Shown here in pieces: positions 1 through 64,000 of a stretch of 64,000 nt of DNA. The translations under genes were made by a program, and so were the position numbers. The DNA lies in NCBI GenBank assembly GCA_037318855.1, contig CP134874.1:3658598-3722597 (forward strand). Reading direction: 5' to 3'. The notes below the pieces were generated by a model. It was not told the origin of the DNA. It worked only from the letters and a program-made list of their open reading frames with translations, and ran no database searches. How positions within the stretch are numbered: the first letter of the stretch is position 1; the number at the start of each line of letters is the position of its first letter. Source of the DNA: Candidatus Sedimenticola sp. (ex Thyasira tokunagai). GTDB lineage: Bacteria; Pseudomonadota; Gammaproteobacteria; Chromatiales; Chromatiaceae.

Positions 1-2
1 AT

Positions 3-407
3 AATGCAGGCATCGTTTCTGGTAATCAAAATACACCGAATGTTGGGCTAAGAGAGTTTCTGACACTGGAATTCGACAGGGAAGTATCCGTCGACTTTGG
101 TAACTCAACTTTCCGTGACGATGATCACTATCTTTTCACTGATTCTTCTAAAATACTTGATATGTTAATAAGTATCGATGGAGGCGCTTGGGCGGCATTT
201 GATCCATTAGATGCCGCCGGAGTCAGGCTTGTCGGTACTCGCTTTGACCTAAGAACCGCCGAGGGTGAAGTCGATGGTTATTACATCGACTCACTTGCCG
301 GTGTCCATGCCGTCCCCATACCTCCCTCCGCCCTCCTTTTCGGCAGTGCACTGCTGGGGTTTGCTGGTATCCGTCGTCGCAAGAAACAGCTAGGCGACCA
401 ACCCTAA
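3..407 (+). CDS. C-terminal part of a VPLPA/PEP-CTERM sorted exported protein (start outside window)
   Basis: The frame is open from base 3 to the TAA at 405-407, so the gene begins before the window. The visible 134 residues are acidic and beta-rich. They end in a typical sorting tail: a VPIPPSALLFGS motif, a hydrophobic stretch (ALLGFAGI) and a basic end (RRRKKQ). This is the VPLPA variant of PEP-CTERM signals, which exosortase systems recognise to process exported surface or matrix proteins. No exosortase or EPS gene is in view, so the role of the body of the protein cannot be stated. The sorting signal is clear; the rest is unknown. Confidence 0.75.
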   Translation, partial: NAGIVSGNQNTPNVGLREFLTLEFDREVSVDFGNSTFRDDDHYLFTDSSKILDMLISIDGGAWAAFDPLDAAGVRLVGTRFDLRTAEGEVDGYYIDSLAGVHAVPIPPSALLFGSALLGFAGIRRRKKQLGDQP

Positions 408-526
408 TCATAAAAAATCAGGCACTGGAACAAGTTGCTTCCTGACGCCTGATTTCAAGCTATAAACGACTCTCCAACCGACAGCCAGGCATTGTTACTT
501 TTTGTAACAATTGTTATTCTCGGCCG

Positions 527-727
527 ATGCCGGATCAAAACGACCCCAACCAACAACGAGAGAGCGCGCTGCTACTCACTCTGCTGGCCCTCTTCCTCTT
601 CGCCTCACCACTGACTCTCTGGTGGGCGGCTGATGACAGCCCCTGGCTGCTCCCCTATCTGCTGTGGCTGCTGGTGATTGGAGTTGCGGCCTGGCTAAGT
701 TACCGGTATCGACATCATGACCTATGA
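527..727 (+). CDS. small two-helix membrane protein upstream of the sensor kinase
   Basis: A 66-residue protein with a polar N-terminus (many N/Q/D), two hydrophobic helices (about residues 14-32 and 41-58) and a basic end (YRYRHH). It overlaps the following symporter-kinase gene by 11 bases, which suggests translational coupling. Short two-TM proteins of this kind often precede symporter-type permeases or kinases and may help their assembly; that role is inference. No strong Shine-Dalgarno is visible before the ATG, so the start is the best available rather than a proven one. Confidence 0.6.
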   Translation: MPDQNDPNQQRESALLLTLLALFLFASPLTLWWAADDSPWLLPYLLWLLVIGVAAWLSYRYRHHDL

Positions 728-3656
728 GCTGGAGGTGCTGTTCGGGGCCAGCCTCTTCTACCTGCTGCTGCTCTTTCTCATCGCCTACATCACCGACCGG
801 GGAGTGATCCCCGAGGGCTGGACGGCAAACCCTATCGTCTACGTTCTCTCACTTGGCGTCTATGCCACCTCCTGGTCCTACTACGGCAGCGTCGGTTTTG
901 CCCAGAGGGAAGGCTTTCAGTTTCTTACCGTCTACCTTGGGGTAACGGTAGCCTTCCTACTCTCCCCTGTGTTGCTGCGTCCCCTGCTACGCCTGGTGCG
1001 TGATTATCAGCTCACCTCTCTGGCCGACCTGCTCGCCTTTCGCTATCGCAGTCAACTGGCAGGGGTGTTGGTCACGCTCTTTATGCTCCTGGGCTCACTA
1101 CCCTATATTGCCCTGCAGATCCGTGCCGTCACGTCATCGGTTCAGGTACTTACTCACGAAGAATTACCAGTTTACCCCGCGCTGGTCTTCTGCGGTATGC
1201 TGATTCTCTTCTCGATCCTTTTTGGCGCCCGCCATATCTCTCCCCGGGAAAAACACCGTGGTCTGGTGGCCGCCATCGCCTTTGAATCTCTAATCAAGGT
1301 GATCGCTCTGGTGGCGGTGGGTCTGTTTGCCATCTTCGGCACTTTCTCCGGGCCCGCCGGGCTCAATCAGTGGCTGACTGAACATCCGGAAGCCACCCAA
1401 GCACTCTACCAGCCTGTGAGGGAAGGCCCCTGGGTAACCCTGCTGTTTCTCTCTTTCTGCGCCGCCTTTCTGCTGCCAAGACAGTTCCACATGATCTTTA
1501 CGGAGAATATCTCCCTCCGCTCCCTGTCCACGGCCGTCTGGGCCTTTCCACTCTTTCTATTGCTGCTCAACCTCGCCATTCCCCCCATTCTATGGGCAGG
1601 CGACTACCTGCAACTTGAGATGGATGCAGACTACTATGTTCTCGGCATCACCCTGGAAAATGGCCCACAGTGGTTGCCGGTGCTCGCCTTTATTGGCGGC
1701 GTATCCGCCGCCAGTGCAATGGTGATCGTATCGACACTGGCGCTCTCTTCGATGTGCCTCAACCACCTACTGCTACCCGCCAGCTACCCCGATCCTAAAG
1801 TCGATATCTACAGCTGGCTGCTATGGGGTCGTCGCCTGCTGATTGCCCTGATCATCGCCGCCGGTTTCGGCTTTTATCAGCTGCTGGAGCACAACCAGGG
1901 GCTGGTACAGCTGGGTCTTATCTCATTCGTTGCCGTTGCCCAATTCCTACCGGGGATTGTAGGTGTGCTCTACTGGCGCAGGGCTACCCGCAAGGGTTTC
2001 ATTGCCGGCCTGCTGGCAGGCATTGCGGTGTGGTGTATCACTCTGCTGTTACCACTGCTGGAAAAGTCGGGCCTGCTCGATAGCGGTATCGACCTGACAA
2101 GCCTCAGTTCCAGCTCGGGATTCGACCAATGGCAGCTCTCCACCTTCTGGTCCCTCGCCTGCAACAGTTTTCTCTTTGTCACTGTCTCCATCTTCACCCG
2201 CCAGTCGGCAGGAGAGCAGGAGGCGGCCCACGCCTGTAGCAGTGACACCACTATTCCGGTTCCATTGGCCGGTGTGGTGGCCGCCGGCTCACCCGCGCAG
2301 TTCTCAGAGGGCCTGGCCGCCATGATCGGAAAGGAGGCGGCCGAGATGGAGGTAAAGCGTGCACTAGAAGATCTCAATATGGACCAGGGCGAAACCCGCC
2401 CCCGAGAGTTAAAACGACTGCGCCAGCGCATTGAGCTCAACCTCTCCGGCCTGGTCGGCCCCCATATGGCCCATGTCATTATCAACCAACAGTTGCGTAT
2501 CGACGGTCAAGCAAAAACGGCACTGGCTGACTCTTTCCGTTATATGGATGAGCGCCTTGAGCGCTCCCACAGCCGACTGAGGGGATTAAATGCCGACCTG
2601 GACACTCTGCGCCGCTATCACCGCCAGATTCTCCTCGACCTTCCTCTGGGTGTCTGCGCTGTAGCACCTGACCACACTGTCGTGATCTGGAACCTGACTC
2701 TGGAGCTGATGAGCGGTGTTTCCAGTAGCCAGGCGGAGGGGCGCAAACTCTCCAGCCTACCCAAGCCCTGGGGTGAACTGCTGGCCGGTTTTGCCGTCGC
2801 TCAGGACGGGCATATTCCCCATATGGAAATTGAAGCCGGTGGCAAGACACACTGGTTCAACCTCCACAAAGCCGCTATTCCCGACCCCGATCTGTTGATC
2901 AGAGAGGGAGAGACCCGTACCGGCCTGGTGATGCTACTGGAAGATCTCACCGACATGGAGACCTTGGAAGCTGAACTGGCCCACAGTGACCGTTTGGCAT
3001 CGATTGGCCGTCTGGCTGCGGGTGTCGCCCATGAGATCGGCAACCCGGTTACCGGCATCGCCTCTCTGGCCCAAAACCTGCGCGATGAAAAAGAGAGTGC
3101 TGTTATCGAAGAGAGTGTTGAGTCGATACTGCAACAGACCCGTCGTATCAGTAGCATCTTACAATCGCTGATGAACTTCAGCCGCAGCGGCCGGGTGGGC
3201 GTCAGCCTCGAGCAGTTCCATTTCAACGACATCGTCGAGGAGGCGATACAGCTGGTTCAACTCACCCGCGCCGGAAAACGGGTGGAGTTCAACAACAGTT
3301 GCCCCGGAGGATTGGAACTGTCTGGTGACAAACAACGCCTCTCTCAAGTGATGGTCAACCTGCTGACAAACGCCTGTGATGCATCGAAGCCGGGAGATCA
3401 AGTAGAGATCTTCGCATTTAAAGATAATGAGCAGGTGCACATCGAAATTATGGACCAGGGAGACGGTATCCCTGATGAAGATCAGAAGATGATTTTCGAG
3501 CCCTTCTTCACCACCAAAGATGCCGGTAAGGGTACCGGTCTGGGCCTCTCCATGGTCAACAAAATAATCGATGAGCACAAAGGCAACATAGAGATCGACT
3601 CCATTCAGGATGTAGGTACCCGCGTTGTCATCCACCTCCCCCAACATGGAACTTAA
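717..3656 (+). CDS. sodium:solute symporter-type sensor histidine kinase (CbrA-like)
   Basis: 979 residues. The first ~480 form a multi-helix sodium:solute symporter (SLC5/PutP) module. A linker with coiled-coil character (about 530-640) and a PAS-like segment (about 640-740) follow. The transmitter carries the HisKA H-box AHEIGNPVTG (His near residue 771), an N-box NLLTNACDAS (~880), the G1 box DQGDGIPD (~915) and the G2 box GTGLGLS (~940). This is the CbrA/CrbS architecture, in which a transporter domain senses or carries a substrate and drives a kinase. The adjacent partner is an NtrC-type regulator followed by acs, so sensing of acetate or carbon status is likely (inference). All catalytic boxes appear intact. 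Confidence 0.88.
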   Translation: MTYELEVLFGASLFYLLLLFLIAYITDRGVIPEGWTANPIVYVLSLGVYATSWSYYGSVGFAQREGFQFLTVYLGVTVAFLLSPVLLRPLLRLVRDYQLTSLADLLAFRYRSQLAGVLVTLFMLLGSLPYIALQIRAVTSSVQVLTHEELPVYPALVFCGMLILFSILFGARHISPREKHRGLVAAIAFESLIKVIALVAVGLFAIFGTFSGPAGLNQWLTEHPEATQALYQPVREGPWVTLLFLSFCAAFLLPRQFHMIFTENISLRSLSTAVWAFPLFLLLLNLAIPPILWAGDYLQLEMDADYYVLGITLENGPQWLPVLAFIGGVSAASAMVIVSTLALSSMCLNHLLLPASYPDPKVDIYSWLLWGRRLLIALIIAAGFGFYQLLEHNQGLVQLGLISFVAVAQFLPGIVGVLYWRRATRKGFIAGLLAGIAVWCITLLLPLLEKSGLLDSGIDLTSLSSSSGFDQWQLSTFWSLACNSFLFVTVSIFTRQSAGEQEAAHACSSDTTIPVPLAGVVAAGSPAQFSEGLAAMIGKEAAEMEVKRALEDLNMDQGETRPRELKRLRQRIELNLSGLVGPHMAHVIINQQLRIDGQAKTALADSFRYMDERLERSHSRLRGLNADLDTLRRYHRQILLDLPLGVCAVAPDHTVVIWNLTLELMSGVSSSQAEGRKLSSLPKPWGELLAGFAVAQDGHIPHMEIEAGGKTHWFNLHKAAIPDPDLLIREGETRTGLVMLLEDLTDMETLEAELAHSDRLASIGRLAAGVAHEIGNPVTGIASLAQNLRDEKESAVIEESVESILQQTRRISSILQSLMNFSRSGRVGVSLEQFHFNDIVEEAIQLVQLTRAGKRVEFNNSCPGGLELSGDKQRLSQVMVNLLTNACDASKPGDQVEIFAFKDNEQVHIEIMDQGDGIPDEDQKMIFEPFFTTKDAGKGTGLGLSMVNKIIDEHKGNIEIDSIQDVGTRVVIHLPQHGT

Positions 3657-3669
3657 GGTAACTATTCAG

Positions 3670-3794
3670 CCCCCTCCAAAATTCGATTTTGAAGGGGGGA
3701 TAAAGGGGAGAGTAAAACTTCTCCCCTTTAGAAACCCCAAAAGCTAACGTGAATCCTTCAGCTAGCCCCAATAAATAGGACTAGCTGAAGGATT
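3670..3794. promoter_or_regulatory. three consecutive hairpins between kinase and regulator genes
   Basis: The 155-base gap holds three inverted repeats in a row. At 3670-3699 a C-rich/G-rich stem surrounds CCAAAATTCGATTTTG. At 3702-3729 AAAGGGGAGA pairs with TCTCCCCTTT. At 3752-3794 AATCCTTCAGCTAG pairs perfectly with CTAGCTGAAGGATT (14 bp). None is followed by a good T-run, so they look more like attenuating or RNA-stabilising structures, or repeat elements, than a classical terminator. The effect on regulator expression is inference. Confidence 0.5.
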
Positions 3795-3811
3795 ACAAAC
3801 CGAGAAGAGTG

Positions 3812-5146
3812 ATGAATCAAATACTTATCATTGAAGATGAGACCGTTATCCGCAGTGCTGTACGCCGCCTGCTCGAACGTAAAGGCTATCAGGTGGAAGA
3901 GGCGGAGTCGGTGGAAGAGGCGCTGAAATTCAACCTTCAGAACTACAACCTGATCCTCTCAGATGTGAAATTACCAGGCGCTCCCGGTACCGAGATCATC
4001 AAACCGGCCGGAGAGGTTCCGGTCCTGATCATGACCAGTTACGCCAGTGTACGTTCGGCGGTGGATGCAATAAAGCTGGGAGCTATCGACTATATAGCCA
4101 AACCCTTCGATCACGATGAGCTTTTGATACTGATAGAACGCACCCTAAAACAGGGAAAGCTGGAACGGCGCAACGAAGCACTGAAAGCCGACCTCGATCG
4201 AGAGTACCCGGTCAACGGTATGATCGGCAGCTGTGGCGCCATGCAGGAGGTGTGTCGCCGTGTCGCCAAGGTCGCCCCCACCGATGCCACTGTACTGATA
4301 TTCGGTGAATCCGGCACCGGCAAGGAGCTGGTGGCCAGAGCACTCCATGAACAGAGCCATCGCAGCGAGTCACCCATTGTGACGGTTAACTGTGCCGCCA
4401 TCCCGGAAACCCTGATTGAGTCGGAACTGTTTGGTCATGAAAAAGGCGCGTTCACCAGCGCAGACAGCGCCCGTTCCGGATTGGTAGAGAGCGCCGAGGG
4501 AGGCACCCTTTTTCTTGATGAGATCGGCGAACTGCCGATGGCTGCCCAGGCGCGCCTGTTACGGTTATTGCAGAACAGGGAGGTGAGACGCGTCGGCTCT
4601 GAGCAGTCAAAACAGGTCGACATCCGGCTCATCGCCGCTACCCACCGGGACCTCAAACTACTAGTACAGAATGGAGAGTTCCGTAGCGATCTCTACTTCC
4701 GCCTAAGGGTCATTGAACTCAACCTGCCTGCCCTGAGAGAGCGAGGCTCCGACAAGATCGAGCTAGCCGATTTTCTACTGGAAAAGGCAAGAAAACAGCT
4801 CAACCACTCACCGATGAAATTGAGCGCTTCCGCGATTGAATCCATCACCAGCTATGACTGGCCCGGCAATGTACGCGAATTGGAGAACGCCCTTGAACGG
4901 GCGGCCATACTCTGTGACGGCGATACGATCACACCCGAACTGCTGGCGATTGAGACCAGCTTATCAGCCCCACAGCAGACTAACGGATCCAACAGTAACC
5001 TCTCACTCGAAGAGTACTTCCGTCAGTTTGTACTTGAGCACCAGGATGGTTTGACCGAAACAGATCTTGCTAAACAGCTGGGCATCAGCCGTAAGGCACT
5101 ATGGGAGCGCAGACAAAGGTTCGGCATTCCCCGGCAGAAGCGGTAG
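3812..5146 (+). CDS. NtrC-family sigma-54-dependent response regulator (CbrB-like)
   Basis: 444 residues. The receiver domain (1-~120) has the acidic pair E8/D9, phospho-acceptor Asp51 in ILSDVKLPG and Lys in AKPFD. The AAA+ domain (~135-370) has Walker A GESGTGKE (~164), a GAFTSA loop (~212) where GAFTGA is canonical, and Walker [11 protein letters not shown]. The C-terminal Fis-type helix-turn-helix is [16 protein letters not shown]. It probably receives phosphate from the symporter-kinase upstream and activates RpoN promoters. The ATG at 3812 follows GAGAAG; a GTG at 3809 in the same frame is an alternative. The Gly-to-Ser change in the sigma-54 contact loop is noteworthy but not known to inactivate. 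Confidence 0.88.
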
Positions 5147-5221
5147 ACAGATAAGTGGCGGTAACACACCCACTCATGAATCGTTACCTTTCCACTCAGC
5201 CGGGCGTCACTTTATGTAACA

Positions 5222-5237
5222 TGGCCATAAAAAAGCC
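5222..5237 (+). promoter_or_regulatory. weak sigma-54 (-24/-12) candidate
   Basis: TGG followed ten bases later by GC (TGGCCATAAAAAAGC) is the only GG-N10-GC match in the gap between the NtrC-type regulator and acs. It is AT-rich where TTGC is expected at -12 and lies about 420 bases before acs, so it is listed only because a sigma-54 activator is encoded next door. Confidence 0.15.
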
Positions 5238-5420
5238 CATTCACCATCGCGCCAACCCTTTGTTTTATATGTTTTTTATAAAACGGCACAAATATCGCAT
5301 TCCAAAGGAGCTGTTTTCAGATAGCAGCAGAGGGCAGCACAAAACAAAATGGTGGTAAGTTAAGGGGCCTAAAACCACCATCACTGTCGACAGTGATTAG
5401 CGCAAAAGGGTGATATATAA

Positions 5421-5512
5421 CTCAAGTTTCGGAGTTCAAATGATGTAAAAGGCCTGGATAGACCATCCCTTCTCCCTGAGGGAGAGGGGGCTAATAAACC
5501 CCGAAACTTGAG
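5421..5512. repeat. MITE-like palindromic element, short (92 bp) version
   Basis: It starts CTCAAGTTTCGG and ends CCGAAACTTGAG, a perfect 12-bp terminal inverted repeat with AT-rich flanks. Inside is the hairpin CTTCTCCCTGAGGGAGAGG. The interior matches the 173-bp element at 15333-15505 in reverse orientation with part of the middle removed. It sits in the 510-base gap before acs; nothing else with coding character was seen there. Confidence 0.8.
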
Positions 5513-5656
5513 ATATAAATGGCGAAAAAAATGATGGCATCACCTATTCTCTTATGATGCCAAACGTTGCGACTGAACGCATTATTCATAAATATAGAAA
5601 CCGGCGTGAGCCAATATTAAGATAACAAAATCAAGACAACATCGAGGAGACGCACC

Positions 5657-7597
5657 ATGTCCGAAGTAAAGGTCTACCCTGTTCCCGCCGAGATAGCGGC
5701 CAAGGCACATATTGACGCAGCAAAATACAAGGAGATGTACCAGCGCTCCATTGATGATCCGGACGGTTTCTGGGCTGAGCAGGCCGAAGAGTTCGTCTCC
5801 TGGTCAAAAAAGTGGGACAAGGTCTCTGAGTGGGACTTCCACAGTGCAGATATCAAATGGTTTATGGGCGGCAAGCTCAACGTCTCCTACAACTGTCTCG
5901 ACCGTCATCTGGAGAGCCGTGGTGACCAGACTGCGATTATCTGGGAGGGAGACAACCCGGAAGAGGATCGGCACATCAGCTACCGCGAACTGCACCAAGA
6001 GGTTTGCAAACTCTCAAATGTGCTGAAGGGGCGTGGAGTCAAGAAAGGCGACCGTGTCTGCATCTATATGCCGATGATTGCAGAAGCAACCGTTGCCATG
6101 CTCGCCTGTACCCGTATCGGTGCAGTCCACTCCATCGTCTTCGGCGGCTTCTCCCCTGACTCTCTGCGTGACCGTATTCTCGACTCGGATTGCCAAACCT
6201 TGATCACTGCCGACGAAGGCGTGCGTGGCGGCAGGAACGTACCACTCAAAGTTAATGCCGACACCGCTCTGGCAGAGTGCCCCAATGTCCACACCTGTGT
6301 GGTAATCAAGCGCACCGGCGGTGATGTCGCCTGGACCGAAGGTCGCGACATCTGGTACGGCGATGCCATGGCTGATGCCTCCAGTGACTGTGCACCGGAA
6401 GAGATGGATGCGGAAGACCCGATGTTCATCCTCTACACCTCAGGCTCCACCGGCAAACCCAAAGGCGTACTCCATACCACCGGCGGCTATCTGGTGTTCG
6501 CCGCCATGACCCACAAGTATACGTTCGACTACCAAGAGGGTGAGATCTACTGGTGTACCGCAGACGTCGGCTGGGTCACCGGTCACACCTACATCGTCTA
6601 TGGGCCGCTGGCCAATGGCGCCACCAGCCTGATGTTTGAGGGCATTCCCAACTACCCCGATGTCTCCCGCTTCTGGCAGGTCATCGACAAGCACAACGTC
6701 TCCATCTTCTACACCGCCCCCACCGCCATCCGAGCACTAATGCGGGCAGGCGAAGAGCCGGTAAAGAAAACATCACGCAAGTCCTTGCGTATCCTCGGCA
6801 CCGTCGGTGAGCCGATCAATCCTGAGGCTTGGGAGTGGTATCACAAGGTGGTTGGAGACGCTCGCTGCCCGATCGTCGATACCTGGTGGCAAACAGAAAC
6901 GGGTGGTCACCTGATTACACCGCTGCCGGGTGCCATCGACATGAAACCCGGCTCCGCCTCAGTACCCTTCTTCGGTGTCGCTCCGGCTATCGTCGACGCC
7001 GGCACCGGCGAAGAGTTGAGCGGTGAATGCGAAGGCGCCCTAATCATCACCCGCCCCTGGCCGGCGATGATGCGCTCTCTCTACGGTGACCATAAACGTT
7101 TCAAAGAGACCTACTTCTCTCAGTATCCCGGCAACTACTTCACCGGTGACGGTGCACGTCGAGACAAAGATGGTTACTACTGGATTACCGGTCGTATCGA
7201 TGACGTGCTCAACGTCTCCGGGCACCGTCTGGGTACAGCCGAAATCGAATCGGCACTGGTGCTGCATGAGAGTATTGCCGAGGCGGCTGTGGTCGGTTAC
7301 CCCCATGACATTAAGGGACAGGGCATCTACGCCTATGTCACCCCAATGGCGGGCGTCGAAGCTACCGACGAATTGAAGACAGACCTGGTTAAACTGGTGC
7401 GTAGCGAGATTGGACCTATCGCCATCGTTGACATTATTCAGTGGGCGCCCGGCCTGCCGAAGACACGTTCAGGAAAAATCATGCGTCGTATTCTGCGTAA
7501 GGTTGCCTGTAACGAAACCGATGCTCTGGGCGACACCTCGACACTGGCAGATCCCAGCGTAGTCGATGATCTTGTTAACAACCGCGCTAACAAATAG
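5657..7597 (+). CDS. acs: acetyl-CoA synthetase
   Basis: 646 residues, the usual length for Acs. It converts acetate, ATP and CoA to acetyl-CoA through acetyl-AMP in the cytoplasm. Visible motifs are the AMP-binding loop [11 protein letters not shown] (~260), the Acs-typical [10 protein letters not shown], the [10 protein letters not shown] segment, the hinge region [14 protein letters not shown], and the C-terminal [11 protein letters not shown] holding the catalytic lysine (about residue 607) that Pat-type acetyltransferases modify in the family. The ATG follows GAGGAGA at good spacing. The neighbouring CbrAB-like pair suggests two-component control of acetate use, as with CrbSR and acs in other gammaproteobacteria. 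Confidence 0.97.
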
Positions 7598-7624
7598 CCC
7601 AACGACTTCTAACAGATGATACCA

Positions 7625-7654
7625 AAGCAGGCCCTTCTCGGGGCCTGCTTTTTT
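7625..7654 (+). terminator. rho-independent terminator after acs
   Basis: AAGCAGGCCC pairs with GGGCCTGCTT around a six-base loop and is followed by a T-run. It lies 28 bases after the acs stop and also sits at the end of the convergent fliW gene, so it can serve acs and perhaps both genes. Confidence 0.9.
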
Positions 7655-8105
7655 ATGCTGCCGTGATCTTCACAGTACGCACCGCATCGACCAGTAGTTT
7701 GTTCAGACCAACACGCTTCTCTGGATTGATTAGCAACGGCGCTCTCCAGTTGGCGTTCATCGCCTGATCTTCAGTATGGTCAAAATGCCCAGGACTGGTT
7801 CCCGGCCTTCCCTGATAAACCATGAAATAGAGCTGCAGATCATCCGGCGTTTCGGTTTGCAGCAACTCAGTATCGGCATCGCCGAGAGTGAATTCATACT
7901 CACAGCCAAACAGATGAGGTTCCATGATGGAGAAGCAGACATCTTCATCATCCAAAGATTGCAGCCACTTGAGATCGGGAAACTCTTCCGAATGAAATAG
8001 CTTGAACCGAGTGCAGTTCTCAAATGCCAGCATCCCCTGAGGAAAATTAATAACGGTTTCTGGATCTATCCTCTGAACACCAAAAGAGCTGGTCTCTATT
8101 TTCAT
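7653..8105 (-). CDS. fliW: FliW-family flagellar assembly factor / CsrA antagonist
   Basis: 150 residues from the ATG at 8105 (MKIETSSFG); an upstream GTG would add 15 residues that do not look like the family N-terminus. Family features seen are the opening beta strand, INFPQGMLAFE, the WLQSLDD motif and the C-terminal LLINPEKRVGLNKLL. FliW binds flagellin and the RNA-binding regulator CsrA, linking flagellin level to translation control. No flagellar genes, CsrA or flagellin are nearby, so it stands alone here. The Shine-Dalgarno before the ATG is poor (AGG almost touching the start). Confidence 0.8.
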   Translation of the reverse strand: MKIETSSFGVQRIDPETVINFPQGMLAFENCTRFKLFHSEEFPDLKWLQSLDDEDVCFSIMEPHLFGCEYEFTLGDADTELLQTETPDDLQLYFMVYQGRPGTSPGHFDHTEDQAMNANWRAPLLINPEKRVGLNKLLVDAVRTVKITAA

Positions 8106-8501
8106 ACCTGATTTCCGCGTAGTTTTTACTATGATAACCTGAGTATACACCGCTCATATTATCCTTGTGAAAGCGGAGTGATGCCCTTGAGGCGCTGAAA
8201 CAGAGAGAACCTCTCACTTGTCCGGCGTAATAATATTTCTGATTACCCTCGACGCTCAGCCACTGAGTAGAAGAAAATGAGTCAATATTGGCCGCAAATA
8301 AACGCGTATGAACGCAAATATTTGAAATACTCCCCATATTGCAAAGCGTCTGAACATGCCCTTGGTAGTTATTTAAGCTCAATGCCCAAACAATTTACCC
8401 GTGAAGAGCCACATTCGCGTTTATTCACGTTCATTTCCGGCTGAGTTTCAGGGGTAATCAGGATAATATTTGGTGGCACTCCCCCACAATCCTGAAACCC
8501 G

Positions 8502-8566
8502 AAGGAGCGAACTTGTTCGCGATGAACAGGCCCCGGTGCCTGATCGCAAATGAATTCGCTCCTACA
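8502..8566. repeat. REP-like palindrome (copy 1)
   Basis: It starts AAGGAGCGAACTTGTTCGCG and ends ATTCGCTCCTAC, with inverted ends around a ~25-base centre. It belongs to the seven-copy GTAGGAGCG family in this window. Confidence 0.8.
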
Positions 8567-8627
8567 GGGCCGTTTTTCATTTTTGAGACCGGTTTCATGA
8601 TTATTGCGCATAGTGATATTTTACTAG

Positions 8628-8645
8628 CTCAAGTTTCGGAGTTCG
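8628..8645. repeat. solo end of the CTCAAGTTTCGG element
   Basis: CTCAAGTTTCGGAGTTCG is identical to the left end of the 15333-15505 element, but no matching right end follows within the next 200 bases. It looks like a degraded or partially deleted copy. Confidence 0.6.
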
Positions 8646-8844
8646 AATCTCTCGATAGCGGGATCAGTGTTCGGATTAGTATTTTGCCTACACACAGCTG
8701 GGCTATCCGCAAGAATTTGCTGTAATATAAGCGTTAATAGCTCTGACAACTCTAAATCTTACTCATCCAATGCCGGGCATAACTCATCCACCCGTCGCAT
8801 TCTCCTTCAAACGCTAAATTTCAATCTACCAGAGGTCATTAAAA

Positions 8845-9669
8845 TTGAGTCAACTTAAAGTCGGCGTTTTTGTTGATGCCGAAAATATAAAATTCAACGG
8901 CGGTTACCAGTTACGTTACGATATTCTGCGACGCTTCGCTGCCCGTAGCGGCACCCTGTTGCGCCTCAACACCTACCTCGCCTTCGATCAGGAGCGTGCC
9001 AAGGAAGACAACGAATACGCAAAAAAATCCTACACCTACCAACAGATGGTACGGGATTTTGGCTGGAAGATTATTGTCAAGCCAGTGCGCCGCTTTACCG
9101 ATGACGAAGGCAATGTCACAACCAAGGCCAATGCAGACCTCGACCTGGCGGTAGACGCTATGCTGCAGGCAGAAAACCTCGACCAGATACTGCTGGTTAC
9201 CGGTGACGGCGACTTTCTCCAAGTAGTGACAGCACTGCAGAACCGGGGCTGCCGAGTGGAGGTACTCGCGTTCAAAAATGTCTCCAGTCTACTGCAGCGC
9301 CAGGTGGATGACTTCTATCGCGGCTACCTTATCCCTGATCTACTGCCGTTCTCCTATGAGCCGCGCAATGAGTGGGGAGTACCGGGTTCTTGTGTTCGTG
9401 GCGTCTGCACCCGTTGGTTCCCGGACAAAGGCTACGGATTTTTGCGCTTCATACGGGAGGTAAACCCCAACCTTTGGGTGACCGATCCACGCGATCCCGA
9501 CTCACCCTACGAGAGCGTATTCTGCCACGCCAATGAACTGGCCGACTGCGTCTCCGTGGAGGATCTGATGAACCGCGAAACAGTCGTTGAGTTCTATCTG
9601 GAAGAGAGAGATGTCGGTGACGGACTGGTGGCGAAGAATGTACGCCTGACCTATAAGCCGAGTCATTGA
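8845..9669 (+). CDS. NYN (LabA/DUF88) domain protein with C-terminal cold-shock-like domain
   Basis: 274 residues. The N-terminal NYN fold (1-~165) shows the PIN-like acidic residues in VFVDAENIK, KANADLDLAVDAM and LLVTGDGDF, expected to bind metal for RNA cleavage. A C-terminal OB/cold-shock-type segment (~185-270) contains VRGVCTRWFPDKGYGFLRF, close to the RNP motif of cold-shock proteins, interrupted by an insertion. The start is a TTG at 8845 with AGAGGT eight bases upstream; no in-frame ATG fits. A role in RNA processing or decay is likely from the domains; the target is unknown. Confidence 0.8.
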   Translation: MSQLKVGVFVDAENIKFNGGYQLRYDILRRFAARSGTLLRLNTYLAFDQERAKEDNEYAKKSYTYQQMVRDFGWKIIVKPVRRFTDDEGNVTTKANADLDLAVDAMLQAENLDQILLVTGDGDFLQVVTALQNRGCRVEVLAFKNVSSLLQRQVDDFYRGYLIPDLLPFSYEPRNEWGVPGSCVRGVCTRWFPDKGYGFLRFIREVNPNLWVTDPRDPDSPYESVFCHANELADCVSVEDLMNRETVVEFYLEERDVGDGLVAKNVRLTYKPSH

Positions 9670-9777
9670 TTCAAAAACCGGCCTCCTACAACAAAATAGC
9701 AGTAGTGCAGGTTAGCAGCCCAACCTGCATTGCTTCATGAGTCGATTTAACAGCTTCTAAAGCAGTACAATTCACCG

Positions 9778-11298
9778 ATGATAATTCCCACACAGCAAAC
9801 CACTCCCCACCCTGAAACTATCGCCGCTATCGACCTTGGATCGAACAGTTTTCACATGATCGTTGCACGGGTTTCCAGTAGCGATTTCCAGGTAATGGAT
9901 AAACTGCGCGAGATGGTGCGCCTTGGCGCCGGACTCGATAAAGAGAAAAACCTCTCAGCCGAAGCTGAGGAGCGTGCCCTGGGGTGTTTAGAGCGCTTCG
10001 GCCAACGCCTCAGAACCCTGCCACAGGGAAGTGTCCGTGCGGTAGGCACCAACACCCTGCGCCAGGTACGAAACTCCGGCAGGTTTCTTCAGGCAGCGGA
10101 GGCGGCGCTTGGCCACCCGATAAAGATCATTTCCGGTCGCGAAGAGGCTCGACTGGTCTACCTGGGTGTAGCTCATGGCCTGGCCGCCGGAGATGAGCGA
10201 CGTTTGGTAGTGGATATCGGTGGCGGAAGCACCGAGTTGATCATCGGTGATGACTTCGTACCCAGGCAGATGGAGAGTATGCATATGGGTTGCGTCAACA
10301 TGAGCAGGCGTCACTTTGCCGAAGGTGAAATCACAGCCGCCGCCATGCATCGAGCAGAACTCACCGGTGCACTTGAGATGCTTCCGGTAAAACATAAGTA
10401 TCGCAGCAGTGGATGGCAGTTGGCGGTGGGCAGCTCCGGTACCATTCGCTCCATCGGCAAGGTGATCCATGCCGCCGGCTGGGCGAAGGAGCGTGATGGC
10501 ATCACCTATGCCAGCCTCAAAAAACTGCGCAAAGCCCTCATCAAAGCGGGGCATATTGATCAAGTCCATTTGGAAGGTCTAAGCCCGGAGCGCCGACCGG
10601 TATTTGTCGGCGGTGTTGCGGTGCTGTGCTCCGTCTTCGAGGCGCTCATGATTGAGCAGATGCAGATCTCCGATATGGCACTCAGAGAAGGCCTGCTCTA
10701 TGAGATGCTGGGGCGCATTCACCACGAGGATGTCAGAGAGATCAGTGTCCGTGCTCTGTGCCGCCGTTACGAGGTGGATGAAGAGCAGGCCAAACGGGTG
10801 GAGAAGAGTGCCCGCGCACTACTTGCGCAGGTTGCCGGGCCGTGGCAACTGCGAAAGGATGAGTATGCCGAAATGCTCGGCTGGGCGGCACGCCTTCATG
10901 AAACCGGCCTTACGGTCGCCCATGCCCACTATCATAAGCACGGCGCCTATCTTATAGCCAACTCCGATATGGCGGGCTTTAGCCATCAGGAACAGACCGT
11001 GCTGAGTGCCCTGATCCGGGGACACCGCCGCAAGTTCCCACTGGATATCTTTCAGGCACTTCCTGAGGATATTGTCCTCTGCGCCATGCAGCTCTGCCTA
11101 CTGCTGCGACTCTCCGTACTGCTACACCGATCCCGCACAACCACCCTTCGCGCCAGTGTATTAATCCAGGTTCAGGGGAACAGCATCAACCTCGAATTCC
11201 CTCAGGGATGGCTGAGATCGCACCCTCTACCAAAGGTGGAACTGAAGCAGGAGGCGAAACGGCTGAAGAGTGCCGGCTTCGATTTCAAGTTCAGCTGA
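9778..11298 (+). CDS. ppx: exopolyphosphatase (Ppx/GppA family)
   Basis: 506 residues, the length of proteobacterial Ppx. It hydrolyses terminal phosphates from polyphosphate (and, in GppA relatives, pppGpp). The actin-like ATPase fold shows the phosphate-1 loop AAIDLGSNSFHMIVAR (17-32), RAVGTNTLRQ, the catalytic-region SGREEARLVYLG, the phosphate-2 loop VVDIGGGSTELIIG and GSSGTIRSI. A C-terminal HD-like helical domain with HETGLTVAHAHYHKH follows. No polyphosphate kinase is adjacent. Ppx is favoured over GppA by the long C-terminal domain, but the two cannot be separated with certainty by eye. Confidence 0.92.
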   Translation: MIIPTQQTTPHPETIAAIDLGSNSFHMIVARVSSSDFQVMDKLREMVRLGAGLDKEKNLSAEAEERALGCLERFGQRLRTLPQGSVRAVGTNTLRQVRNSGRFLQAAEAALGHPIKIISGREEARLVYLGVAHGLAAGDERRLVVDIGGGSTELIIGDDFVPRQMESMHMGCVNMSRRHFAEGEITAAAMHRAELTGALEMLPVKHKYRSSGWQLAVGSSGTIRSIGKVIHAAGWAKERDGITYASLKKLRKALIKAGHIDQVHLEGLSPERRPVFVGGVAVLCSVFEALMIEQMQISDMALREGLLYEMLGRIHHEDVREISVRALCRRYEVDEEQAKRVEKSARALLAQVAGPWQLRKDEYAEMLGWAARLHETGLTVAHAHYHKHGAYLIANSDMAGFSHQEQTVLSALIRGHRRKFPLDIFQALPEDIVLCAMQLCLLLRLSVLLHRSRTTTLRASVLIQVQGNSINLEFPQGWLRSHPLPKVELKQEAKRLKSAGFDFKFS

Positions 11299-11303
11299 CG
11301 CCA

Positions 11304-11463
11304 GGGAGCCTCTGATTAAGTCTGGTTAGATTTAGGCTGAGATAAAATTGTTCCAGTTTGTTTCGAAGTGAGCGGTAATAGCCACTCTATTGCTGCGATC
11401 TTCGGGACGAATTGGGGCGATTTTAGCCGGCGTAAAGCAATCACGACTTGATCAGAGTCTCCC
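11304..11463. repeat. 160-bp dispersed repeat with imperfect terminal inverted repeats
   Basis: The left end GGGAGCCTCTGATTAAGTC and right end GACTTGATCAGAGTCTCCC are inverted copies with few mismatches. The right ~70 bases match, in reverse, the sequence at 35461-35535 (GCTTTACGCnGGCnAAAATC). A similar-length element with related ends is at 43302-43456. It fills the first half of the 413-base gap after ppx. Confidence 0.65.
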
Positions 11464-11515
11464 TAACAGCCTGGATTGGAAATAAATACCCCTATTGAAA
11501 CATTCCCACCTGCAG

Positions 11516-11595
11516 AAGGATCGCTTTCCCGAAGCGCGATGAACATTCATACCAAGCAGGCCCTTTCATCGCGGTTCAAGAAACCGCTCCTACAA
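11516..11595. repeat. diverged REP-like palindrome (copy 2)
   Basis: It contains GAAGGATCGCTTTCCCGAAGCGCGA and ends AAACCGCTCCTAC. It is the most degenerate of the seven GTAGGAGCG family members. Confidence 0.45.
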
Positions 11596-11711
11596 TGTGT
11601 GTTTCTCCGTAGATAGCACTGCCGGTTATAGAGGAAAACCACAGTAGTCCTCATACTCGGCCATCACCTATGATGTACCTGATTAGGTGATAGATATAAA
11701 AGGAGAACCGC

Positions 11712-12746
11712 ATGCCGTCAAGCCAATTACTATCTCGGGTTATTCTAGCCTTGAGCCTGTTACTTTCCTGGCAAGCCCACAGCGCCACCGAAACCACACC
11801 TCGGGGAAAAGTGACCGGCGGCATCGAATCGGAACACCCCGACTGGTTCAAGGAGAGTTTTCTCGAACTTGCCGATGATGTAGAGGAGGCGGCAGATGAA
11901 GGCAAACATGTCATTCTCTTTATGCACCTCAACGGCTGCCCCTACTGCTACAAGATGCTTGAGGAGAACTTCAAGCACGCACCTCACACCGAGTTTATAA
12001 AAGAGCACTTTGATGTCATTCAGATCAACATCAAAGGTGACCGTGAAGTGGCTGTCGATACCGACACCACGGTAACCGAGAAAGAGCTCGCCGGGATGCT
12101 CAAAGTGCAATACACACCGACCATTCTCTTCCTCAACACCGAAAACAAAACCGTACTGCGAACCAATGGCTATCGCTCAGTACCGGCATTCAAGCACGCC
12201 CTCGATTTTGTCCAGCAGAAAGCCTATGAACGCACCACATTGGCCAAATTTATCGGAGAGCAGAAACCGGCAAAGGTCTACAGCTTTCGTGATCACCCTC
12301 AGCTGAAAAAGATCACCAACCTGCAGCAAGCAGCGGCCAACCCTATGGCATTGCTGTTCGAAGATCAGGCGTGCGATGCCTGTGACGCACTTCACGACGG
12401 CATTCTAAAAGACCCCGAGACCCGGGCGATACTGGAGAACCTCACCTTTGTCAGACTCGACGGCGACTCAAATGAGTCCATTATCGATGTTGACGGCAAC
12501 AAGACCACGCCCAAGGAGTACGCACGAAAACTTGGGCTCACCTATCGTCCGGGAATAGTGCTGTTCGACCGCAACAAAGAGGTGATACGCATGGACGGTA
12601 TGCTCTACACCTATCACTTTCAGGGGGTGTTGCGTTATGTCGGCGAGCGCCATTATGAGAAATACCCTGGTGAGTTTTACAAGTATCTGGGAACCCTAAG
12701 AGAGAAGATTCTGGCCAGTGGTAAGAGTATCGATATTTCCAAGTGA
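11712..12746 (+). CDS. periplasmic protein with two thioredoxin-like domains (SoxW-like)
   Basis: 344 residues. A signal peptide (about 1-24, ending AHSA) directs export. The first thioredoxin-fold domain carries the redox motif NGCPYCYKM (CxxC near residue 79), a dense acidic surface and the cis-proline region YTPTILF. A second domain (~200-330) has ACDACDAL, a second CxxC, and YRPGIVLF. Proteins of this kind (SoxW, thiol:disulfide reductases) keep periplasmic thiols reduced, often in sulfur oxidisers. No Sox genes are adjacent, so the partner is unknown. A purine-rich AAAGGAGA precedes the ATG at good distance. Confidence 0.82.
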   Translation: MPSSQLLSRVILALSLLLSWQAHSATETTPRGKVTGGIESEHPDWFKESFLELADDVEEAADEGKHVILFMHLNGCPYCYKMLEENFKHAPHTEFIKEHFDVIQINIKGDREVAVDTDTTVTEKELAGMLKVQYTPTILFLNTENKTVLRTNGYRSVPAFKHALDFVQQKAYERTTLAKFIGEQKPAKVYSFRDHPQLKKITNLQQAAANPMALLFEDQACDACDALHDGILKDPETRAILENLTFVRLDGDSNESIIDVDGNKTTPKEYARKLGLTYRPGIVLFDRNKEVIRMDGMLYTYHFQGVLRYVGERHYEKYPGEFYKYLGTLREKILASGKSIDISK

Positions 12747-12790
12747 TTCAATTGTAGATACCATCTCTCCGCCATGCCCACAAGTTGAAA

Positions 12791-13774
12791 TCATATGGCT
12801 TGTGGACAATATACCTGCTGGTGCTTAAGCACCCCGAAACAGATGTGTACCAACTTTCGCATGACCGCACCTAATGCCGCCATCTTTGACTTACCCCGTT
12901 CCAATAGTCGCGTGTAGAGTGCATGTGCATCTGGGTTGTAGCGTGAGGCAACAATGGCAGGCATATAGAGTTTGGCCCTAACCTTGGCATTTCCAGCCTT
13001 CGACAGGCGTGGTCGATGGCGCACACTACTACCTGATTCATGCTCAATCGGCACCAGACCAAAATAGGCAGCCATCTGTGAAGCTTTGCAAAACTGACGG
13101 CTGTGGAAGGCTGCCACCATATAGTTTGAAATCACACCGCCTACTCCAGGGATAGTCTCCAGTAGCCTTTTATCCTCTTTCAATTGGGGGTGGCCGTCCA
13201 TATGATCATCAATGCGCTTTTCAAGACGTTGCTTCTCTTCTGTCAAATGCTTGAGCACATTATGAATAGAGGTTTCGACATCCTCCGAGGTTTGGCTGAT
13301 TTTGGCCTTCTCGAGCCGGTTCATTTCCCGCTGAATATCGGCCTGCATGGCATCCAAACGGCTTAATAACGCCTTTAGCTCCCGCACCTCCTCTGGCTCC
13401 GGTTGCCAGAGGTTGATCGGTTGGGTGGCACCAAATCGGGCCAGTACCATGCGATCCTTGCTGTCATTCTTGGTTCGCACACCAAGGCTTTTAGCATAAT
13501 CACGGGCCTGGGCTGGATTTATTACTGCCACCTGCGCTTCCGCCTTATGTAGCCGGTAAGCTAGCTTCTCATGGTAGATGCCGGTAGCCTCCATGACAAA
13601 GAGAGTCTCTTTGATGGACCGGCCTGTATTGTTTTCCACCCATTTCAACAGCTGCTCATGGCCAGCAGCGGTATTGGGTATTACCTTGGCTTTTACCTTG
13701 AGCGTTTCATGGTCTCTTAACCATAAGCAGTCCAATTTGGCTTTGCTAACATCAATTCCAATAATTGCTCTCAT
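12791..13774 (-). CDS. IS110-family transposase (DEDD RuvC-like recombinase)
   Basis: 327 residues, a normal length and apparently intact. The N-terminal RuvC-like DEDD domain starts IIGIDVSKAKLDC and contains FVMEATGIYHEKLA and the RTKNDSKDR segment with its acidic residues. A coiled-coil stretch (~130-200) follows. The C-terminal transposase_20 part contains IPGVGGVISNYM and the serine motif ESGSSVRHRPRLSKAGN. IS110 recombinases are guided by a bridge RNA encoded in the element's own non-coding end. It is inserted between the thioredoxin gene and a REP palindrome. Confidence 0.93.
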   Translation of the reverse strand: MRAIIGIDVSKAKLDCLWLRDHETLKVKAKVIPNTAAGHEQLLKWVENNTGRSIKETLFVMEATGIYHEKLAYRLHKAEAQVAVINPAQARDYAKSLGVRTKNDSKDRMVLARFGATQPINLWQPEPEEVRELKALLSRLDAMQADIQREMNRLEKAKISQTSEDVETSIHNVLKHLTEEKQRLEKRIDDHMDGHPQLKEDKRLLETIPGVGGVISNYMVAAFHSRQFCKASQMAAYFGLVPIEHESGSSVRHRPRLSKAGNAKVRAKLYMPAIVASRYNPDAHALYTRLLERGKSKMAALGAVMRKLVHICFGVLKHQQVYCPQAI

Positions 13775-13961
13775 TCTCTTAACTACCCTTGTACATGCAG
13801 TTTCACCTCATCATTGTGAGGGAACTTGGATACCATCCAGTTTTGTTGAGAATTGAGGAGGGGTCTTTATCTACAAAACAAGCTCAATGCTTAAGGAGCG
13901 ACTCAAGATCACCCACCTCACCACACAGACTGTTAGCTAAACAGTCTATTTGGAGAGATAC
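13775..13961 (-). ncRNA. candidate IS110 bridge-RNA region
   Basis: This is the non-coding stretch upstream of the IS110 transposase, where IS110-subgroup elements encode the bridge RNA. It contains two stem-loops: GTTTTGT (13840-13846) with ACAAAAC (13873-13879), enclosing a 26-base loop, and AGACTGTT (13927-13934) with AACAGTCT (13940-13947). Length and position fit, but donor- and target-pairing loops could not be assigned. Confidence 0.3.
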
Positions 13962-14043
13962 AAGGAGCGACTTCAGTCGCGAAAGAATTGGGCACACACT
14001 CAGTATTTTGTGCCTCGCCCATCGCGACTGAAGTCGCTCCTAC
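13962..14043. repeat. REP-like palindrome (copy 3)
   Basis: AAGGAGCGACTTCAGTCGCG and its complement CGCGACTGAAGTCGCTCCTA bracket ~40 bases containing GGGCACACACTCAGTATTTTGTGCC. It is the same family as the copy at 26592-26677, with a nearly identical stem. Confidence 0.85.
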
Positions 14044-14127
14044 AGTCGCTTTCAGGATCACTCCGTGTTCTTTGTGCTCCTCAGTGCTCTCTGTGGCCCC
14101 ATTTTTTGGGCTTAGGCGTACCTACAC

Positions 14128-15252
14128 TCACCCATCTCCCGCCAGCGCCTCCTTGGCCGGCTGATACTCATAGTCGAGCGCCTGAGCCACCGCCGCATGA
14201 GTCACCCGCCCACGGTGCACATTGAGGCCGTTGAGCAGGCAGGGATCATCCAGCAGCGCCTTACTACAGCCCTTATTCGCCAAAGCAAGGGTAAAGGGTA
14301 GTGTTGCGTTATTAAGCGCATAGGTCGAGGTGTGGGCCACCGCCCCGGGCATATTGGCAACAGAGTAGTGAACAATGTCGTCAATAATATAGGTCGGTTC
14401 GCTGTGGGTGGTGGGATGGGATGACTCGAAACAGCCTCCCTGATCGATAGAGACATCCACCAGCACCGAGCCCGGCTTCATCTCTTTAAGCATCTGACGG
14501 GTGACCAGCTTGGGCGCCGCCGCTCCCGGAACCAATACCGCCCCAATCACCAGATCGGCACTGAGCACATACTGATCCAGCGTCTCTTTGGTTGAGTAGA
14601 TAGTATTAAGCATACCGCCAAACTGCTGATCCAGCTCCGCCAGGCGATCCAGAGAACGGTCAAGCACAGTGACGTCCGCCTCCAGCCCCATCGCCATACG
14701 TATAGCGTTGGAACCGACCACTCCGCCCCCCAACACCACCACCTTGGCCGGTGCCACACCGGGAACGCCACCCAACAACCGCCCGGCCCCACCGTGGGAT
14801 TTCTCCAGACACATGGCACCCGCCTGGATAGACATACGTCCCGCCACCTCCGACATCGGGGTCAACAGCGGCAGTCTGCCGTGGTGGTCAGTCACCGTCT
14901 CATAGGCGACGGCCGTGACACCGGAGGCGAGCAGCAACGCTGTCTGTTGTGGGTCCGGCGCCAGATGGAGGTAGGTAAAGAGCAGCTGCCCTTCGTGCAG
15001 CATCCGACACTCTCCGGGCTGAGGCTCCTTGACCTTGACGATCATATCGGCCCGCTCGAACACCTCGGCTGCGCTGTCGACAATCCCGGCACCGGCGGCA
15101 CGATAGTGTTCATCAAACAAACCGACACCTGCGCCCGCATTGTGCTCAACCACCACCCGATGACCACACCCCACCAACTCACGCACACTGGCGGGAATAA
15201 GACCAACCCGGTACTCACTGTTTTTTATCTCTTTTGGTACAGCAATCAGCAT
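14128..15252 (-). CDS. ald: alanine dehydrogenase
   Basis: 374 residues, the normal length. It catalyses reversible NAD-dependent deamination of L-alanine to pyruvate and ammonium. It shows the AlaDH/PNT N-terminal signature (MLIAVPKEIKNSEYRVGL), the substrate Lys in VKVKEPQ, LFTYLHLA with the catalytic His, the Rossmann motif VVVLGGGVVGSNA, and a conserved Asp in VLVDVSIDQGG. The C-terminal DIVHYSVANMPGAVAHTSTYALNNATLP is typical. ATG is preceded by GGAGAAC. It stands alone and is transcribed toward the REP copy at 13962-14043. Gene identity is firm. Confidence 0.96.
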   Translation of the reverse strand: MLIAVPKEIKNSEYRVGLIPASVRELVGCGHRVVVEHNAGAGVGLFDEHYRAAGAGIVDSAAEVFERADMIVKVKEPQPGECRMLHEGQLLFTYLHLAPDPQQTALLLASGVTAVAYETVTDHHGRLPLLTPMSEVAGRMSIQAGAMCLEKSHGGAGRLLGGVPGVAPAKVVVLGGGVVGSNAIRMAMGLEADVTVLDRSLDRLAELDQQFGGMLNTIYSTKETLDQYVLSADLVIGAVLVPGAAAPKLVTRQMLKEMKPGSVLVDVSIDQGGCFESSHPTTHSEPTYIIDDIVHYSVANMPGAVAHTSTYALNNATLPFTLALANKGCSKALLDDPCLLNGLNVHRGRVTHAAVAQALDYEYQPAKEALAGDG

Positions 15253-15332
15253 CGGTTGTTCTCCGTTAGCATTAGAGTGGGCAAATTGTTAAGCGGCTAA
15301 GCACAATAATCTTGGAATCCATCTCAGTGTAA

Positions 15333-15505
15333 CTCAAGTTTCGGAGTTCGTTAGCCCCCTCTCCCTCAGGGAAAGGGTTGGGGTGAGGGGAGTTGAAAAG
15401 CTAAAGCTTTGATTCTTCTGATTTCCCTCATCCTGCCCTTCTCCCTGAGGGAGAAGGGACAGCCTATCCAAGACCTTTTACGTTATTTGAACTCCGAAAC
15501 TTGAG
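15333..15505. repeat. MITE-like palindromic element, long (173 bp) version
   Basis: Terminal inverted repeats CTCAAGTTTCGGAGTTC / GAACTCCGAAACTTGAG are perfect over 17 bases. Two internal hairpins of the CCCTCTCCCTCAGGGAAAGGG type lie on either side of an AT-rich centre. The 5421-5512 copy is an internally deleted, inverted version. It lies in the 468-base gap between ald and the ABC exporter genes. Confidence 0.85.
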
Positions 15506-15523
15506 GTGTAAGAAACCGCACTA

Positions 15524-15587
15524 GTAGGAGCAAACTTGTTCGCGATTGGCTCCGAGGCATGTTCTTCGCGAACAAATTCGCTCCTAC
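15524..15587. repeat. REP-like palindrome (copy 4)
   Basis: TAGTAGGAGCAAACTTGTTC at the left and AACAAATTCGCTCCTAC at the right form the stem. It is placed only 18 bases after the MITE-like element. The remaining gap to 15720 shows no gene. Confidence 0.8.
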
Positions 15588-15720
15588 AATCGACTTCAGG
15601 GTTATTGTGCAAAACCATTAATTGTTAAGCTGCCATCCACCTTTCGAGCTTCACAGCCAAAGAGTAATTTAACCAGCACACCTATAAGGTACAATAGTAG
15701 ATATTCCACCTCTCCGGTAA

Positions 15721-16620
15721 ATGAGACCCACTGTGACCACGATTCTGCAAGTCAATGAGCTGATCAAGCACTACAGCGAAGTGAAGGCGGTTGACGGTAT
15801 CAGTCTCTCTATTGAACGCGGCAGCTGTTTCGGCCTGCTCGGCCCCAACGGAGCCGGTAAAACGACCACAGTGGAGATGCTGGAGGGAATCACCGCGATA
15901 ACCGCCGGTGAGATCCTCTATCAGGGCGGCCCCATTGGCCCCAACTTCCGGGAAGAGGCGGGGATCATGTTTCAGGAGACCTCTCTTCAGGACTACATCA
16001 GGGTCGAGGAGGCACTGGCGCTTTTCCAACGCTTCTATCCCCGCACCCGGCCACTGGAGGAGCTGATCAAGAGCTGTGCCCTGGAGGAGTTTCTCACACA
16101 GGATGTTCGCCACCTCTCCGGCGGCCAGCGCCAGCGGCTGTTGCTGGCCATCGCCTTGATCAACGACCCCGAAATCATCTTCCTGGACGAGCCCACCACA
16201 GGTCTCGACCCCCAGGCAAGGCGCAACTTCTGGGAGCTGATCCACAGCATCAAAAAAGAGAACAAGACGGTTATCCTCACCACCCACTACATGGAGGAGG
16301 CCTACGAGCTGTGTGATGAGATAGCGATTATGGATCACGGTAAAATCATTGCTCAAGGAACCCCTCAGGCGCTGCTGAAGAAACACTTCGACAATGCGGT
16401 GATCTCCCTCCCCGCCTCCGAGGTACCGGAATCTCTCGACCAGGATGAGGCGCTCACACTGCACCGAAGCAATGGCCAAGTGGAGATTCTCAGCAACGAC
16501 ATCAATACCAGCATCCGCCACCTGATGGATCGTGGCGTCTCTCTAACCCATCTGCAAGTCCGTTCACGCACGCTGGAAGATCTCTTCCTGGAGCTGACCG
16601 GCCGTGAATTGAGAGGCTGA
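15721..16620 (+). CDS. ABC exporter ATP-binding protein (ABC-2 type)
   Basis: 299 residues. Walker A is GPNGAGKTTT (~41-50), followed by the Q-loop in MFQETSLQ, the signature LSGGQRQR (~131), Walker B IIFLDEPTTGLDP (~152) and the H-loop TTHYMEEA. The DrrA/CcmA/NodI-like family uses ATP to drive export of drugs, lipids or polysaccharides through an ABC-2 permease. The permease gene follows four bases later, so the two form one operon. A GTG at 15733 is an alternative start. The cargo cannot be deduced. Confidence 0.9.
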   Translation: MRPTVTTILQVNELIKHYSEVKAVDGISLSIERGSCFGLLGPNGAGKTTTVEMLEGITAITAGEILYQGGPIGPNFREEAGIMFQETSLQDYIRVEEALALFQRFYPRTRPLEELIKSCALEEFLTQDVRHLSGGQRQRLLLAIALINDPEIIFLDEPTTGLDPQARRNFWELIHSIKKENKTVILTTHYMEEAYELCDEIAIMDHGKIIAQGTPQALLKKHFDNAVISLPASEVPESLDQDEALTLHRSNGQVEILSNDINTSIRHLMDRGVSLTHLQVRSRTLEDLFLELTGRELRG

Positions 16621-16624
16621 CAGG

Positions 16625-17629
16625 ATGACACTCCGCCGTTTTTTTGCCGTCTTCTTCGCCCGCAACCGCGAGTTTATGCGTGACCGTATCGCCCTCTCTT
16701 GGAACGTGGTACTACCGGTACTGATCGTTATGGGGTTTGCCTTTGCCTTTACCAGCGACAGCAGCGACCTGTTCAAGGTAGGGGTCTTCGGCCAGCTGGA
16801 GCAGCAGCCCCAGGCACAAGAGTTTTTGGAGACCGAGCATGTCCGCTTTATCCCTCTTGAAACAGTGGAGGGTGCCGTCACCAAAGTGGAGCGACACCAG
16901 CTGGATATGCTGCTCGATCTAAAACAGGGACGCTACTGGATCAACAGCAACTCCGCCAACGGCTATATTCTTCAGCAACTGCTCAACGGATCGACAACCA
17001 GGCTACAGAAACAGACCGTCAGCGGCGATGAGATCCGCTATGTGGATTGGCTAATTCCAGGCGTACTCGGTATGAACGTGATGTTCAGCTCACTCTTTGG
17101 CGTCGGTTATGTGATTGTCCGCTACCGTAAAAACGGTGTACTCAAACGCCTCAAAGCAACCCCCCTCTCCGCCCTCGAGTTTCTTGCCGCCCAGGTACTC
17201 TCACGCCTCTGGCTTATCGTGCTGGTCACCTCGTTGGTGTTTATCGGCACCAACCTGTTTGTCGGCTTCCGAATGTACGGCTCCTACGCCACACTCTTGC
17301 TGGTACTGGCTGTAGGCACACTGAGCATGATCAGCCTCGGTCTGATCATCGCCGCCCGTATCTCCAGTGAAGAGGCGGCCAACGGCCTACTCAATATGTT
17401 GAGCTGGCCGATGATGCTGCTCTCCGGCGTCTGGTTCTCCCTCGAAGGATCGCCTGCGATTGTCCAGCATCTGGCCAACCTGCTCCCCCTTACCCACGCC
17501 ATCAGCGCCGCCCGTGCCGTAATGATCGACGGTGCCGGCTTGGTCGAAATCTGGCCCCACCTACTGGTTATGTCAGTAATGACCCTGCTGTTTATGTTTA
17601 TCGGCGCCCGCTATTTCCGTTGGGAGTAG
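16625..17629 (+). CDS. ABC-2 type permease, partner of the preceding ATPase
   Basis: 334 residues. One N-terminal membrane helix (about 20-42) precedes a ~110-residue extracytoplasmic domain, and then five helices (about 145-334). This is the YhhJ/DrrB-type ABC-2 topology. The helical part includes the typical GVGYVIVRYRKNGVLKRLKATPLSALEFLAAQ coupling region and an LSWPMMLLSGVWFSLEG segment. ATG follows GACAGG immediately after the ATPase stop, showing tight coupling. The large extracytoplasmic loop suggests lipid or drug export, but the substrate is unknown. Confidence 0.88.
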   Translation: MTLRRFFAVFFARNREFMRDRIALSWNVVLPVLIVMGFAFAFTSDSSDLFKVGVFGQLEQQPQAQEFLETEHVRFIPLETVEGAVTKVERHQLDMLLDLKQGRYWINSNSANGYILQQLLNGSTTRLQKQTVSGDEIRYVDWLIPGVLGMNVMFSSLFGVGYVIVRYRKNGVLKRLKATPLSALEFLAAQVLSRLWLIVLVTSLVFIGTNLFVGFRMYGSYATLLLVLAVGTLSMISLGLIIAARISSEEAANGLLNMLSWPMMLLSGVWFSLEGSPAIVQHLANLLPLTHAISAARAVMIDGAGLVEIWPHLLVMSVMTLLFMFIGARYFRWE

Positions 17630-17695
17630 AGCCCATAGCTACGGTAGAGCGACTACACTCATATGGTCCCGGTTATATAGGTGAAAGGAGTCGTG

Positions 17696-18820
17696 ATGCA
17701 CAAACTCTTCAAACCACAGTCATCGTTGCTGGTCACATTCCTGCTGTTTGCACTCTGCACTCTGTCAGCCACCATACAGGCTGCTGAGAACTTCAAAGCG
17801 GTCACCGTTATCAAAGGGCTGGAACACCCCTGGGGAATGGCCTTTCTTCCCGACGGTAGACTACTGATAACAGAGCGCACCGGACGGCTAAGGCTAATCG
17901 AAGATGACCACCTGCTGCCGCAGCCAATAGAAGGTTTACCTGCAATAACCCCACGAGGACAAGGCGGCCTGCTGGATGTAGCTCTGCACCCCGATTACAA
18001 AAACAACGGCTGGATCTACCTCTCCTACGCAGCCCCAGGAAAAGGGGGCATAGGTACTGAGGTGGGGCGTGGTCGACTCCAGGGCAACCGTCTTGTCGAT
18101 TGGCAACCCATATTCAAGTTGTTACCGAAAAGCGGCACAGGCCGCCACTTCGGCTCACGACTGGTATTCGACAGCGCCGGTTATCTCTATATCACCGTCG
18201 GTGACCGGGGAGAGAGAAAACGGGCGCAGCGGCTTGATGACCATGCCGGTTCAGTCATTCGTCTGCACGCTGACGGTCGGGTACCGGAGGATAATCCTTT
18301 CAGCGGAGAAGCCGGCATCCACCCGGAAATCTACAGCTATGGTCATCGCAACCCCCAGGGTGCAGCACTGCACCCTGACAGCAGGAAACTGTGGATTCAT
18401 GAACACGGTCCCCAAGGGGGTGACGAGGTCAATATCATCTCCGCCGGAGACAACTATGGCTGGCCGGTGGTGAGCTATGGAAAGGAGTACGGCAGCGGCT
18501 TCTCAATCGGCGAAGGCACCCACAAATCGGGTATTTCCCAGCCAATTCACTACTGGGTGCCCTCCATCGCCCCCTCCGGCATGACCTTTTATAGCGGTGA
18601 CAAGTTTCCTCAGTGGCAGGGGAATCTATTTGTCGGTTCACTAAAATTCCAGTTGCTGGTACGTCTCGAGCTGGACGGCGAGAGGATAGTGAAAGAAGAG
18701 CGCCTGCTAAAGGAAAAGTTCGGACGCATACGTGATGTACGTAATGGACCCGATGGTTTTATCTATCTACTCACCGACTCACCTGACGGCCTGTTGCTAC
18801 GACTGGAACCGGCTGACTAG
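17696..18820 (+). CDS. exported PQQ-type aldose sugar dehydrogenase (YliI-like)
   Basis: 374 residues from the ATG at 17696, chosen because AAAGGAG lies five bases upstream; a GTG 15 bases earlier overlaps that site. A signal peptide (about 1-30, ending IQAAE) exports it. The six-bladed propeller shows the family landmarks GLEHPWGMAFLPDGRLLITERTG, a GGLLDVALHPDY blade with the catalytic His region, SYGHRNPQGAALHP and the WIHEHGPQGGDEVNI active-site strand. These enzymes oxidise aldose sugars in the periplasm with PQQ and feed electrons to quinone or cytochrome. No pqq genes are in view. Confidence 0.88.
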   Translation: MHKLFKPQSSLLVTFLLFALCTLSATIQAAENFKAVTVIKGLEHPWGMAFLPDGRLLITERTGRLRLIEDDHLLPQPIEGLPAITPRGQGGLLDVALHPDYKNNGWIYLSYAAPGKGGIGTEVGRGRLQGNRLVDWQPIFKLLPKSGTGRHFGSRLVFDSAGYLYITVGDRGERKRAQRLDDHAGSVIRLHADGRVPEDNPFSGEAGIHPEIYSYGHRNPQGAALHPDSRKLWIHEHGPQGGDEVNIISAGDNYGWPVVSYGKEYGSGFSIGEGTHKSGISQPIHYWVPSIAPSGMTFYSGDKFPQWQGNLFVGSLKFQLLVRLELDGERIVKEERLLKEKFGRIRDVRNGPDGFIYLLTDSPDGLLLRLEPAD

Positions 18821-18887
18821 GTGAGCCTTCCCATTACAAATGTGGCGGGTTATTTGCAACGTTATGCATTTTAGGTATTGTTGAAGA

Positions 18888-19220
18888 ATGGATATCGAGT
18901 CATATACAGATAGAATTCAATCATTCGTTAATAGTGGTAACTACCACGCCGCATTTAATATAGCTATTTCTGCGTTAAATGAATGCCGGACTAATAACGA
19001 TCAGCTTTGTATTAATAGGTTTCTGAGTATTATTAGCGGAATATCTCTAATGATGGCCCATGAATTTGGCAGTAAAGAATATTTAGATAAAGGTGAAGGA
19101 TCTAGAATATGTTGCCTTATCTGTGGGGCGACTGAAGCTGAAGCGGAGCTTTTAGCAGGAGGCAATGGCGCTATTTGTGCCAAATGTGCTAAAGATGCAT
19201 ATAAGCATTTTTCTGGATAG
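18888..19220 (+). CDS. small protein with a ClpX-type zinc finger
   Basis: 110 residues, A+T-rich compared with its neighbours. The first ~65 residues are helical (YTDRIQSFVNSGNYHAAFNIAISALNE) without a recognised domain. The C-terminus has CLICGATEAEAELLAGGNGAICAKC, matching the Cx2C-x17-18-Cx2C spacing and the xxLIAGxxxxIC pattern of the ClpX N-terminal zinc-binding domain, which dimerises and recruits substrates and adaptors. There is no AAA+ domain, so this is a free-standing zinc finger. It could be an adaptor or competitor of ClpX; that is inference. Confidence 0.65.
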   Translation: MDIESYTDRIQSFVNSGNYHAAFNIAISALNECRTNNDQLCINRFLSIISGISLMMAHEFGSKEYLDKGEGSRICCLICGATEAEAELLAGGNGAICAKCAKDAYKHFSG

Positions 19221-19676
19221 TCACAAACGTCATAATCTGCGCACTATAGAAATTTATAGGGAGGTGCAAGTTGAAGTGCCTGAAATCCGCATCATCGCTA
19301 GCCACCCTTTCCGTTCTGCTACTCATCCTGATCCTGATCAGTGGGTGCAGCACCGCACCCAAGGCACCCAAGACTACTCCAGCCGAACAGCGCATTGCCG
19401 ACTGGCAGCAGCTCATCCAAACGAAAAAAACGGCCATCACGTTTGAGAAGCTCACTTCGGTGAATAACTTCTTCAATAAGCTGGTATTTGTTGATGACAT
19501 TGATCATTGGGGTGAGCAGGACTATTGGGCAACACCGCTCGAAACACTTCAGACCAACGGTGGAGACTGCGAAGACTTCACCATTGCAAAATTCTTCCTG
19601 ATTACCCACCAGGCTCAGCTATCGAGCCTGTGGTAGCCGCATAATGGAACCCTCTGAATATACGAGGGTTTCTATC

Positions 19677-20588
19677 ATGCCAAAAAATACTATCCGTTTC
19701 AAAAAGGGCTTGGTTTTGCGCGAATTTCTGGAAAAATATGGTACAGATACTCAATGCAGCCAAGCGTTGCATCGACTTCGCTGGCCAAGTGGATATGTTT
19801 GCCCAGAGTGCGGTAACGCAACGTGCTGCGAACTCAAATGCCGCAAGATATACCAGTGCCATAAATGTCACCATCAGACATCGCTTACTGCGGGCACCAT
19901 CTTTCATGGCACAAAGTTGCCTTTGAAGAAATGGTTTCTGTCCATCTATTTGCTGACCCAGCGTAAAAAGAGCACCTCTGCCTTGCAACTGTCTCGTGAG
20001 ATTGGAGTGAACTACAACACTGCGTGGAAGCTCAAGCACAAACTGATGCAGGTAATGATGGAACGCCAGGGTAAGAAAAAGCTGACTGGCCGCATTGAAA
20101 TGGGTGATGCATATATTGGCGGTGAAAAACCTGGTAAGCGTGGACGAGGCTCCCGCAACAAAATCCCTTTCGTAGCCGCCGTTGAGACGACGCAGGACGG
20201 CAGGCCTTTGAAAATTCATCTGCGTCGTGTGCGTGGTTTTTCGTAGTGCAGAAATTGCTCGATATGCCAAGTCCAGTCTGGTTTCTGGTAGCACTGTATT
20301 CTCTGATGGTCTCTACTGCTTCAGAGCTGTCACTGATGCTGAATGCGATCATGTGGCCATTGTAACTGGTGGCGGCCGAAAAAGCGCACAGAGCTCTACA
20401 TTCAAGTGGGTGAACACCATGCTTGGCAACGTCAAGAACTCCTTGCAGGGAACTTTTCATGCGATACGAAAAAAACATGTACCTCGTTATCTTTCCGAAT
20501 TCGAATATCGGTTTAATCGTCGCTTCAATTTTCCAGAAATGATTGAGCGATTGCTCTTTGTTACGTTGCGTACACCACCAAAACCTTA
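19677..20588 (+). pseudogene. IS1595-family transposase of element A (frameshifted, catalytic Asp lost)
   Basis: It begins at ATG 19677 with an N-terminal zinc ribbon (YVCPECG...YQCHKC) and an ISXO2-like DDE domain. Compared with copy B, one extra T in the run at 20238-20242 shifts the frame and stops it after RVRGFS. The first catalytic acid is also changed: IEMGDAYIGG instead of IEMDDAYIGG. The 3' portion resumes in another frame (20243-20588) and is then cut by element B; the last codons lie at 21627-21660. It cannot make an active enzyme. Confidence 0.88.
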
Positions 20589-21618
20589 CCTGATTACCCA
20601 CCAGGCTCAGCTATTGAGCCTGTGGTGGCCACATAATGGAACCCTCTGAATATACGAGGGTTTCCATCATGCCAAAAAATACTATCCAGTTTCAAAAAGG
20701 GCTTGGTTTGCACGAATTTCTGGAAAAATATGGTACCGATACTCAATGCAGCCAAGCGTTGCATCGACTTCGCTGGCCAAGTGGATATGTTTGCCCAGAG
20801 TGCGGTAACGCAACGTGCTGCGAACTCAAAAGCCGCAAGATATACCAGTGCCATAAATGTCATCACCAGACATCGCTTACTGCGGGTACCATTTTCATGG
20901 CACAAAGTTGCCTTTGAGGAAATGGTTTCTGGCCATCTATTTGCTGACCCAGCGTAAAAAGAGCACCTCTGCCTTGCAACTGTCTCGTGAGATTGGAGTG
21001 AACTACAACACTGCGTGGAAGCTCAAGCACAAACTGATGCAGGTAATGATGGAACGCCAGGGTAAGAAAAAGCTGACTGGCCGCATTGAAATGGATGATG
21101 CATATATTGGCGGTGAAAAACCTGGTAAGCGTGGACGAGGCTCCCGCAACAAAATCCCTTTCGTAGCCGCCGTTGAGACGACGCAGGACGGCAGGCCTTT
21201 GAAAATTCATCTGCGTCGTGTGCGTGGTTTTCGTAGTGCAGAAATTGCTCGATATGCCAAGTCCAGTCTGGTTTCTGGTAGCACTGTATTCTCTGATGGT
21301 CTCTGCTGCTTCAGAGCTGTCACTGATGCTGAATGCGATCATGTGGCCATTGTGACTGGTGGCGGTCGAAAAAGCGCACAGAGCTCCACCTTCAAGTGGG
21401 TGAACACCATGCTTGGCAACGTCAAGAATTCTTTTGCAGGGAACTTTTCATGCTATACGAAAAAAACATGTACCTCGTTATCTTGCCGAATTCGAATATC
21501 GGTTTAATCGTCGCTTCAATCTTCCAGAAATGATTGAGCGATTGCTCTTTGTTGCGTTGCGTACACCACCAATGCCTTATCGCTTCTTGAGAATGGCTGA
21601 GGTTTATGGGTAATCGGG
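20589..21618 (+). mobile_element. IS1595-family element B, inserted into element A
   Basis: It starts CCTGATTACCCA and ends TGGGTAATCGGG (one mismatch), 1030 bp, about 97% like A by eye. It is flanked by perfect 8-bp AAACCTTA duplications (20581-20588 and 21619-21626) that lie inside the right end of A. This explains the apparent tandem repeat of CCTTATCGCTTCTTGAG... at 21573-21665. Confidence 0.92.
20669..21613 (+). pseudogene. IS1595-family transposase of element B (two frameshifts)
   Basis: The same protein as in A, with the zinc ribbon intact and the catalytic IEMDDAYIGGEKPGKRGRGS conserved. One base is missing in the T-run near 20892-20896 (ATTTTCATGG where A has ATCTTTCATGG). One base is added near 21430-21436 (AATTCTTTTGCAGG where A has AACTCCTTGCAGG). 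The frame closes again with RFLRMAEVYG and a TAA that overlaps the right inverted repeat. As written it is inactive unless frameshifting or sequencing error is involved. Confidence 0.85.
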
Positions 21619-22012
21619 AAACCTTATCGCTTCTTGAGAATGGCTGAGGTTTATGGGTAATCAGGAAATTCTTTACTTTGAAAGAGATGGATGTGCCGGA
21701 ACAGGCGATGCGGCTGATGTATGTAAAATCCCTGACCCTGAATCAGCCCCACATGGTACTCACCTATCACCAAGGCTATGAAATGGATCCACTGGTGCTG
21801 GACAACCTGGTTAATGCGATTGTCCCAGCCTCACAAAGACAGGATCTCATACCAGTCTATAGTTTCAACATTGAAGGTCTTTGGGTGGTTAAGCAGCGCA
21901 GCAAAGGAATATATGCGGGCAATGGAGATAAGAATGGTCTATGGCGGGCTTTTTTGAAACGGATGGGAATTGAAGGAGGCAACACCCGTTAACGTTCAGT
22001 AACTCGGAAAAA

Positions 22013-22106
22013 AACACAGGGACACCCACCACTAGGACAACAGCAACCACCAACTGAGCAAGCAGATGAGTAGTAGTGCTCATAGTTGTTTGGCATAAGG
22101 AACAGA
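22013..22106 (+). repeat. ~95-bp direct repeat, copy 1
   Basis: It runs from AACACAGGGACACCCACCAC to TTTGGCATAAGGAACAGA and matches 24122-24220 at about 90% identity. It contains CAACTGAGCA and TGCTCATAGTTG, which can pair with a two-base bulge. The two copies bracket the cassette-like genes. Confidence 0.75.
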
Positions 22107-22125
22107 TGCGTGAGGAGAAACACCG

Positions 22126-22527
22126 ATGGAAATAAAAGTTACGCTGAAAGGCGGCAAGCGGGTCGAAACACAGATCGGCGATCACACGATCATGACCGAC
22201 CAGCCGGTAAAGAGCGGTGGCGATAATGCAGCACCCGCACCTTATGATCTTTTCCTGGCCTCAATAGGCACTTGCGCGGGTTTCTATGTTCAGGCTTACT
22301 GCGACAGTAAGGGCATTGACTCGTCAGAAATCGACATCACCCTGAGCATGCGGCGTGACCCAGCCACCAAGCATATCAACGGATTCGTCACGACCATTCA
22401 CCTCCCTCCCGACCTGCCGCAAAAGCTGCACGCGGTACTGAAAAAAGTCGCTCAGCAGTGTGCTGTCAAAAAAACCATCATGAGCAATCCAGAATTCATC
22501 GTGGAAACGGTTACCAAGACGGATTGA
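22126..22527 (+). CDS. OsmC-family protein
   Basis: 133 residues. The OsmC/Ohr fold is recognisable from YDLFLASIGTCAGFYVQAYCDSKG (the first reactive-cysteine helix), the middle strands ITLSMRRDP, and VLKKVAQQCAVKKTI with the second cysteine. The family reduces organic or fatty-acid hydroperoxides with two cysteines; this short version belongs to the YhfA-like branch, whose substrate is less clear. ATG follows GAGGAGAAACACC. It begins 20 bases after the direct repeat and is followed by a GGACACCCATCA stem-loop, so it could be a mobile cassette gene. Confidence 0.85.
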   Translation: MEIKVTLKGGKRVETQIGDHTIMTDQPVKSGGDNAAPAPYDLFLASIGTCAGFYVQAYCDSKGIDSSEIDITLSMRRDPATKHINGFVTTIHLPPDLPQKLHAVLKKVAQQCAVKKTIMSNPEFIVETVTKTD

Positions 22528-22583
22528 TCGCAAGCCACTGCCGTAATATGGGTCAGATCAACGCGGTCTCCAACGAAAGACCA

Positions 22584-22623
22584 GGACACCCATCACTTGA
22601 CCCACAAAAGATGATGGGTGTCC
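22584..22623. terminator. GGACACCCATCA stem-loop, terminator-like
   Basis: GGACACCCATCA and TGATGGGTGTCC form a perfect 12-bp stem around a 16-base loop, followed by TTTTG. It can end the OsmC transcript. The same GGACACCCA word occurs in the flanking direct repeats and near 24337, so it may equally be a REP-type sequence of a RAYT element. Confidence 0.6.
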
Positions 22624-22761
22624 TTTTGTTTCTTTCTTGGTCCGGGAGGACTCAGTTCACCGACGCCTCATATCCAGGGGGGTGTGTGGCCCGCCGAAGG
22701 GATTCCCAGCCTGATTCTTCAAGTCTTATCCGCTCCTGCAAATGTGCGGAGCAGTATCGAT

Positions 22762-22992
22762 ATGGGAGATGGTTATCGAGTGATTGATGTGGAAGGGTTG
22801 AGTGGTCAGGCTGCGGCAGCCATTCAGCAAGAGAATCCTAAGTATGGAATCACCAGCGGCTTAGCAATTTTCGGCATTGTGAAGGATGATTATATGGTGA
22901 CCTTATCTCCGGTCAGACTGAATATTAAAGAAGGATCACCCCAGTTTGAGTTGCTGAAAGAGCTTGCCAACAGTGCCCTCCAGAGGTTATGA
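22762..22992 (+). CDS. hypothetical protein, possibly a 5'-truncated gene
   Basis: 76 residues from ATG 22762; the frame is open further upstream to 22618 but that part (FFLGPGGLSSP...) looks non-coding until about IPSLILQVLS. The visible part contains YRVIDVEGLSGQAAAAIQQ and YGITSGLAIFGIVKDDYMVTLSPVRLNIKEG, which reads like real protein. No family was recognised. It may be the end of a longer gene whose start was lost by rearrangement in this repeat-rich stretch. Confidence 0.4.
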   Translation: MGDGYRVIDVEGLSGQAAAAIQQENPKYGITSGLAIFGIVKDDYMVTLSPVRLNIKEGSPQFELLKELANSALQRL

Positions 22993-23177
22993 GACAATAA
23001 AAGAAAATAGAAGGGTCAGACTTTAACGGTGACTCAATAGTTAGCTCACCTCATTAGTTCATGCCCATGCTGGGCGTACACAAGAAAATCATGTCGCTCA
23101 CTTTCGTTCGCTCGGACGCTGTCGCTACCGCACCTGCGCCGCATATTTAAACGTTATATGCTTTGGGAAATCCAGAT

Positions 23178-23666
23178 ATGAAAATCAAAATTTACACTAC
23201 GGGTGGTACTATCGATAAGGTCTACTTTGACCAGAAATCTGAATATCAGGTTGGAGATCCACAAGCTATCGGAGTTTTGGAGCGGGCTAATGTTGTTCTG
23301 GATTACGAGGTTGAATCTATTATTAGAAAAGACAGCCTCGACTTCACAGATGAAGACCGTGAGCTGATAAGGGAGAAAGTGGAGTCTACTCTATTGGAAA
23401 GAGTTGTTATCACTCACGGCACTGATACGATGATTGATACCGCAAAGGCGCTTAGGAATATTTTAGGCAAAACTATCGTAATGACTGGCTCAATGTATCC
23501 CGCCCAATTCCGAGATAGCGATGCGGTCTTTAACATAGGATGCGCCGTCACTGCGGTTCAGATTCTTGTACCCGGTGTCTATATAGCAATGAATGGTCGT
23601 ATTTTCAAACCGCATCAGGCCTGCAAAAATGTAGAATTGAATAGATTTGAAGAGAAAATCATATAA
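23178..23666 (+). CDS. short asparaginase-domain protein, cassette gene
   Basis: 162 residues from ATG 23178. It has the N-terminal domain of type I/II L-asparaginases: the first catalytic Thr in IYTTGGTIDK and the second in VITHGTDTMIDTA, followed by KTIVMTGSMYPA. Full asparaginases are about 330 residues; this protein ends after the first domain, a common compact form. The stop codon TAA is the start of an attC-like site, as in integron gene cassettes. Amidohydrolase activity is plausible but unproven for the short form. Confidence 0.78.
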   Translation: MKIKIYTTGGTIDKVYFDQKSEYQVGDPQAIGVLERANVVLDYEVESIIRKDSLDFTDEDRELIREKVESTLLERVVITHGTDTMIDTAKALRNILGKTIVMTGSMYPAQFRDSDAVFNIGCAVTAVQILVPGVYIAMNGRIFKPHQACKNVELNRFEEKII

Positions 23667-23723
23667 CCAGGCAAATTCAGGCGACACCAAAATGCTGCGC
23701 GCCTGATTTGCGGTGTTAGGCAC
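23664..23723 (+). other. attC-like gene-cassette recombination site
   Basis: TAAC at the asparaginase stop pairs with GTTA of GTTAGGC at the right. The arms GCAAATTCAGGCG and CGCCTGATTTGC pair with one extra unpaired T, the kind of extrahelical base that marks attC sites. The ~16-base centre is unpaired. Size (60 bases), position directly at the stop codon and the GTTRRRY core all fit. No integrase gene is in the window. Confidence 0.65.
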
Positions 23724-23759
23724 CTTAATGAATAGAAAGCACATTAGATACTTTGACAA

Positions 23760-24144
23760 ATGAAAATCACCAAAAACATACTGGTAACCATAGCTGTATT
23801 ATTTGGTCTTTTAACCATGTTTGCAGGCACTCGTGTCCTTCTCGGGTCAAATCCGGGATACATCGTTTTCCGGCCGCTGCTAATCTATAACGCAGCAATG
23901 GGTATTGTGTATGTCGCAGCAGGTATCATCGCATGGCGCAACATTAAACAAGGCATGTGTAGCAGCTGCTATATTCGTTCTCAATCTTATCGTGCTGACA
24001 GCAATCTTCTTTCTGTGCACGGAAGGTAACTTAATCGCTGTTGATAGCCTTCGCGCTATGACTTTACGAACCGTAGTATGGTTCGCTCTGTTTGCTGGGT
24101 TTTGGTGGTTATGTCGGACAAAATACAGGGACACCCATCACTAA
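23760..24144 (+). pseudogene. small four-helix membrane protein gene with a frameshift
   Basis: The first frame starts at ATG 23760 (MKITKNILVTIAVLFGLL) and carries two helices up to AAGIIAWRNIKQG. The protein-like sequence then continues in the next frame from about 23955 (KACVAAAIFVLNLIVLTAIFF ... TVVWFALFAGFWWLCRTK), adding two helices and ending at 24144. One extra or missing base near 23950 explains the break. Together they would make ~125 residues. No function is known. The gene directly follows the attC-like site, so it reads as a second cassette. Confidence 0.5.
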
Positions 24145-24220
24145 GACAACAGCAACCACCAACTGAGCAAGCAGATGAGTTGTAGTGCTCATAGCTTAGT
24201 TGTTCGGTATAGGAAACAGA
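24122..24220 (+). repeat. ~95-bp direct repeat, copy 2
   Basis: It runs from AATACAGGGACACCCATCAC to TATAGGAAACAGA and is nearly identical to 22013-22106 except for a few substitutions and a short insertion (CTTAG). It begins inside the last codons of the frameshifted membrane protein. The remaining ~190 bases to 24416 hold GGGTGTCC words but no gene. Confidence 0.75.
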
Positions 24221-24416
24221 AACGAAGTGCATCGGGAAGAGAACGAGGCAATTATTGAAACCGGAACATGCGGATTCATACCATGAGGTATAAATGAAGG
24301 GGTCTGGTTAGAAGAGGGTGTAAAACCCAAATTATGGGTGTCCTTTCCCTACCATTTACCTACCCTATCTTTTCCCTATCATCCTTTCCCTCACATTTAG
24401 CAACACTTAACATCGG

Positions 24417-24788
24417 CTATACCCTGAACCCCATATAGTTGGCGATCTCGTAGGCATCCGGCCTCCCCTCTTCATAGCCGAAAAAACAGATATCCTGGGC
24501 CGGTCCTTTGTTTGAAGCGGCAATTCCAACGACAAACTCACACTTGTGCTCGGTGGCCTGGCTATAGAGAAACTGCAGGGCTTTCTTTAGATCGGAGCGT
24601 CGCTTAGCCTCCAGGTTGATGCCAAGGTTCCAGAACGCTTCACCTGTTTCATCTTCACCCGGCTGATGTCGGTCATTGACCAGGGTGGCAGCATCGTCAC
24701 TCTGTTTCACCCAGCGGGCGATCGCCTCGCTCATGGGTTCGGCGATCTCTTCGATGTCATCGGATTCAGCGTAGATGTAAATTTTCAT
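24417..24788 (-). CDS. conserved-looking hypothetical cytosolic protein
   Basis: 123 residues with no signal peptide or membrane helix. It begins MKIYIYAESDDIEEIAEPMSEAIARW, is acidic, and ends YEEGRPDAYEIANYMGFRV. The alternating strand/helix pattern suggests a compact alpha/beta fold. It lies nine bases downstream of the TRAP large permease gene and in the same direction, so it is probably the last gene of that operon. I do not recognise the family. Confidence 0.65.
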   Translation of the reverse strand: MKIYIYAESDDIEEIAEPMSEAIARWVKQSDDAATLVNDRHQPGEDETGEAFWNLGINLEAKRRSDLKKALQFLYSQATEHKCEFVVGIAASNKGPAQDICFFGYEEGRPDAYEIANYMGFRV

Positions 24789-24797
24789 TGGGACAGT

Positions 24798-26078
24798 TTA
24801 GCTCCTGCCCGGCAGCCACAGGGAGAGGCCGGGCCAGTAAGTGATAATAAGTACGGCGACAAGCAGGATCAGAAACCAGGGCAAGGTGGCCCGGTAGAGC
24901 TGCATTACCGGTTTGTTGAAACGGTAGCTTGCAATAAAGAGGTTCATCCCCACAGGTGGCGTGAAGTAGCCGATCTGCATGTTGGCAAGGAAGATGATAC
25001 CGAGATGTACCGGGTCAACGCCATAGCCGATGGCTATAGGTAGCAGCAGGGGTAGCATCAACACCAGGGCGGAGAAGATATCCAGCAATGTGCCGAGAGC
25101 CAACAGGAAGATATTGAGCAGAATCAGGAAGGTGAGTTTATTGCTGACCAGTGACTGCAGCGTCTCGAACAGACGGGCAGGCACTTCAGCATCAATCAGA
25201 TAGTTGGTAGAGGCAAGTGAGAGACCGAGAATAACCAGTATGCCGCCAACCATGATCATCGATTGACGCATCACCTTGGGCAGTTGCCTGAGACTGATCT
25301 CGCGCTTGATCAACACCTCCACAATAAAGAGATAGAGCACAGTGACGGCCGCCGCCTCGGAGATGGCAAAGAGGCCGCTGTAGATACCTCCCAGCACCAG
25401 GAGTGGTAGAGGTATCTCCCACCCAGCATCCCTAGCTGCTGTCAGGGCCTCTGATCTGTTGAAGGGTATGACCTCTTGTCCACGGCTGCTGTAGATGCTC
25501 CAGAGGGAGAGCAGTGCCAACATCAGCAACCCCGGCAGTATGCCTGCAAGGAACATAGCGTTCACCGTGATGCCACCACCAATTCCCAACTGCTGTGCGA
25601 TCACCGCATAGAGGATCAACGGCAGTGCCGGGGCAAAAAGCAGGCCGAGGCTGCCCGAGGTGGTGACCAGACCGAGCCCAAAGTTCTCCTTGTAGCCGGA
25701 CTGAGTGAGTGCAGGATAGAGCAGTGCCCCCAAGGCGACGATGGTGACACCGGATGCACCGGTAAAGGCAGTGAAGAGCGCGCAGGCGATCAGCGAGACG
25801 ATGGCCAATCCACCGGGCATCCAACCGAGCAGTGCATGGGTGAGCCGTACCAGGCGCTGAGGCGCCTTGCTCTCACCCAGGAGATAGCCGGCAAAGGTGA
25901 AGAGTGGGATGGCAAGCAGGATGGGCATCTCGGCGATGCGAAAGAACTCGATAGCGACAACAGAGAGATCCACCTCGGAGCTATAGAAGCCGAGCATGGC
26001 ACTGGCGGCGATGATGGTAAACAGGGGCGCCCCCAGCAGCGCCAGAAGCAGTAGCAGAAGCCCGGTGAGCACCATCAT
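24798..26078 (-). CDS. dctM: TRAP transporter large permease (DctM)
   Basis: 426 residues of almost continuous membrane helices, the normal DctM length. It forms the ion-driven channel of a tripartite periplasmic transporter in the inner membrane. Family stretches seen are IPLFTFAGYLLGES, ALFTAFTGASGVTIVALGALLYPAL, TSGSLGLLFAPALPLILY and the C-terminal IIFLANMQIGYFTPPVGMNLFIASY. It overlaps dctQ by four bases (ATGA). Substrates of this family are usually C4-dicarboxylates or other organic acids; the actual ligand is unknown. Confidence 0.93.
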   Translation of the reverse strand: MMVLTGLLLLLLALLGAPLFTIIAASAMLGFYSSEVDLSVVAIEFFRIAEMPILLAIPLFTFAGYLLGESKAPQRLVRLTHALLGWMPGGLAIVSLIACALFTAFTGASGVTIVALGALLYPALTQSGYKENFGLGLVTTSGSLGLLFAPALPLILYAVIAQQLGIGGGITVNAMFLAGILPGLLMLALLSLWSIYSSRGQEVIPFNRSEALTAARDAGWEIPLPLLVLGGIYSGLFAISEAAAVTVLYLFIVEVLIKREISLRQLPKVMRQSMIMVGGILVILGLSLASTNYLIDAEVPARLFETLQSLVSNKLTFLILLNIFLLALGTLLDIFSALVLMLPLLLPIAIGYGVDPVHLGIIFLANMQIGYFTPPVGMNLFIASYRFNKPVMQLYRATLPWFLILLVAVLIITYWPGLSLWLPGRS

Positions 26079-26554
26079 GACAACGGCTCCTTCTCCGGTC
26101 GGCCTTGCAGGCTATGGAGTAGAAAACGCAGGCCCATGACGACAAAGCCGATAGGAATAATCAGTTCGCACAGCCAGGCGGGAATATTGAGAAAGAGTAT
26201 GGCACCCTCTTCCATCTCGAAAAGAACAAAGCGCACCCCATGCCAGCTGACCAGCAGGCAGACGATAGCGGCGAAGCCGTCGGTAAGGCGGTTGATCCAC
26301 GCCTTATGCCCATCCGTCAGATAGTGGCTGATAACATCGATGCTTATGTGCCGGCTGTTACGGGTGGCAACCATAGCTCCCAGAAGTCCTACCCAGAGGA
26401 CCAGAATACGTAGAGAGGGATCGGCCCAGATAAAACCGGAATCGAAGAAATTGCGTAGAAAAATTTGTGCACCGGCAAGCAGTATCATCGCCGTAAGCAG
26501 TATCACCAACAGGCCATCTTCGATGATGGTGAGTAGTCGTGTCAGCCGTTTCAT
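26075..26554 (-). CDS. dctQ: TRAP transporter small permease (DctQ)
   Basis: 159 residues with four predicted membrane helices (about 10-30, 47-62, 88-108, 128-148). It shows the DctQ signatures FLRNFFDSGFIWADPSLRILVLWVGLLGAMVATRNSRHISIDV. DctQ pairs with DctM and docks the solute-binding protein. The stop overlaps the dctM start, and dctP lies upstream on the same strand across a REP palindrome at 26592-26677, a typical place for differential expression of binding protein and permeases. Confidence 0.92.
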   Translation of the reverse strand: MKRLTRLLTIIEDGLLVILLTAMILLAGAQIFLRNFFDSGFIWADPSLRILVLWVGLLGAMVATRNSRHISIDVISHYLTDGHKAWINRLTDGFAAIVCLLVSWHGVRFVLFEMEEGAILFLNIPAWLCELIIPIGFVVMGLRFLLHSLQGRPEKEPLS

Positions 26555-26591
26555 CTCAGTTCCGAATGCTGCTTACATAAGCCGATTTCCC

Positions 26592-26677
26592 TGTAGGAGC
26601 GACTTTAGTCGCGATTAGTGTGCGGCACAACGCGTTGATATTGTGCCAAATTCCATCGCGACTAAAGTCGCTCCTAC
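26592..26677. repeat. REP-like palindrome (copy 5) between dctP and dctQ
   Basis: TGTAGGAGCGACTTTAGTCG and CGACTAAAGTCGCTCCTAC form a near-perfect stem, with a second inner palindrome GTGCGGCACAACGCGTTGATATTGTGCC. It sits inside the TRAP operon, where it may attenuate or stabilise the transcript. Confidence 0.88.
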
Positions 26678-26709
26678 CCCCAGGTTCCAATTATTGTGCA
26701 GCACCATTT

Positions 26710-27717
26710 TTACTGCCTGAACTCACTCAGCAACTTCTGCATCCTGCTGAATAGCGCTTTGGAGTAGGAGCCGTTATCACCCAGCACTTCGACGGCCCTA
26801 TCTGTGGCTGCCCGCCACTTATCCATATCATCCAGTGCAGGGGTGTTGAATTGAATACCCTGATTTTTCAGCGCCTGACGGGCGTTGATATTATCTTTTC
26901 GATTCTGAGTATTGATCTTGCGGAAAACATCACGCAACTCCTGCTCAAGGGTCTCACGATCACCATTGGATAGTTTCTTAAGGGCCTTCTCATGAATCAC
27001 CAGACTGGCATAGAGATAGAGCAGAGGAATATCGGTAAGATGCTTAATGCGTGTATGCCACTGCAGGGTAATGGCACCGATAGGTGATGTGCCCACAGTA
27101 TTGATCAGGCCGGTCTGAAGGCCGGTGAGGACATCGGTCAGCGGCAGTGAAATGGGTGAGACACCCACTGCCTTAAAAGCGTGTTGACTGATGGGATCGC
27201 CCTCAGGTGCCCATACTTTCTGTTGTTGCAGGTCAGCCAGGTTATTGAGCCGGCTGTTTGACATCAGATAGGCAAAGCCTCCTTCACTAAGCCCGTAACT
27301 GATGAAACCCCGTTTTTTAAGACCCGCTTCAATCTGCGGATCCATCGATTGACGTACATGATCAACCTCTTCATAAGAGCGGAAGAGAAAGGGCAGGCTG
27401 TAGAGATTGAGATCGGGATTGATCGCCGCCAGACCACCACCGGTGATCGCCCCACCGTGGAGCTGACCGACACGGATCTTACGCATCAAACTCTTATCAT
27501 TACCCATCACCCCACCGGGGTAGAAACGCAGTTTGACCCGCCCCTCTGTCTTCTCATCGATCACTTTTGCAGCCTGACGCATACTCTTCATCCAGTAGGT
27601 GCCGTCAGGAACCAGTGTCGCAATCTTCAGTTTGGTTGCCTGAACCTGGGGTGAGATCAGCGTGGAAAGCATCAGTGCAATCCCCACAAGCAGATGATAA
27701 TGATTAGAAGAAGTCAT
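26710..27717 (-). CDS. dctP: TRAP transporter solute-binding protein (DctP family)
   Basis: 335 residues from ATG 27717 (MTSSNHYHLLVG); a longer start at 27738 would sit deeper in the upstream gene. A signal peptide ends near VQATKLK. The DctP fold is shown by ATLVPDGTYWMKSMRQAAKVIDEKTEGRVKLRFYPGG, the VWAPEGDPISQHAFKAVG hinge and the GLQTGLINTVGTSP segment. The conserved carboxylate-binding Arg of classic DctP proteins is not obvious, so the ligand may not be a simple organic acid. It overlaps the tatT gene by 14 bases. Confidence 0.88.
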   Translation of the reverse strand: MTSSNHYHLLVGIALMLSTLISPQVQATKLKIATLVPDGTYWMKSMRQAAKVIDEKTEGRVKLRFYPGGVMGNDKSLMRKIRVGQLHGGAITGGGLAAINPDLNLYSLPFLFRSYEEVDHVRQSMDPQIEAGLKKRGFISYGLSEGGFAYLMSNSRLNNLADLQQQKVWAPEGDPISQHAFKAVGVSPISLPLTDVLTGLQTGLINTVGTSPIGAITLQWHTRIKHLTDIPLLYLYASLVIHEKALKKLSNGDRETLEQELRDVFRKINTQNRKDNINARQALKNQGIQFNTPALDDMDKWRAATDRAVEVLGDNGSYSKALFSRMQKLLSEFRQ

Positions 27718-28552
27718 CAGCAAGCAACTCCTTGGCACGACGTTGGGCGATGGTATTACTCAGGGTGAGATCATGAACCAGAGGGTCGGCTGCGATAACC
27801 TCTTGCAGCAGGCGGTCGTGGAGTGCCTGATCAAACACCAGGCGGGCATAGCTGCGGGCATACTCCACCTTGATGATCAGATCTCTGCCGCTGGAATAGA
27901 CAATAGCCTGTTCAAAATGGAGACGTCCGGTTTCCGGCTTGCCACCCAATTGTGGGGGAAGCTGAGAATGCATGATACCGAGATAGAGCTGGGCACGCCC
28001 TTTGGCATGGGCGGAATCACTATCCACCACCCACTGCAATAACATCTCGACCCTGGGTAGATCGGCGATAGCATTCCAGTCATCGCTGTGAGCCCTGATC
28101 CACCCCGCCCAACTGGAGGCGTAGGCGTAGATCGATTTGATATGGGCAGGATCGAGGGTGTTAACGGCTGGGATAAAGTCATCAAAAGGGGCATGCTCCA
28201 GACTGCAGAACCTGGGCTCTTTGCCACACATCGCCTTGCGGGCGTAGTTGAGGGCACGACTGCTCAAACGCTTACCGCGTACAGGATCTTCGATCAACCC
28301 GGAGGCGTAGGCACCGTAGAGGTTGGCCCCGGCGATGAGCATGTCGGTATCATCCGGGGAGGCTTCGATCAGGCTGTCGAGCAACAGCAGATAGGCGGGG
28401 GCACCGGCCCGCACGGTATCGGGGTCATCCTGGTTCAGCATCGCGCTTGCCAGATTGTCGGCCATGCGCTGAGTGGCAAAGGAGGCACAGCCCGCCACAG
28501 AGACCAGCAGCAACGCTGTCACTAGAGTGCGTAGTGTTGAACCGATAATCAT
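27704..28552 (-). CDS. TatT-like TPR lipoprotein partner of the TRAP transporter
   Basis: 282 residues from ATG 28552, which has GGCGGAG just upstream. A lipoprotein signal (LLLVSVAGC) anchors it at the membrane. The rest is helical with TPR-like repeats, including a cysteine pair in ARKAMCGKEPRFCSLEH. TatT proteins form hexameric rings that accept the ligand-loaded binding protein (TatP) in tetratricopeptide-associated TRAP systems described in Treponema. Its place as the first gene of the TatT-DctP-DctQ-DctM set supports this. A hydrophobic ligand is a reasonable inference. Confidence 0.82.
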   Translation of the reverse strand: MIIGSTLRTLVTALLLVSVAGCASFATQRMADNLASAMLNQDDPDTVRAGAPAYLLLLDSLIEASPDDTDMLIAGANLYGAYASGLIEDPVRGKRLSSRALNYARKAMCGKEPRFCSLEHAPFDDFIPAVNTLDPAHIKSIYAYASSWAGWIRAHSDDWNAIADLPRVEMLLQWVVDSDSAHAKGRAQLYLGIMHSQLPPQLGGKPETGRLHFEQAIVYSSGRDLIIKVEYARSYARLVFDQALHDRLLQEVIAADPLVHDLTLSNTIAQRRAKELLADDFF

Positions 28553-28635
28553 GACTCCGCCTGGGATGGTTTCACTTAAGTATAGGTCATGGACACCCAT
28601 AGATTGATCTACCATTAGGTCACATGAAATCCGCC

Positions 28636-28715
28636 TGTAGGAGCCCCGCCCTCGGGGCGATGGAATATGGCATGGCCTGTGCCACGTTTATCGTGGCGAG
28701 GGCACCACTCCTACA
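28636..28715. repeat. REP-like palindrome (copy 6), variant stem
   Basis: TGTAGGAGCCCCGCCCTCGGGGCGA at left and TCGTGGCGAGGGCACCACTCCTACA at right. The outer ends match the family, but the inner stem uses a different GC-rich sequence. It lies in the gap between the TRAP operon and sbcC. Confidence 0.75.
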
Positions 28716-28777
28716 GGATAGGGGGGCACCTGTAGATCGAGGATACCCATAAATATCGGATAAATAGAGGTACCCGA

Positions 28778-31700
28778 CTAAGGATTTCCCAGGGTCACCA
28801 CCCGGCTCCTGCCGCCACCGAGCTTCTCCACCGCCACCCTGACACCGATTTGCTCCACCAGCATCGGCACATGAGAGATGACACCGACCTTGCGGCCGAG
28901 GGATTGCAGGGTGTCGAGGCTGTCGATGGCGATTTCGAGGGTCTCCTGATCGAGGCTGCCGAAACCCTCATCGATAAACAGCGACTCCACCTGGGTGGTG
29001 CTGGAGGAGAGCGATGCCAGACCCAGCGCCAACGCCAGGGAGACAAGAAAGCTCTCGCCACCGGAGAGGCTGTGTACACTGCGCACCTCATCACCCATAT
29101 CGGTATCGATCACCTGCAGTTCGAGATCACTCCCCGGCACCCGTTCCAGACGGTAGCGACGGGCAAGATCGAGGAGATGGGCATTGGCATAACCGAGCAG
29201 TGAGTCGAGGGTGAGGCTCTGGGCAAAGGTACGGAATTTCTTGCCGTCATGGGAGCCGATCAGCTCGCTCAATCCAGCCCATAGCTGCCACTGCTGCTGT
29301 TGCTGCTGTAACTGAAGCTGCAACTCACTGGATGAGCGGCGTCTGTCATCATCCTGTTTGAGCTCAGTCAGGGTGGAGACAAGCTCCTGCCACGTTGCCT
29401 CCAGCTGGGTATTGACGGCTTCAACCGCTTCTATCGCTTTTTCCCGGGCCTCTTGCGGTCTACCTTGCTCATGGGCCGTAAGGCGCTGTTGGCGCTCACC
29501 TACCAGAGTGCGGCAGTGCTCCAGCTTATCCTTTAGTGCAGCAATTGCCAGCTGCTCACCTGTCAGCCAAGACTCCTCCCGGCTGAGCAGCTGTTGCAGC
29601 TGTGGCCGGGTCAGTTCTCGTCGGCTCAATCCTTGCTCCAGCTCCTGCTCCAGCATCTGCTGCTGCTCTTTCCGGCGTTTCACTGCCTGCTGCCAGTGCA
29701 CCACACCCTCTTCTGCCGCCGCCAACTTGGTAGCAAGGGTATTGAGTTGTTGCTGTACCTCTTCTTGTTGTTGACGGGCTTCGGTTACGGCACCATCCAA
29801 TTTTTTCTCTACACTAGTCACCGACTCACCTGCAAACAGCTGACCACGTGCCTGCTGCATTGACTCCATTGCTGTCTGCTCAGTCATCAGGGCGGCTTGT
29901 CTACGCTCCAGTTCGGCCTCAGCATGCTGACAGGTAACGGCGGCAGTAGCCAACTCACCCTCTGTCTGCCGTATCTGTTCGGCAAGCTCGCTGTGGCTCT
30001 GATGCTGCCGCTGCCAGGTATCAATCTCTGTTTGGCATAAAGCGGTAAAGGCGGAGGGATCGGTAGTCAGCCGCTCCTCCCACCGGTCGATTTTTTCCAG
30101 TGGAGTAGCAAGCAGTTCCTCGACCGTCACCAGCTGCTGTTGCTGCTCCACCCACCTCTCTTCAAGGCGACCATGTTGCTCCTGCGACCGACGCAGATCC
30201 GCCTCCATTCCGCTTCGCTGATTAAGCGCCTCTCTCTCCGTCTGCTGCAAGGCCTCCAGTTGCCGGCGTTCTCCATCCACCTCCTGCTGCAGCGCCATTC
30301 CTTTCTGCTCTTCTCCCTTTACTCTCTTGAGCTGCTGATCAGTGGTCTGCGCAAGGGTCTCTATTGCGCTCCTGACCGCCCCATCATTCAATGCGCCCTC
30401 GGGCTTGCCACTAAAGGCCAGGGCCTGCCAGGCCTCAACCGTCTCCAGCTCTTGGGTCTCCGCACCGGCGATACGTTTTTGAAGAGTCTCTGCTGTGGCG
30501 CCGGCTTGCTGTTGTTGACTACGGCTGGTCGCCTGCTGCTTGATCAGTCCGTCCCTCTGCTCTTCCAGTTCATCCAACCGCCGACTAAGGCTCTCCAACT
30601 GCTGATCAAAGGCACTCTCCAGTATGGTCCAGGGGTGTTCCTTTGAACCACATACCGGGCAGTGCTCTCCCTCCTTGAGCATGGCGCGCAGTGACTCCGC
30701 ATGTTCACCTTGGGCGAGAGCAGCAATATCCCGGGCACGCTTCACCTCATCCAGGACTTGGCCACTGATCTCCAGTTGCCGTGTTGCATCCTCTGCCTGC
30801 TGTTGATGATGAAGGGAGTCTTGGCGTGCCTTCTCCAAATCGTCTCTGGCATCCTGCAATTCCTGCCGGGCGACGGTGGAGCCTTGTATCAACTCACTGC
30901 CTTGTCGCACCCCGTCCTGTTGCAACTCAAGGGATTCACGCTCACTCTGGAGGCTTTTCAGAGAGTAAGTGCCCCGCTGCCGCTCCAGCGTTTTCAGGGT
31001 TGCCGTGGCCTGCTCAAGCTTCGCTTCGGCCTGCAGGTATGCCTGACATTGCTGCTCCAGTGTCGTCTCACCTTCAGTGACACGCTCCTGCAACTGCAGC
31101 CGCGCCTTCTCTGTCTGCTGCAGGGCGCCATTCAGCTTTGTGTAGCGTTCCAGCTCCGCCTCCCAGCGCCCCCACTCATCGGCAAGGGCTGCATAGGCCT
31201 GGTGGGAAGCCAGCCAATCATCCGTCTGTTGCTTCTGTCGGCGCTGTTCCTCCAGAGCCTGCTGCTGACGGCCCAAGGATTGTCCGGCAGTGACATGCCC
31301 CTTCTGCGCGCTCTGATGCTCTCCCCGTCTGGCCTCTAGTGTGTTTATCTGAGCCTCGATGCGGGTTTCCAGTTGACGACACTTTGCGAGGTCGGGTTGC
31401 GCCTGTTTCAGCGTCTCTTCCGCTATCAGCAGTTTGTCAGAGAGTAGTTTCAGGCGCTCCTCTGTCTGGCTCTTCTCTATTTTGCCGCCGGCCTCCGATG
31501 CCTTGGAATCAGCCAGCTGGTTTGTCGCTTCCGCCCACTCATTCTCCGCCCTCAAGCAAGCATCAAAGGTGCCTCGTAGGGATTGCACCTGCTCCACCTG
31601 GCGCAGCACTTCCAGGCGGGGGGCTGCAGCTTCCCAGTCAACTGTCGCCTGCTTCAAATTGCTCTCTGCACTCTGCACCTCAATCCCGAGCGCATCTGAC

Positions 31701-32506
31701 TGTCGGTACCAATCGAACACGTCCTGCAACCGTTTGGTCTCACTGAGCTGCCCCTTCCGCTCCTCCTCCAGCTGCAGCTTATCTGCTTCAAGAGCGCCTC
31801 TCTTCTCTTCAGCGAACGGGACAACGCCCTCAAGCCGACTCTCCAGTTCGCGCAGTCGAGTGGTCTCTTCGGAGGCACGTTCAAAGGCGGCCTTTGAGAG
31901 TTCGGTATAGAGACCGGTGCCGGTGATCCGTTCCAGTAGACTCGAACGATCATTGGCGGTGGCCTTGAGAAAGGCGGCAAAATCACCCTGGGCAAGCAGG
32001 ACGGAGCGACGGAATTGGTCAAAGGTGAGGCCGAGTCGTTCGCTGATCGCTTTTAGCGTCTCGCCTTTTCTCTCCCCGATCACCTGACCGGACGCCAGAT
32101 CAGTGAGCGTTATGGTCTGTGGCTGCAGCCGCCCCCCCGCCCTGTTGCGGGCGCGCCTCACCTCCCAACGGCTGCGATAGATCACGCCATCGGTACCACG
32201 AAAATCGACCTCGGCATAACCACTGCCGGTGCCACGACGAAGGATAGAGCCGACATCGTTGCTCTTTACCCGCAGCGTCTCTTCCTCATCGGCTCGACCG
32301 ATGGCGACACCATGAGCCGTTGGCAGCCGCGGCATTCTATCGAACAGCGCCAGACAGAGAGCATCAAGAAGGGTGCTTTTACCGGCACCGGTATGGCCGG
32401 TGATAACAAATAGACCGGCGTGGGCCAGCGGTGGTTGTTCCAGCGCCAGCTCAAACTCGCCGGCAAGGCTGGCCAGGTTCTCCCCCCGTATCGCCAATAT
32501 GCGCAT
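28778..32506 (-). CDS. sbcC: SbcC subunit of the SbcCD (Mre11-Rad50-like) nuclease
   Basis: 1242 residues, longer than the ~1050 of E. coli because of extended coiled coils. Walker A is GHTGAGKST (37-45). Long Gln/Glu-rich coiled-coil arms flank the zinc hook CPVCGSKEHP near residue 615. The ABC signature LSGGESFLVSLALALGL (~1145) and Walker B ESLFIDEGFGSLD (~1172) close the head. With SbcD it opens hairpins and processes blocked DNA ends. ATG overlaps the sbcD stop (ATGA), so the pair is translationally coupled. Confidence 0.96.
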   Translation of the reverse strand: MRILAIRGENLASLAGEFELALEQPPLAHAGLFVITGHTGAGKSTLLDALCLALFDRMPRLPTAHGVAIGRADEEETLRVKSNDVGSILRRGTGSGYAEVDFRGTDGVIYRSRWEVRRARNRAGGRLQPQTITLTDLASGQVIGERKGETLKAISERLGLTFDQFRRSVLLAQGDFAAFLKATANDRSSLLERITGTGLYTELSKAAFERASEETTRLRELESRLEGVVPFAEEKRGALEADKLQLEEERKGQLSETKRLQDVFDWYRQSDALGIEVQSAESNLKQATVDWEAAAPRLEVLRQVEQVQSLRGTFDACLRAENEWAEATNQLADSKASEAGGKIEKSQTEERLKLLSDKLLIAEETLKQAQPDLAKCRQLETRIEAQINTLEARRGEHQSAQKGHVTAGQSLGRQQQALEEQRRQKQQTDDWLASHQAYAALADEWGRWEAELERYTKLNGALQQTEKARLQLQERVTEGETTLEQQCQAYLQAEAKLEQATATLKTLERQRGTYSLKSLQSERESLELQQDGVRQGSELIQGSTVARQELQDARDDLEKARQDSLHHQQQAEDATRQLEISGQVLDEVKRARDIAALAQGEHAESLRAMLKEGEHCPVCGSKEHPWTILESAFDQQLESLSRRLDELEEQRDGLIKQQATSRSQQQQAGATAETLQKRIAGAETQELETVEAWQALAFSGKPEGALNDGAVRSAIETLAQTTDQQLKRVKGEEQKGMALQQEVDGERRQLEALQQTEREALNQRSGMEADLRRSQEQHGRLEERWVEQQQQLVTVEELLATPLEKIDRWEERLTTDPSAFTALCQTEIDTWQRQHQSHSELAEQIRQTEGELATAAVTCQHAEAELERRQAALMTEQTAMESMQQARGQLFAGESVTSVEKKLDGAVTEARQQQEEVQQQLNTLATKLAAAEEGVVHWQQAVKRRKEQQQMLEQELEQGLSRRELTRPQLQQLLSREESWLTGEQLAIAALKDKLEHCRTLVGERQQRLTAHEQGRPQEAREKAIEAVEAVNTQLEATWQELVSTLTELKQDDDRRRSSSELQLQLQQQQQQWQLWAGLSELIGSHDGKKFRTFAQSLTLDSLLGYANAHLLDLARRYRLERVPGSDLELQVIDTDMGDEVRSVHSLSGGESFLVSLALALGLASLSSSTTQVESLFIDEGFGSLDQETLEIAIDSLDTLQSLGRKVGVISHVPMLVEQIGVRVAVEKLGGGRSRVVTLGNP

Positions 32507-33753
32507 CAGCCCTCCTCCGTCTGAACGGACTCTAGGAGCTGATGAAAACAGTCCAGCAGCAATTGGGGCGGCGGTTCATCGTGGCTACGCCGGTAACACT
32601 GAAGAAAGACCTGCTCCGGCTGCAGCTCTTCTAGACGTGTTTCGGATTGCTTATCAGCCAAGCTGCCGCCGCTGCCGCTGTATTCAATAGTCACCTTCAG
32701 CAGACGCAACGGCAGGTCGGTGATCGCCTCCTCAATTTGACGGCGCAAGGCTGGCTCAGGCCTCTCCAGCAGCACTCGTACCTCTAGAAACGGGTAGCTA
32801 TGATGAGACATCCCATGATCAAGCTTTAGCTCTCCCAGTGCTGTTACCACCTGATCCAGTGGTGCCGCCCCCCCTTGGGGGATTCGCAAAATATCCACTT
32901 TACGTGGGATTTTCAGCGGTTCGATACGGCTGACCTTGCCCGCCACCATCTCCAGCTCGACCACCTGATGAGCGTAGTTCACTTCACTGAGAGAGAGGGG
33001 AATAGGCGAGCCGCTATAACGGATATGCTCGTGCCCCCCGACTCGCTGAGCAAGATGGAGGTGGCCGAGGGCGGCATAGACAACCGCTTCACCAAAGATA
33101 TTCACCGGCAGAGCGTGTTGGTTGCCACCGAGGATGCGCCGCTCACTCATCTCAGAGAGTTCACCACCGACCATGTAGCAGTGGCCGGTAACCACCAGCC
33201 CCTGGCTCTCACCACGATGTTCGAGTGCCAGCGCCAGAAGATCGTCATAGCGGCTGCGCACCCCTTCGATAAAGGGGTCGAGCGTTTCGTCCTCCAGATT
33301 GGGAAGATCGGCATTGCGCAGAAAAGGCATCGCCAGACACCAGGCCTCTGTCTCACCATCACGGTTGGTCAGCGGGATCAGCAGTCGCTGATAGTCCGGT
33401 GCTGCACTCCCGTTCTGCCCGATGCCGCCAATGACCGTCACACCGAGAGCATCGAGAATAGGGCTTGGCGCCTCCAGCCGGGAGGGTGAATCGTGGTTAC
33501 CCCCCGTCAGCACCAGGTCGATAGAGGGGAGTCGCCGCTTTGCCTCTACCAGAAAACGGTAGAAGAGAGAGAGTGCCGCCGTCGGTGGGTTGGCGGAGTC
33601 GAAAATATCACCGGCGACGATAAGTGCGTCTATCTGACGCTCTTCCATCCGCTCGAGCAGCCAGTCGAGAAATTTTTCGTGCTCGTAGTGGCGGGAGACC
33701 CCGTGGAGGGTATGCCCCAAGTGCCAATCAGCAGTATGGATAATGCGCAGCAT
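32506..33753 (-). CDS. sbcD: SbcD nuclease subunit (Mre11-like)
   Basis: 415 residues, normal length. It carries the metallophosphoesterase motifs in order: HTADWHLGHTL (Asp8, His10), VAGDIFDSANPP, TGGNHDSPSRL, VVTGHCY and ALGHLHLAQ. A C-terminal capping domain follows. It provides the Mn-dependent 3'-5' exonuclease and endonuclease activity of SbcCD in the cytoplasm. It is first in the sbcDC operon. Confidence 0.96.
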   Translation of the reverse strand: MLRIIHTADWHLGHTLHGVSRHYEHEKFLDWLLERMEERQIDALIVAGDIFDSANPPTAALSLFYRFLVEAKRRLPSIDLVLTGGNHDSPSRLEAPSPILDALGVTVIGGIGQNGSAAPDYQRLLIPLTNRDGETEAWCLAMPFLRNADLPNLEDETLDPFIEGVRSRYDDLLALALEHRGESQGLVVTGHCYMVGGELSEMSERRILGGNQHALPVNIFGEAVVYAALGHLHLAQRVGGHEHIRYSGSPIPLSLSEVNYAHQVVELEMVAGKVSRIEPLKIPRKVDILRIPQGGAAPLDQVVTALGELKLDHGMSHHSYPFLEVRVLLERPEPALRRQIEEAITDLPLRLLKVTIEYSGSGGSLADKQSETRLEELQPEQVFLQCYRRSHDEPPPQLLLDCFHQLLESVQTEEG

Positions 33754-33886
33754 CTATGTATTGGTAAATTCACTCTATCGGCTGCTAAGCATACCTTTTA
33801 CCGCCCGATTAAAGAATCTATTACCATCCACGCTGATTAAGATGTAGCTACACTCCCATTCGATAGTAGGTAGAATAGCCGCCAAT

Positions 33887-34531
33887 ATGCGCCGAAAATC
33901 GACTAACATTTCGCCAGTCCGTAAGCTGGCGCTTTTCTTCATAGCCCTAATAGCCCTCTATGGTGGTTATTATTGGGGAAATCGGCATGTCCCGATCAAT
34001 CAGGGACTACAGTTGATTCATCTGCTGCAAGCACCGCAGAAGATCACACCATTTGAGCTGACCGGTCCCGGTAACACTCCCTTCACTGCCGCCGATCTCA
34101 CTGGCCACTGGAGCCTGCTGTTCCTTGGCTACACCGGTGACGAGAGCGACAGCCCACACCAGCTCACCCTTGCCACCCGCATTCTCAACCGCCTGGCGGT
34201 GCAACCCAAAATTCAAAGCAGCACTGATTTTATTCTGCTGACAGTCGACCCGCTACGGGACAACCACAAGAAGCTGGCAAGCTTTGTCGGCCACTACAGC
34301 ACTGACTTTATTGCTCTGACAGGAGAGGACCAGCAGATAAGAGGGCTCGCATCTCAGCTGGGCATGAAATACCGGCAACAAATGGGAGAGAATGGCGGCT
34401 ACCGCATCATCCACAGCAGCAGCATGGCGCTGATCAACCCCAGAGGAGAACTGGTAGGGCTATTTACCGGAAGGGTGGATGCCAGTAATATCGCCTCGGA
34501 CATACAACAACTTGCGGACAGTTACCAGTAA
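33887..34531 (+). CDS. SCO1/SenC-like membrane-anchored protein lacking the copper CxxxC
   Basis: 214 residues with one N-terminal membrane anchor (about 13-31) and a thioredoxin fold facing the periplasm. The order of strands matches SCO proteins: PFELTGPGNTPFTAADLTGHWSLLFLGYT, FILLTVDPLRD, and HSSSMALINPRGELVGLF. At the metal site GYTHCPDVCP is replaced by GYTGDESDSP, so both copper-binding cysteines are absent while the later His (IIHSSS) remains. Normal SCO proteins deliver copper to cytochrome oxidase; this one cannot in the same way. Its stop overlaps the psd start (TAATG). Confidence 0.78.
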   Translation: MRRKSTNISPVRKLALFFIALIALYGGYYWGNRHVPINQGLQLIHLLQAPQKITPFELTGPGNTPFTAADLTGHWSLLFLGYTGDESDSPHQLTLATRILNRLAVQPKIQSSTDFILLTVDPLRDNHKKLASFVGHYSTDFIALTGEDQQIRGLASQLGMKYRQQMGENGGYRIIHSSSMALINPRGELVGLFTGRVDASNIASDIQQLADSYQ

Positions 34532-35460
34532 TGAAACCCAACTACAGCCCCAACATCGACGGTGAACCCTCTCTGGTTGATCGTCTCTTTGCCTTGCTGC
34601 TCTATCTGCTGCCCCACCACCTTCTCTCCCAGGGGATGCACTGGCTTACCCGCTGCCGTTGGGAACCATTGAAGGACCAGATGATTCGGGGGGCCATTCG
34701 CCTCTACAAGGTGGATATGTCACAAGCGGCCGAACCTGATCCAACTCGCTACAGCAGCTTCAATGACTTCTTCACCCGTCGCCTGCGGGATGACGCACGG
34801 CCGGCGGCGGTGGAAGAAGAGGCCATCCTCTGCCCGGTGGATGGCGCCGTAAGTCAGGCGGGCAAGATTGTTGACGGGCGAATATTCCAGGCCAAGGGGC
34901 ACGATTTTTCCCTTTATGAACTGCTCGGCGGCGATGAGGAGTGGACAGAGAAGTTTGCCGAGGGCAGCTACACCACCCTTTATCTGTCACCCCGAGACTA
35001 TCACCGTATCCATATGCCACTCTCCGGCATGCTGAAAAAAATGTTGCACGTTCCCGGCAGACTGTTCAGCGTCAGCCCTTCCACCACCCGCACCGTTCCC
35101 CGACTATTCAGCCGCAATGAGCGGTTGGTCAATCTGTTCGATACCGAAATCGGGCCGATGGCGGTAATCATGGTTGGCGCCATCTTCGTCTCCAGCATGG
35201 ATACAGTCTGGGCCGGTACCGTCACTCCCCTCTCCCAGCGGGTAACCCGTTGGAATTACACCAACGCCCCCATAGAACCGGCCTTTCTGGAGAAGGGTGA
35301 GGAGATGGGGCGCTTTAACATGGGCTCCACCGTCATTCTTCTGTTCGGCAGAGAGGCTATTGAGTGGCAGGAGCAGCTAAAACCCGGCACAGAGGTCTGC
35401 ATGGGTGAGAAGATAGCCGAGCGGCAGTCTGAGACGGATGGTGAGACTGAGGGCGATTAA
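34531..35460 (+). CDS. psd: phosphatidylserine decarboxylase proenzyme
   Basis: 309 residues. It decarboxylates phosphatidylserine to phosphatidylethanolamine at the inner membrane, using a pyruvoyl group made by self-cleavage. Family motifs seen are FNDFFTRRLRDDARP, CPVDGAVSQAG, FAEGSYTTLYLSPRDYHRIHMP (catalytic Asp/His region), and the cleavage site near residue 265 as FNMGSTVI, where LGST is the usual form and Ser becomes the pyruvoyl. It is coupled to the SCO-like gene. Its neighbourhood with a PilZ-like gene and fimX downstream recalls the pseudomonad psd-fimX region. Confidence 0.94.
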   Translation: MKPNYSPNIDGEPSLVDRLFALLLYLLPHHLLSQGMHWLTRCRWEPLKDQMIRGAIRLYKVDMSQAAEPDPTRYSSFNDFFTRRLRDDARPAAVEEEAILCPVDGAVSQAGKIVDGRIFQAKGHDFSLYELLGGDEEWTEKFAEGSYTTLYLSPRDYHRIHMPLSGMLKKMLHVPGRLFSVSPSTTRTVPRLFSRNERLVNLFDTEIGPMAVIMVGAIFVSSMDTVWAGTVTPLSQRVTRWNYTNAPIEPAFLEKGEEMGRFNMGSTVILLFGREAIEWQEQLKPGTEVCMGEKIAERQSETDGETEGD

Positions 35461-35535
35461 GGAGACTCTGATCAAGTCATGACTGCTTTACGCTGGCCAA
35501 AATCGCCCCAATTTACTCCGAAGGTCGCGCAGACT
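35461..35535. repeat. partial copy of the CTCTGATCAAGTC repeat family
   Basis: GGAGACTCTGATCAAGTC followed by TGCTTTACGCTGGCCAAAATC and CGCCCCAATT matches the right end of 11304-11463 in reverse with few mismatches. The other end was not found in the 194-base gap before epmA; the remainder holds a CGC-rich stretch without a gene. Confidence 0.65.
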
Positions 35536-35654
35536 ATCGGTTCGCCTGCAAGGCGCGGAAAGGGGCACATAGCAGGCCTATGTAACCCTTTTCACAACGC
35601 AGCAGGAGGACCGAGAGACAAGCGAGATCGGATAGTTTATTTTTTTCCGCGGCC

Positions 35655-36569
35655 CTAAGCCCTATCCAGCGGAAAAGCAATTACCTGGTCGATATGCTCT
35701 GCACCGACAATATGCATCAGCAGGCGATCAATTCCCAAGGCAACACCTGAGCAATCGGGGAGCCCCGCACCCAATGCATGGAGCAACTGCTCATCCATTG
35801 GCACCAGAGGCAGATCCAGCTGTTGTCTCTTCTCCTGATCCAGCTGAAAACGTTGGCGCTGCTCATTCTCATCGGTCAGTTCATGAAAGCCGTTGGCCAT
35901 CTCAACGCCATTGATGTAGAGCTCAAACCGCTCCGCTATACGGGGATCATCGCTGCTCAACCTTGCCAGTGATGCCTGACTTGCAGGGTAGTCGTAGACA
36001 AAGCAGAGTCCCTCGCCCAGTTCCGGCTCAATCAGATGAGTCAGCAACAGATCCAGCCAACTATCGGTATCCGTCAGATTCAGTGACTCCACACCCTGCA
36101 ACTGTTGTGCGCAGTTACGCAACTGCTCGACGGTAGCAGAGAACGGGTCAATATCGAGATGCTGTCTGAACAGATCACCATAACTGATCCGTCGTACCGG
36201 TAGCGCTGATGGCAGCAATCCCTGGATCAACTGTTCCATCTCATCCATTAGCTGGTGGTGGTCAAAGCCGGGGCGATACCACTCCAAGAGGGTAAATTCG
36301 GGATTGTGGTAGCGGCCGGCCTCTCCATCCCTGAATACTTTACAGATCTGATAGATGGCTCCGGAACCGGCCGCTAGCAATCGCTTCATGGGGAATTCAG
36401 GAGAGGTATGGAGGTAGAGGTCCGCCCCAGAGGCGGCTCCGGGACCGGTATAGCGAGTTTTGAAACTCTCCAATGCAGGATCAGTCACCCCACAACGAGA
36501 GCAGCTCGGGGTATCCACCTCCAGGACACCGGCCAGAAGGAAGAATGCCCTGATGTCTGCCAGCAACAC
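35655..36569 (-). CDS. epmA: EF-P--(R)-beta-lysine ligase EpmA (start uncertain)
   Basis: 304 residues from GTG 36569. It is the class II LysRS-like paralogue without an anticodon domain and attaches (R)-beta-lysine to EF-P. Motif 2 (ICKVFRDGEAGRYHNPEFTLLEWY) and motif 3 (GVALGIDRLLMHIVG) are complete, as is ELYINGVEMANGFHEL. The conserved N-terminus (ERWQPATSLDAIKARG) is encoded in frame upstream of the GTG up to about 36626, but no ATG, GTG or TTG is available there before a stop. The true start is therefore a rare codon, or one base is missing near 36615-36620. It follows efp with almost no gap. Confidence 0.9.
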   Translation of the reverse strand: MLLADIRAFFLLAGVLEVDTPSCSRCGVTDPALESFKTRYTGPGAASGADLYLHTSPEFPMKRLLAAGSGAIYQICKVFRDGEAGRYHNPEFTLLEWYRPGFDHHQLMDEMEQLIQGLLPSALPVRRISYGDLFRQHLDIDPFSATVEQLRNCAQQLQGVESLNLTDTDSWLDLLLTHLIEPELGEGLCFVYDYPASQASLARLSSDDPRIAERFELYINGVEMANGFHELTDENEQRQRFQLDQEKRQQLDLPLVPMDEQLLHALGAGLPDCSGVALGIDRLLMHIVGAEHIDQVIAFPLDRA

Positions 36570-36631
36570 CCCCCGTGCCTTGATGGCATCAAGGGAGGTG
36601 GCCGGCTGCCAGCGTTCAGATGACGTAGCCC

Positions 36632-37204
36632 TTACCCTTCTTTAGCACGGGATACATATTCACCTGTACGAGTATCGACCTTGATCACCTCGCCGATCTG
36701 AACAAACAGAGGGACACGGACTACTGCACCGGTCTCCAGGGTTGCCGGCTTGCCGCCACCACCTGAGGTATCACCCTTGAGACCGGGATCTGTCTCGGTT
36801 ATGGCGAGGGTAACGAAGTTGGGTGGATCAACAATAATAGGGGAGCCGTTCCAAAGCGTGACTGTGCACATATCCTGGTCTTTCAACCACTTAACGTTGT
36901 CACCCACAGCCCTTGCATCGGCGGAATGCTGCTCAAAGGTTTCTGCATCCATGAAGTACCAGAACTCGCCATCGGTGTAGAGGTACTGGAGATCGACCTC
37001 CAGGACATCTGCCGCTTCGACGGACTCACCGGACTTGAATGTACGTTCGACGACGCGGCCGGTTTTGAGGTTGCGTATCCTGACCCGGTTGAATGCCTGG
37101 CCCTTGCCCGGCTTTACGAACTCGTTCTCAATAATGGAGCAAGGGTCACCATCCAGCATAAACTTCAGACCGCCCTTGAACTCACTTGTGCTGTAACTTG
37201 CCAT
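36632..37204 (-). CDS. efp: translation elongation factor P
   Basis: 190 residues from ATG 37204, chosen because GAGGAAAAG precedes it and MASYSTSEF is the usual start. EF-P rescues ribosomes stalled at polyproline. Lys34 in the loop KPGKGQAF is the residue that EpmA and EpmB modify. KOW-like domain I and two OB domains follow, ending [15 protein letters not shown]. It is transcribed with epmA downstream and faces epmB, so the whole modification set lies within 2.7 kb. Confidence 0.97.
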
Positions 37205-37292
37205 CTTTTCCTCACCAAACAACCGACTGGAACCAGTGCCCTATCAATGTATTATTTGCAGACCGTGGATTTTACACTGATAGAGCACAGAG

Positions 37293-38306
37293 ATGATACA
37301 TCGAACCGCCACCGCATGGCAGACTCCCGAATGGCAAAGGGTATTGAAGGATGGGTTTACCCAGGTTGATGAGCTGATCGAGTACCTCGATCTCGATCGA
37401 CAACTTCTGCCGGCAGCCAGGTCTGCAGCTAGTGAATTCAGCCTCAAGGTACCCAGGGAGTTTGCGGCACTAATCGAGAAAGGCAACCTGGACGATCCCA
37501 TTCTGCGACAGATTCTACCTTTGAGTGATGAACTCTTACCCCAGCAGGGTTTCAGTCGCGATCCGGTTGGAGATCTGGCAACCGAGGTGGTTTCCGGCGT
37601 TCTGCATAAATACCATGGGCGTGTCCTGCTGGTTGCCACCGGAGCCTGTGGAATCAACTGCCGCTACTGTTTTCGTCGTCACTACCCCTACAGTGACTCT
37701 TTTGCAGGCCGCGACCAGTGGCGGCAGGCACTCGAATACCTGCAGGATAACAGCGAAGTCAAAGAGGTGATTCTTAGTGGGGGTGATCCACTGATTCTTC
37801 CTGACCATCAGCTCGCCACTCTAATCCACTCTCTTGGGAAAGTGCCCCACCTTCAACGGCTGCGAATCCATAGCCGTCTTCCGGTAATTGTGCCACAGCG
37901 TCTCACCCCTGAGCTCACCAACCAACTAGCTGGCAGCCATCTTCACTCGACGCTGGTGCTGCATATCAATCACACCGCAGAAATCAGCAATCAACTTGTG
38001 CGGGGTTTGTCACCTCTGAGAGCAAATGGAGTCACCCTTCTCAATCAATCGGTCCTGCTACGCGGTGTTAATGACAACAGTGAATTGCTGATCAGCCTGA
38101 GTGAAAAACTGTTTGAGGCCGGTGTGCTCCCTTACTATCTGCACCTGCTTGACCGGGTTGAAGGTGCCGCACATTTCGAAGTGCAAGAGTCACACGCCAT
38201 CAAACTGCATGAGATCTTGCGTCGACGTCTACCCGGCTACCTGGTGCCAAAATTAGTGCGTGAGAGTGCCGGTGAAAAATCCAAGTCTCCGGTGTGTGAC
38301 TTCTGA
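37293..38306 (+). CDS. epmB: EF-P (R)-beta-lysine mutase EpmB (radical SAM)
   Basis: 337 residues. Radical SAM motif CGINCRYC (near 117-124) binds the [4Fe-4S] cluster, and SGGDPLILPD is the usual SAM-binding strand. The C-terminus has PYYLHLLDRVEGAAHF, including the conserved PLP-lysine region of the lysine 2,3-aminomutase family. EpmB converts L-lysine to (R)-beta-lysine for EF-P. It is divergent from efp with an ~88-base shared promoter region. The short length separates it from catabolic KamA proteins (~420). Confidence 0.95.
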   Translation: MIHRTATAWQTPEWQRVLKDGFTQVDELIEYLDLDRQLLPAARSAASEFSLKVPREFAALIEKGNLDDPILRQILPLSDELLPQQGFSRDPVGDLATEVVSGVLHKYHGRVLLVATGACGINCRYCFRRHYPYSDSFAGRDQWRQALEYLQDNSEVKEVILSGGDPLILPDHQLATLIHSLGKVPHLQRLRIHSRLPVIVPQRLTPELTNQLAGSHLHSTLVLHINHTAEISNQLVRGLSPLRANGVTLLNQSVLLRGVNDNSELLISLSEKLFEAGVLPYYLHLLDRVEGAAHFEVQESHAIKLHEILRRRLPGYLVPKLVRESAGEKSKSPVCDF

Positions 38307-38487
38307 GCAGTTACAGATAGCGTAGTACCCTCCAAAACGACCCTCGGAAGGGTGATTCAGCTTACAATCAGAGGCCTGCTATAGTAGGATTCAGTCATAT
38401 ACTTAGCTTCTGGAATGGTAACGGATGATGTTTCAATCACTCTGCTGTCCGGTCATGAAATAGAAGGAATAAAAAAACGGCCCTACG

Positions 38488-40401
38488 ATGGAGACTCAGA
38501 ACACACTCGCACTGCACATACCTGAGCGAAGCACCGCTCCAGTGGATGCGTTTCTGTCAAAGCCCAAAGCGGTAGAAGATTGGGTTAAGCATCTTCCTAT
38601 GGCTAATGTCGGTGAAACATCACGACAGGTATTCAAGGCCCTGGTTGAATTAAACCGGCTGGAAACACCCAGCCAATCGCGCATCAAAGTGGCGGAGCTC
38701 TTCCGCCGGCCAGTCAGTTATATCTCAAGCAACCTGAGAAAATACTATTTTGACGTCTCATTTCCTCTCTCGGCAAAAAACAGAAAAATCGCCATTCTTA
38801 ACAGAGAGCTCTACTCCGAACTAGCCATTGCATACAAGATCTTCATAGAAAACATGATTTCCGGAAAAGCCGGAAAGTTTGACAAGAAACTGCTGATCAT
38901 TTCGATTCACCGTGCAATTCGTTATCTTTCGCTGACACTCTATCACTCTGCCATTATCTATGAGCCTTACCCGAAATACACTTGGGAGGAGATACATAAG
39001 CTCTACGCTTACGCAGAACGCAACAAGATTCACGATCTGCCGATTAAAGAGGCAAGTGACCAACAGAGCAGCAGCATCAATGAGCTCTACAAACAGGTGC
39101 TCCTGTTTTCCGCCTGTGCCCCCTATAACCTACGTCAAAGAGAGATTGAGCATGTCTTCAACAAATTGCCGGAGTGGGCGGCACTTATCTCCCTCGACAG
39201 TGTATCCAATGTTAGCGACCAGCCGGGGCTCTTTATTAGTGACCTTCGTTCAGACACTGATCCGATCCATGCAAAACTATTCACCAATACAATCAACAAG
39301 CAATGTCGCCTGCTGAATCTACAGGAGTTGATCAAGACCTTAAAAGTGGCATTTGATGATCTACCCGCAGAACTCAGCAGCAGTGACACCAGAATAAACC
39401 ATGGCCATAGCTCAAAATACCTATTGAGACAGCTGATCCAGGCTCTGAGCACGACACCAACACGAGAGTTCGTAAGGACCCGTCTTAACTTTGAACTGAA
39501 AATAGCGGTAGGCCTCAATGCTATCTATGCACTGATCACCGAGAATCTGCGATCATCAGATATTGATGTCCGTCATTCACAGGATCAGGATGATCAATGG
39601 CCGGAGATGGGCGAAGAGCAGAGCACCATCATCTACACCACCGAATCAAATCCACTCAATATCACGGCATCCACCCTCGAACTTGAAAACAACAGCGCTA
39701 TCACTGAATCCAAGGGTAGTGGCAGCATACAACCTGAACATAGGACTCCAAGTTGGGCAAGCAGTGCACCTATTAGCGAAGAGACCATTATTTCCGGCTC
39801 GGTTGGGGGAAGGGGTCTAGGCCCTGGTGACATAACACCCAGCTGGGCAGCCCCCGACATGCTTCACGGGCACGAGACATTCTCCTGCAAGACAATCAAT
39901 GAGAGTGCCGGTGGTTACTGTATCAACTGGCATGGAGCAAACGCACCACAAATAAAGGTAGGTGAGATCCTCGGGATTCAATCGGCCACCGGCCAACATC
40001 AATTTTCTATCGGTATCACCCGTTGGATGAAAAATGGACCACGGAAGAACCTTCAAATCGGCATGCAGGTAATTGCGCCTAACTCCGTTGCAATTCAGGC
40101 GCGCTTGGCAGGAAAAAGTGACTACAGCAAAATACCGCAGAAGTGCCTTCTTTTGCCGGAGCTAAAGGCCGCCGGGCAACCGGCAACCCTTATAACACCG
40201 ACGCTTCCATTCAAAGTTAAAGATTCGCTCTGGATCAACGACAGTGTTGGGCAACAGAAAATCAGGTTGACCCGACTATTGGAGTCGACCGGCGCCTTCT
40301 CGCAGTTTCAGTTTGTCTATCTGCACGACCAGAATGAAGATGAGACCGAGGAGAGCAACGAGATGGATGAGGGTTTTGATAACATCTGGTCAATGCTTTA
40401 G
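38488..40401 (+). CDS. PilZ-like cyclic-di-GMP-associated protein upstream of fimX
   Basis: 637 residues, cytosolic. The N-terminal ~390 residues are largely helical (for example NLRKYYFDVSFPLSAKNRKIAILNRELYSELAIAYKIF). A low-complexity linker follows (390-450, rich in Ser/Thr and TPSWA repeats). The C-terminal part (450-610) is beta-rich, with the PilZ-like pattern FSIGITRWMKNGPRKNLQIGMQVIAP. The same arrangement of a large unknown protein between psd and fimX exists in pseudomonads. A canonical RxxxR/DxSxxG c-di-GMP motif is not clearly visible. Partnership with the next gene in type IV pilus control is inference. Confidence 0.6.
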   Translation: METQNTLALHIPERSTAPVDAFLSKPKAVEDWVKHLPMANVGETSRQVFKALVELNRLETPSQSRIKVAELFRRPVSYISSNLRKYYFDVSFPLSAKNRKIAILNRELYSELAIAYKIFIENMISGKAGKFDKKLLIISIHRAIRYLSLTLYHSAIIYEPYPKYTWEEIHKLYAYAERNKIHDLPIKEASDQQSSSINELYKQVLLFSACAPYNLRQREIEHVFNKLPEWAALISLDSVSNVSDQPGLFISDLRSDTDPIHAKLFTNTINKQCRLLNLQELIKTLKVAFDDLPAELSSSDTRINHGHSSKYLLRQLIQALSTTPTREFVRTRLNFELKIAVGLNAIYALITENLRSSDIDVRHSQDQDDQWPEMGEEQSTIIYTTESNPLNITASTLELENNSAITESKGSGSIQPEHRTPSWASSAPISEETIISGSVGGRGLGPGDITPSWAAPDMLHGHETFSCKTINESAGGYCINWHGANAPQIKVGEILGIQSATGQHQFSIGITRWMKNGPRKNLQIGMQVIAPNSVAIQARLAGKSDYSKIPQKCLLLPELKAAGQPATLITPTLPFKVKDSLWINDSVGQQKIRLTRLLESTGAFSQFQFVYLHDQNEDETEESNEMDEGFDNIWSML

Positions 40402-40514
40402 GGAACCTCTGAACAACTCATCAATCCGCCCATTGGCATCAGCAACTCGGCCAATATAACTTTTAAATTGATAAACCATATCAAGCATCTGATTATAAAC
40501 AAAGAATTTTGCAT

Positions 40515-42605
40515 ATGAATACCCCGAAAACTGACGATGCCATTGAACTACTGGTGATCGACAATTCGCTGAATAGCGCAGAAGCCAAGGTGAGCACCCT
40601 GCGGAATGCCTCTCTTGCCATTCATCCGGTATTCGCTTCCACTCGGGAGGAGATTGAAGAGGCACTGATAAACACCCCTCAGGACATGATTCTTCTCTCT
40701 GCCAATAGCTCCAACGATGAGTTTCAGGAGAAGGCAAGATTATGCATTGAAACCAGCCCCGAAATACCACTTATCGTCATAGGCCACGATCAGGAACCAG
40801 AGCTATTGCTGGGGGTTATGCAGGAGGGGGCTAGAGATTTAGTTGCCGAGGAAGACGACGAACATCTGCAGCTTGTGGTTAAGCGTGAGTGGCGAGACTT
40901 GCTAGTTCACAAACAGCTGAAGCAGACAGAGGCGAAACTTAAAGAGGCGGAAATCCGCTGCACCGCCCTGATTGCAAGCTCACGGGATGCCATCGCCTAT
41001 ATACACGAAGGCATGCATATGCATGCCAATCAGGCCTACCTTGATATGTTTGGCTATATGGACATGGAGGAACTGGAAGGCCTGACTATTCTTGATGAAA
41101 TTTCCAGTAAGGAACAGAAGCGGTTTAAATCATTTCTGCGCACACACAACAATGAAAATGCCGAACTGATGATCGAGTGTCGGCGGGCTGATGGCTCAAC
41201 CTTCGAAGCAAAACTTGAGTTTACCGGAGCTGCCCTTGATGGAGAGCCCTGCACACAAATTGTTATACGTAATTTTTCGCAAAATAAAGAGTTGGAAGAG
41301 AAAATTGAGCTGCTCAGCAACATAGACGTTCAGACTGGACTGGTAAATCGCCAATATTTCATGGAGCATCTGGACCAGCAGGTGATGGAGCTCCATGAGA
41401 GTAAAGAGAGCTGTTCTCTTTTTTACCTCAGCATCGATAACGCACAGAAGATCCGTTCCGCAATCGGTATTCAGGCCACCGATAATCTATTGAAAGAGCT
41501 TGCCAAACTCATCCAGGAGGTCGCCGGCGAAGATGAACTGGTAGGCCGATTTGGTGACCACACATTTACCATCCTGAGTTCAAAAAGCAGCAACCTCGAT
41601 GTCGAACCAATGGCAGAACAACTGCGTGACGCCATTGAAGGCTACTCATTCAAGGAGTTCTCTGACAGCGGCATACCGACAACCGGCAGTATTGGCATCA
41701 CAATTCTCGACCACTATATAAACAGTGGCCAAGAGCATATCAACCGCGCTTACCAGGCATGCGAAACAGCGCGTAATGAAGGCGGAAACGGCTTCTCTCT
41801 CTACGATTCCAACCAACCACACGAAGAGTACGGTGATGGGGATGAAGATGAATCGAAGATTGAGGACCTGATCACCTATGCACTCGACAACGATCGATTC
41901 CGCATTGTCTATCAACCGATAGTCAGTCTACAGGGAGATAGCAGAGAAAATTATGCTGTTCTCTCGCGTCTACTTGGCAGAAATGACGAGGAGATTCTGC
42001 CTAACTTCTTTATGAAGCAGGCCGGAGATAATGAGCAGATGGCGCAGATTGACCGCTGGGTGATCAAGCGGGCCATCACCGAACTCAGTACCTATCGTCA
42101 GCAGGGCCGCAAGATCAACTTCTTCATCAATCTCTCAGCCGCCGCCCTGAATGATGAAGGCCTGCTTCTCTGGGTATGTGACTGCCTGCGGGATAACAAG
42201 GCGAAAGGTGCCTGGCTTACATTCCAGATAAGAGACCAGGATATTCGAGCGCACCTGCAATCGGCAAAAAAACTTGTGTCAGGGCTAAAAAAGATCAAGT
42301 GTCAGATGGCTATCAGCAACTTCGGTAGCAACCCCAAGGTGGAGCCTCTACTCAAGCATCTACCGGTTGATTTCGTCAAGTTTGACTCTGAAATCATGGA
42401 TGAGGTCGCTACCAAGCAAGCCAAACAGGAACAGCTCAACCAACTCAATGCCACAGCACTGGAACACAATATAAAGACAATCGCCATGGGTATAGAAGAC
42501 GCCAACAGCCTGGCCATCCTATGGACGGTTGGCGTCAACTATATCCAGGGCTACTTCCTTCAGGAACCAGCGGAAAATCTAAGCTACGAATTCGGATCGT
42601 CGTAG
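40515..42605 (+). CDS. fimX: FimX-like degenerate GGDEF-EAL c-di-GMP receptor
   Basis: 696 residues from ATG 40515. Domain order: a degenerate receiver (1-~125), a coiled-coil, a PAS domain (~155-265), a GGDEF domain (~275-440) and an EAL domain (~450-690). The cyclase signature reads GRFGDHTF instead of GGDEF, and the phosphodiesterase signature reads AVLSRL instead of E-A/V-L. Both activities are therefore probably lost and the protein most likely binds c-di-GMP through the EAL domain, as FimX does in Pseudomonas and Xanthomonas, where it controls type IV pilus assembly and twitching. Confidence 0.82.
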   Translation: MNTPKTDDAIELLVIDNSLNSAEAKVSTLRNASLAIHPVFASTREEIEEALINTPQDMILLSANSSNDEFQEKARLCIETSPEIPLIVIGHDQEPELLLGVMQEGARDLVAEEDDEHLQLVVKREWRDLLVHKQLKQTEAKLKEAEIRCTALIASSRDAIAYIHEGMHMHANQAYLDMFGYMDMEELEGLTILDEISSKEQKRFKSFLRTHNNENAELMIECRRADGSTFEAKLEFTGAALDGEPCTQIVIRNFSQNKELEEKIELLSNIDVQTGLVNRQYFMEHLDQQVMELHESKESCSLFYLSIDNAQKIRSAIGIQATDNLLKELAKLIQEVAGEDELVGRFGDHTFTILSSKSSNLDVEPMAEQLRDAIEGYSFKEFSDSGIPTTGSIGITILDHYINSGQEHINRAYQACETARNEGGNGFSLYDSNQPHEEYGDGDEDESKIEDLITYALDNDRFRIVYQPIVSLQGDSRENYAVLSRLLGRNDEEILPNFFMKQAGDNEQMAQIDRWVIKRAITELSTYRQQGRKINFFINLSAAALNDEGLLLWVCDCLRDNKAKGAWLTFQIRDQDIRAHLQSAKKLVSGLKKIKCQMAISNFGSNPKVEPLLKHLPVDFVKFDSEIMDEVATKQAKQEQLNQLNATALEHNIKTIAMGIEDANSLAILWTVGVNYIQGYFLQEPAENLSYEFGSS

Positions 42606-42625
42606 GTGAAAAATGGGCCGGGCTA

Positions 42626-43204
42626 TCAGAACTCACCCTCGGCTGCACGATTCATCACCTCAAGGATAATATCCTTCACCTTGATTGCTTCCTCTTTCAA
42701 GGCAGGCGGAAGAGGTTCACCCCCATAGATCATCAGATCCATATTAAGTGCCATCAGCCACAATTTTCCGGCCTTGTCTTCGACCATGGTAATTCGGCAT
42801 GGGAGATAAGCTGAAAATGTATCGTTATAGTCGAGCATCAAGGCAGCAGTGAGCGAGTTGCAGAACATGTATATCTGGACGAAGCGATACTCCTTCCCCA
42901 ACTTTGCGGTGACATCCTTATACAACGGCAACTCCCCTACATTAGCAATATTGAGCTCATTGGCGACCAGCTTCATCGCCTCTTCCACTTCGTCCGTTGA
43001 CAGTCCCTCAGCCACAGGGACTTTCCAGACAGTCGCTTCCGCTGCGCTCTTTGTCGCCAATACATTCTCGATCAGCTCCAGGTAGATTTCCGGTGCTTTC
43101 GGATCGAAGCTGCCTGCAATATCTTTTGCCTTTATCCCCAGTACTACTGACGCAACGACAACAACAAAACCCACCAACGCAAAAAGGTTCTTAATCATAC
43201 GCAT
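42626..43204 (-). CDS. DUF302 domain protein, membrane-anchored
   Basis: 192 residues from ATG 43204 (a GTG one codon earlier sits nearer to the AGGAG). One N-terminal hydrophobic segment (4-24) is an uncleaved anchor or signal. The DUF302 fold follows, with FCNSLTAALMLDYNDTFSAYLPCRITMVEDKAGKLWLM as its signature. DUF302 proteins are common in sulfur-oxidising and other autotrophic bacteria and their role is not settled. It converges with fimX, the two stops being about 20 bases apart. Confidence 0.75.
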   Translation of the reverse strand: MRMIKNLFALVGFVVVVASVVLGIKAKDIAGSFDPKAPEIYLELIENVLATKSAAEATVWKVPVAEGLSTDEVEEAMKLVANELNIANVGELPLYKDVTAKLGKEYRFVQIYMFCNSLTAALMLDYNDTFSAYLPCRITMVEDKAGKLWLMALNMDLMIYGGEPLPPALKEEAIKVKDIILEVMNRAAEGEF

Positions 43205-43301
43205 CACTTACCAACTCCTCTGTAGAGGTCCTCTCTCAAGCTGTAACACCCGGATGAACAGACCATTTGACTATTATTAAATTTTATATCAACTGTTGCC
43301 A

Positions 43302-43456
43302 GAGAATCTCTGAATAAGCCTGGACGAATTGAATTCGTACTCAGGAGATGCAAGATCAAGCAGAAGATCACAGCTAATAGCATGGTGTCCAATGCAGATA
43401 TTGCTTCTCCTGGGAACAAGACAATTATTTCATGACTTGGTCAGAGGCCCCTTAAA
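43302..43456. repeat. 155-bp repeat related to the 11304-11463 element
   Basis: The left end GAGAATCTCTGAATAAGCC and right end CATGACTTGGTCAGAGGCCCC are inverted relatives of the same ends at 11304-11463, and the length is nearly equal, but the interior differs. It occupies most of the 480-base gap between the DUF302 gene and the ParA-like gene; no protein gene was seen there. Confidence 0.5.
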
Positions 43457-43684
43457 TTGGGGAGAACAACCGACTCTCCCGGTAAAACGTTAATTACTCA
43501 AAAGTGGTTTCAACTGAACCACCAACTCTGAAAAAATCACCCCTATGCGACTGACTAACCCCCAGGCTCCCTGTCACTCACCTTTGGCAATCATCAATCG
43601 GCACACCTCTCTGAACTCCTCACGTGCGAGATCAGATCTACCCTGTGAAAGATCGATATAGGGGGAAGGTTCATTCAGAAGTAC

Positions 43685-44320
43685 CTACCGAGCAATGTCA
43701 GGATAGAGCTTGGCACAGAGGGCACCGAACTCGATTGATCCCTTACCTCGCGCCTTGAGCTCAAAAACCGCCAGCCCTTCACTAAAGGAGCGTCTGAAAA
43801 TTGTGCGCTGTGACAACCTCGGTTTGATGTACTTGATTCCGGGTAGAGCTACCAGTGCCGCTGCAGCTTCATCAGTTTCTGTAATTGCATGATGGGTGTC
43901 ACCTCGATTAATGAAACCGATAATCTCTGGGCTACTCTTCTTTTCAATAGAGCTGACAAAACTGATAAAACGCTGGGTTGACCAGATATCCGCCTGGGAG
44001 GGAGGAACTGGAACGATGATACGATCTGCGATAGCCAGTGCCTTTTTCATCGTTTTGAGGTCAGCTGTACCAATGTCGATCAGTACCTCGTCCGCTTTCT
44101 TCAGCTTAGCCATGTCCTCAAGCGCTTTTTTTCCCTTGACGGTGATAGCAGGATTGTATCCCTCCTCCTCTCGCACCTCAGCCACATCGCGCAGGGTTGC
44201 CTGGGGGTCAAGGTCGACCACATGAACCTTCACATCAGCCATAGTGAGCCAGACAGCAAGGTTAAAGGTGACGGTGCTCTTGCCTGATCCACCTTTAAGA
44301 CTGCCTACTACCGTAATCAT
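43685..44320 (-). CDS. ParA-family ATPase (orphan)
   Basis: 211 residues. Deviant Walker A KGGSGKSTVTFNLA (9-22) and the switch motif VVDLDPQATLRDV are typical of ParA/MinD. Walker B appears as VLIDIGTADLKT, where the usual Asp-Gly-Pro is altered. There is no ParB partner beside it and no N-terminal HTH, so it belongs to the small solo ParA-like class that often positions protein cargo. Its neighbours are exported and membrane proteins of unusual composition, so it may place an envelope or inclusion structure (inference). Confidence 0.85.
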   Translation of the reverse strand: MITVVGSLKGGSGKSTVTFNLAVWLTMADVKVHVVDLDPQATLRDVAEVREEEGYNPAITVKGKKALEDMAKLKKADEVLIDIGTADLKTMKKALAIADRIIVPVPPSQADIWSTQRFISFVSSIEKKSSPEIIGFINRGDTHHAITETDEAAAALVALPGIKYIKPRLSQRTIFRRSFSEGLAVFELKARGKGSIEFGALCAKLYPDIAR

Positions 44321-44527
44321 ATTATTATCCTTATCCCAATTTGCGGTAATAGTGCGAGGTTATTCAGATACCGCTGATAGCAAAAAAATGATCTGTGCGT
44401 AATTTATTAATCCGGCACCATAATATGCCACGTTAATAGTCACCACTTTTTGAGGCCGTTAAGGAGCCTCAGCACCCAGCAGCAACACCAACCACCGAGA
44501 GCTATTTACAGGCATTGAGAATAGAGC

Positions 44528-45646
44528 TTACCGATAAGCAACCCTTGAATCTCTACCCACTACCCCCTTCGGATAACCCGCCTGAGGCCTGCGTACGTTT
44601 GATGCTTGATGCTTACCGTTAGTTGCTTGAGTATTCCACCCTCTAGTTGCTTGATCTCTTCTGCTGCCGGCATCGAAATTTGAGGGCATGGATGCAGGCA
44701 AACGGCGATAGCTAAACCTGGGGTCCGGGCGGAAGCGATAGGTACCCTGTCCATACGGATAGGCAGCCTGTCCATACTGATAGGCGGCCTGACCATACGG
44801 ATAGGCAGCCTGTCCATACGGATAGGCAGCCTGTCCATACTGATAGGCGGCCTGACCATACGGATAAGCGGCCTGCCCATAAGATCCCGCGGTTTGTCGC
44901 CATTGATTGGCCGCCGCTCTTCTTGGCATGGGGTAGTTACCGGCCACATATGGGTAACCTGCCCCTCTCTGCTGCACAAAATAGCCCGGCACGTAGCGAC
45001 GCGCCGGTTGCATTGGCCTAAACCTGTAAGGATTAGCTACATACCGCTGCTTCCCGCTGTTGGTAAATATCTGCCGCTGAGGATATTGAGGATAGCCGTA
45101 GCCACTAGTGGGTGCTGCACCCCTGGGATGGAAATTCGCATAATTACGCGGATACCAGCGCTGATAGGGGCTGTTTCTCCTTGACTGATCAGCCATATTT
45201 ATACCTCTTCCTGATTGAAAGGGCCGGGGTGTCATGCCGTAAGTTGGACGATAGGACAGCTGCTTCCAAAGATTAGCCGCCTGAGGACCTGCCGGATAAT
45301 AAAAACTTCTACCATATGGACGGTAAGGCATAGGTTGATTGTAGCCGGTCACAGGCGGTCTCACAGGGCGGTAGCTCACCGGAAAGGGCCAGGGAGCCGC
45401 TATGCGCTTTGTGGACGGCATGCGCTGCCCCCACTGGGGATAACCAGCTGACGCACTCCGCTGCAGAGCTTTCACCGTTGGTGAAGTACGGTAGTAGGGA
45501 GTAAAACTCGCGACGCCGTGGGCTGGTGATGCAGGGGTGTAAGCTGGTGAGAACTGTTGTGGCATACGCATTGAAAAAGCAGAAGCCGAACCCCACAAGA
45601 GGCAGGTGATGGAAATACAGAAGAACCTCAACACACTTATATTCAT
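44528..45646 (-). CDS. exported Tyr/Pro/Gln/Arg-rich repeat protein
   Basis: 372 residues from ATG 45646 with GAGGAAAAA upstream. A signal peptide (1-~24, ending SASA) is followed by a low-complexity body rich in Tyr, Pro, Arg, Ala and Gln. Seven near-identical heptads YxYGQAA (coded at about 44742-44885) form two larger PQP units of 63 bases. No enzyme domain is present. Such composition recalls sulfur-globule envelope proteins and other self-assembling matrix proteins, whose tyrosines and glycines form sheets. The exact role is unknown. Confidence 0.7.
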   Translation of the reverse strand: MNISVLRFFCISITCLLWGSASAFSMRMPQQFSPAYTPASPAHGVASFTPYYRTSPTVKALQRSASAGYPQWGQRMPSTKRIAAPWPFPVSYRPVRPPVTGYNQPMPYRPYGRSFYYPAGPQAANLWKQLSYRPTYGMTPRPFQSGRGINMADQSRRNSPYQRWYPRNYANFHPRGAAPTSGYGYPQYPQRQIFTNSGKQRYVANPYRFRPMQPARRYVPGYFVQQRGAGYPYVAGNYPMPRRAAANQWRQTAGSYGQAAYPYGQAAYQYGQAAYPYGQAAYPYGQAAYQYGQAAYPYGQGTYRFRPDPRFSYRRLPASMPSNFDAGSRRDQATRGWNTQATNGKHQASNVRRPQAGYPKGVVGRDSRVAYR

Positions 45647-45851
45647 ATATTTTTCCTCAGTGTCACACATCAGCACCCAAAGTAAAATAGCCTCACCATC
45701 CAGCCAGAGTCGACCATCACAGTCGCTCCCTGAGAAAGGATAGAATCCAACAGACTCCTATACGCCTAATCTAACAAATTTGTACCCCATTCAGCAGCTC
45801 CTTTTTTCACCAATTGCCAGGCAGCCGCCAAATCAAGTGACCCGATATCGA

Positions 45852-46610
45852 TCACTGTGAGAGCGCCTTGGAGAAACCGGCGGGAACGGTAAATAGTTTT
45901 GGGTTCTGTTCACCGATTTTGAAATTAGTCATCTCTCGTACATATCCGTTGGGATGCTCCTCACGAACCACCAAATTAAGTTCCGGATCGAACCAGCGAT
46001 ATGAGCGCAGAGGAGCACTATCGCTCTCTGAAAGAGTAACTTCCCATTTTTCAACTGATCGCCCGTTGAGTTCATCTACACCCACCATCCGTTGCTCCAT
46101 GTGTGGACCTCCGTCAGTAGACTCCTGGCGAACCAGGATTTTCCGCTCGACATCAATCCACTGAATACTGCGAGCAACTCCCTCAGTGGTATTTATGCTC
46201 ACACTCCACTTTCTCGCGGGGCGCCCCAGCAGTGTCTCCTCCCCGAGCGGCCGACACTCGGCACTGACAACGCCTTGACAAGGATCCATATCCCCATCTC
46301 TGTTTCGCTCGATTAATCCCTGCACCACACCCTGACGTTCGATGTAAGTCTGTTTCGCAGGATTAACCAACAAGGTTACCTGCCTCTGCTCACTGGAGAT
46401 CTGTATAAACTGCTGCCCATTCTGCTCGAGGTCAGTTCTTACCTCTCCTTTACCGACATAGAGTCGTCCCTCATTGACCTGACCCTGAGGCCCTGTCATT
46501 CGGATATGTGCGGAGAACTCTATTTCTGCAGAGGGTTCAGCCACTGCCGCAAAATGAATCAATAACGAGGAGGCAACACACAGTAACGATGTCAGATTGC
46601 ATCTAAACAT
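45852..46610 (-). CDS. exported LolA-like/DUF4412-type periplasmic protein
   Basis: 252 residues with a signal peptide (1-~24, FAAVAEP). The remainder is a beta-rich fold with pairs such as EFSAHIRMTGPQGQVNEGRLYVGKGEVRTDL, VNPAKQTYIERQG and KWEVTLSESDSAPLRSYRWFDPELNLVVREE. The repeated 'modified strand + extracted value' pattern is that of LolA/LppX-type lipoprotein carriers and DUF4412 proteins. Two cysteines (CQGVVSAEC) may form a disulfide. It sits between two low-complexity exported proteins and upstream of nothing enzymatic. Function not assigned. Confidence 0.6.
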   Translation of the reverse strand: MFRCNLTSLLCVASSLLIHFAAVAEPSAEIEFSAHIRMTGPQGQVNEGRLYVGKGEVRTDLEQNGQQFIQISSEQRQVTLLVNPAKQTYIERQGVVQGLIERNRDGDMDPCQGVVSAECRPLGEETLLGRPARKWSVSINTTEGVARSIQWIDVERKILVRQESTDGGPHMEQRMVGVDELNGRSVEKWEVTLSESDSAPLRSYRWFDPELNLVVREEHPNGYVREMTNFKIGEQNPKLFTVPAGFSKALSQ

Positions 46611-46644
46611 GAAAAACTCCTGTAGGTCGACTCAACCTTATCCA

Positions 46645-47265
46645 TCACCAAGGCATGAATGAGCGCATTGGGAAACCACCTCCCATGGGAAAGGGGCCAC
46701 CATAGCCGCCACGTTGATAACGATGTGGATAGGGATTGACAGGATAACCACCGGTCACGGTACCCGGTACCGGCCACTGATGCTGCGGTGGAGATGGAGG
46801 GGGGAGCTTCTCTTTAGCCTCTTCGTCTGGACGAAACAGTGGTGCTGGGCCAAGCACCCCCTGAGACCAACGACCATCGCCCCCACCCCACGCATAAGGT
46901 GATTTTCCAGATTGGCTGTCTGGGCGAAATTTCGGTATATCCGAAGGCGTTTCATCCTTCCCCAGCAGCTGTCGAAATTTATAACCGGGTGTTGCAATCG
47001 GTGCCCGACCGTAGAGAGAAGACTCCTGAGACGGAGATGGCGATGATGAATAGACCGGCTCTGAGGTCGGCGGCACCACAGCACGATAGCTTTGCTCGCT
47101 GAAAGTCTGGCCCTGCTTCATTCTCGGGTCACCCTGAGCGGCAGGGTCAAGAGGACGAAACGCTCCATATCTCATTCCGGCGTCATCAGCTGTCGCCGTG
47201 TAACAAAACAAAAATGACAGCAAAATGAGAAGTGCTGTTAATGACTGGGATCTACTGGCCACCAT
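46645..47265 (-). CDS. exported proline/glycine-rich protein
   Basis: 206 residues from ATG 47265 with AGGTGG at good distance. A signal peptide (about 1-26, TATADD) precedes a Pro/Ser/Gln-rich body. The last 45 residues are Gly/Tyr/Pro/Phe/Met-rich (QRGGYGGPFPMGGGFPMRS), the composition of sulfur-globule proteins. No domain was recognised. It lies just upstream of the LolA-like gene on the same strand and immediately after the RND pump gene, 25 bases from its stop, so it is probably co-transcribed with both. Confidence 0.6.
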   Translation of the reverse strand: MVASRSQSLTALLILLSFLFCYTATADDAGMRYGAFRPLDPAAQGDPRMKQGQTFSEQSYRAVVPPTSEPVYSSSPSPSQESSLYGRAPIATPGYKFRQLLGKDETPSDIPKFRPDSQSGKSPYAWGGGDGRWSQGVLGPAPLFRPDEEAKEKLPPPSPPQHQWPVPGTVTGGYPVNPYPHRYQRGGYGGPFPMGGGFPMRSFMPW

Positions 47266-47290
47266 GCTATTGTCCACCTATCGGGATCGT

Positions 47291-50200
47291 CTATTCAATC
47301 CCACTATCGTTACCCAATTTCAATCTGATACCTCTACGCCGCCCCTCTTTAGGTGCAGGTTTGGTAGGAGCTTTGGTCACTGCTCTCTTTGTTGCCGTTT
47401 TTGTATTGGCAGGCTTGTTAATCACCTTCTTCACAGCCGCCTTTTTTACCGGGCGAGTCTTTACTGCAGCTTTCTTGACAACGTTTTTCTTTACCGTAGC
47501 CTTCTTGACAACGCTTTTCTTTACGGCGGTTTTCTTGGCTGCCGCCTTTTTCACCGGGGCACGCTTTGGCGCTGCTTTTTTCTTAACGGGAGACGCAGCC
47601 TTTTTCGGCGGCACCGCCTCAACTTTAGGTGCAATCTGCTTCTCATCAGAAACGGATGTTTCCTGAGCGGCGGTGGATTCAGTCTCAACCTTCCCGACCC
47701 CAGAAGCATTGCCGGCTGAAGCGGCAGGCGATACTACTGTTGAAACCGGTGTTTCATCGACCTCTTTTTTCGGAACCGGATCTACTGCGGCCGCAGGTGT
47801 CGGAACCGGTGCAGGTACAGGGTTTTGAACAGGAACTGTCTGTGGAGGTGCCACTTGACGACGATTAAACAACTGGCCAACCATCTGACTAAGCAGCAAA
47901 AAGATGCCTCTTACTGCATAGAAGGTCATCAAAAGCACTGTCACCAGCTTACCCCAGAGGTTCAGCAGAATAGGGGTCTTTGGCATGCTGGGAGCTTGAG
48001 GCATAGGCTCATCAACTTCAGGCAGCGGTGCGTTATCGGTATTGTAACCAACTGCCGCCACCTCACAAAGTGATCTACTCGCCTTAATGCAACCCAAGGG
48101 GATAACGACCAGTGTAAGGATCGTAGAAACCAGCACGCCTGAAGCAAGCGAAATTGCCATTCCCTGAAAGATAGGGTCGGTAATAATCACACCGGAACCA
48201 CAAACCAGGGCAAAGGCGGTGATTACAATCGGACGGGTTCGGGTTTTACAAGATCTGATTACCGCCTCGGTGACTGGTATGCCACGCTGAATTTCGTGAA
48301 CTGCAAAGTCCACCAGCAAAATTGAGTTGCGGACAATAATACCTGCTAAGGCAATCCAGCCGATCATCGACGTAGCAGTGAACTCGGCACCCATAATGGC
48401 ATGCATCGGGATAATGCCGAGCAGTGTCAGTGGAATAGGTGCCATGATCAGCGCTGGGATACGGAAGTTACCAAACTCCCATACCACCAGAATGTAGATC
48501 AGCACCAGCGCCACCATAAAGGCCGCACCCATATCACGGAAAGTCTCATAGGTGACGGTCCATTCACCGGTCCACTCTATCGAGGTTTTGGTATCGTCTG
48601 AGGGTGGACTAAACCAGTGGAAACCGTCTTCCACTGATCCACCCTCATGCAGTTTGACACCGTCCGGTGAAGTATAGTCCTGGGCCGCCAACAAATCCTG
48701 AACCTGGAACATGCCGTAAACCGGCGCAGCCAGTACACCACCCACATCGGCGGTAACAAACTCCACCCCGCGTAGATCTTTGTGGAAGATAATGTCCTCT
48801 TCTACAACACGCTCAAACTCCCCCAACTCCCGCAGGGGCAGAGAGATACCACTACTGGAATGAACAGGCAGATCACCAAGACGGGTGATCTGGGAACGTT
48901 CCGCCAACGGAACCTGGATCAGAATATTGACCGGTTCATGTCCGGCACGCTGTTTCACATCACCCAATATCATACCGCCGAGGGCCATTGAGAGATTGCG
49001 ATTGATAGCATCAACCGATACACCACGGCGTACCGATTTTTCCGTATCAACATAAAAACGCCAGTACTCGTAGTCATCACGCATCAGGTTATCTACGTCC
49101 ACCAGACTCTGTGTCTGAGCGAATATGGCGGTAAGATCCCGCGCTACCTGACGACGGATTTCCGGTGTCGGCCCATGGACTTCAGCTACCACCGACTGTA
49201 GTACCGGCGGCCCCGGCGGCATCTCCACCACAGCGGCCTTGGCACCCGAGCCTTTAATCAGCGCTTTTAACTCCTTACGTACCTGCACGGCAATGTCATG
49301 ACTTTTGCGCTTACGCTCTCTTTTGTCCAAAAGTTGGACCTGAACTTCTGCCTGCCAGGGATCCTGTCGCAGATAATAGTGACGGACCATGCCATTGAAG
49401 TCATAAGGCCGTGCAGTGCCGGCATAGACCTGCAGCGCAGTCACCTCCGGCAACTTACGTATATTGTCTGCAATCTTGTGGGCCATGTTTGCGGTTACCG
49501 GCAGGGCAGTGCCCTCAGGCATATCCAGCACCACCGAGAACTCCGGCTTGTTATCCAGTGGCAGCATCTTCACCACTACCAGTTTGGTATAGAACATGGA
49601 ACAAGCAAGGAAGAAGGAGCCCCAGAGCACAACCCGAAAAATAGCCCGCTTGCGGGGGTACTCGATCAACGGCATCAACAGCTTGCGATAGAGCCCCTCA
49701 AGCCACTCGGCCTCTTTATGCTCACGCCGCTCTGCCGTTTCCAGATAGCTCATCGTCGGACGTAACATGCGTGAGAACGCCAACCAGGGGGTAAAGACAA
49801 AGGCGGCAAAGAGAGAGATCAGCATCGCTGCCGAGCCAAGGGCGGGAATCGGCTCCATATAGGGGCCCATCATGCCACTGACGAAGCCCATCGGCATCAG
49901 GGCGGCAATGACAGTGAAGGTGGCGAGGATGGTGGGATTACCCACCTCACGAACGGCATCGATCGCCGTCTCCGCATCGGTCTTACCCTCTTCCAACCAA
50001 CGGCGGTAGATATTCTCCACCACCACAATGGCGTCATCCACCAGAATACCGATGGAGAAAATCAGGGCAAAGAGGCTGACTCGGTCGATGGTGTAGCCGC
50101 CGATCCAGGCATAAAAAATGGTCATCAGCAGCACTACAGGAATAACCATCACAACAACAACTGCCGGGCGCAGCGCCCGGAATGCCGCAAGCACCAGCAG

Positions 50201-51367
50201 AAAAACAAAGCCGGTGGCAACAAAAAGTTTGAAGATCAGTTCGTTGACCTTATCGTCAGCGGTTTTACCGTAATCTCGGGTAATATTCACCTCGACGTTG
50301 GCCGGGATACGACTGCCCTTCAGGTCATTAACCCGCTTAATCACACTGTTGGCGACTGTAACGCCGTTTACCCCCGGCTTCTTTGCCACTGCGATGGTAA
50401 CCGCCGGCACACCGGTTGCGTGTTGCTCCGTATCGCTTGCAGAGCCTGTATAGTAGGCCACCAACTGTTTGGCATCTTCAGGACCCTGAGTTACACGGGC
50501 GACATCATGAACGTAGACAGGGACATCGTTATGGGTACCCACTACCAGACGACTGATGTCATCTGCACCCTTGAGGAAAGAGCCGGTCATTACACTAAAT
50601 TGGGTGTTGCCCGACTCAATACCACCCGCCCGCTGCTCGCTGTTAGCGGTGCGAACGGTCTCGGCTACCTGATCAAGGCTGATGCCGTAACCCGAGAGGC
50701 GCTCCGGGAAGACCTCAATCGTCACCTGTTCAGCACGACCACCAACCACCGAGCCACTGCTGGTGTTGGGGATCTCTTTGATGCTCTGCAACACGTCATG
50801 AGCCAGCATCCGTAGCTGGCCGTCATCTACATCAGGCACCCCATCCTTATCGAGATCCTTTGACCAGAGCGTGACGTTGACCACCGACACATCATCGATC
50901 CCCTTGGCTTTCACCAGGGGTGGAGATACGCCCGGTGGAATTTTATCCATGTTGGAATCGATCTTGTCATTGACCTTAACCAAAGAAGGCCCCATACGTT
51001 CGCCGACATCGAACTCAATGGTGACCATGCCCATGCCGCGCTGAGAGGCGGAATAGACATGTTTGACGCCGTCGATCTCACTCATGATCCGCTCTAGCGG
51101 TTCAATAGCGAGATTGGCCACCTGATCGGCGGAAGCGCCTGCATACTGCACAAAGATATCCACCATAGGGACGGATATCTGTGGATCCTCTTGACGCGGC
51201 GTCATCGCCAAGCCGAGCAGGCCCATCAACATCATGGAGATGAAAAACAGAGGGGAAAGCGGTGAATTGATAAAGAAACGCGCCGTCTTTCCGGCCAATC
51301 CCAGATGCTGTTCAGACTCTGCGTTGGCTGTTTTTTGATTGTTGTTATTCAGATCGTCCTGACTCAT
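47291..51367 (-). CDS. RND efflux permease with long Lys/Ala-rich C-terminal tail
   Basis: 1358 residues; the RND core (1-~1075) is normal for AcrB/HAE-type pumps. It shows the N-terminal helix with MTPRQEDPQ, the TM4 proton-relay motif GILVDDAIVVVENIYRRW, PN/PC porter domains with large periplasmic loops and GMAISLASGVLVSTILTLVVIPLG at the end. After it comes an extra hydrophobic segment (LVTVLLMTFYAVRGIFLLL), a Pro/Val/Ala linker and about 106 residues of VKKAA/KKAT repeats (coded at 47291-47611) resembling histone H1 or AlgP-type tails. The adaptor gene lies upstream, 89 bases away. Confidence 0.92.
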   Translation of the reverse strand: MSQDDLNNNNQKTANAESEQHLGLAGKTARFFINSPLSPLFFISMMLMGLLGLAMTPRQEDPQISVPMVDIFVQYAGASADQVANLAIEPLERIMSEIDGVKHVYSASQRGMGMVTIEFDVGERMGPSLVKVNDKIDSNMDKIPPGVSPPLVKAKGIDDVSVVNVTLWSKDLDKDGVPDVDDGQLRMLAHDVLQSIKEIPNTSSGSVVGGRAEQVTIEVFPERLSGYGISLDQVAETVRTANSEQRAGGIESGNTQFSVMTGSFLKGADDISRLVVGTHNDVPVYVHDVARVTQGPEDAKQLVAYYTGSASDTEQHATGVPAVTIAVAKKPGVNGVTVANSVIKRVNDLKGSRIPANVEVNITRDYGKTADDKVNELIFKLFVATGFVFLLVLAAFRALRPAVVVVMVIPVVLLMTIFYAWIGGYTIDRVSLFALIFSIGILVDDAIVVVENIYRRWLEEGKTDAETAIDAVREVGNPTILATFTVIAALMPMGFVSGMMGPYMEPIPALGSAAMLISLFAAFVFTPWLAFSRMLRPTMSYLETAERREHKEAEWLEGLYRKLLMPLIEYPRKRAIFRVVLWGSFFLACSMFYTKLVVVKMLPLDNKPEFSVVLDMPEGTALPVTANMAHKIADNIRKLPEVTALQVYAGTARPYDFNGMVRHYYLRQDPWQAEVQVQLLDKRERKRKSHDIAVQVRKELKALIKGSGAKAAVVEMPPGPPVLQSVVAEVHGPTPEIRRQVARDLTAIFAQTQSLVDVDNLMRDDYEYWRFYVDTEKSVRRGVSVDAINRNLSMALGGMILGDVKQRAGHEPVNILIQVPLAERSQITRLGDLPVHSSSGISLPLRELGEFERVVEEDIIFHKDLRGVEFVTADVGGVLAAPVYGMFQVQDLLAAQDYTSPDGVKLHEGGSVEDGFHWFSPPSDDTKTSIEWTGEWTVTYETFRDMGAAFMVALVLIYILVVWEFGNFRIPALIMAPIPLTLLGIIPMHAIMGAEFTATSMIGWIALAGIIVRNSILLVDFAVHEIQRGIPVTEAVIRSCKTRTRPIVITAFALVCGSGVIITDPIFQGMAISLASGVLVSTILTLVVIPLGCIKASRSLCEVAAVGYNTDNAPLPEVDEPMPQAPSMPKTPILLNLWGKLVTVLLMTFYAVRGIFLLLSQMVGQLFNRRQVAPPQTVPVQNPVPAPVPTPAAAVDPVPKKEVDETPVSTVVSPAASAGNASGVGKVETESTAAQETSVSDEKQIAPKVEAVPPKKAASPVKKKAAPKRAPVKKAAAKKTAVKKSVVKKATVKKNVVKKAAVKTRPVKKAAVKKVINKPANTKTATKRAVTKAPTKPAPKEGRRRGIRLKLGNDSGIE

Positions 51368-51456
51368 TTTCTATACACTTCTTGTAATTCGTCCGGTGGC
51401 GGCAGAAAGTCCCGCAGCAACCGCACCAACTGCGGTCGCCGGCAGTCCCTACTTTG

Positions 51457-52614
51457 TTACCGGCCGCTGCCCGATGTTGACCAGCCAGAGGCCACACCAA
51501 TACTGGGATTGCGCATAACACGCTCCCCTTCACGCAGGCCCGAAAGCACGCTGACGTAGCCGTCACTGAGATTCTCTCCCACTCGAACCAAGCGCAGCTC
51601 AGGCTTGTTGCCGTCCTCTCCCAAAACATAAACCCCCGGCAGGCTGCCGTTGTACCGGATAGCACTGGCCGGTATGACAGGATAATTTCTTGCCGGGGCG
51701 GTAAAATCGGGAACCTGCACTTTTGCATACATGCCCGGAGCAGAAACGCCCTGTGGCAGGTCGAATTTAACCTTCACTGTATGACGCTGGGCATCAGCCA
51801 TGGGGAATATCTGGGCTACACGTACGGGAACGACCTGACTGCCCACATCCAACTGCGCCTTAAGCATCATGCCCTCGCTCAAACCAGGGCGCAGCCTGGC
51901 GGGTACATCCACCATGATCTGCAAATACTCTACATCGGCAAAGACCAGCAGAGGTTGTCCCGGCTGCATGGTGTCTCCCTCTTCGACATACTTCTTGACG
52001 ATCACGCCATCAAAGGGGGCCAGACTTTGAGCATCCCGCAGTTTGGCATCTATCGCCTGGATCTGTGATTGGGCCGCCATCAGCGCATTCTGAGCCTGTG
52101 TGATCTGCACCCCAGAGCTATAGATATCAGCCCGGCGCTCAACACCCTGGTTGCGGGTGCCTGAAAAACCTTCCATTGGGCTTGTAAACATCTGGTCAAA
52201 CAGATTAGGCATTCCCATGCCACCCATCGCCTTCTTTGACTGGGGCGACCATAGCTCACGGTTGTACTGAACACCTGCAGCACGCACCTGGGAATCAGCA
52301 GTCGCCATCTGCGCCATTGCCGCATTGCGTTTGGCCAACAGCTCAGTATCGTCAATCGACACCAACAGGGCGCCATTATCGAAGGCATCACCCTCAATAC
52401 CTGCCAGCAGTTTCACTCTGCCCGGTATCTGGGCTGAGAGGGTCACCTCCTTGTAGGGGATGACCGTGCCACCGAGGGAGACAGTGGGGGCGCCATGGGC
52501 CTGCTGTACTGTAAAGTAGTCTCCGCCACCAACCTGGGCCGTGACCGTTGCAGGTAGCCATGTCGTGACGGCAATACCTGCAGCCAGTGCCAGAGCATGG
52601 ATCTTGATTCCCAT
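51457..52614 (-). CDS. RND efflux periplasmic adaptor (membrane fusion protein)
   Basis: 385 residues. The signal peptide ends near ATVTAQ. Lipoyl halves (TVIPYKEVTLSAQIPGRVKLLAGIEGD and APFDGVIVKKYVEEGDTMQPGQPL) flank a helical hairpin (~105-190), which holds an unusual Met/Gly-rich insert (KKAMGGMGMPNLFDQMF). Beta-barrel and membrane-proximal domains follow (ending VSVLSGLREGERVM). It joins the RND permease to an outer-membrane channel; no TolC-type gene is in view. The Met-rich insert in the hairpin is unusual and could affect assembly or metal contact (inference). Confidence 0.9.
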   Translation of the reverse strand: MGIKIHALALAAGIAVTTWLPATVTAQVGGGDYFTVQQAHGAPTVSLGGTVIPYKEVTLSAQIPGRVKLLAGIEGDAFDNGALLVSIDDTELLAKRNAAMAQMATADSQVRAAGVQYNRELWSPQSKKAMGGMGMPNLFDQMFTSPMEGFSGTRNQGVERRADIYSSGVQITQAQNALMAAQSQIQAIDAKLRDAQSLAPFDGVIVKKYVEEGDTMQPGQPLLVFADVEYLQIMVDVPARLRPGLSEGMMLKAQLDVGSQVVPVRVAQIFPMADAQRHTVKVKFDLPQGVSAPGMYAKVQVPDFTAPARNYPVIPASAIRYNGSLPGVYVLGEDGNKPELRLVRVGENLSDGYVSVLSGLREGERVMRNPSIGVASGWSTSGSGR

Positions 52615-52654
52615 CTTATTGTTATCCTACTGAATTTAAACTACAAATTAAGAA

Positions 52655-52684
52655 CTGCCATAACGGAAGATTCCGCTATGGCAG
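52655..52684. promoter_or_regulatory. 14-bp hairpin upstream of the RND adaptor gene
   Basis: CTGCCATAACGGAA pairs with TTCCGCTATGGCAG (13 of 14 bases) around a two-base loop. It lies 41 bases before the adaptor start and also downstream of the SCP2 gene, so it may end the SCP2 transcript or act in the pump operon leader. No T-run follows. Confidence 0.5.
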
Positions 52685-52766
52685 AGTGTTGGGAGGAACT
52701 GCCGTATCGGATTACGATAAGCCTATGGTCACTAAAGCCACACCCAACTCCACTCTTAGGAAAAAA

Positions 52767-53162
52767 TCAGGCACGACCCATTACGGAAAAGCTTTTTATG
52801 AAAGGTCCGGCCATCCGGGGATCTTTCAGCATGGAAGCGTAATCTCCCACCTTGAATTTCATCTTTCCTGAGGTGAACGCCATACCCAGTCCCATCATGC
52901 CGGGGGGTTTGCCGATCCATTTTTTCCATTGAGCATCGTTGCAGCGGATATCCCAGTTCAGTGCCTCGCCATTATACGCGCCACCTGAAGTCGCTGTGCC
53001 GTTCTCAACAACCAGCACACCACTTGGCTGGTCGTCACCGTCAAAACCATAGCCGATGACACTGCTGAAACTGATCTGCGCGAGGGCCCCGGTCAATTCA
53101 GTATCCGCATTCCACTGTTCCGCGAAACTTGCCATCCAATCTTGAGAAAACAGTTCAGCCAT
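52767..53162 (-). CDS. SCP2 sterol/lipid-binding domain protein
   Basis: 131 residues from ATG 53162 with GGAGGTT five bases upstream. A single SCP2 domain: FAEQWNADTELTGALAQISFSSVIGYGFDG, the beta-strand pair NGTATSGGAYNGEALNWDIRC, and a GMGLGMAFTSGKMKFKVGDYASMLKD cavity region. SCP2 domains bind fatty acids and other hydrophobic ligands in the cytosol; no signal peptide is present. It lies upstream of the RND operon on the same strand. The ligand is unknown. Confidence 0.8.
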   Translation of the reverse strand: MAELFSQDWMASFAEQWNADTELTGALAQISFSSVIGYGFDGDDQPSGVLVVENGTATSGGAYNGEALNWDIRCNDAQWKKWIGKPPGMMGLGMAFTSGKMKFKVGDYASMLKDPRMAGPFIKSFSVMGRA

Positions 53163-53509
53163 TACAACCTCCAAAAAATTATCTTATCGTCGGCTCACCA
53201 ATGCAGCCTACCGTAGACTCGGTCTAAGCCCTCATCGGGCCGACAGTTTAGTCACGAGAGTATCTCTTATGGAATGTATCAATGCAACAAACTAAGGGGG
53301 AATTTCAAGAGACCGCAGAGCCTTATAAGTAATTGGCCAATTACATATTTTCTATAAAATTTGCTGCTATAAAAGGAGTTGAAACATTTTTGCCATGCGT
53401 TGTATCGTCCACTGATCCCCTCTACCTCTAAATCCCAGACTACCGGATAAAATGCCGGCAGGTTAGTATGTGTGAATAAAACAGGTACTCAACTTCGCAG
53501 GAGTAACGC
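53163..53509. other. divergent intergenic region (SCP2 gene / dynamin-like gene)
   Basis: 347 bases, A+T-rich between about 53330 and 53400. It contains the perfect 16-bp palindrome GTAATTGGCCAATTAC at 53329-53344, suitable as an operator, and no ORF of note. Promoters for both flanking genes must lie here. Confidence 0.6.
53329..53344. promoter_or_regulatory. 16-bp perfect palindrome, candidate operator
   Basis: GTAATTGGCCAATTAC is fully self-complementary and sits mid-way between the two divergent starts at 53162 and 53510. The binding protein is unknown. Confidence 0.35.
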
Positions 53510-55042
53510 ATGAATACCGCAAGAAGGCTTATCGAAGGTCGTCTAAAACACCTGGAGACCCATCTTCAGCAGGAGAACCCGGTACTCCTGAACACTGTCC
53601 AGAGTTTTAGAAAGCTTGACAAAATCGCCTATAAAATGGGGTTGCTGCAGGCAGACGAATCCTATGCAACACAGATCCCCTGGTGGCCACTGATATCCAT
53701 CCTGGGAACCTTCTCTTCGGGAAAATCGACCTTCATCAACCACTACCTGGGGTACAAATTGCAACGCACCGGCAACCAAGCGGTTGACGATAAATTCACG
53801 GTGATGTGTTACAGCCGGGAAAAAACGGCTCACGCCCTACCCGGCGTAGCACTCGACTCCGACCCCCGCTTCCCTTTCTATCAGATGAGTGACGAGATCG
53901 AACAGGTCGCCGCTGGTGAGGGGCAACGTATTGATGCCTATCTCCAACTCAAGACCTGCCCAAGCGAGACACTACGGGGCAAGATACTGATCGACTCACC
54001 AGGATTCGACGCCGACTCCCAGCGCACCTCCACGCTGCGCATCACCGATCACATCATCGACCTCTCCGATCTGGTGTTGGTTCTGTTCGACGCCCGCCAC
54101 CCCGAGCCGGGAGCGATGAATGACACCCTCGATCACCTGGTCAGCAACACCATTGGGCGTCCGGATTCGGGTAAATTCCTCTATATTTTGAACCAGATCG
54201 ATACCACGGCCAGGGAAGATAACCCCGAAGAGGTGGTCGCCGCATGGCAACGGGCGCTCGGAGAGCGCGGCCTTACAGCCGGCCGCTTCTACACCACCTA
54301 CAACCCGGATGCAGCAGTCCCTATCGATGATGACAATCTGCGTGACCGCTTTGAGCGTAAACGGGATGCTGACCTAAACGAGATCCACAGCCGCATGCAG
54401 GAGGTGGAGATTGAGAGGGCCTATCGTATTGTCGGAGCGCTTGAAAAGACCGTCCGCGATATCGAAGAACGTGCGGTGCCCGCCATTAATAACGCAGTAG
54501 AACAGTGGAAGAAACGCGTACTCTGGGGTGATGGAGTGGTATTTGGCCTTCTCTTTGCCCTGTTGTTCGGCCTGACACTTAAACTCGACTACTGGGATGG
54601 ATTCAGCTTTGCACCGCCCTGGCTTGAGAGTCTACTGAGCAGTTCAGGCGCACTTTACGCAGTGGCTGTCGCAGCAGTAGTTGTCCTGTTCGGACTGCAC
54701 TACCTGGTACGTAGCCTGGCGGCACGGAGCATGGCGAAACAGCTTGAGAAACGGCAACAGAGCCTAAGTGTTCGAGGCTCACTGTTTAGTGCATTCCGGC
54801 GCAGTACCCGGCCCTGGCGCAGTATCTTTAATAAGTCACCCGCCGGCTGGGGTCGCGGTGCCAAAAAGCGGCTCGCTCAAGTATTGGCCGAAGCCGACGA
54901 CTACATACAGACTCTCAATGACGGCTTCACCAACCCATCGGGAGAGAACCTTGCGGAGGTTCAGATAGAGCCAAAACCGGAAGCTACCGAAGAGAGCAGA
55001 GAAGCCCCTTCCTCCGCCAATGTGTCTGCTTCCAGCGTATAA
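53510..55042 (+). CDS. dynamin-like GTPase with two membrane helices
   Basis: 510 residues. The G domain shows G1 GTFSSGKSTFINHYLG (64-79), G3 DSPGFD (~161) and G4 NQID (~228), with a possible G2 Thr in DKFTVMCYS. A coiled-coil region (~280-335) is followed by two hydrophobic helices (about 342-365 and 380-402) and a basic, then acidic tail. This resembles bacterial dynamin-like/EHD-type proteins that remodel or repair membranes. It is a monocistronic unit with ATG preceded by GCAGGAG. Confidence 0.8.
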   Translation: MNTARRLIEGRLKHLETHLQQENPVLLNTVQSFRKLDKIAYKMGLLQADESYATQIPWWPLISILGTFSSGKSTFINHYLGYKLQRTGNQAVDDKFTVMCYSREKTAHALPGVALDSDPRFPFYQMSDEIEQVAAGEGQRIDAYLQLKTCPSETLRGKILIDSPGFDADSQRTSTLRITDHIIDLSDLVLVLFDARHPEPGAMNDTLDHLVSNTIGRPDSGKFLYILNQIDTTAREDNPEEVVAAWQRALGERGLTAGRFYTTYNPDAAVPIDDDNLRDRFERKRDADLNEIHSRMQEVEIERAYRIVGALEKTVRDIEERAVPAINNAVEQWKKRVLWGDGVVFGLLFALLFGLTLKLDYWDGFSFAPPWLESLLSSSGALYAVAVAAVVVLFGLHYLVRSLAARSMAKQLEKRQQSLSVRGSLFSAFRRSTRPWRSIFNKSPAGWGRGAKKRLAQVLAEADDYIQTLNDGFTNPSGENLAEVQIEPKPEATEESREAPSSANVSASSV

Positions 55043-55221
55043 TGTCGGTTCACTCCGATTCATAGCAGTACAGGGATGTACCGCTATTTCATCAACTCAC
55101 ACCGGGAAGCCTCTAAAAAAGCCATAATCCATTGACTTCTAATCAGGAGCCACCAAGGTGTGTCAGTTGATAAATCCCAACCTTATCGGAATCATTCGCC
55201 AGTTTTATAAAGAGTAATCAG

Positions 55222-56298
55222 ATGAGCAACAAAACATCCCCCGAGGAGATTGCACTCCGCCCAATCACTGTCCCGCCCCATCCCCAGTGGCCGACACTGA
55301 GCACGGAGGAAAAAGAGGCACTAAAAAGCCGAATAAAAGTTCTACTAAAAGAGCGCAATGCCGTAATGGTAGCCCACTACTATACCGACGGCGATCTGCA
55401 GGAACTGGCGGAAGAGACTGGTGGCTGCGTTGCCGATTCACTGGAAATGGCTCGCTTCGGCAGCGAACAGGCGGCTAAAACACTCATAGTATGCGGTGTA
55501 CGTTTCATGGGTGAGACGGCAAAAATTCTCAATCCCGAGAAGCGGGTGCTGATGCCTGATCTCAACGCCACCTGCTCGCTGGATGAAGGCTGCCCGGCGA
55601 AGGAGTTCGTCCAATTCTGTGACCAGCACCCAGAACACACTGTGGTGGTCTACGCTAACACCAGCGCAGAAGTAAAGGCACGCTCTGACTGGGTGGTCAC
55701 ATCAGGTATCGCCCTCCCAATCGTTAAGCATCTGGCGAAAAAGGGCGAGAAGATTCTCTGGGGTCCAGACAAACACTTGGGACACTATGTACAGAAATTA
55801 ACCGGTGCAGAGATGCTTTTCTGGCAAGGATCCTGCGTAGTACACGAAGAGTTCAAGACCGTGGCACTGGAACGGCTGCGCCGTCTTCATCCTAATGCCG
55901 CCGTACTGGTACACCCCGAATCCCCTGACGATATCGTAGAACAGGCCGATGTAGTAGGCTCCACCACCGCCCTGATCAACGCCGTCACCTCGATGGAAAA
56001 CAGCGAGTTCATCATCGCCACCGACGGCGGCATCTTCCACAAAATGAAACAGCTGGCGCCGGATAAAAATCTCATCGAGGCACCCACCGCCGGCGAGGGA
56101 GCCACTTGCCAAAGCTGCGCCCACTGCCCGTGGATGGGAATGAACTCACTGCAAAACCTGCTGGAGCTGTTGGAGAGGCAGGATAATGAGATCCATATAG
56201 ATCCCGCGATCAGAGAACGAGCACTTATGCCTATACAGCGGATGCTTGATTTTGCCCGTGATCAGGCAATTGGGGTAAAAGACACGGGAAATGCCTAA
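55222..56298 (+). CDS. nadA: quinolinate synthase
   Basis: 358 residues. It condenses iminoaspartate with dihydroxyacetone phosphate to quinolinate in NAD synthesis. Three tandem sub-domains are visible, with the [4Fe-4S] ligand cysteines in [15 protein letters not shown], the PDKHLG...[11 protein letters not shown] segment and [34 protein letters not shown] is the typical substrate-loop start. It stands alone; nadB and nadC are not in view. ATG has a weak AGAGTAATC upstream. Confidence 0.95.
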
Positions 56299-56424
56299 GT
56301 CAAAGTAATACGCCAAGCGTAGAGAGAAACCTAAATCCCAACAAGGCCGGTGAATTCCGCCTGCTTTGTTGGGCTTCGTGTTATGTAACTATTCAGCATA
56401 ATGCCGTAACTGTTCAGATTGCTC

Positions 56425-57267
56425 CTATGCGTCTCTCTCCTTATCCCTCTCCACCAGAGAGGCCAGCATCAGCTCCATCCGTTCAAGTCGAATCTCCATC
56501 GCCTCTGAGTGCTCCCGAATCCAGTGCACCTCCCCCGCCTCACCCTCACCCTGCTCACGATCAAATGCTTCATGCTCTTTCTGTAACACTTCCAGCACAA
56601 TACCGATCATCATATTGAGGAAGACGAATGCGACGATGAAGATAAAGCTGAGATAAAAGATCCAACTCAGGGGGTAAACATCCATAGTTTCGTACATCAC
56701 ATCAGTCCAGTCCTCAAAGGTCGCTACACGAAAAAGTGTAAGCATCGCTATAGAGATATTCCCCCAAAGTACCTCATTGATATTACTGAAAAAAATACTG
56801 CCGATGGCAGCGTAAATGTAGAATATGATGAACATCAACAAGGAGACATAGCCCATCCTGGGAATCGCTTTAACAAAGGCGTTCAGCATCACCCTTAACT
56901 CTGGAATTACCGAAACCAGTCGTAGCACACGAAAAATGCGCAGTAGCCGCCCCAGTAAGGCCATCTCACTTTCATCGACGGGCATCAGACTGGCGACCAC
57001 AATGATAAAGTCAAAGATGTTCCAGGCCTTAGTGAAAAAAGCCTTGAGACTCCTCTCCGACGCCATACGTACTACGATTTCAAAGAGAAAAAAGAGTGTC
57101 ACCAGAAAGTCGAGCACACCCAGCAGAGTAAGTGCTCGCGGATCGATTGGGTAAGTTTTTGCACCGATAACCAGGGCGGAAAAGATAATCACCCCAATAA
57201 CGACAAACTCAAACAGGCGATTATTGCGCAGAGAGATAATGCGCCTTTGCAATGCTACTACAGACAT
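56425..57267 (-). CDS. voltage-gated cation channel, BacNav-type
   Basis: 280 residues with six membrane segments, the single-domain layout of bacterial sodium channels. S4 carries regularly spaced Arg in LLGRLLRIFRVLRLVSVIPE. The pore loop between S5 and S6 reads FRVATFEDWTDVM, where BacNav channels have TLESWS-like filters; the Asp after Glu makes it more acidic. S6 is FIFIVAFVFLNMMIGIVLEVLQ, and a C-terminal coiled coil (REHSEAMEIRLERMELMLASLVE) is suited to tetramer formation. Ion choice (Na+ or Ca2+) cannot be read with certainty. Confidence 0.82.
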   Translation of the reverse strand: MSVVALQRRIISLRNNRLFEFVVIGVIIFSALVIGAKTYPIDPRALTLLGVLDFLVTLFFLFEIVVRMASERSLKAFFTKAWNIFDFIIVVASLMPVDESEMALLGRLLRIFRVLRLVSVIPELRVMLNAFVKAIPRMGYVSLLMFIIFYIYAAIGSIFFSNINEVLWGNISIAMLTLFRVATFEDWTDVMYETMDVYPLSWIFYLSFIFIVAFVFLNMMIGIVLEVLQKEHEAFDREQGEGEAGEVHWIREHSEAMEIRLERMELMLASLVERDKERDA

Positions 57268-57319
57268 AGAGATAGAGGCCGAAAATCAAAAAATAGCGAT
57301 TTTACCTCAATTTTAGAGA

Positions 57320-58033
57320 TCAGTCTCTGGCCGCCGGGCCGAGTTGTTGCCCACATATACCCGATGATTCGGCGTGTTTTTTCAAACCATTGGGATTGAG
57401 AATTTCAATATGGCCGCCTCTGACACGCACCAATCCCTGGTCAGCAAAGTTGTGCAGTATGCGTGAGAAGGTCTCCGGTTTCACTGACAGGCGTGAAGCG
57501 AGCACGCCCTTGGGAGTGGTAAGATCAAACTCGACCCGCTCCCGCCCCTTATACATATACTGCCCACAGAGGAATCCTGCGACACGTCCAGTGGCACTCT
57601 GGAGGGTAAGGTCATCTATCTCTTTAATCATCATCCGAAGACGCATACTCATGTCACCCATGACGCGAAAGCAGGTCTCAACAGATTCGTGCAGCATATC
57701 CCGAAAGCGTTTTGAGTCGATGGCTATGAGTTTGGCGCTTCCCAAGGCCGTGGCGCGTACCGGATAGGCCGGTTTATCAGAGAACATCAGCGCCTCGGCA
57801 AATGTATAACCGGCGGAGACCACCTCAATCACCTTCTCATTACCATTCATTGAGAGGCGGGAGAGCTTAATCTGACCTTCAGTTACCAAGAAAAAACGCC
57901 TGGCCTCATCTCCAACCTCGAACAGTGCCTCTCCTTCCTGCAGGGAGATATTCTGCCCCATCCTATTGACACGCTCGAACTGTTCTTCACTCAATTGAGA
58001 GAACAGGTAGGCATCCTTCAGCTCAACAGGCAT
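57320..58033 (-). CDS. dnr: Crp/Fnr-family regulator, Dnr-like
   Basis: 237 residues from ATG 58033, chosen for the AGAGGAAAAGCA just upstream; the ATG at 58078 lacks such a site. The cyclic-nucleotide-type sensor domain (1-~140) lacks the N-terminal cysteine cluster of Fnr, as in Dnr/NnrR nitric-oxide sensors. The C-terminal HTH (PKGVLASRLSVKPETFSRILHNFADQGLVRV) has the recognition-helix residues (E-SR) expected to read TTGA-N6-TCAA. Its place beside nor-cluster genes and the presence of such boxes at 60531 and 60577 support a nitric-oxide role. Confidence 0.85.
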   Translation of the reverse strand: MPVELKDAYLFSQLSEEQFERVNRMGQNISLQEGEALFEVGDEARRFFLVTEGQIKLSRLSMNGNEKVIEVVSAGYTFAEALMFSDKPAYPVRATALGSAKLIAIDSKRFRDMLHESVETCFRVMGDMSMRLRMMIKEIDDLTLQSATGRVAGFLCGQYMYKGRERVEFDLTTPKGVLASRLSVKPETFSRILHNFADQGLVRVRGGHIEILNPNGLKKHAESSGICGQQLGPAARD

Positions 58034-58163
58034 TGCTTTTCCTCTTGTCGCACTGCGATTTTGTTTGGAAACTGACATTTAGTCAGAGATTCTACTGCAG
58101 AATCTACTATATGAAACTACCTAAAGATAGGTATTTAAGAGTATGGCTGAATTAGTGACTTTC

Positions 58164-59510
58164 TCAAGGGAGAGGTGAGGCCTCATCACTCGCTGCATAC
58201 AGCGCATGATGAGTTGAGCGGTAGCGAACAACGGCTCTAATCAGGTTTAGCATCAACAGGATATTGGAAATAAGAAACAGTATCGCCGTAGGGCGTGCCA
58301 GCCATTCAGGTAGAAAAATGGCCGGCAGTAACAGCAGCAGTGCTGCCAGATGAGCAGCAAACTGGTACTTCCCCTGCTTATCGGAGATCAACTCTTTCAT
58401 ATTCGGCACCGAAACTGTCATACACATCAGTGCCATTTGACGGTTCTGCAGATGGAACCAGCAGAGAAATGGGACAATTTTATAGAGCATGCCGTTGACG
58501 AAAGAGAGCACTGCACCGACTAACAAAACGACACCCAACAACAGCGGATAGCGGGAAGAACCGCCAATCGCCGGAAACCACTGGGCAGCAAGCCAGAGCA
58601 GCAGGCAAACGACAACAGAAAACAGTCCTGTTCGCCAAAAGAGCAGAGTGACATCAACAATCCGCCGCCTTCGCAGAGATTGAAGATGGAGAGTAACCAA
58701 GGCAAAGGCGGTATAACCGACAAGGAGAAGTGACAGCCAAATCTGTGGCGCTACATCATAAAGCGCACCGCTCCAGACACCGACCTTTAGCAAAGACCAG
58801 ATGACCAATCCAAAAAAGAGGCTTGCAGTGAGCCTCTCCCTCAGCCGTCGGGGGTATTCCGGAGTCACCTGAAACATAGGAACAATCTGATAGGAGACAC
58901 CCACCAGCAATAGCCCAAACCAGCCGAGAATACCCCAACCCAAGTGCATATCAGTCAGCAGCAATAGTGGTGACAACATAATCATACCGCTATAACCACC
59001 CCCCAGCACAAGGCCAAGTGTCAAAGTCACCAACAGCCCCGCCACCGCCAAGCGCATACCCGTAATTGTCATGCTTGGCAGCTTCACCCGGGCCAGAGCA
59101 ACTAATACCGCGGATAAAAAAAGTGCAAAGCTGAACCCAAGGACAACCAGCGCCGGCAGCATCCAGATTCCACTGCCGAGGGTAAAGGCAAGGATAAGAA
59201 ACAGGGTTCCAAGAGTCAGCGACAGGTGCACCAACGCCCCCACCACCCTTACTGCAGGCAGAGGTGACCCGGCAAGGACCGGCAACATCTGTATCATTGC
59301 ACCGCACATCACCATGGTAATAAAACCAAGCGTGATCATATGGGTTAGACCCAGGGTTGACGGTACCCAGCGGCTCTGAAGAAGCTCTCCGCCATAAACA
59401 AGAAGAAACAGTGCTGCAGCAATCCCAAATAGGGGGGCTGTTAGAAAAAACCGGAAGGGAATGGAGACTGGAGGTGCTTGCTCGAGGGAGAGGCTGGCTG
59501 TGTTAAGCAT
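58164..59510 (-). CDS. polytopic membrane protein of nitric-oxide gene clusters (NnrS/haem-copper oxidase I-like)
   Basis: 448 residues with about 12 membrane helices. It includes LTHMITLGFITMVMCGAMIQMLPVLAG, TDMHLGWGILGWFGLLLVGVSYQIVPMF and MLYKIVPFLCWFHLQ, with His residues placed like haem ligands in NnrS and oxidase subunit I-type proteins. Such proteins occur with nor and dnr genes and are thought to help with NO tolerance or haem-linked chemistry. Its ATG overlaps the stop of the DUF2249 gene by eight bases, so the two are coupled, and the Dnr-like gene follows on the same strand. Confidence 0.72.
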   Translation of the reverse strand: MLNTASLSLEQAPPVSIPFRFFLTAPLFGIAAALFLLVYGGELLQSRWVPSTLGLTHMITLGFITMVMCGAMIQMLPVLAGSPLPAVRVVGALVHLSLTLGTLFLILAFTLGSGIWMLPALVVLGFSFALFLSAVLVALARVKLPSMTITGMRLAVAGLLVTLTLGLVLGGGYSGMIMLSPLLLLTDMHLGWGILGWFGLLLVGVSYQIVPMFQVTPEYPRRLRERLTASLFFGLVIWSLLKVGVWSGALYDVAPQIWLSLLLVGYTAFALVTLHLQSLRRRRIVDVTLLFWRTGLFSVVVCLLLWLAAQWFPAIGGSSRYPLLLGVVLLVGAVLSFVNGMLYKIVPFLCWFHLQNRQMALMCMTVSVPNMKELISDKQGKYQFAAHLAALLLLLPAIFLPEWLARPTAILFLISNILLMLNLIRAVVRYRSTHHALYAASDEASPLP

Positions 59511-59757
59511 TTTCCTTCATCTCAGCCTCGGCGGCATCATCTCCGCGCCGCCAGATGTATATATTGTACAGGTCCTGCTCCCGTTCCAAACAGTGCCAAT
59601 CGAAACCCGCCTTTTGCAACAGAGGGAAGAGCATCTTCGGCTCTCGTCGGTGAATTACTCTGAGGTAGTCACCCGGTGCCAAATTCCGGATAGCTTCCAA
59701 GGTACGCTCAAGAGGCTCACAGGGCTCCAGCATACTGACATCAAGGTTAATTTCCAC
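59503..59757 (-). CDS. DUF2249 (TusA-like) small protein
   Basis: 84 residues. It has the TusA/DUF2249 fold pattern: LDVSMLEPCEPLERTLEAIRNLAPGDYLRVIHRREPKMLFPLLQKAGFDWHCLERE and a final IYIWRR strand. A single Cys in LEPCEPLE occupies the TusA-like position. DUF2249 proteins are frequent in denitrification clusters; a sulfur- or redox-carrier role is suspected. It is first in a coupled unit with the polytopic membrane protein. Confidence 0.8.
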   Translation of the reverse strand: MEINLDVSMLEPCEPLERTLEAIRNLAPGDYLRVIHRREPKMLFPLLQKAGFDWHCLEREQDLYNIYIWRRGDDAAEAEMKENA

Positions 59758-59820
59758 AATCTACCACCAGAGGGAAGAACAGCCCAAAGCTTAGTCACAA
59801 CTTATACAAATCAAGTGCAT

Positions 59821-59834
59821 TTGATGTGATTCAC
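59821..59834 (-). promoter_or_regulatory. near-match to an Fnr/Dnr box upstream of the DUF2249 gene
   Basis: TTGATGTGATTCAC matches TTGA-N6-TCAA except for the final base. It lies 64 bases before the DUF2249 start. Weak by itself, but plausible because the neighbouring genes have perfect boxes. Confidence 0.3.
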
Positions 59835-59960
59835 GTGCCCACTTACACCTAACCACCGCGGTCTAAATAGAGAGGGTCGTGGGCCCGCGGATTATATCAC
59901 TCACAGGGTGAAGGATAACCGCAATTATCCTACCGGTATTTGAGCCGGAGAATAGTCTTG

Positions 59961-60395
59961 TTAAACCTGACTCATTTTCTCAATCAGGTCATCAGACTCG
60001 GGGCCAAAAGTTTGATCGATCATGCGGTAGAGCATCTGCTCTTCCTTCATATTGTGCTGCTGCATAATCATCATCAGGGTTTCAGAGAGTCCAAGGTAGC
60101 GCTCCCTATCCTTCTGCTCGACAGCTTGCGCCATATCGACAAATAATTGACGCATCTGCGTATGTTCCATACGCATCATTTGGGTAGGCCCCATTGTCTG
60201 CCCAACGCGCTCTTCAAAACTTGGGAACAAAACGCCCTCTTCCATAGAGAAGTGGTGTTCTGTGCTGTCCCTGAAAGCGACAAAGCTCGCCGCCCCTTGA
60301 TCCCAATTCCCCTTATCTATCAGCCCTTCAGCCTCAGCAAAACTCTCATCACATCTGCGATGATCAGCCGACATATTCTCTGCAATAGTTGTCAT
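59961..60395 (-). CDS. hemerythrin-domain protein (HHE)
   Basis: 144 residues, cytosolic. It has the HHE iron-ligand pattern: SADHRRCDESF (first His), DSTEHHFSMEEGVLFP, MRMEHTQMRQLF and MQQHNMKEEQMLYRMID, giving the His/Glu set of a di-iron four-helix bundle. Related proteins in nor/dnr clusters protect against or sense nitric oxide and oxygen and help repair iron centres. It is divergent from norC, with two TTGA-N6-TCAA boxes between the starts. Confidence 0.85.
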   Translation of the reverse strand: MTTIAENMSADHRRCDESFAEAEGLIDKGNWDQGAASFVAFRDSTEHHFSMEEGVLFPSFEERVGQTMGPTQMMRMEHTQMRQLFVDMAQAVEQKDRERYLGLSETLMMIMQQHNMKEEQMLYRMIDQTFGPESDDLIEKMSQV

Positions 60396-60530
60396 ACCTA
60401 GTTACCAAAAGCGGGGCAGTATCCCCTTAATCTTTATCTCGCGATTTTTTCTTCGTGCCATCAAAGTATTCAATAAAGCCACGCTAGAGGTGGGGGCGGT
60501 TAGTATCATTTCAATAGGGTGGCTGTCTCA

Positions 60531-60544
60531 TTGACCCTCATCAA
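60531..60544. promoter_or_regulatory. Fnr/Dnr-type box (TTGA-N6-TCAA), hemerythrin/norC divergent promoter
   Basis: TTGACCCTCATCAA: perfect half-sites with N6. It is 136 bases before the hemerythrin start and 122 before norC, so it could serve either gene. Confidence 0.6.
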
Positions 60545-60576
60545 ATCCAATACACGAAATTCCATTCTGGCAAAGC

Positions 60577-60590
60577 TTGACTTAAGTCAA
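60577..60590. promoter_or_regulatory. perfect Fnr/Dnr box upstream of norC
   Basis: TTGACTTAAGTCAA is a complete palindrome, including the central CTTAAG, centred ~82 bases before the norC ATG. This suits activation at about -41.5 from a start near 60625. Confidence 0.8.
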
Positions 60591-60665
60591 TGTGTTTCAG
60601 CACTTGCACGGGCCTAATTTTGCTGCATTCAATAATTTATCCCACAAAAACAGGGAGGGTTCCAA

Positions 60666-61112
60666 ATGGCCCAGGCCTTTACAAAAACCATGGCGCGTAA
60701 CATCTTTTATGGTGGAACCGCATTTTTCTTCTTACTTTTTCTTGCCCTAACGTTCGATTCCATGGGTCAACTTCCCAACCGCGATAACCGTGCCGCCCTC
60801 GAGGGCGAGATGGGTCCTCAGATCGCTCTGGGTAAAATGCTCTGGGAAAAGAACAACTGCATCGGTTGTCATACCCTCCTCGGGGAAGGTGCGTACTTCG
60901 CACCTGAGCTGGGTAACGTCTACCAACGCTTCGGCAACTCCACAGAGGCGATCGTCGGCTTTATCAAGAGCCGTCCCGTCGATGGCATACCCGGTCGCCG
61001 CAGCATGCCCCAGTTCAACATGAGTGATGATGAGCTCAACGCCGTTGCCGAGTTCCTGAAATACGTTTCAGGGATCAACACTGCCGGCTGGCCGCCGAAC
61101 AAAGCAGGTTAA
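60666..61112 (+). CDS. norC: nitric oxide reductase cytochrome c subunit
   Basis: 148 residues, the normal NorC length. One N-terminal membrane helix (about 13-32) anchors a periplasmic cytochrome c domain with haem motif CIGCH (~61-65) and the distal Met in RRSMPQFNMSDDE. It brings electrons to NorB for reduction of 2 NO to N2O. ATG follows AGGGAGGGTTCC. norB follows 15 bases later, so they form an operon under the TTGACTTAAGTCAA box. norD/norQ are not seen after it. Confidence 0.96.
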   Translation: MAQAFTKTMARNIFYGGTAFFFLLFLALTFDSMGQLPNRDNRAALEGEMGPQIALGKMLWEKNNCIGCHTLLGEGAYFAPELGNVYQRFGNSTEAIVGFIKSRPVDGIPGRRSMPQFNMSDDELNAVAEFLKYVSGINTAGWPPNKAG

Positions 61113-62516
<1,404 letters not shown>

Positions 62517-62552
62517 CCGTAAGTAGACCCTGGGGGCTAATACCCCCTATAT

Positions 62553-62584
62553 AAAGGCCGGCACTTTGTGCCGGCCTTTTTTTG
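62553..62584 (+). terminator. rho-independent terminator after norCB
   Basis: AAAGGCCGGCAC and GTGCCGGCCTTT form a 12-bp stem with a three-base loop, followed by TTTTTTT. Confidence 0.95.
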
Positions 62585-62598
62585 TATTCTCAATCGAC

Positions 62599-62664
62599 TG
62601 TAGGAGCGAACTTGTTAGTGATCGGCTCCGATGCACCCTCTTCGCGAACAAGTCCGCTCCTACA
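62599..62664. repeat. REP-like palindrome (copy 7)
   Basis: TGTAGGAGCGAACTTGTTAG and GAACAAGTCCGCTCCTACA bracket GATCGGCTCCGATGCACCC. It directly follows the norB terminator. Beyond it, 62690-62757 holds another inverted pair (GGATTGAGCTTGC...GCAAGCTCAACCC). Confidence 0.85.
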
Positions 62665-62790
62665 GCCAAATTCAGATGTACCTTGGATTGAGCTTGCCAA
62701 TCCCGGGGGAGTGGTGGCAATACCTTCCTGGGTTTCGCAAGCTCAACCCAGGATAGTGGGCCATAGATTAGGCGCCTAAAACAGACAATA

Positions 62791-62818
62791 AAAAACGCCC
62801 TTTGCGGGCGTGTTTTAT
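62791..62818 (-). terminator. terminator of the membrane hemerythrin gene (bidirectional)
   Basis: ACGCCC and GGGCGT form a stem; reading on the minus strand it is followed by TTTTTTATTG, on the plus strand by GTTTTATT. It lies 26 bases after the stop of the convergent hemerythrin gene. Confidence 0.8.
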
Positions 62819-62843
62819 TGTAGAGAAAATCGGTTTTTGAATA

Positions 62844-63410
62844 TCAGAAAATACCCTTTTTATTGAGAAAACCACTGTACTCCTTATCCGTTCCATTGAT
62901 GTGATTTATCAACCAATCGGTAAGGTAGCGCGCTACACCTTCAAGCGCTTCATGACCCTGTTGAGCATAATCATCCAGGAAGCTCTCTACCTGTAGAGCC
63001 ATTTCCCTGTGCTTCTCCTTGTGTGCCTCAATATCTGGATAGCCATGTTCCTCAAGTAACTCCTCTTCATGCTTAAAGTGGTACTTTGTATAAGAGACAA
63101 GCTCGTCAAGCGCCTTACTCTCAAACTCCTCGCCGGTATGGTAATCGTATGCAGTTTGAAACTGATTCAACAGCTGAATCAGTTTCTGATGATCTTCGTC
63201 AAGAGCGGCAATACCCACACTATAGGAGTCCTTCCACACAACTCCATCTTTCCTTAACACCTTTCGATAGATAAAAGGGATAGCCAGTACCAATGCCAGC
63301 AAAACCCAGGAAACGGGATTATCGAGGCCAAAGAGAAAGCTGAGCCCTACGACAACGACCAAAGTACCGATAACCAATGCCCACAACAGCGCGCCAAATT
63401 GTTTACTCAT
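62844..63410 (-). CDS. membrane-anchored bacteriohemerythrin
   Basis: 188 residues from ATG 63410 (an ATG at 63422 is possible). Two hydrophobic helices (about 8-28 and 32-47) form an N-terminal anchor. The hemerythrin domain has WKDSYSVGIAALDEDHQKLIQLLNQF, KYHFKHEEELLEEHGYP, HKEKHREM and a final WLINHINGTDKEY, the complete seven-ligand set. It reversibly binds O2 (or NO) and may deliver or sense it at the membrane. It converges on the norCB operon. Confidence 0.9.
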   Translation of the reverse strand: MSKQFGALLWALVIGTLVVVVGLSFLFGLDNPVSWVLLALVLAIPFIYRKVLRKDGVVWKDSYSVGIAALDEDHQKLIQLLNQFQTAYDYHTGEEFESKALDELVSYTKYHFKHEEELLEEHGYPDIEAHKEKHREMALQVESFLDDYAQQGHEALEGVARYLTDWLINHINGTDKEYSGFLNKKGIF

Positions 63411-63573
63411 GGTAAAAAACATTCCGAATAATTACTCCAACAGCTTGAAAAAAATAAGCGACCTACCGGTAGAGAATCGCCGGGTTGCTCAACTCCAAAA
63501 ACAGCCCCTACAGGCTTCATATCAATCATAGTGAATTTTTCAAAAACAGTGAATTAAATTAAATATTTTTACA

Positions 63574-64000
63574 CTACTGTCCGGTAAAACTAGTGTCGCT
63601 ACCTTATAATTGCCTGTAGGACAAAGTAAAAATAACAATTTAAGGGTGTCATCGATTTGAATCGTCCAGAAAACCCTCAAAATACCCATTTCTCAGGGAT
63701 TTTGGGGATGTTTCCATGCATGTCGGCAAGCTCGTTTTTTCACAGATTATCGACCACCTGCCGATGCACACCTTTCGGCGATGTGTCACCCGCTACCATG
63801 GCAACCGTTACAAAAAATCTTTCTCTTGTCTCGATCAGTACCTCTGCATGGCTTTTGCGCAGCTGACTTATCGCGAAAGCTTGCGCGATATTGAGGCCTG
63901 TCTGCGAGCACAAAGGGACAAGCTGTACCATATGGGCATCCGTAGCAGTATATCCAGAAGCACTCTGGCGGATGCGAGCGAACGCCGAGATTGGCGTATC
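63574..64000 (+). mobile_element. IS4-family insertion sequence, left part (continues past window)
   Basis: CACTACTGTCCGGTAAAACTAGTG (63574-63597) resembles the CTGTCCGG-type end of IS4 elements of the DUF4372 group and is followed about 120 bases later by the transposase start. The right end is beyond the window, so the boundary is approximate. Confidence 0.65.
63716..64000 (+). CDS. IS4-family transposase with DUF4372 N-terminus (partial)
   Basis: 95 codons are visible from ATG 63716 and the frame stays open to the last base. The N-terminal DUF4372 domain is clear: MHVGKLVFSQIIDHLP, RCVTRYHGN, FSCLDQYLCMAFAQLTYRES and LRDIEACLRAQ, followed by LYHMGIRS. This DNA-binding region precedes the DDE domain in IS4-type transposases. 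Nothing can be said about the completeness of the remaining part. Confidence 0.88.
   Translation, partial: MHVGKLVFSQIIDHLPMHTFRRCVTRYHGNRYKKSFSCLDQYLCMAFAQLTYRESLRDIEACLRAQRDKLYHMGIRSSISRSTLADASERRDWRI

Follow-up and report, generated by a model that had tools for sequence, protein, structure and literature searches.

The RND permease encoded in the window, the 64,000-nucleotide stretch of DNA analysed here, ends in a long C-terminal tail with a short basic peptide, RRGIRLK, that is conserved among orthologous pumps and is kept or lost together with a ParA-type ATPase of the same gene set. Our comparison suggests that the tail is probably a flexible cytoplasmic tether, that RRGIRLK is a docking and activating peptide for this ATPase and that the pump is the ParA cargo. 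For the wider statement, that in many Gammaproteobacteria a tripartite RND pump is the cargo of a dedicated ParA, with a predicted ATPase-activating peptide on a variable linker at the cytoplasmic C-terminus, we consider the balance only slightly favourable. The gene set (RND pump, adaptor, ParA, small membrane protein and dynamin-like GTPase) is conserved and apparently undescribed; besides Chromatiaceae, Sedimenticola and Thiodiazotropha, many further genomes of the class carry it. The features are listed in Table 1.

Table 1. Features of the pump locus, in positions of the window
Position	Strand	Feature	Basis
42626..43207	-	DUF302 protein downstream of ParA	Pfam DUF302, conserved neighbour
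43685..44320	-	ParF-like single-domain ParA ATPase, 211 aa, KGGSGKST; proposed partner	Pfam CbiA/AAA_31/MipZ
44528..45676	-	Pro/Tyr/Gln-rich, apparently exported protein between pump and ParA	ORF, neighbourhood
45852..46610	-	Conserved, apparently exported protein of the gene set	ORF, conserved neighbour
46645..47277	-	Pro-rich, apparently exported protein	13 bp after pump
47291..51367	-	RND (AcrB/HAE-type) permease, 1358 aa, with C-terminal tail	One-frame ORF, Pfam ACR_tran, same-family orthologues
47318..47338	-	Conserved C-terminal peptide RRGIRLK, residues 1344-1350, then LGNDSGIE	Orthologue tails
47339..47866	-	Disordered low-complexity linker, residues 1168-1343, Pro/Ala then Lys/Ala rich	Length and composition not conserved
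47867..47971	-	Extra hydrophobic helix, residues 1133-1167 (35 residues)	AlphaFold2, hydrophobicity
48089..51367	-	RND core, residues 1-1093	Conservation up to ...STILTLVVIPLGC
51457..52614	-	HlyD-type periplasmic adaptor of the pump	Pfam HlyD_D23; NCBIfam RND_mfp
52767..53174	-	Conserved 135-aa protein of the gene set	Conserved neighbour
53510..55042	+	Dynamin-like GTPase, conserved neighbour, divergent from pump operon	Pfam Dynamin_N

The core of the permease matches ACR_tran with 484.5 bits (Pfam cut-off 28), and its last helix ends at about residue 1093 (...STILTLVVIPLGC). D444 and D445 are invariant among the orthologues, and we take them, by comparison with AcrB, to be the TM4 Asp-Asp pair of the proton relay. 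R1013 is an Arg that is invariant across the pump family (context GIIVRNSILLVDF) and presumably occupies the position of the AcrB relay Lys (K940). The permease was not assigned to a named drug-pump subfamily, every NCBIfam subfamily score being below its cut-off. It is encoded with a periplasmic adaptor (RND_mfp, 149 bits; NCBIfam cut-off 94.9), and orthologues of the pump are present in most genomes of the same family.

Beyond the core follow an acidic and Pro-rich stretch, the extra helix, a Pro/Ala linker and the Lys/Ala repeats, all in one frame; positions 47291-47611 encode the Lys/Ala-rich end (residues 1253-1358 and the stop codon). The preliminary description of this DNA had reported a normal pump core followed by an extra hydrophobic segment, a Pro/Ala linker and the repeats, and these are real and lie in a single ORF. 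It had also named what would make the tail spurious: orthologues ending near residue 1075, together with an origin in an error of frame or in fusion with a gene downstream. Both origins are rejected, as in about 30 orthologues of the same family the ORF itself runs on into a C-terminal extension and does not end near that residue. The extra helix has a pLDDT of ~65-75 in a low-confidence AlphaFold2 model of the whole chain (pTM 0.51, too weak for topology), and the pLDDT falls to about 30 at residues 1171-1200. The linkers of the orthologues range from ~115 to ~390 residues, are unalignable and differ in composition (K 5-25%, P 3-25%), with KKAAP, EKAAA, RKVEEA, KAEPKAEP, plain P/A/G and also P/A/E-rich types. 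The net charge of the whole tails, mostly positive, runs from -18 (one tail) to +43. In the window, a 30-bp DNA tandem repeat (2.7 copies, 47458-47537) underlies part of the Lys/Ala stretch, which is therefore in part a local repeat expansion. We regard the Lys/Ala linker as a spacer that may, in this species, add some non-specific affinity.

Beyond the extra helix, the terminal RRGIRLK, which the preliminary description had missed, is all of the tail that is clearly conserved. The candidate peptide of the pump, with the motif, is RRGIRLKLGNDSGIE. RRGIRLK or a variant (RRGIRLR, RRGIQLK, RRGIKLK, RRGIRLN and a few more) is found near the end of almost every orthologue tail, with 0-23 residues after it. 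Five-residue words of the motif are common to 31-35 of the 40 carrier tails (RGIRL to 35), and when each of the 40 tails is shuffled any given 5-mer occurs in at most five. The DNA spellings of the tail-end peptide are all different (40 in 40 carriers); selection on the protein therefore maintains the peptide. The genome of the window has a single occurrence of the RGIRLK pattern, in this pump, and the matches outside pump tails in relatives are mid-protein, in very short ORFs or in a piece of tail at a contig edge. Such a piece, at L125:3-719 (G010:C520), is a second, unlinked C-terminal tail ending RRRRGIRLKNGAHL and is either a second pump copy or assembly contamination. Second RND pump copies at L239 (G112:C2) and L242 (G229:C331) end GKGRRGIRADKKPTK and GKGRRGIRADRKPPK, respectively, with the motif partly kept. 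One apparently motif-less pump (L385, G088:C6) was rejected as such, as a frameshift, either a sequencing error or a recent mutation, parts it from an intact RRGIKLK.

The ParA lies downstream of the pump in the same gene set. In its deviant Walker A motif, KGGxGK[ST], residues K9, G10, G11, G13, K14, S15 and T16 are invariant in 25 orthologues. The AlphaFold2 model (pLDDT 90) and the sequence profile both find ParF and the TP228 ParA-ParB complex as the best PDB matches; the model superposes on ParF with a TM score of about 0.83 (E 8e-14) and on the TP228 ParA-AMPPNP-ParB complex with about 0.8. It scores 125 bits against the NCBIfam ParA_partition equivalog (cut-off 180) and 45 bits against the BcsQ model (cut-off 157.85). 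As it is below the partition cut-off, this ParA forms a subfamily of its own and, for the same reason, may not position anything. An orthologue is present in most genomes of the same family and in 62 of the 370 genomes of the class, usually a few genes from the pump. A second ParA (L124:3179-4120, G012:C320), 52% identical, has its own Lys-rich C-terminal tail, KGKKGKKGKKGRKGKKGKRGK.

Two further members of the gene set are possible partners. The small membrane protein, which we call MDRL as no family name was found for it, contains DRLSxAFExSARRWELIVYPSLFAFIILAAYGFYL, apparently with one membrane helix, then a Met-rich coiled-coil-like part and a C-terminal RPMxFMNxFMPW (e.g. L093:15085-15594). 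In many genomes of the class it lies after the pump operon, whether ParA is present or absent; no local copy was found in the 64-kb window, and in the genome from which the window comes only a diverged, unlinked relative was found. The dynamin-like GTPase is also kept in ParA-less genomes and does not track the motif. Since MDRL and the GTPase persist in such genomes, ParA is the one candidate partner whose presence tracks the peptide. The Pro-rich protein next to the pump ends FPMRSFMPW, which resembles the FMPW end of MDRL, and the two ends are possibly a second shared terminal motif. The 135-aa protein has no match in Pfam or NCBIfam and looked SCP2-like. When the gene set was scanned for promoters and terminators, promoter-like sites were no more frequent than expected by chance.

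The motif and ParA agree in 54 of the 55 pumps for which tail and ParA were both scorable (the incomplete G116, G187 and G352 and known paralogues were left out): 39 have both, 15 have neither, one has the motif only and none has ParA only. Fisher's test on this table gives p = 1.3e-12 without correction for descent; on the pump tree, five of five independent pairs point in the same direction (sign test p = 0.0625, the minimum for five pairs). In the single discordant genome, G019, the contig ends before the ParA site. The only other motif-bearing pump from a ParA-less genome is that of G116 (88% complete), and both contigs end soon after the pump. The remaining pumps from ParA-less genomes lack the motif and mostly have short tails; several may be paralogues rather than losses. 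The RRGIRLK DNA pattern occurs in 33 of the 58 ParA-positive genomes that were searched with it (57 outside the family). The matches that were fetched are nearly all at the end of an RND pump, and the readable tails of the ParA-positive genomes with no pattern match nearly always end in a variant of the motif. At 68 of 80 named ParA loci a pump C-terminal end lies nearby, with the motif in 66; the other two have RRGIRLL and a masked stretch.

Loss of the peptide and of ParA is seen together in two genomes that are 100% complete. G009, of the same family and the sister of motif-bearing G271 on the tree, has kept pump, adaptor and MDRL; the orthologous ParA is absent and the peptide is degraded to RKSVRIK. 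G320, which shares its family code with the ParA-positive G103 and G396 (tails ending RRGIKLK), has kept adaptor, pump, MDRL and GTPase; the orthologous ParA is again absent and the pump stops soon after the extra helix. In G048 and G020 ParA is unlinked from the pump and both motif and ParA are kept. G178 is an exception, with a ParA and an only complete pump that is motif-less; the contig with ParA breaks where the pump should start. G112 and G229 were rejected as ParA-less genomes, their ParA lying just past the threshold (1.4e-50 and 3.3e-50). In an exploratory, post hoc comparison of 145 ParA columns, residue 5 of the motif (R versus Q/K) covaries most with ParA residue 106; three to four of the five independent pairs agree, which is not significant on the tree.

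In known ParA/MinD systems the partner docks onto the ATPase and activates it through a short, positively charged and usually disordered terminal peptide (PMC10241942, PMC13170346, PMC12204374). The known activating peptides are mostly N-terminal (PMC10241942, PMC13170346); the candidate described here is C-terminal. RRGIRLK fits this type, being short, positively charged, at a disordered terminus, and linked to and co-occurring with one ParA. By analogy, ParA-ATP dimers would bind the nucleoid, and many pump tails would bind directly to the nucleoid-bound ParA-ATP. The Arg and Lys residues of the tail may then stimulate ATP hydrolysis, upon which ParA would be released. Tripartite pumps might in this way be spread along the cell envelope, or held at one place on it, and shared at division. 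A link between the pump and the nucleoid is plausible by way of RRGIRLK and its co-occurrence with ParA, and not because of a histone-like tail, for which the preliminary description had raised a possible tether to DNA. Searches of the open literature found no RND pump as a ParA cargo or with a Lys/Ala tail. An RND permease as cargo and a C-terminal peptide fused to the transporter are, to our knowledge, without precedent; ATPase and logic belong to a known kind. If the proposal is true, efflux transporters join the cargoes positioned by ParA/MinD ATPases, with a C-terminal heptapeptide, possibly transferable, as the partner site. This would give a handle on how pumps are placed and inherited and might allow other membrane proteins to be attached to ParA in laboratory strains.

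The conservation of MDRL and the GTPase as neighbours raises a different partner for RRGIRLK: one of these two proteins might bind the peptide and ParA work with that partner, so that the link between motif and ParA would be indirect. The highly conserved juxtamembrane basic stretch of MDRL, SARRWE, is itself a candidate ParA partner peptide, and in G048 MDRL adjoins ParA, away from the pump. However, MDRL and the GTPase persist in ParA-less genomes with motif-less pumps (G009, G320, G108, G226, G323, G331 and G398), and we consider such a partner unlikely. The Lys/Ala tail, described beforehand as histone H1-like, could instead be a nucleic-acid or polyanion binder that tethers the pump directly to DNA or polyphosphate. 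Its strong Lys/Ala composition in this species, the mostly positive tails and a sub-threshold match to HC2 (PF07382) agree with this, but that match is 22.1 bits against a Pfam gathering cut-off of 40, the Lys/Ala stretch contains the DNA tandem repeat, and the composition of the tails varies (including P/A/E and E/K/A repeats) while a specific heptapeptide is conserved. As the general function of the tail this is quite unlikely; direct tethering to DNA by the Lys/Ala stretch in this species, not conserved, is possible.

The side of the membrane matters for docking to ParA. The C-terminus of an RND pump is cytoplasmic unless there is an additional membrane crossing; were the extra helix a 13th transmembrane helix, the tail would therefore be periplasmic, beyond the reach of ParA, where it could bind anionic envelope polymers. 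In many members the hydrophobicity of the segment reaches that of some core helices (19-residue Kyte-Doolittle about 2.2), as such a crossing would have it. The same segment has, in many members, an Arg in the middle and a basic stretch after it. Among motif-bearing pumps, the tails of G142 and G365 contain no convincing hydrophobic stretch, and those of G159 and G157 show only weak amphipathic ones. As these four keep the same kind of end peptide, the sequences make it likelier that the helix is in-plane or re-entrant and probably does not cross, which would leave the tail on the cytoplasmic side. A periplasmic tail, raised as a possibility in the preliminary description, would also leave the co-loss with ParA unexplained and is disfavoured; we rate it as improbable. 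Short C-terminal peptides can act as degrons, and tail and motif could be a degradation or quality-control signal, associated with ParA by shared operon ancestry, as gene linkage alone eases tight co-occurrence. The motif is nevertheless kept where ParA is unlinked (G048, G020), and in G009 and G320 it is lost along with ParA although the other genes of the pump operon remain, which makes this reading very improbable. The docking of the tail to ParA is the explanation that we prefer.

The arrangement resembles the ParA/MinD positioning systems ParA-ParB, ParF-ParG of TP228, McdA-McdB and PomZ-PomX/PomY, in that a ParF-like deviant Walker A ATPase is encoded beside its putative cargo and a short positive peptide ending a disordered region is the candidate partner site. 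It differs from them in that the cargo would be an RND permease and the peptide is C-terminal and fused to the transporter; among the genes of the set we noticed no ParB, RHH or McdB-like adaptor. BcsQ is the ParA/MinD-like ATPase of cellulose synthase, and there, as here, a ParA-like ATPase is tied to an inner-membrane export machine; the ParA model also matches the BcsR-BcsQ structure. VirC1 is such an ATPase of the conjugation machinery (PMC10241942). Unlike in BcsQ and VirC1, the machine here is an RND pump, and there is no known counterpart of RRGIRLK in those systems. Histone H1-like bacterial proteins (HC2) share the Lys/Ala repeats seen in this species, whereas the pump tail is below the HC2 cut-off and the composition is not conserved among orthologues. 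The C-terminal peptide of FtsZ and the tip of SSB are conserved terminal peptides on disordered linkers. The pump tail is like them in that its conserved peptide sits on a linker whose length and composition are free to vary, and unlike them in its peptide and its core and in having a partner that is only putative.
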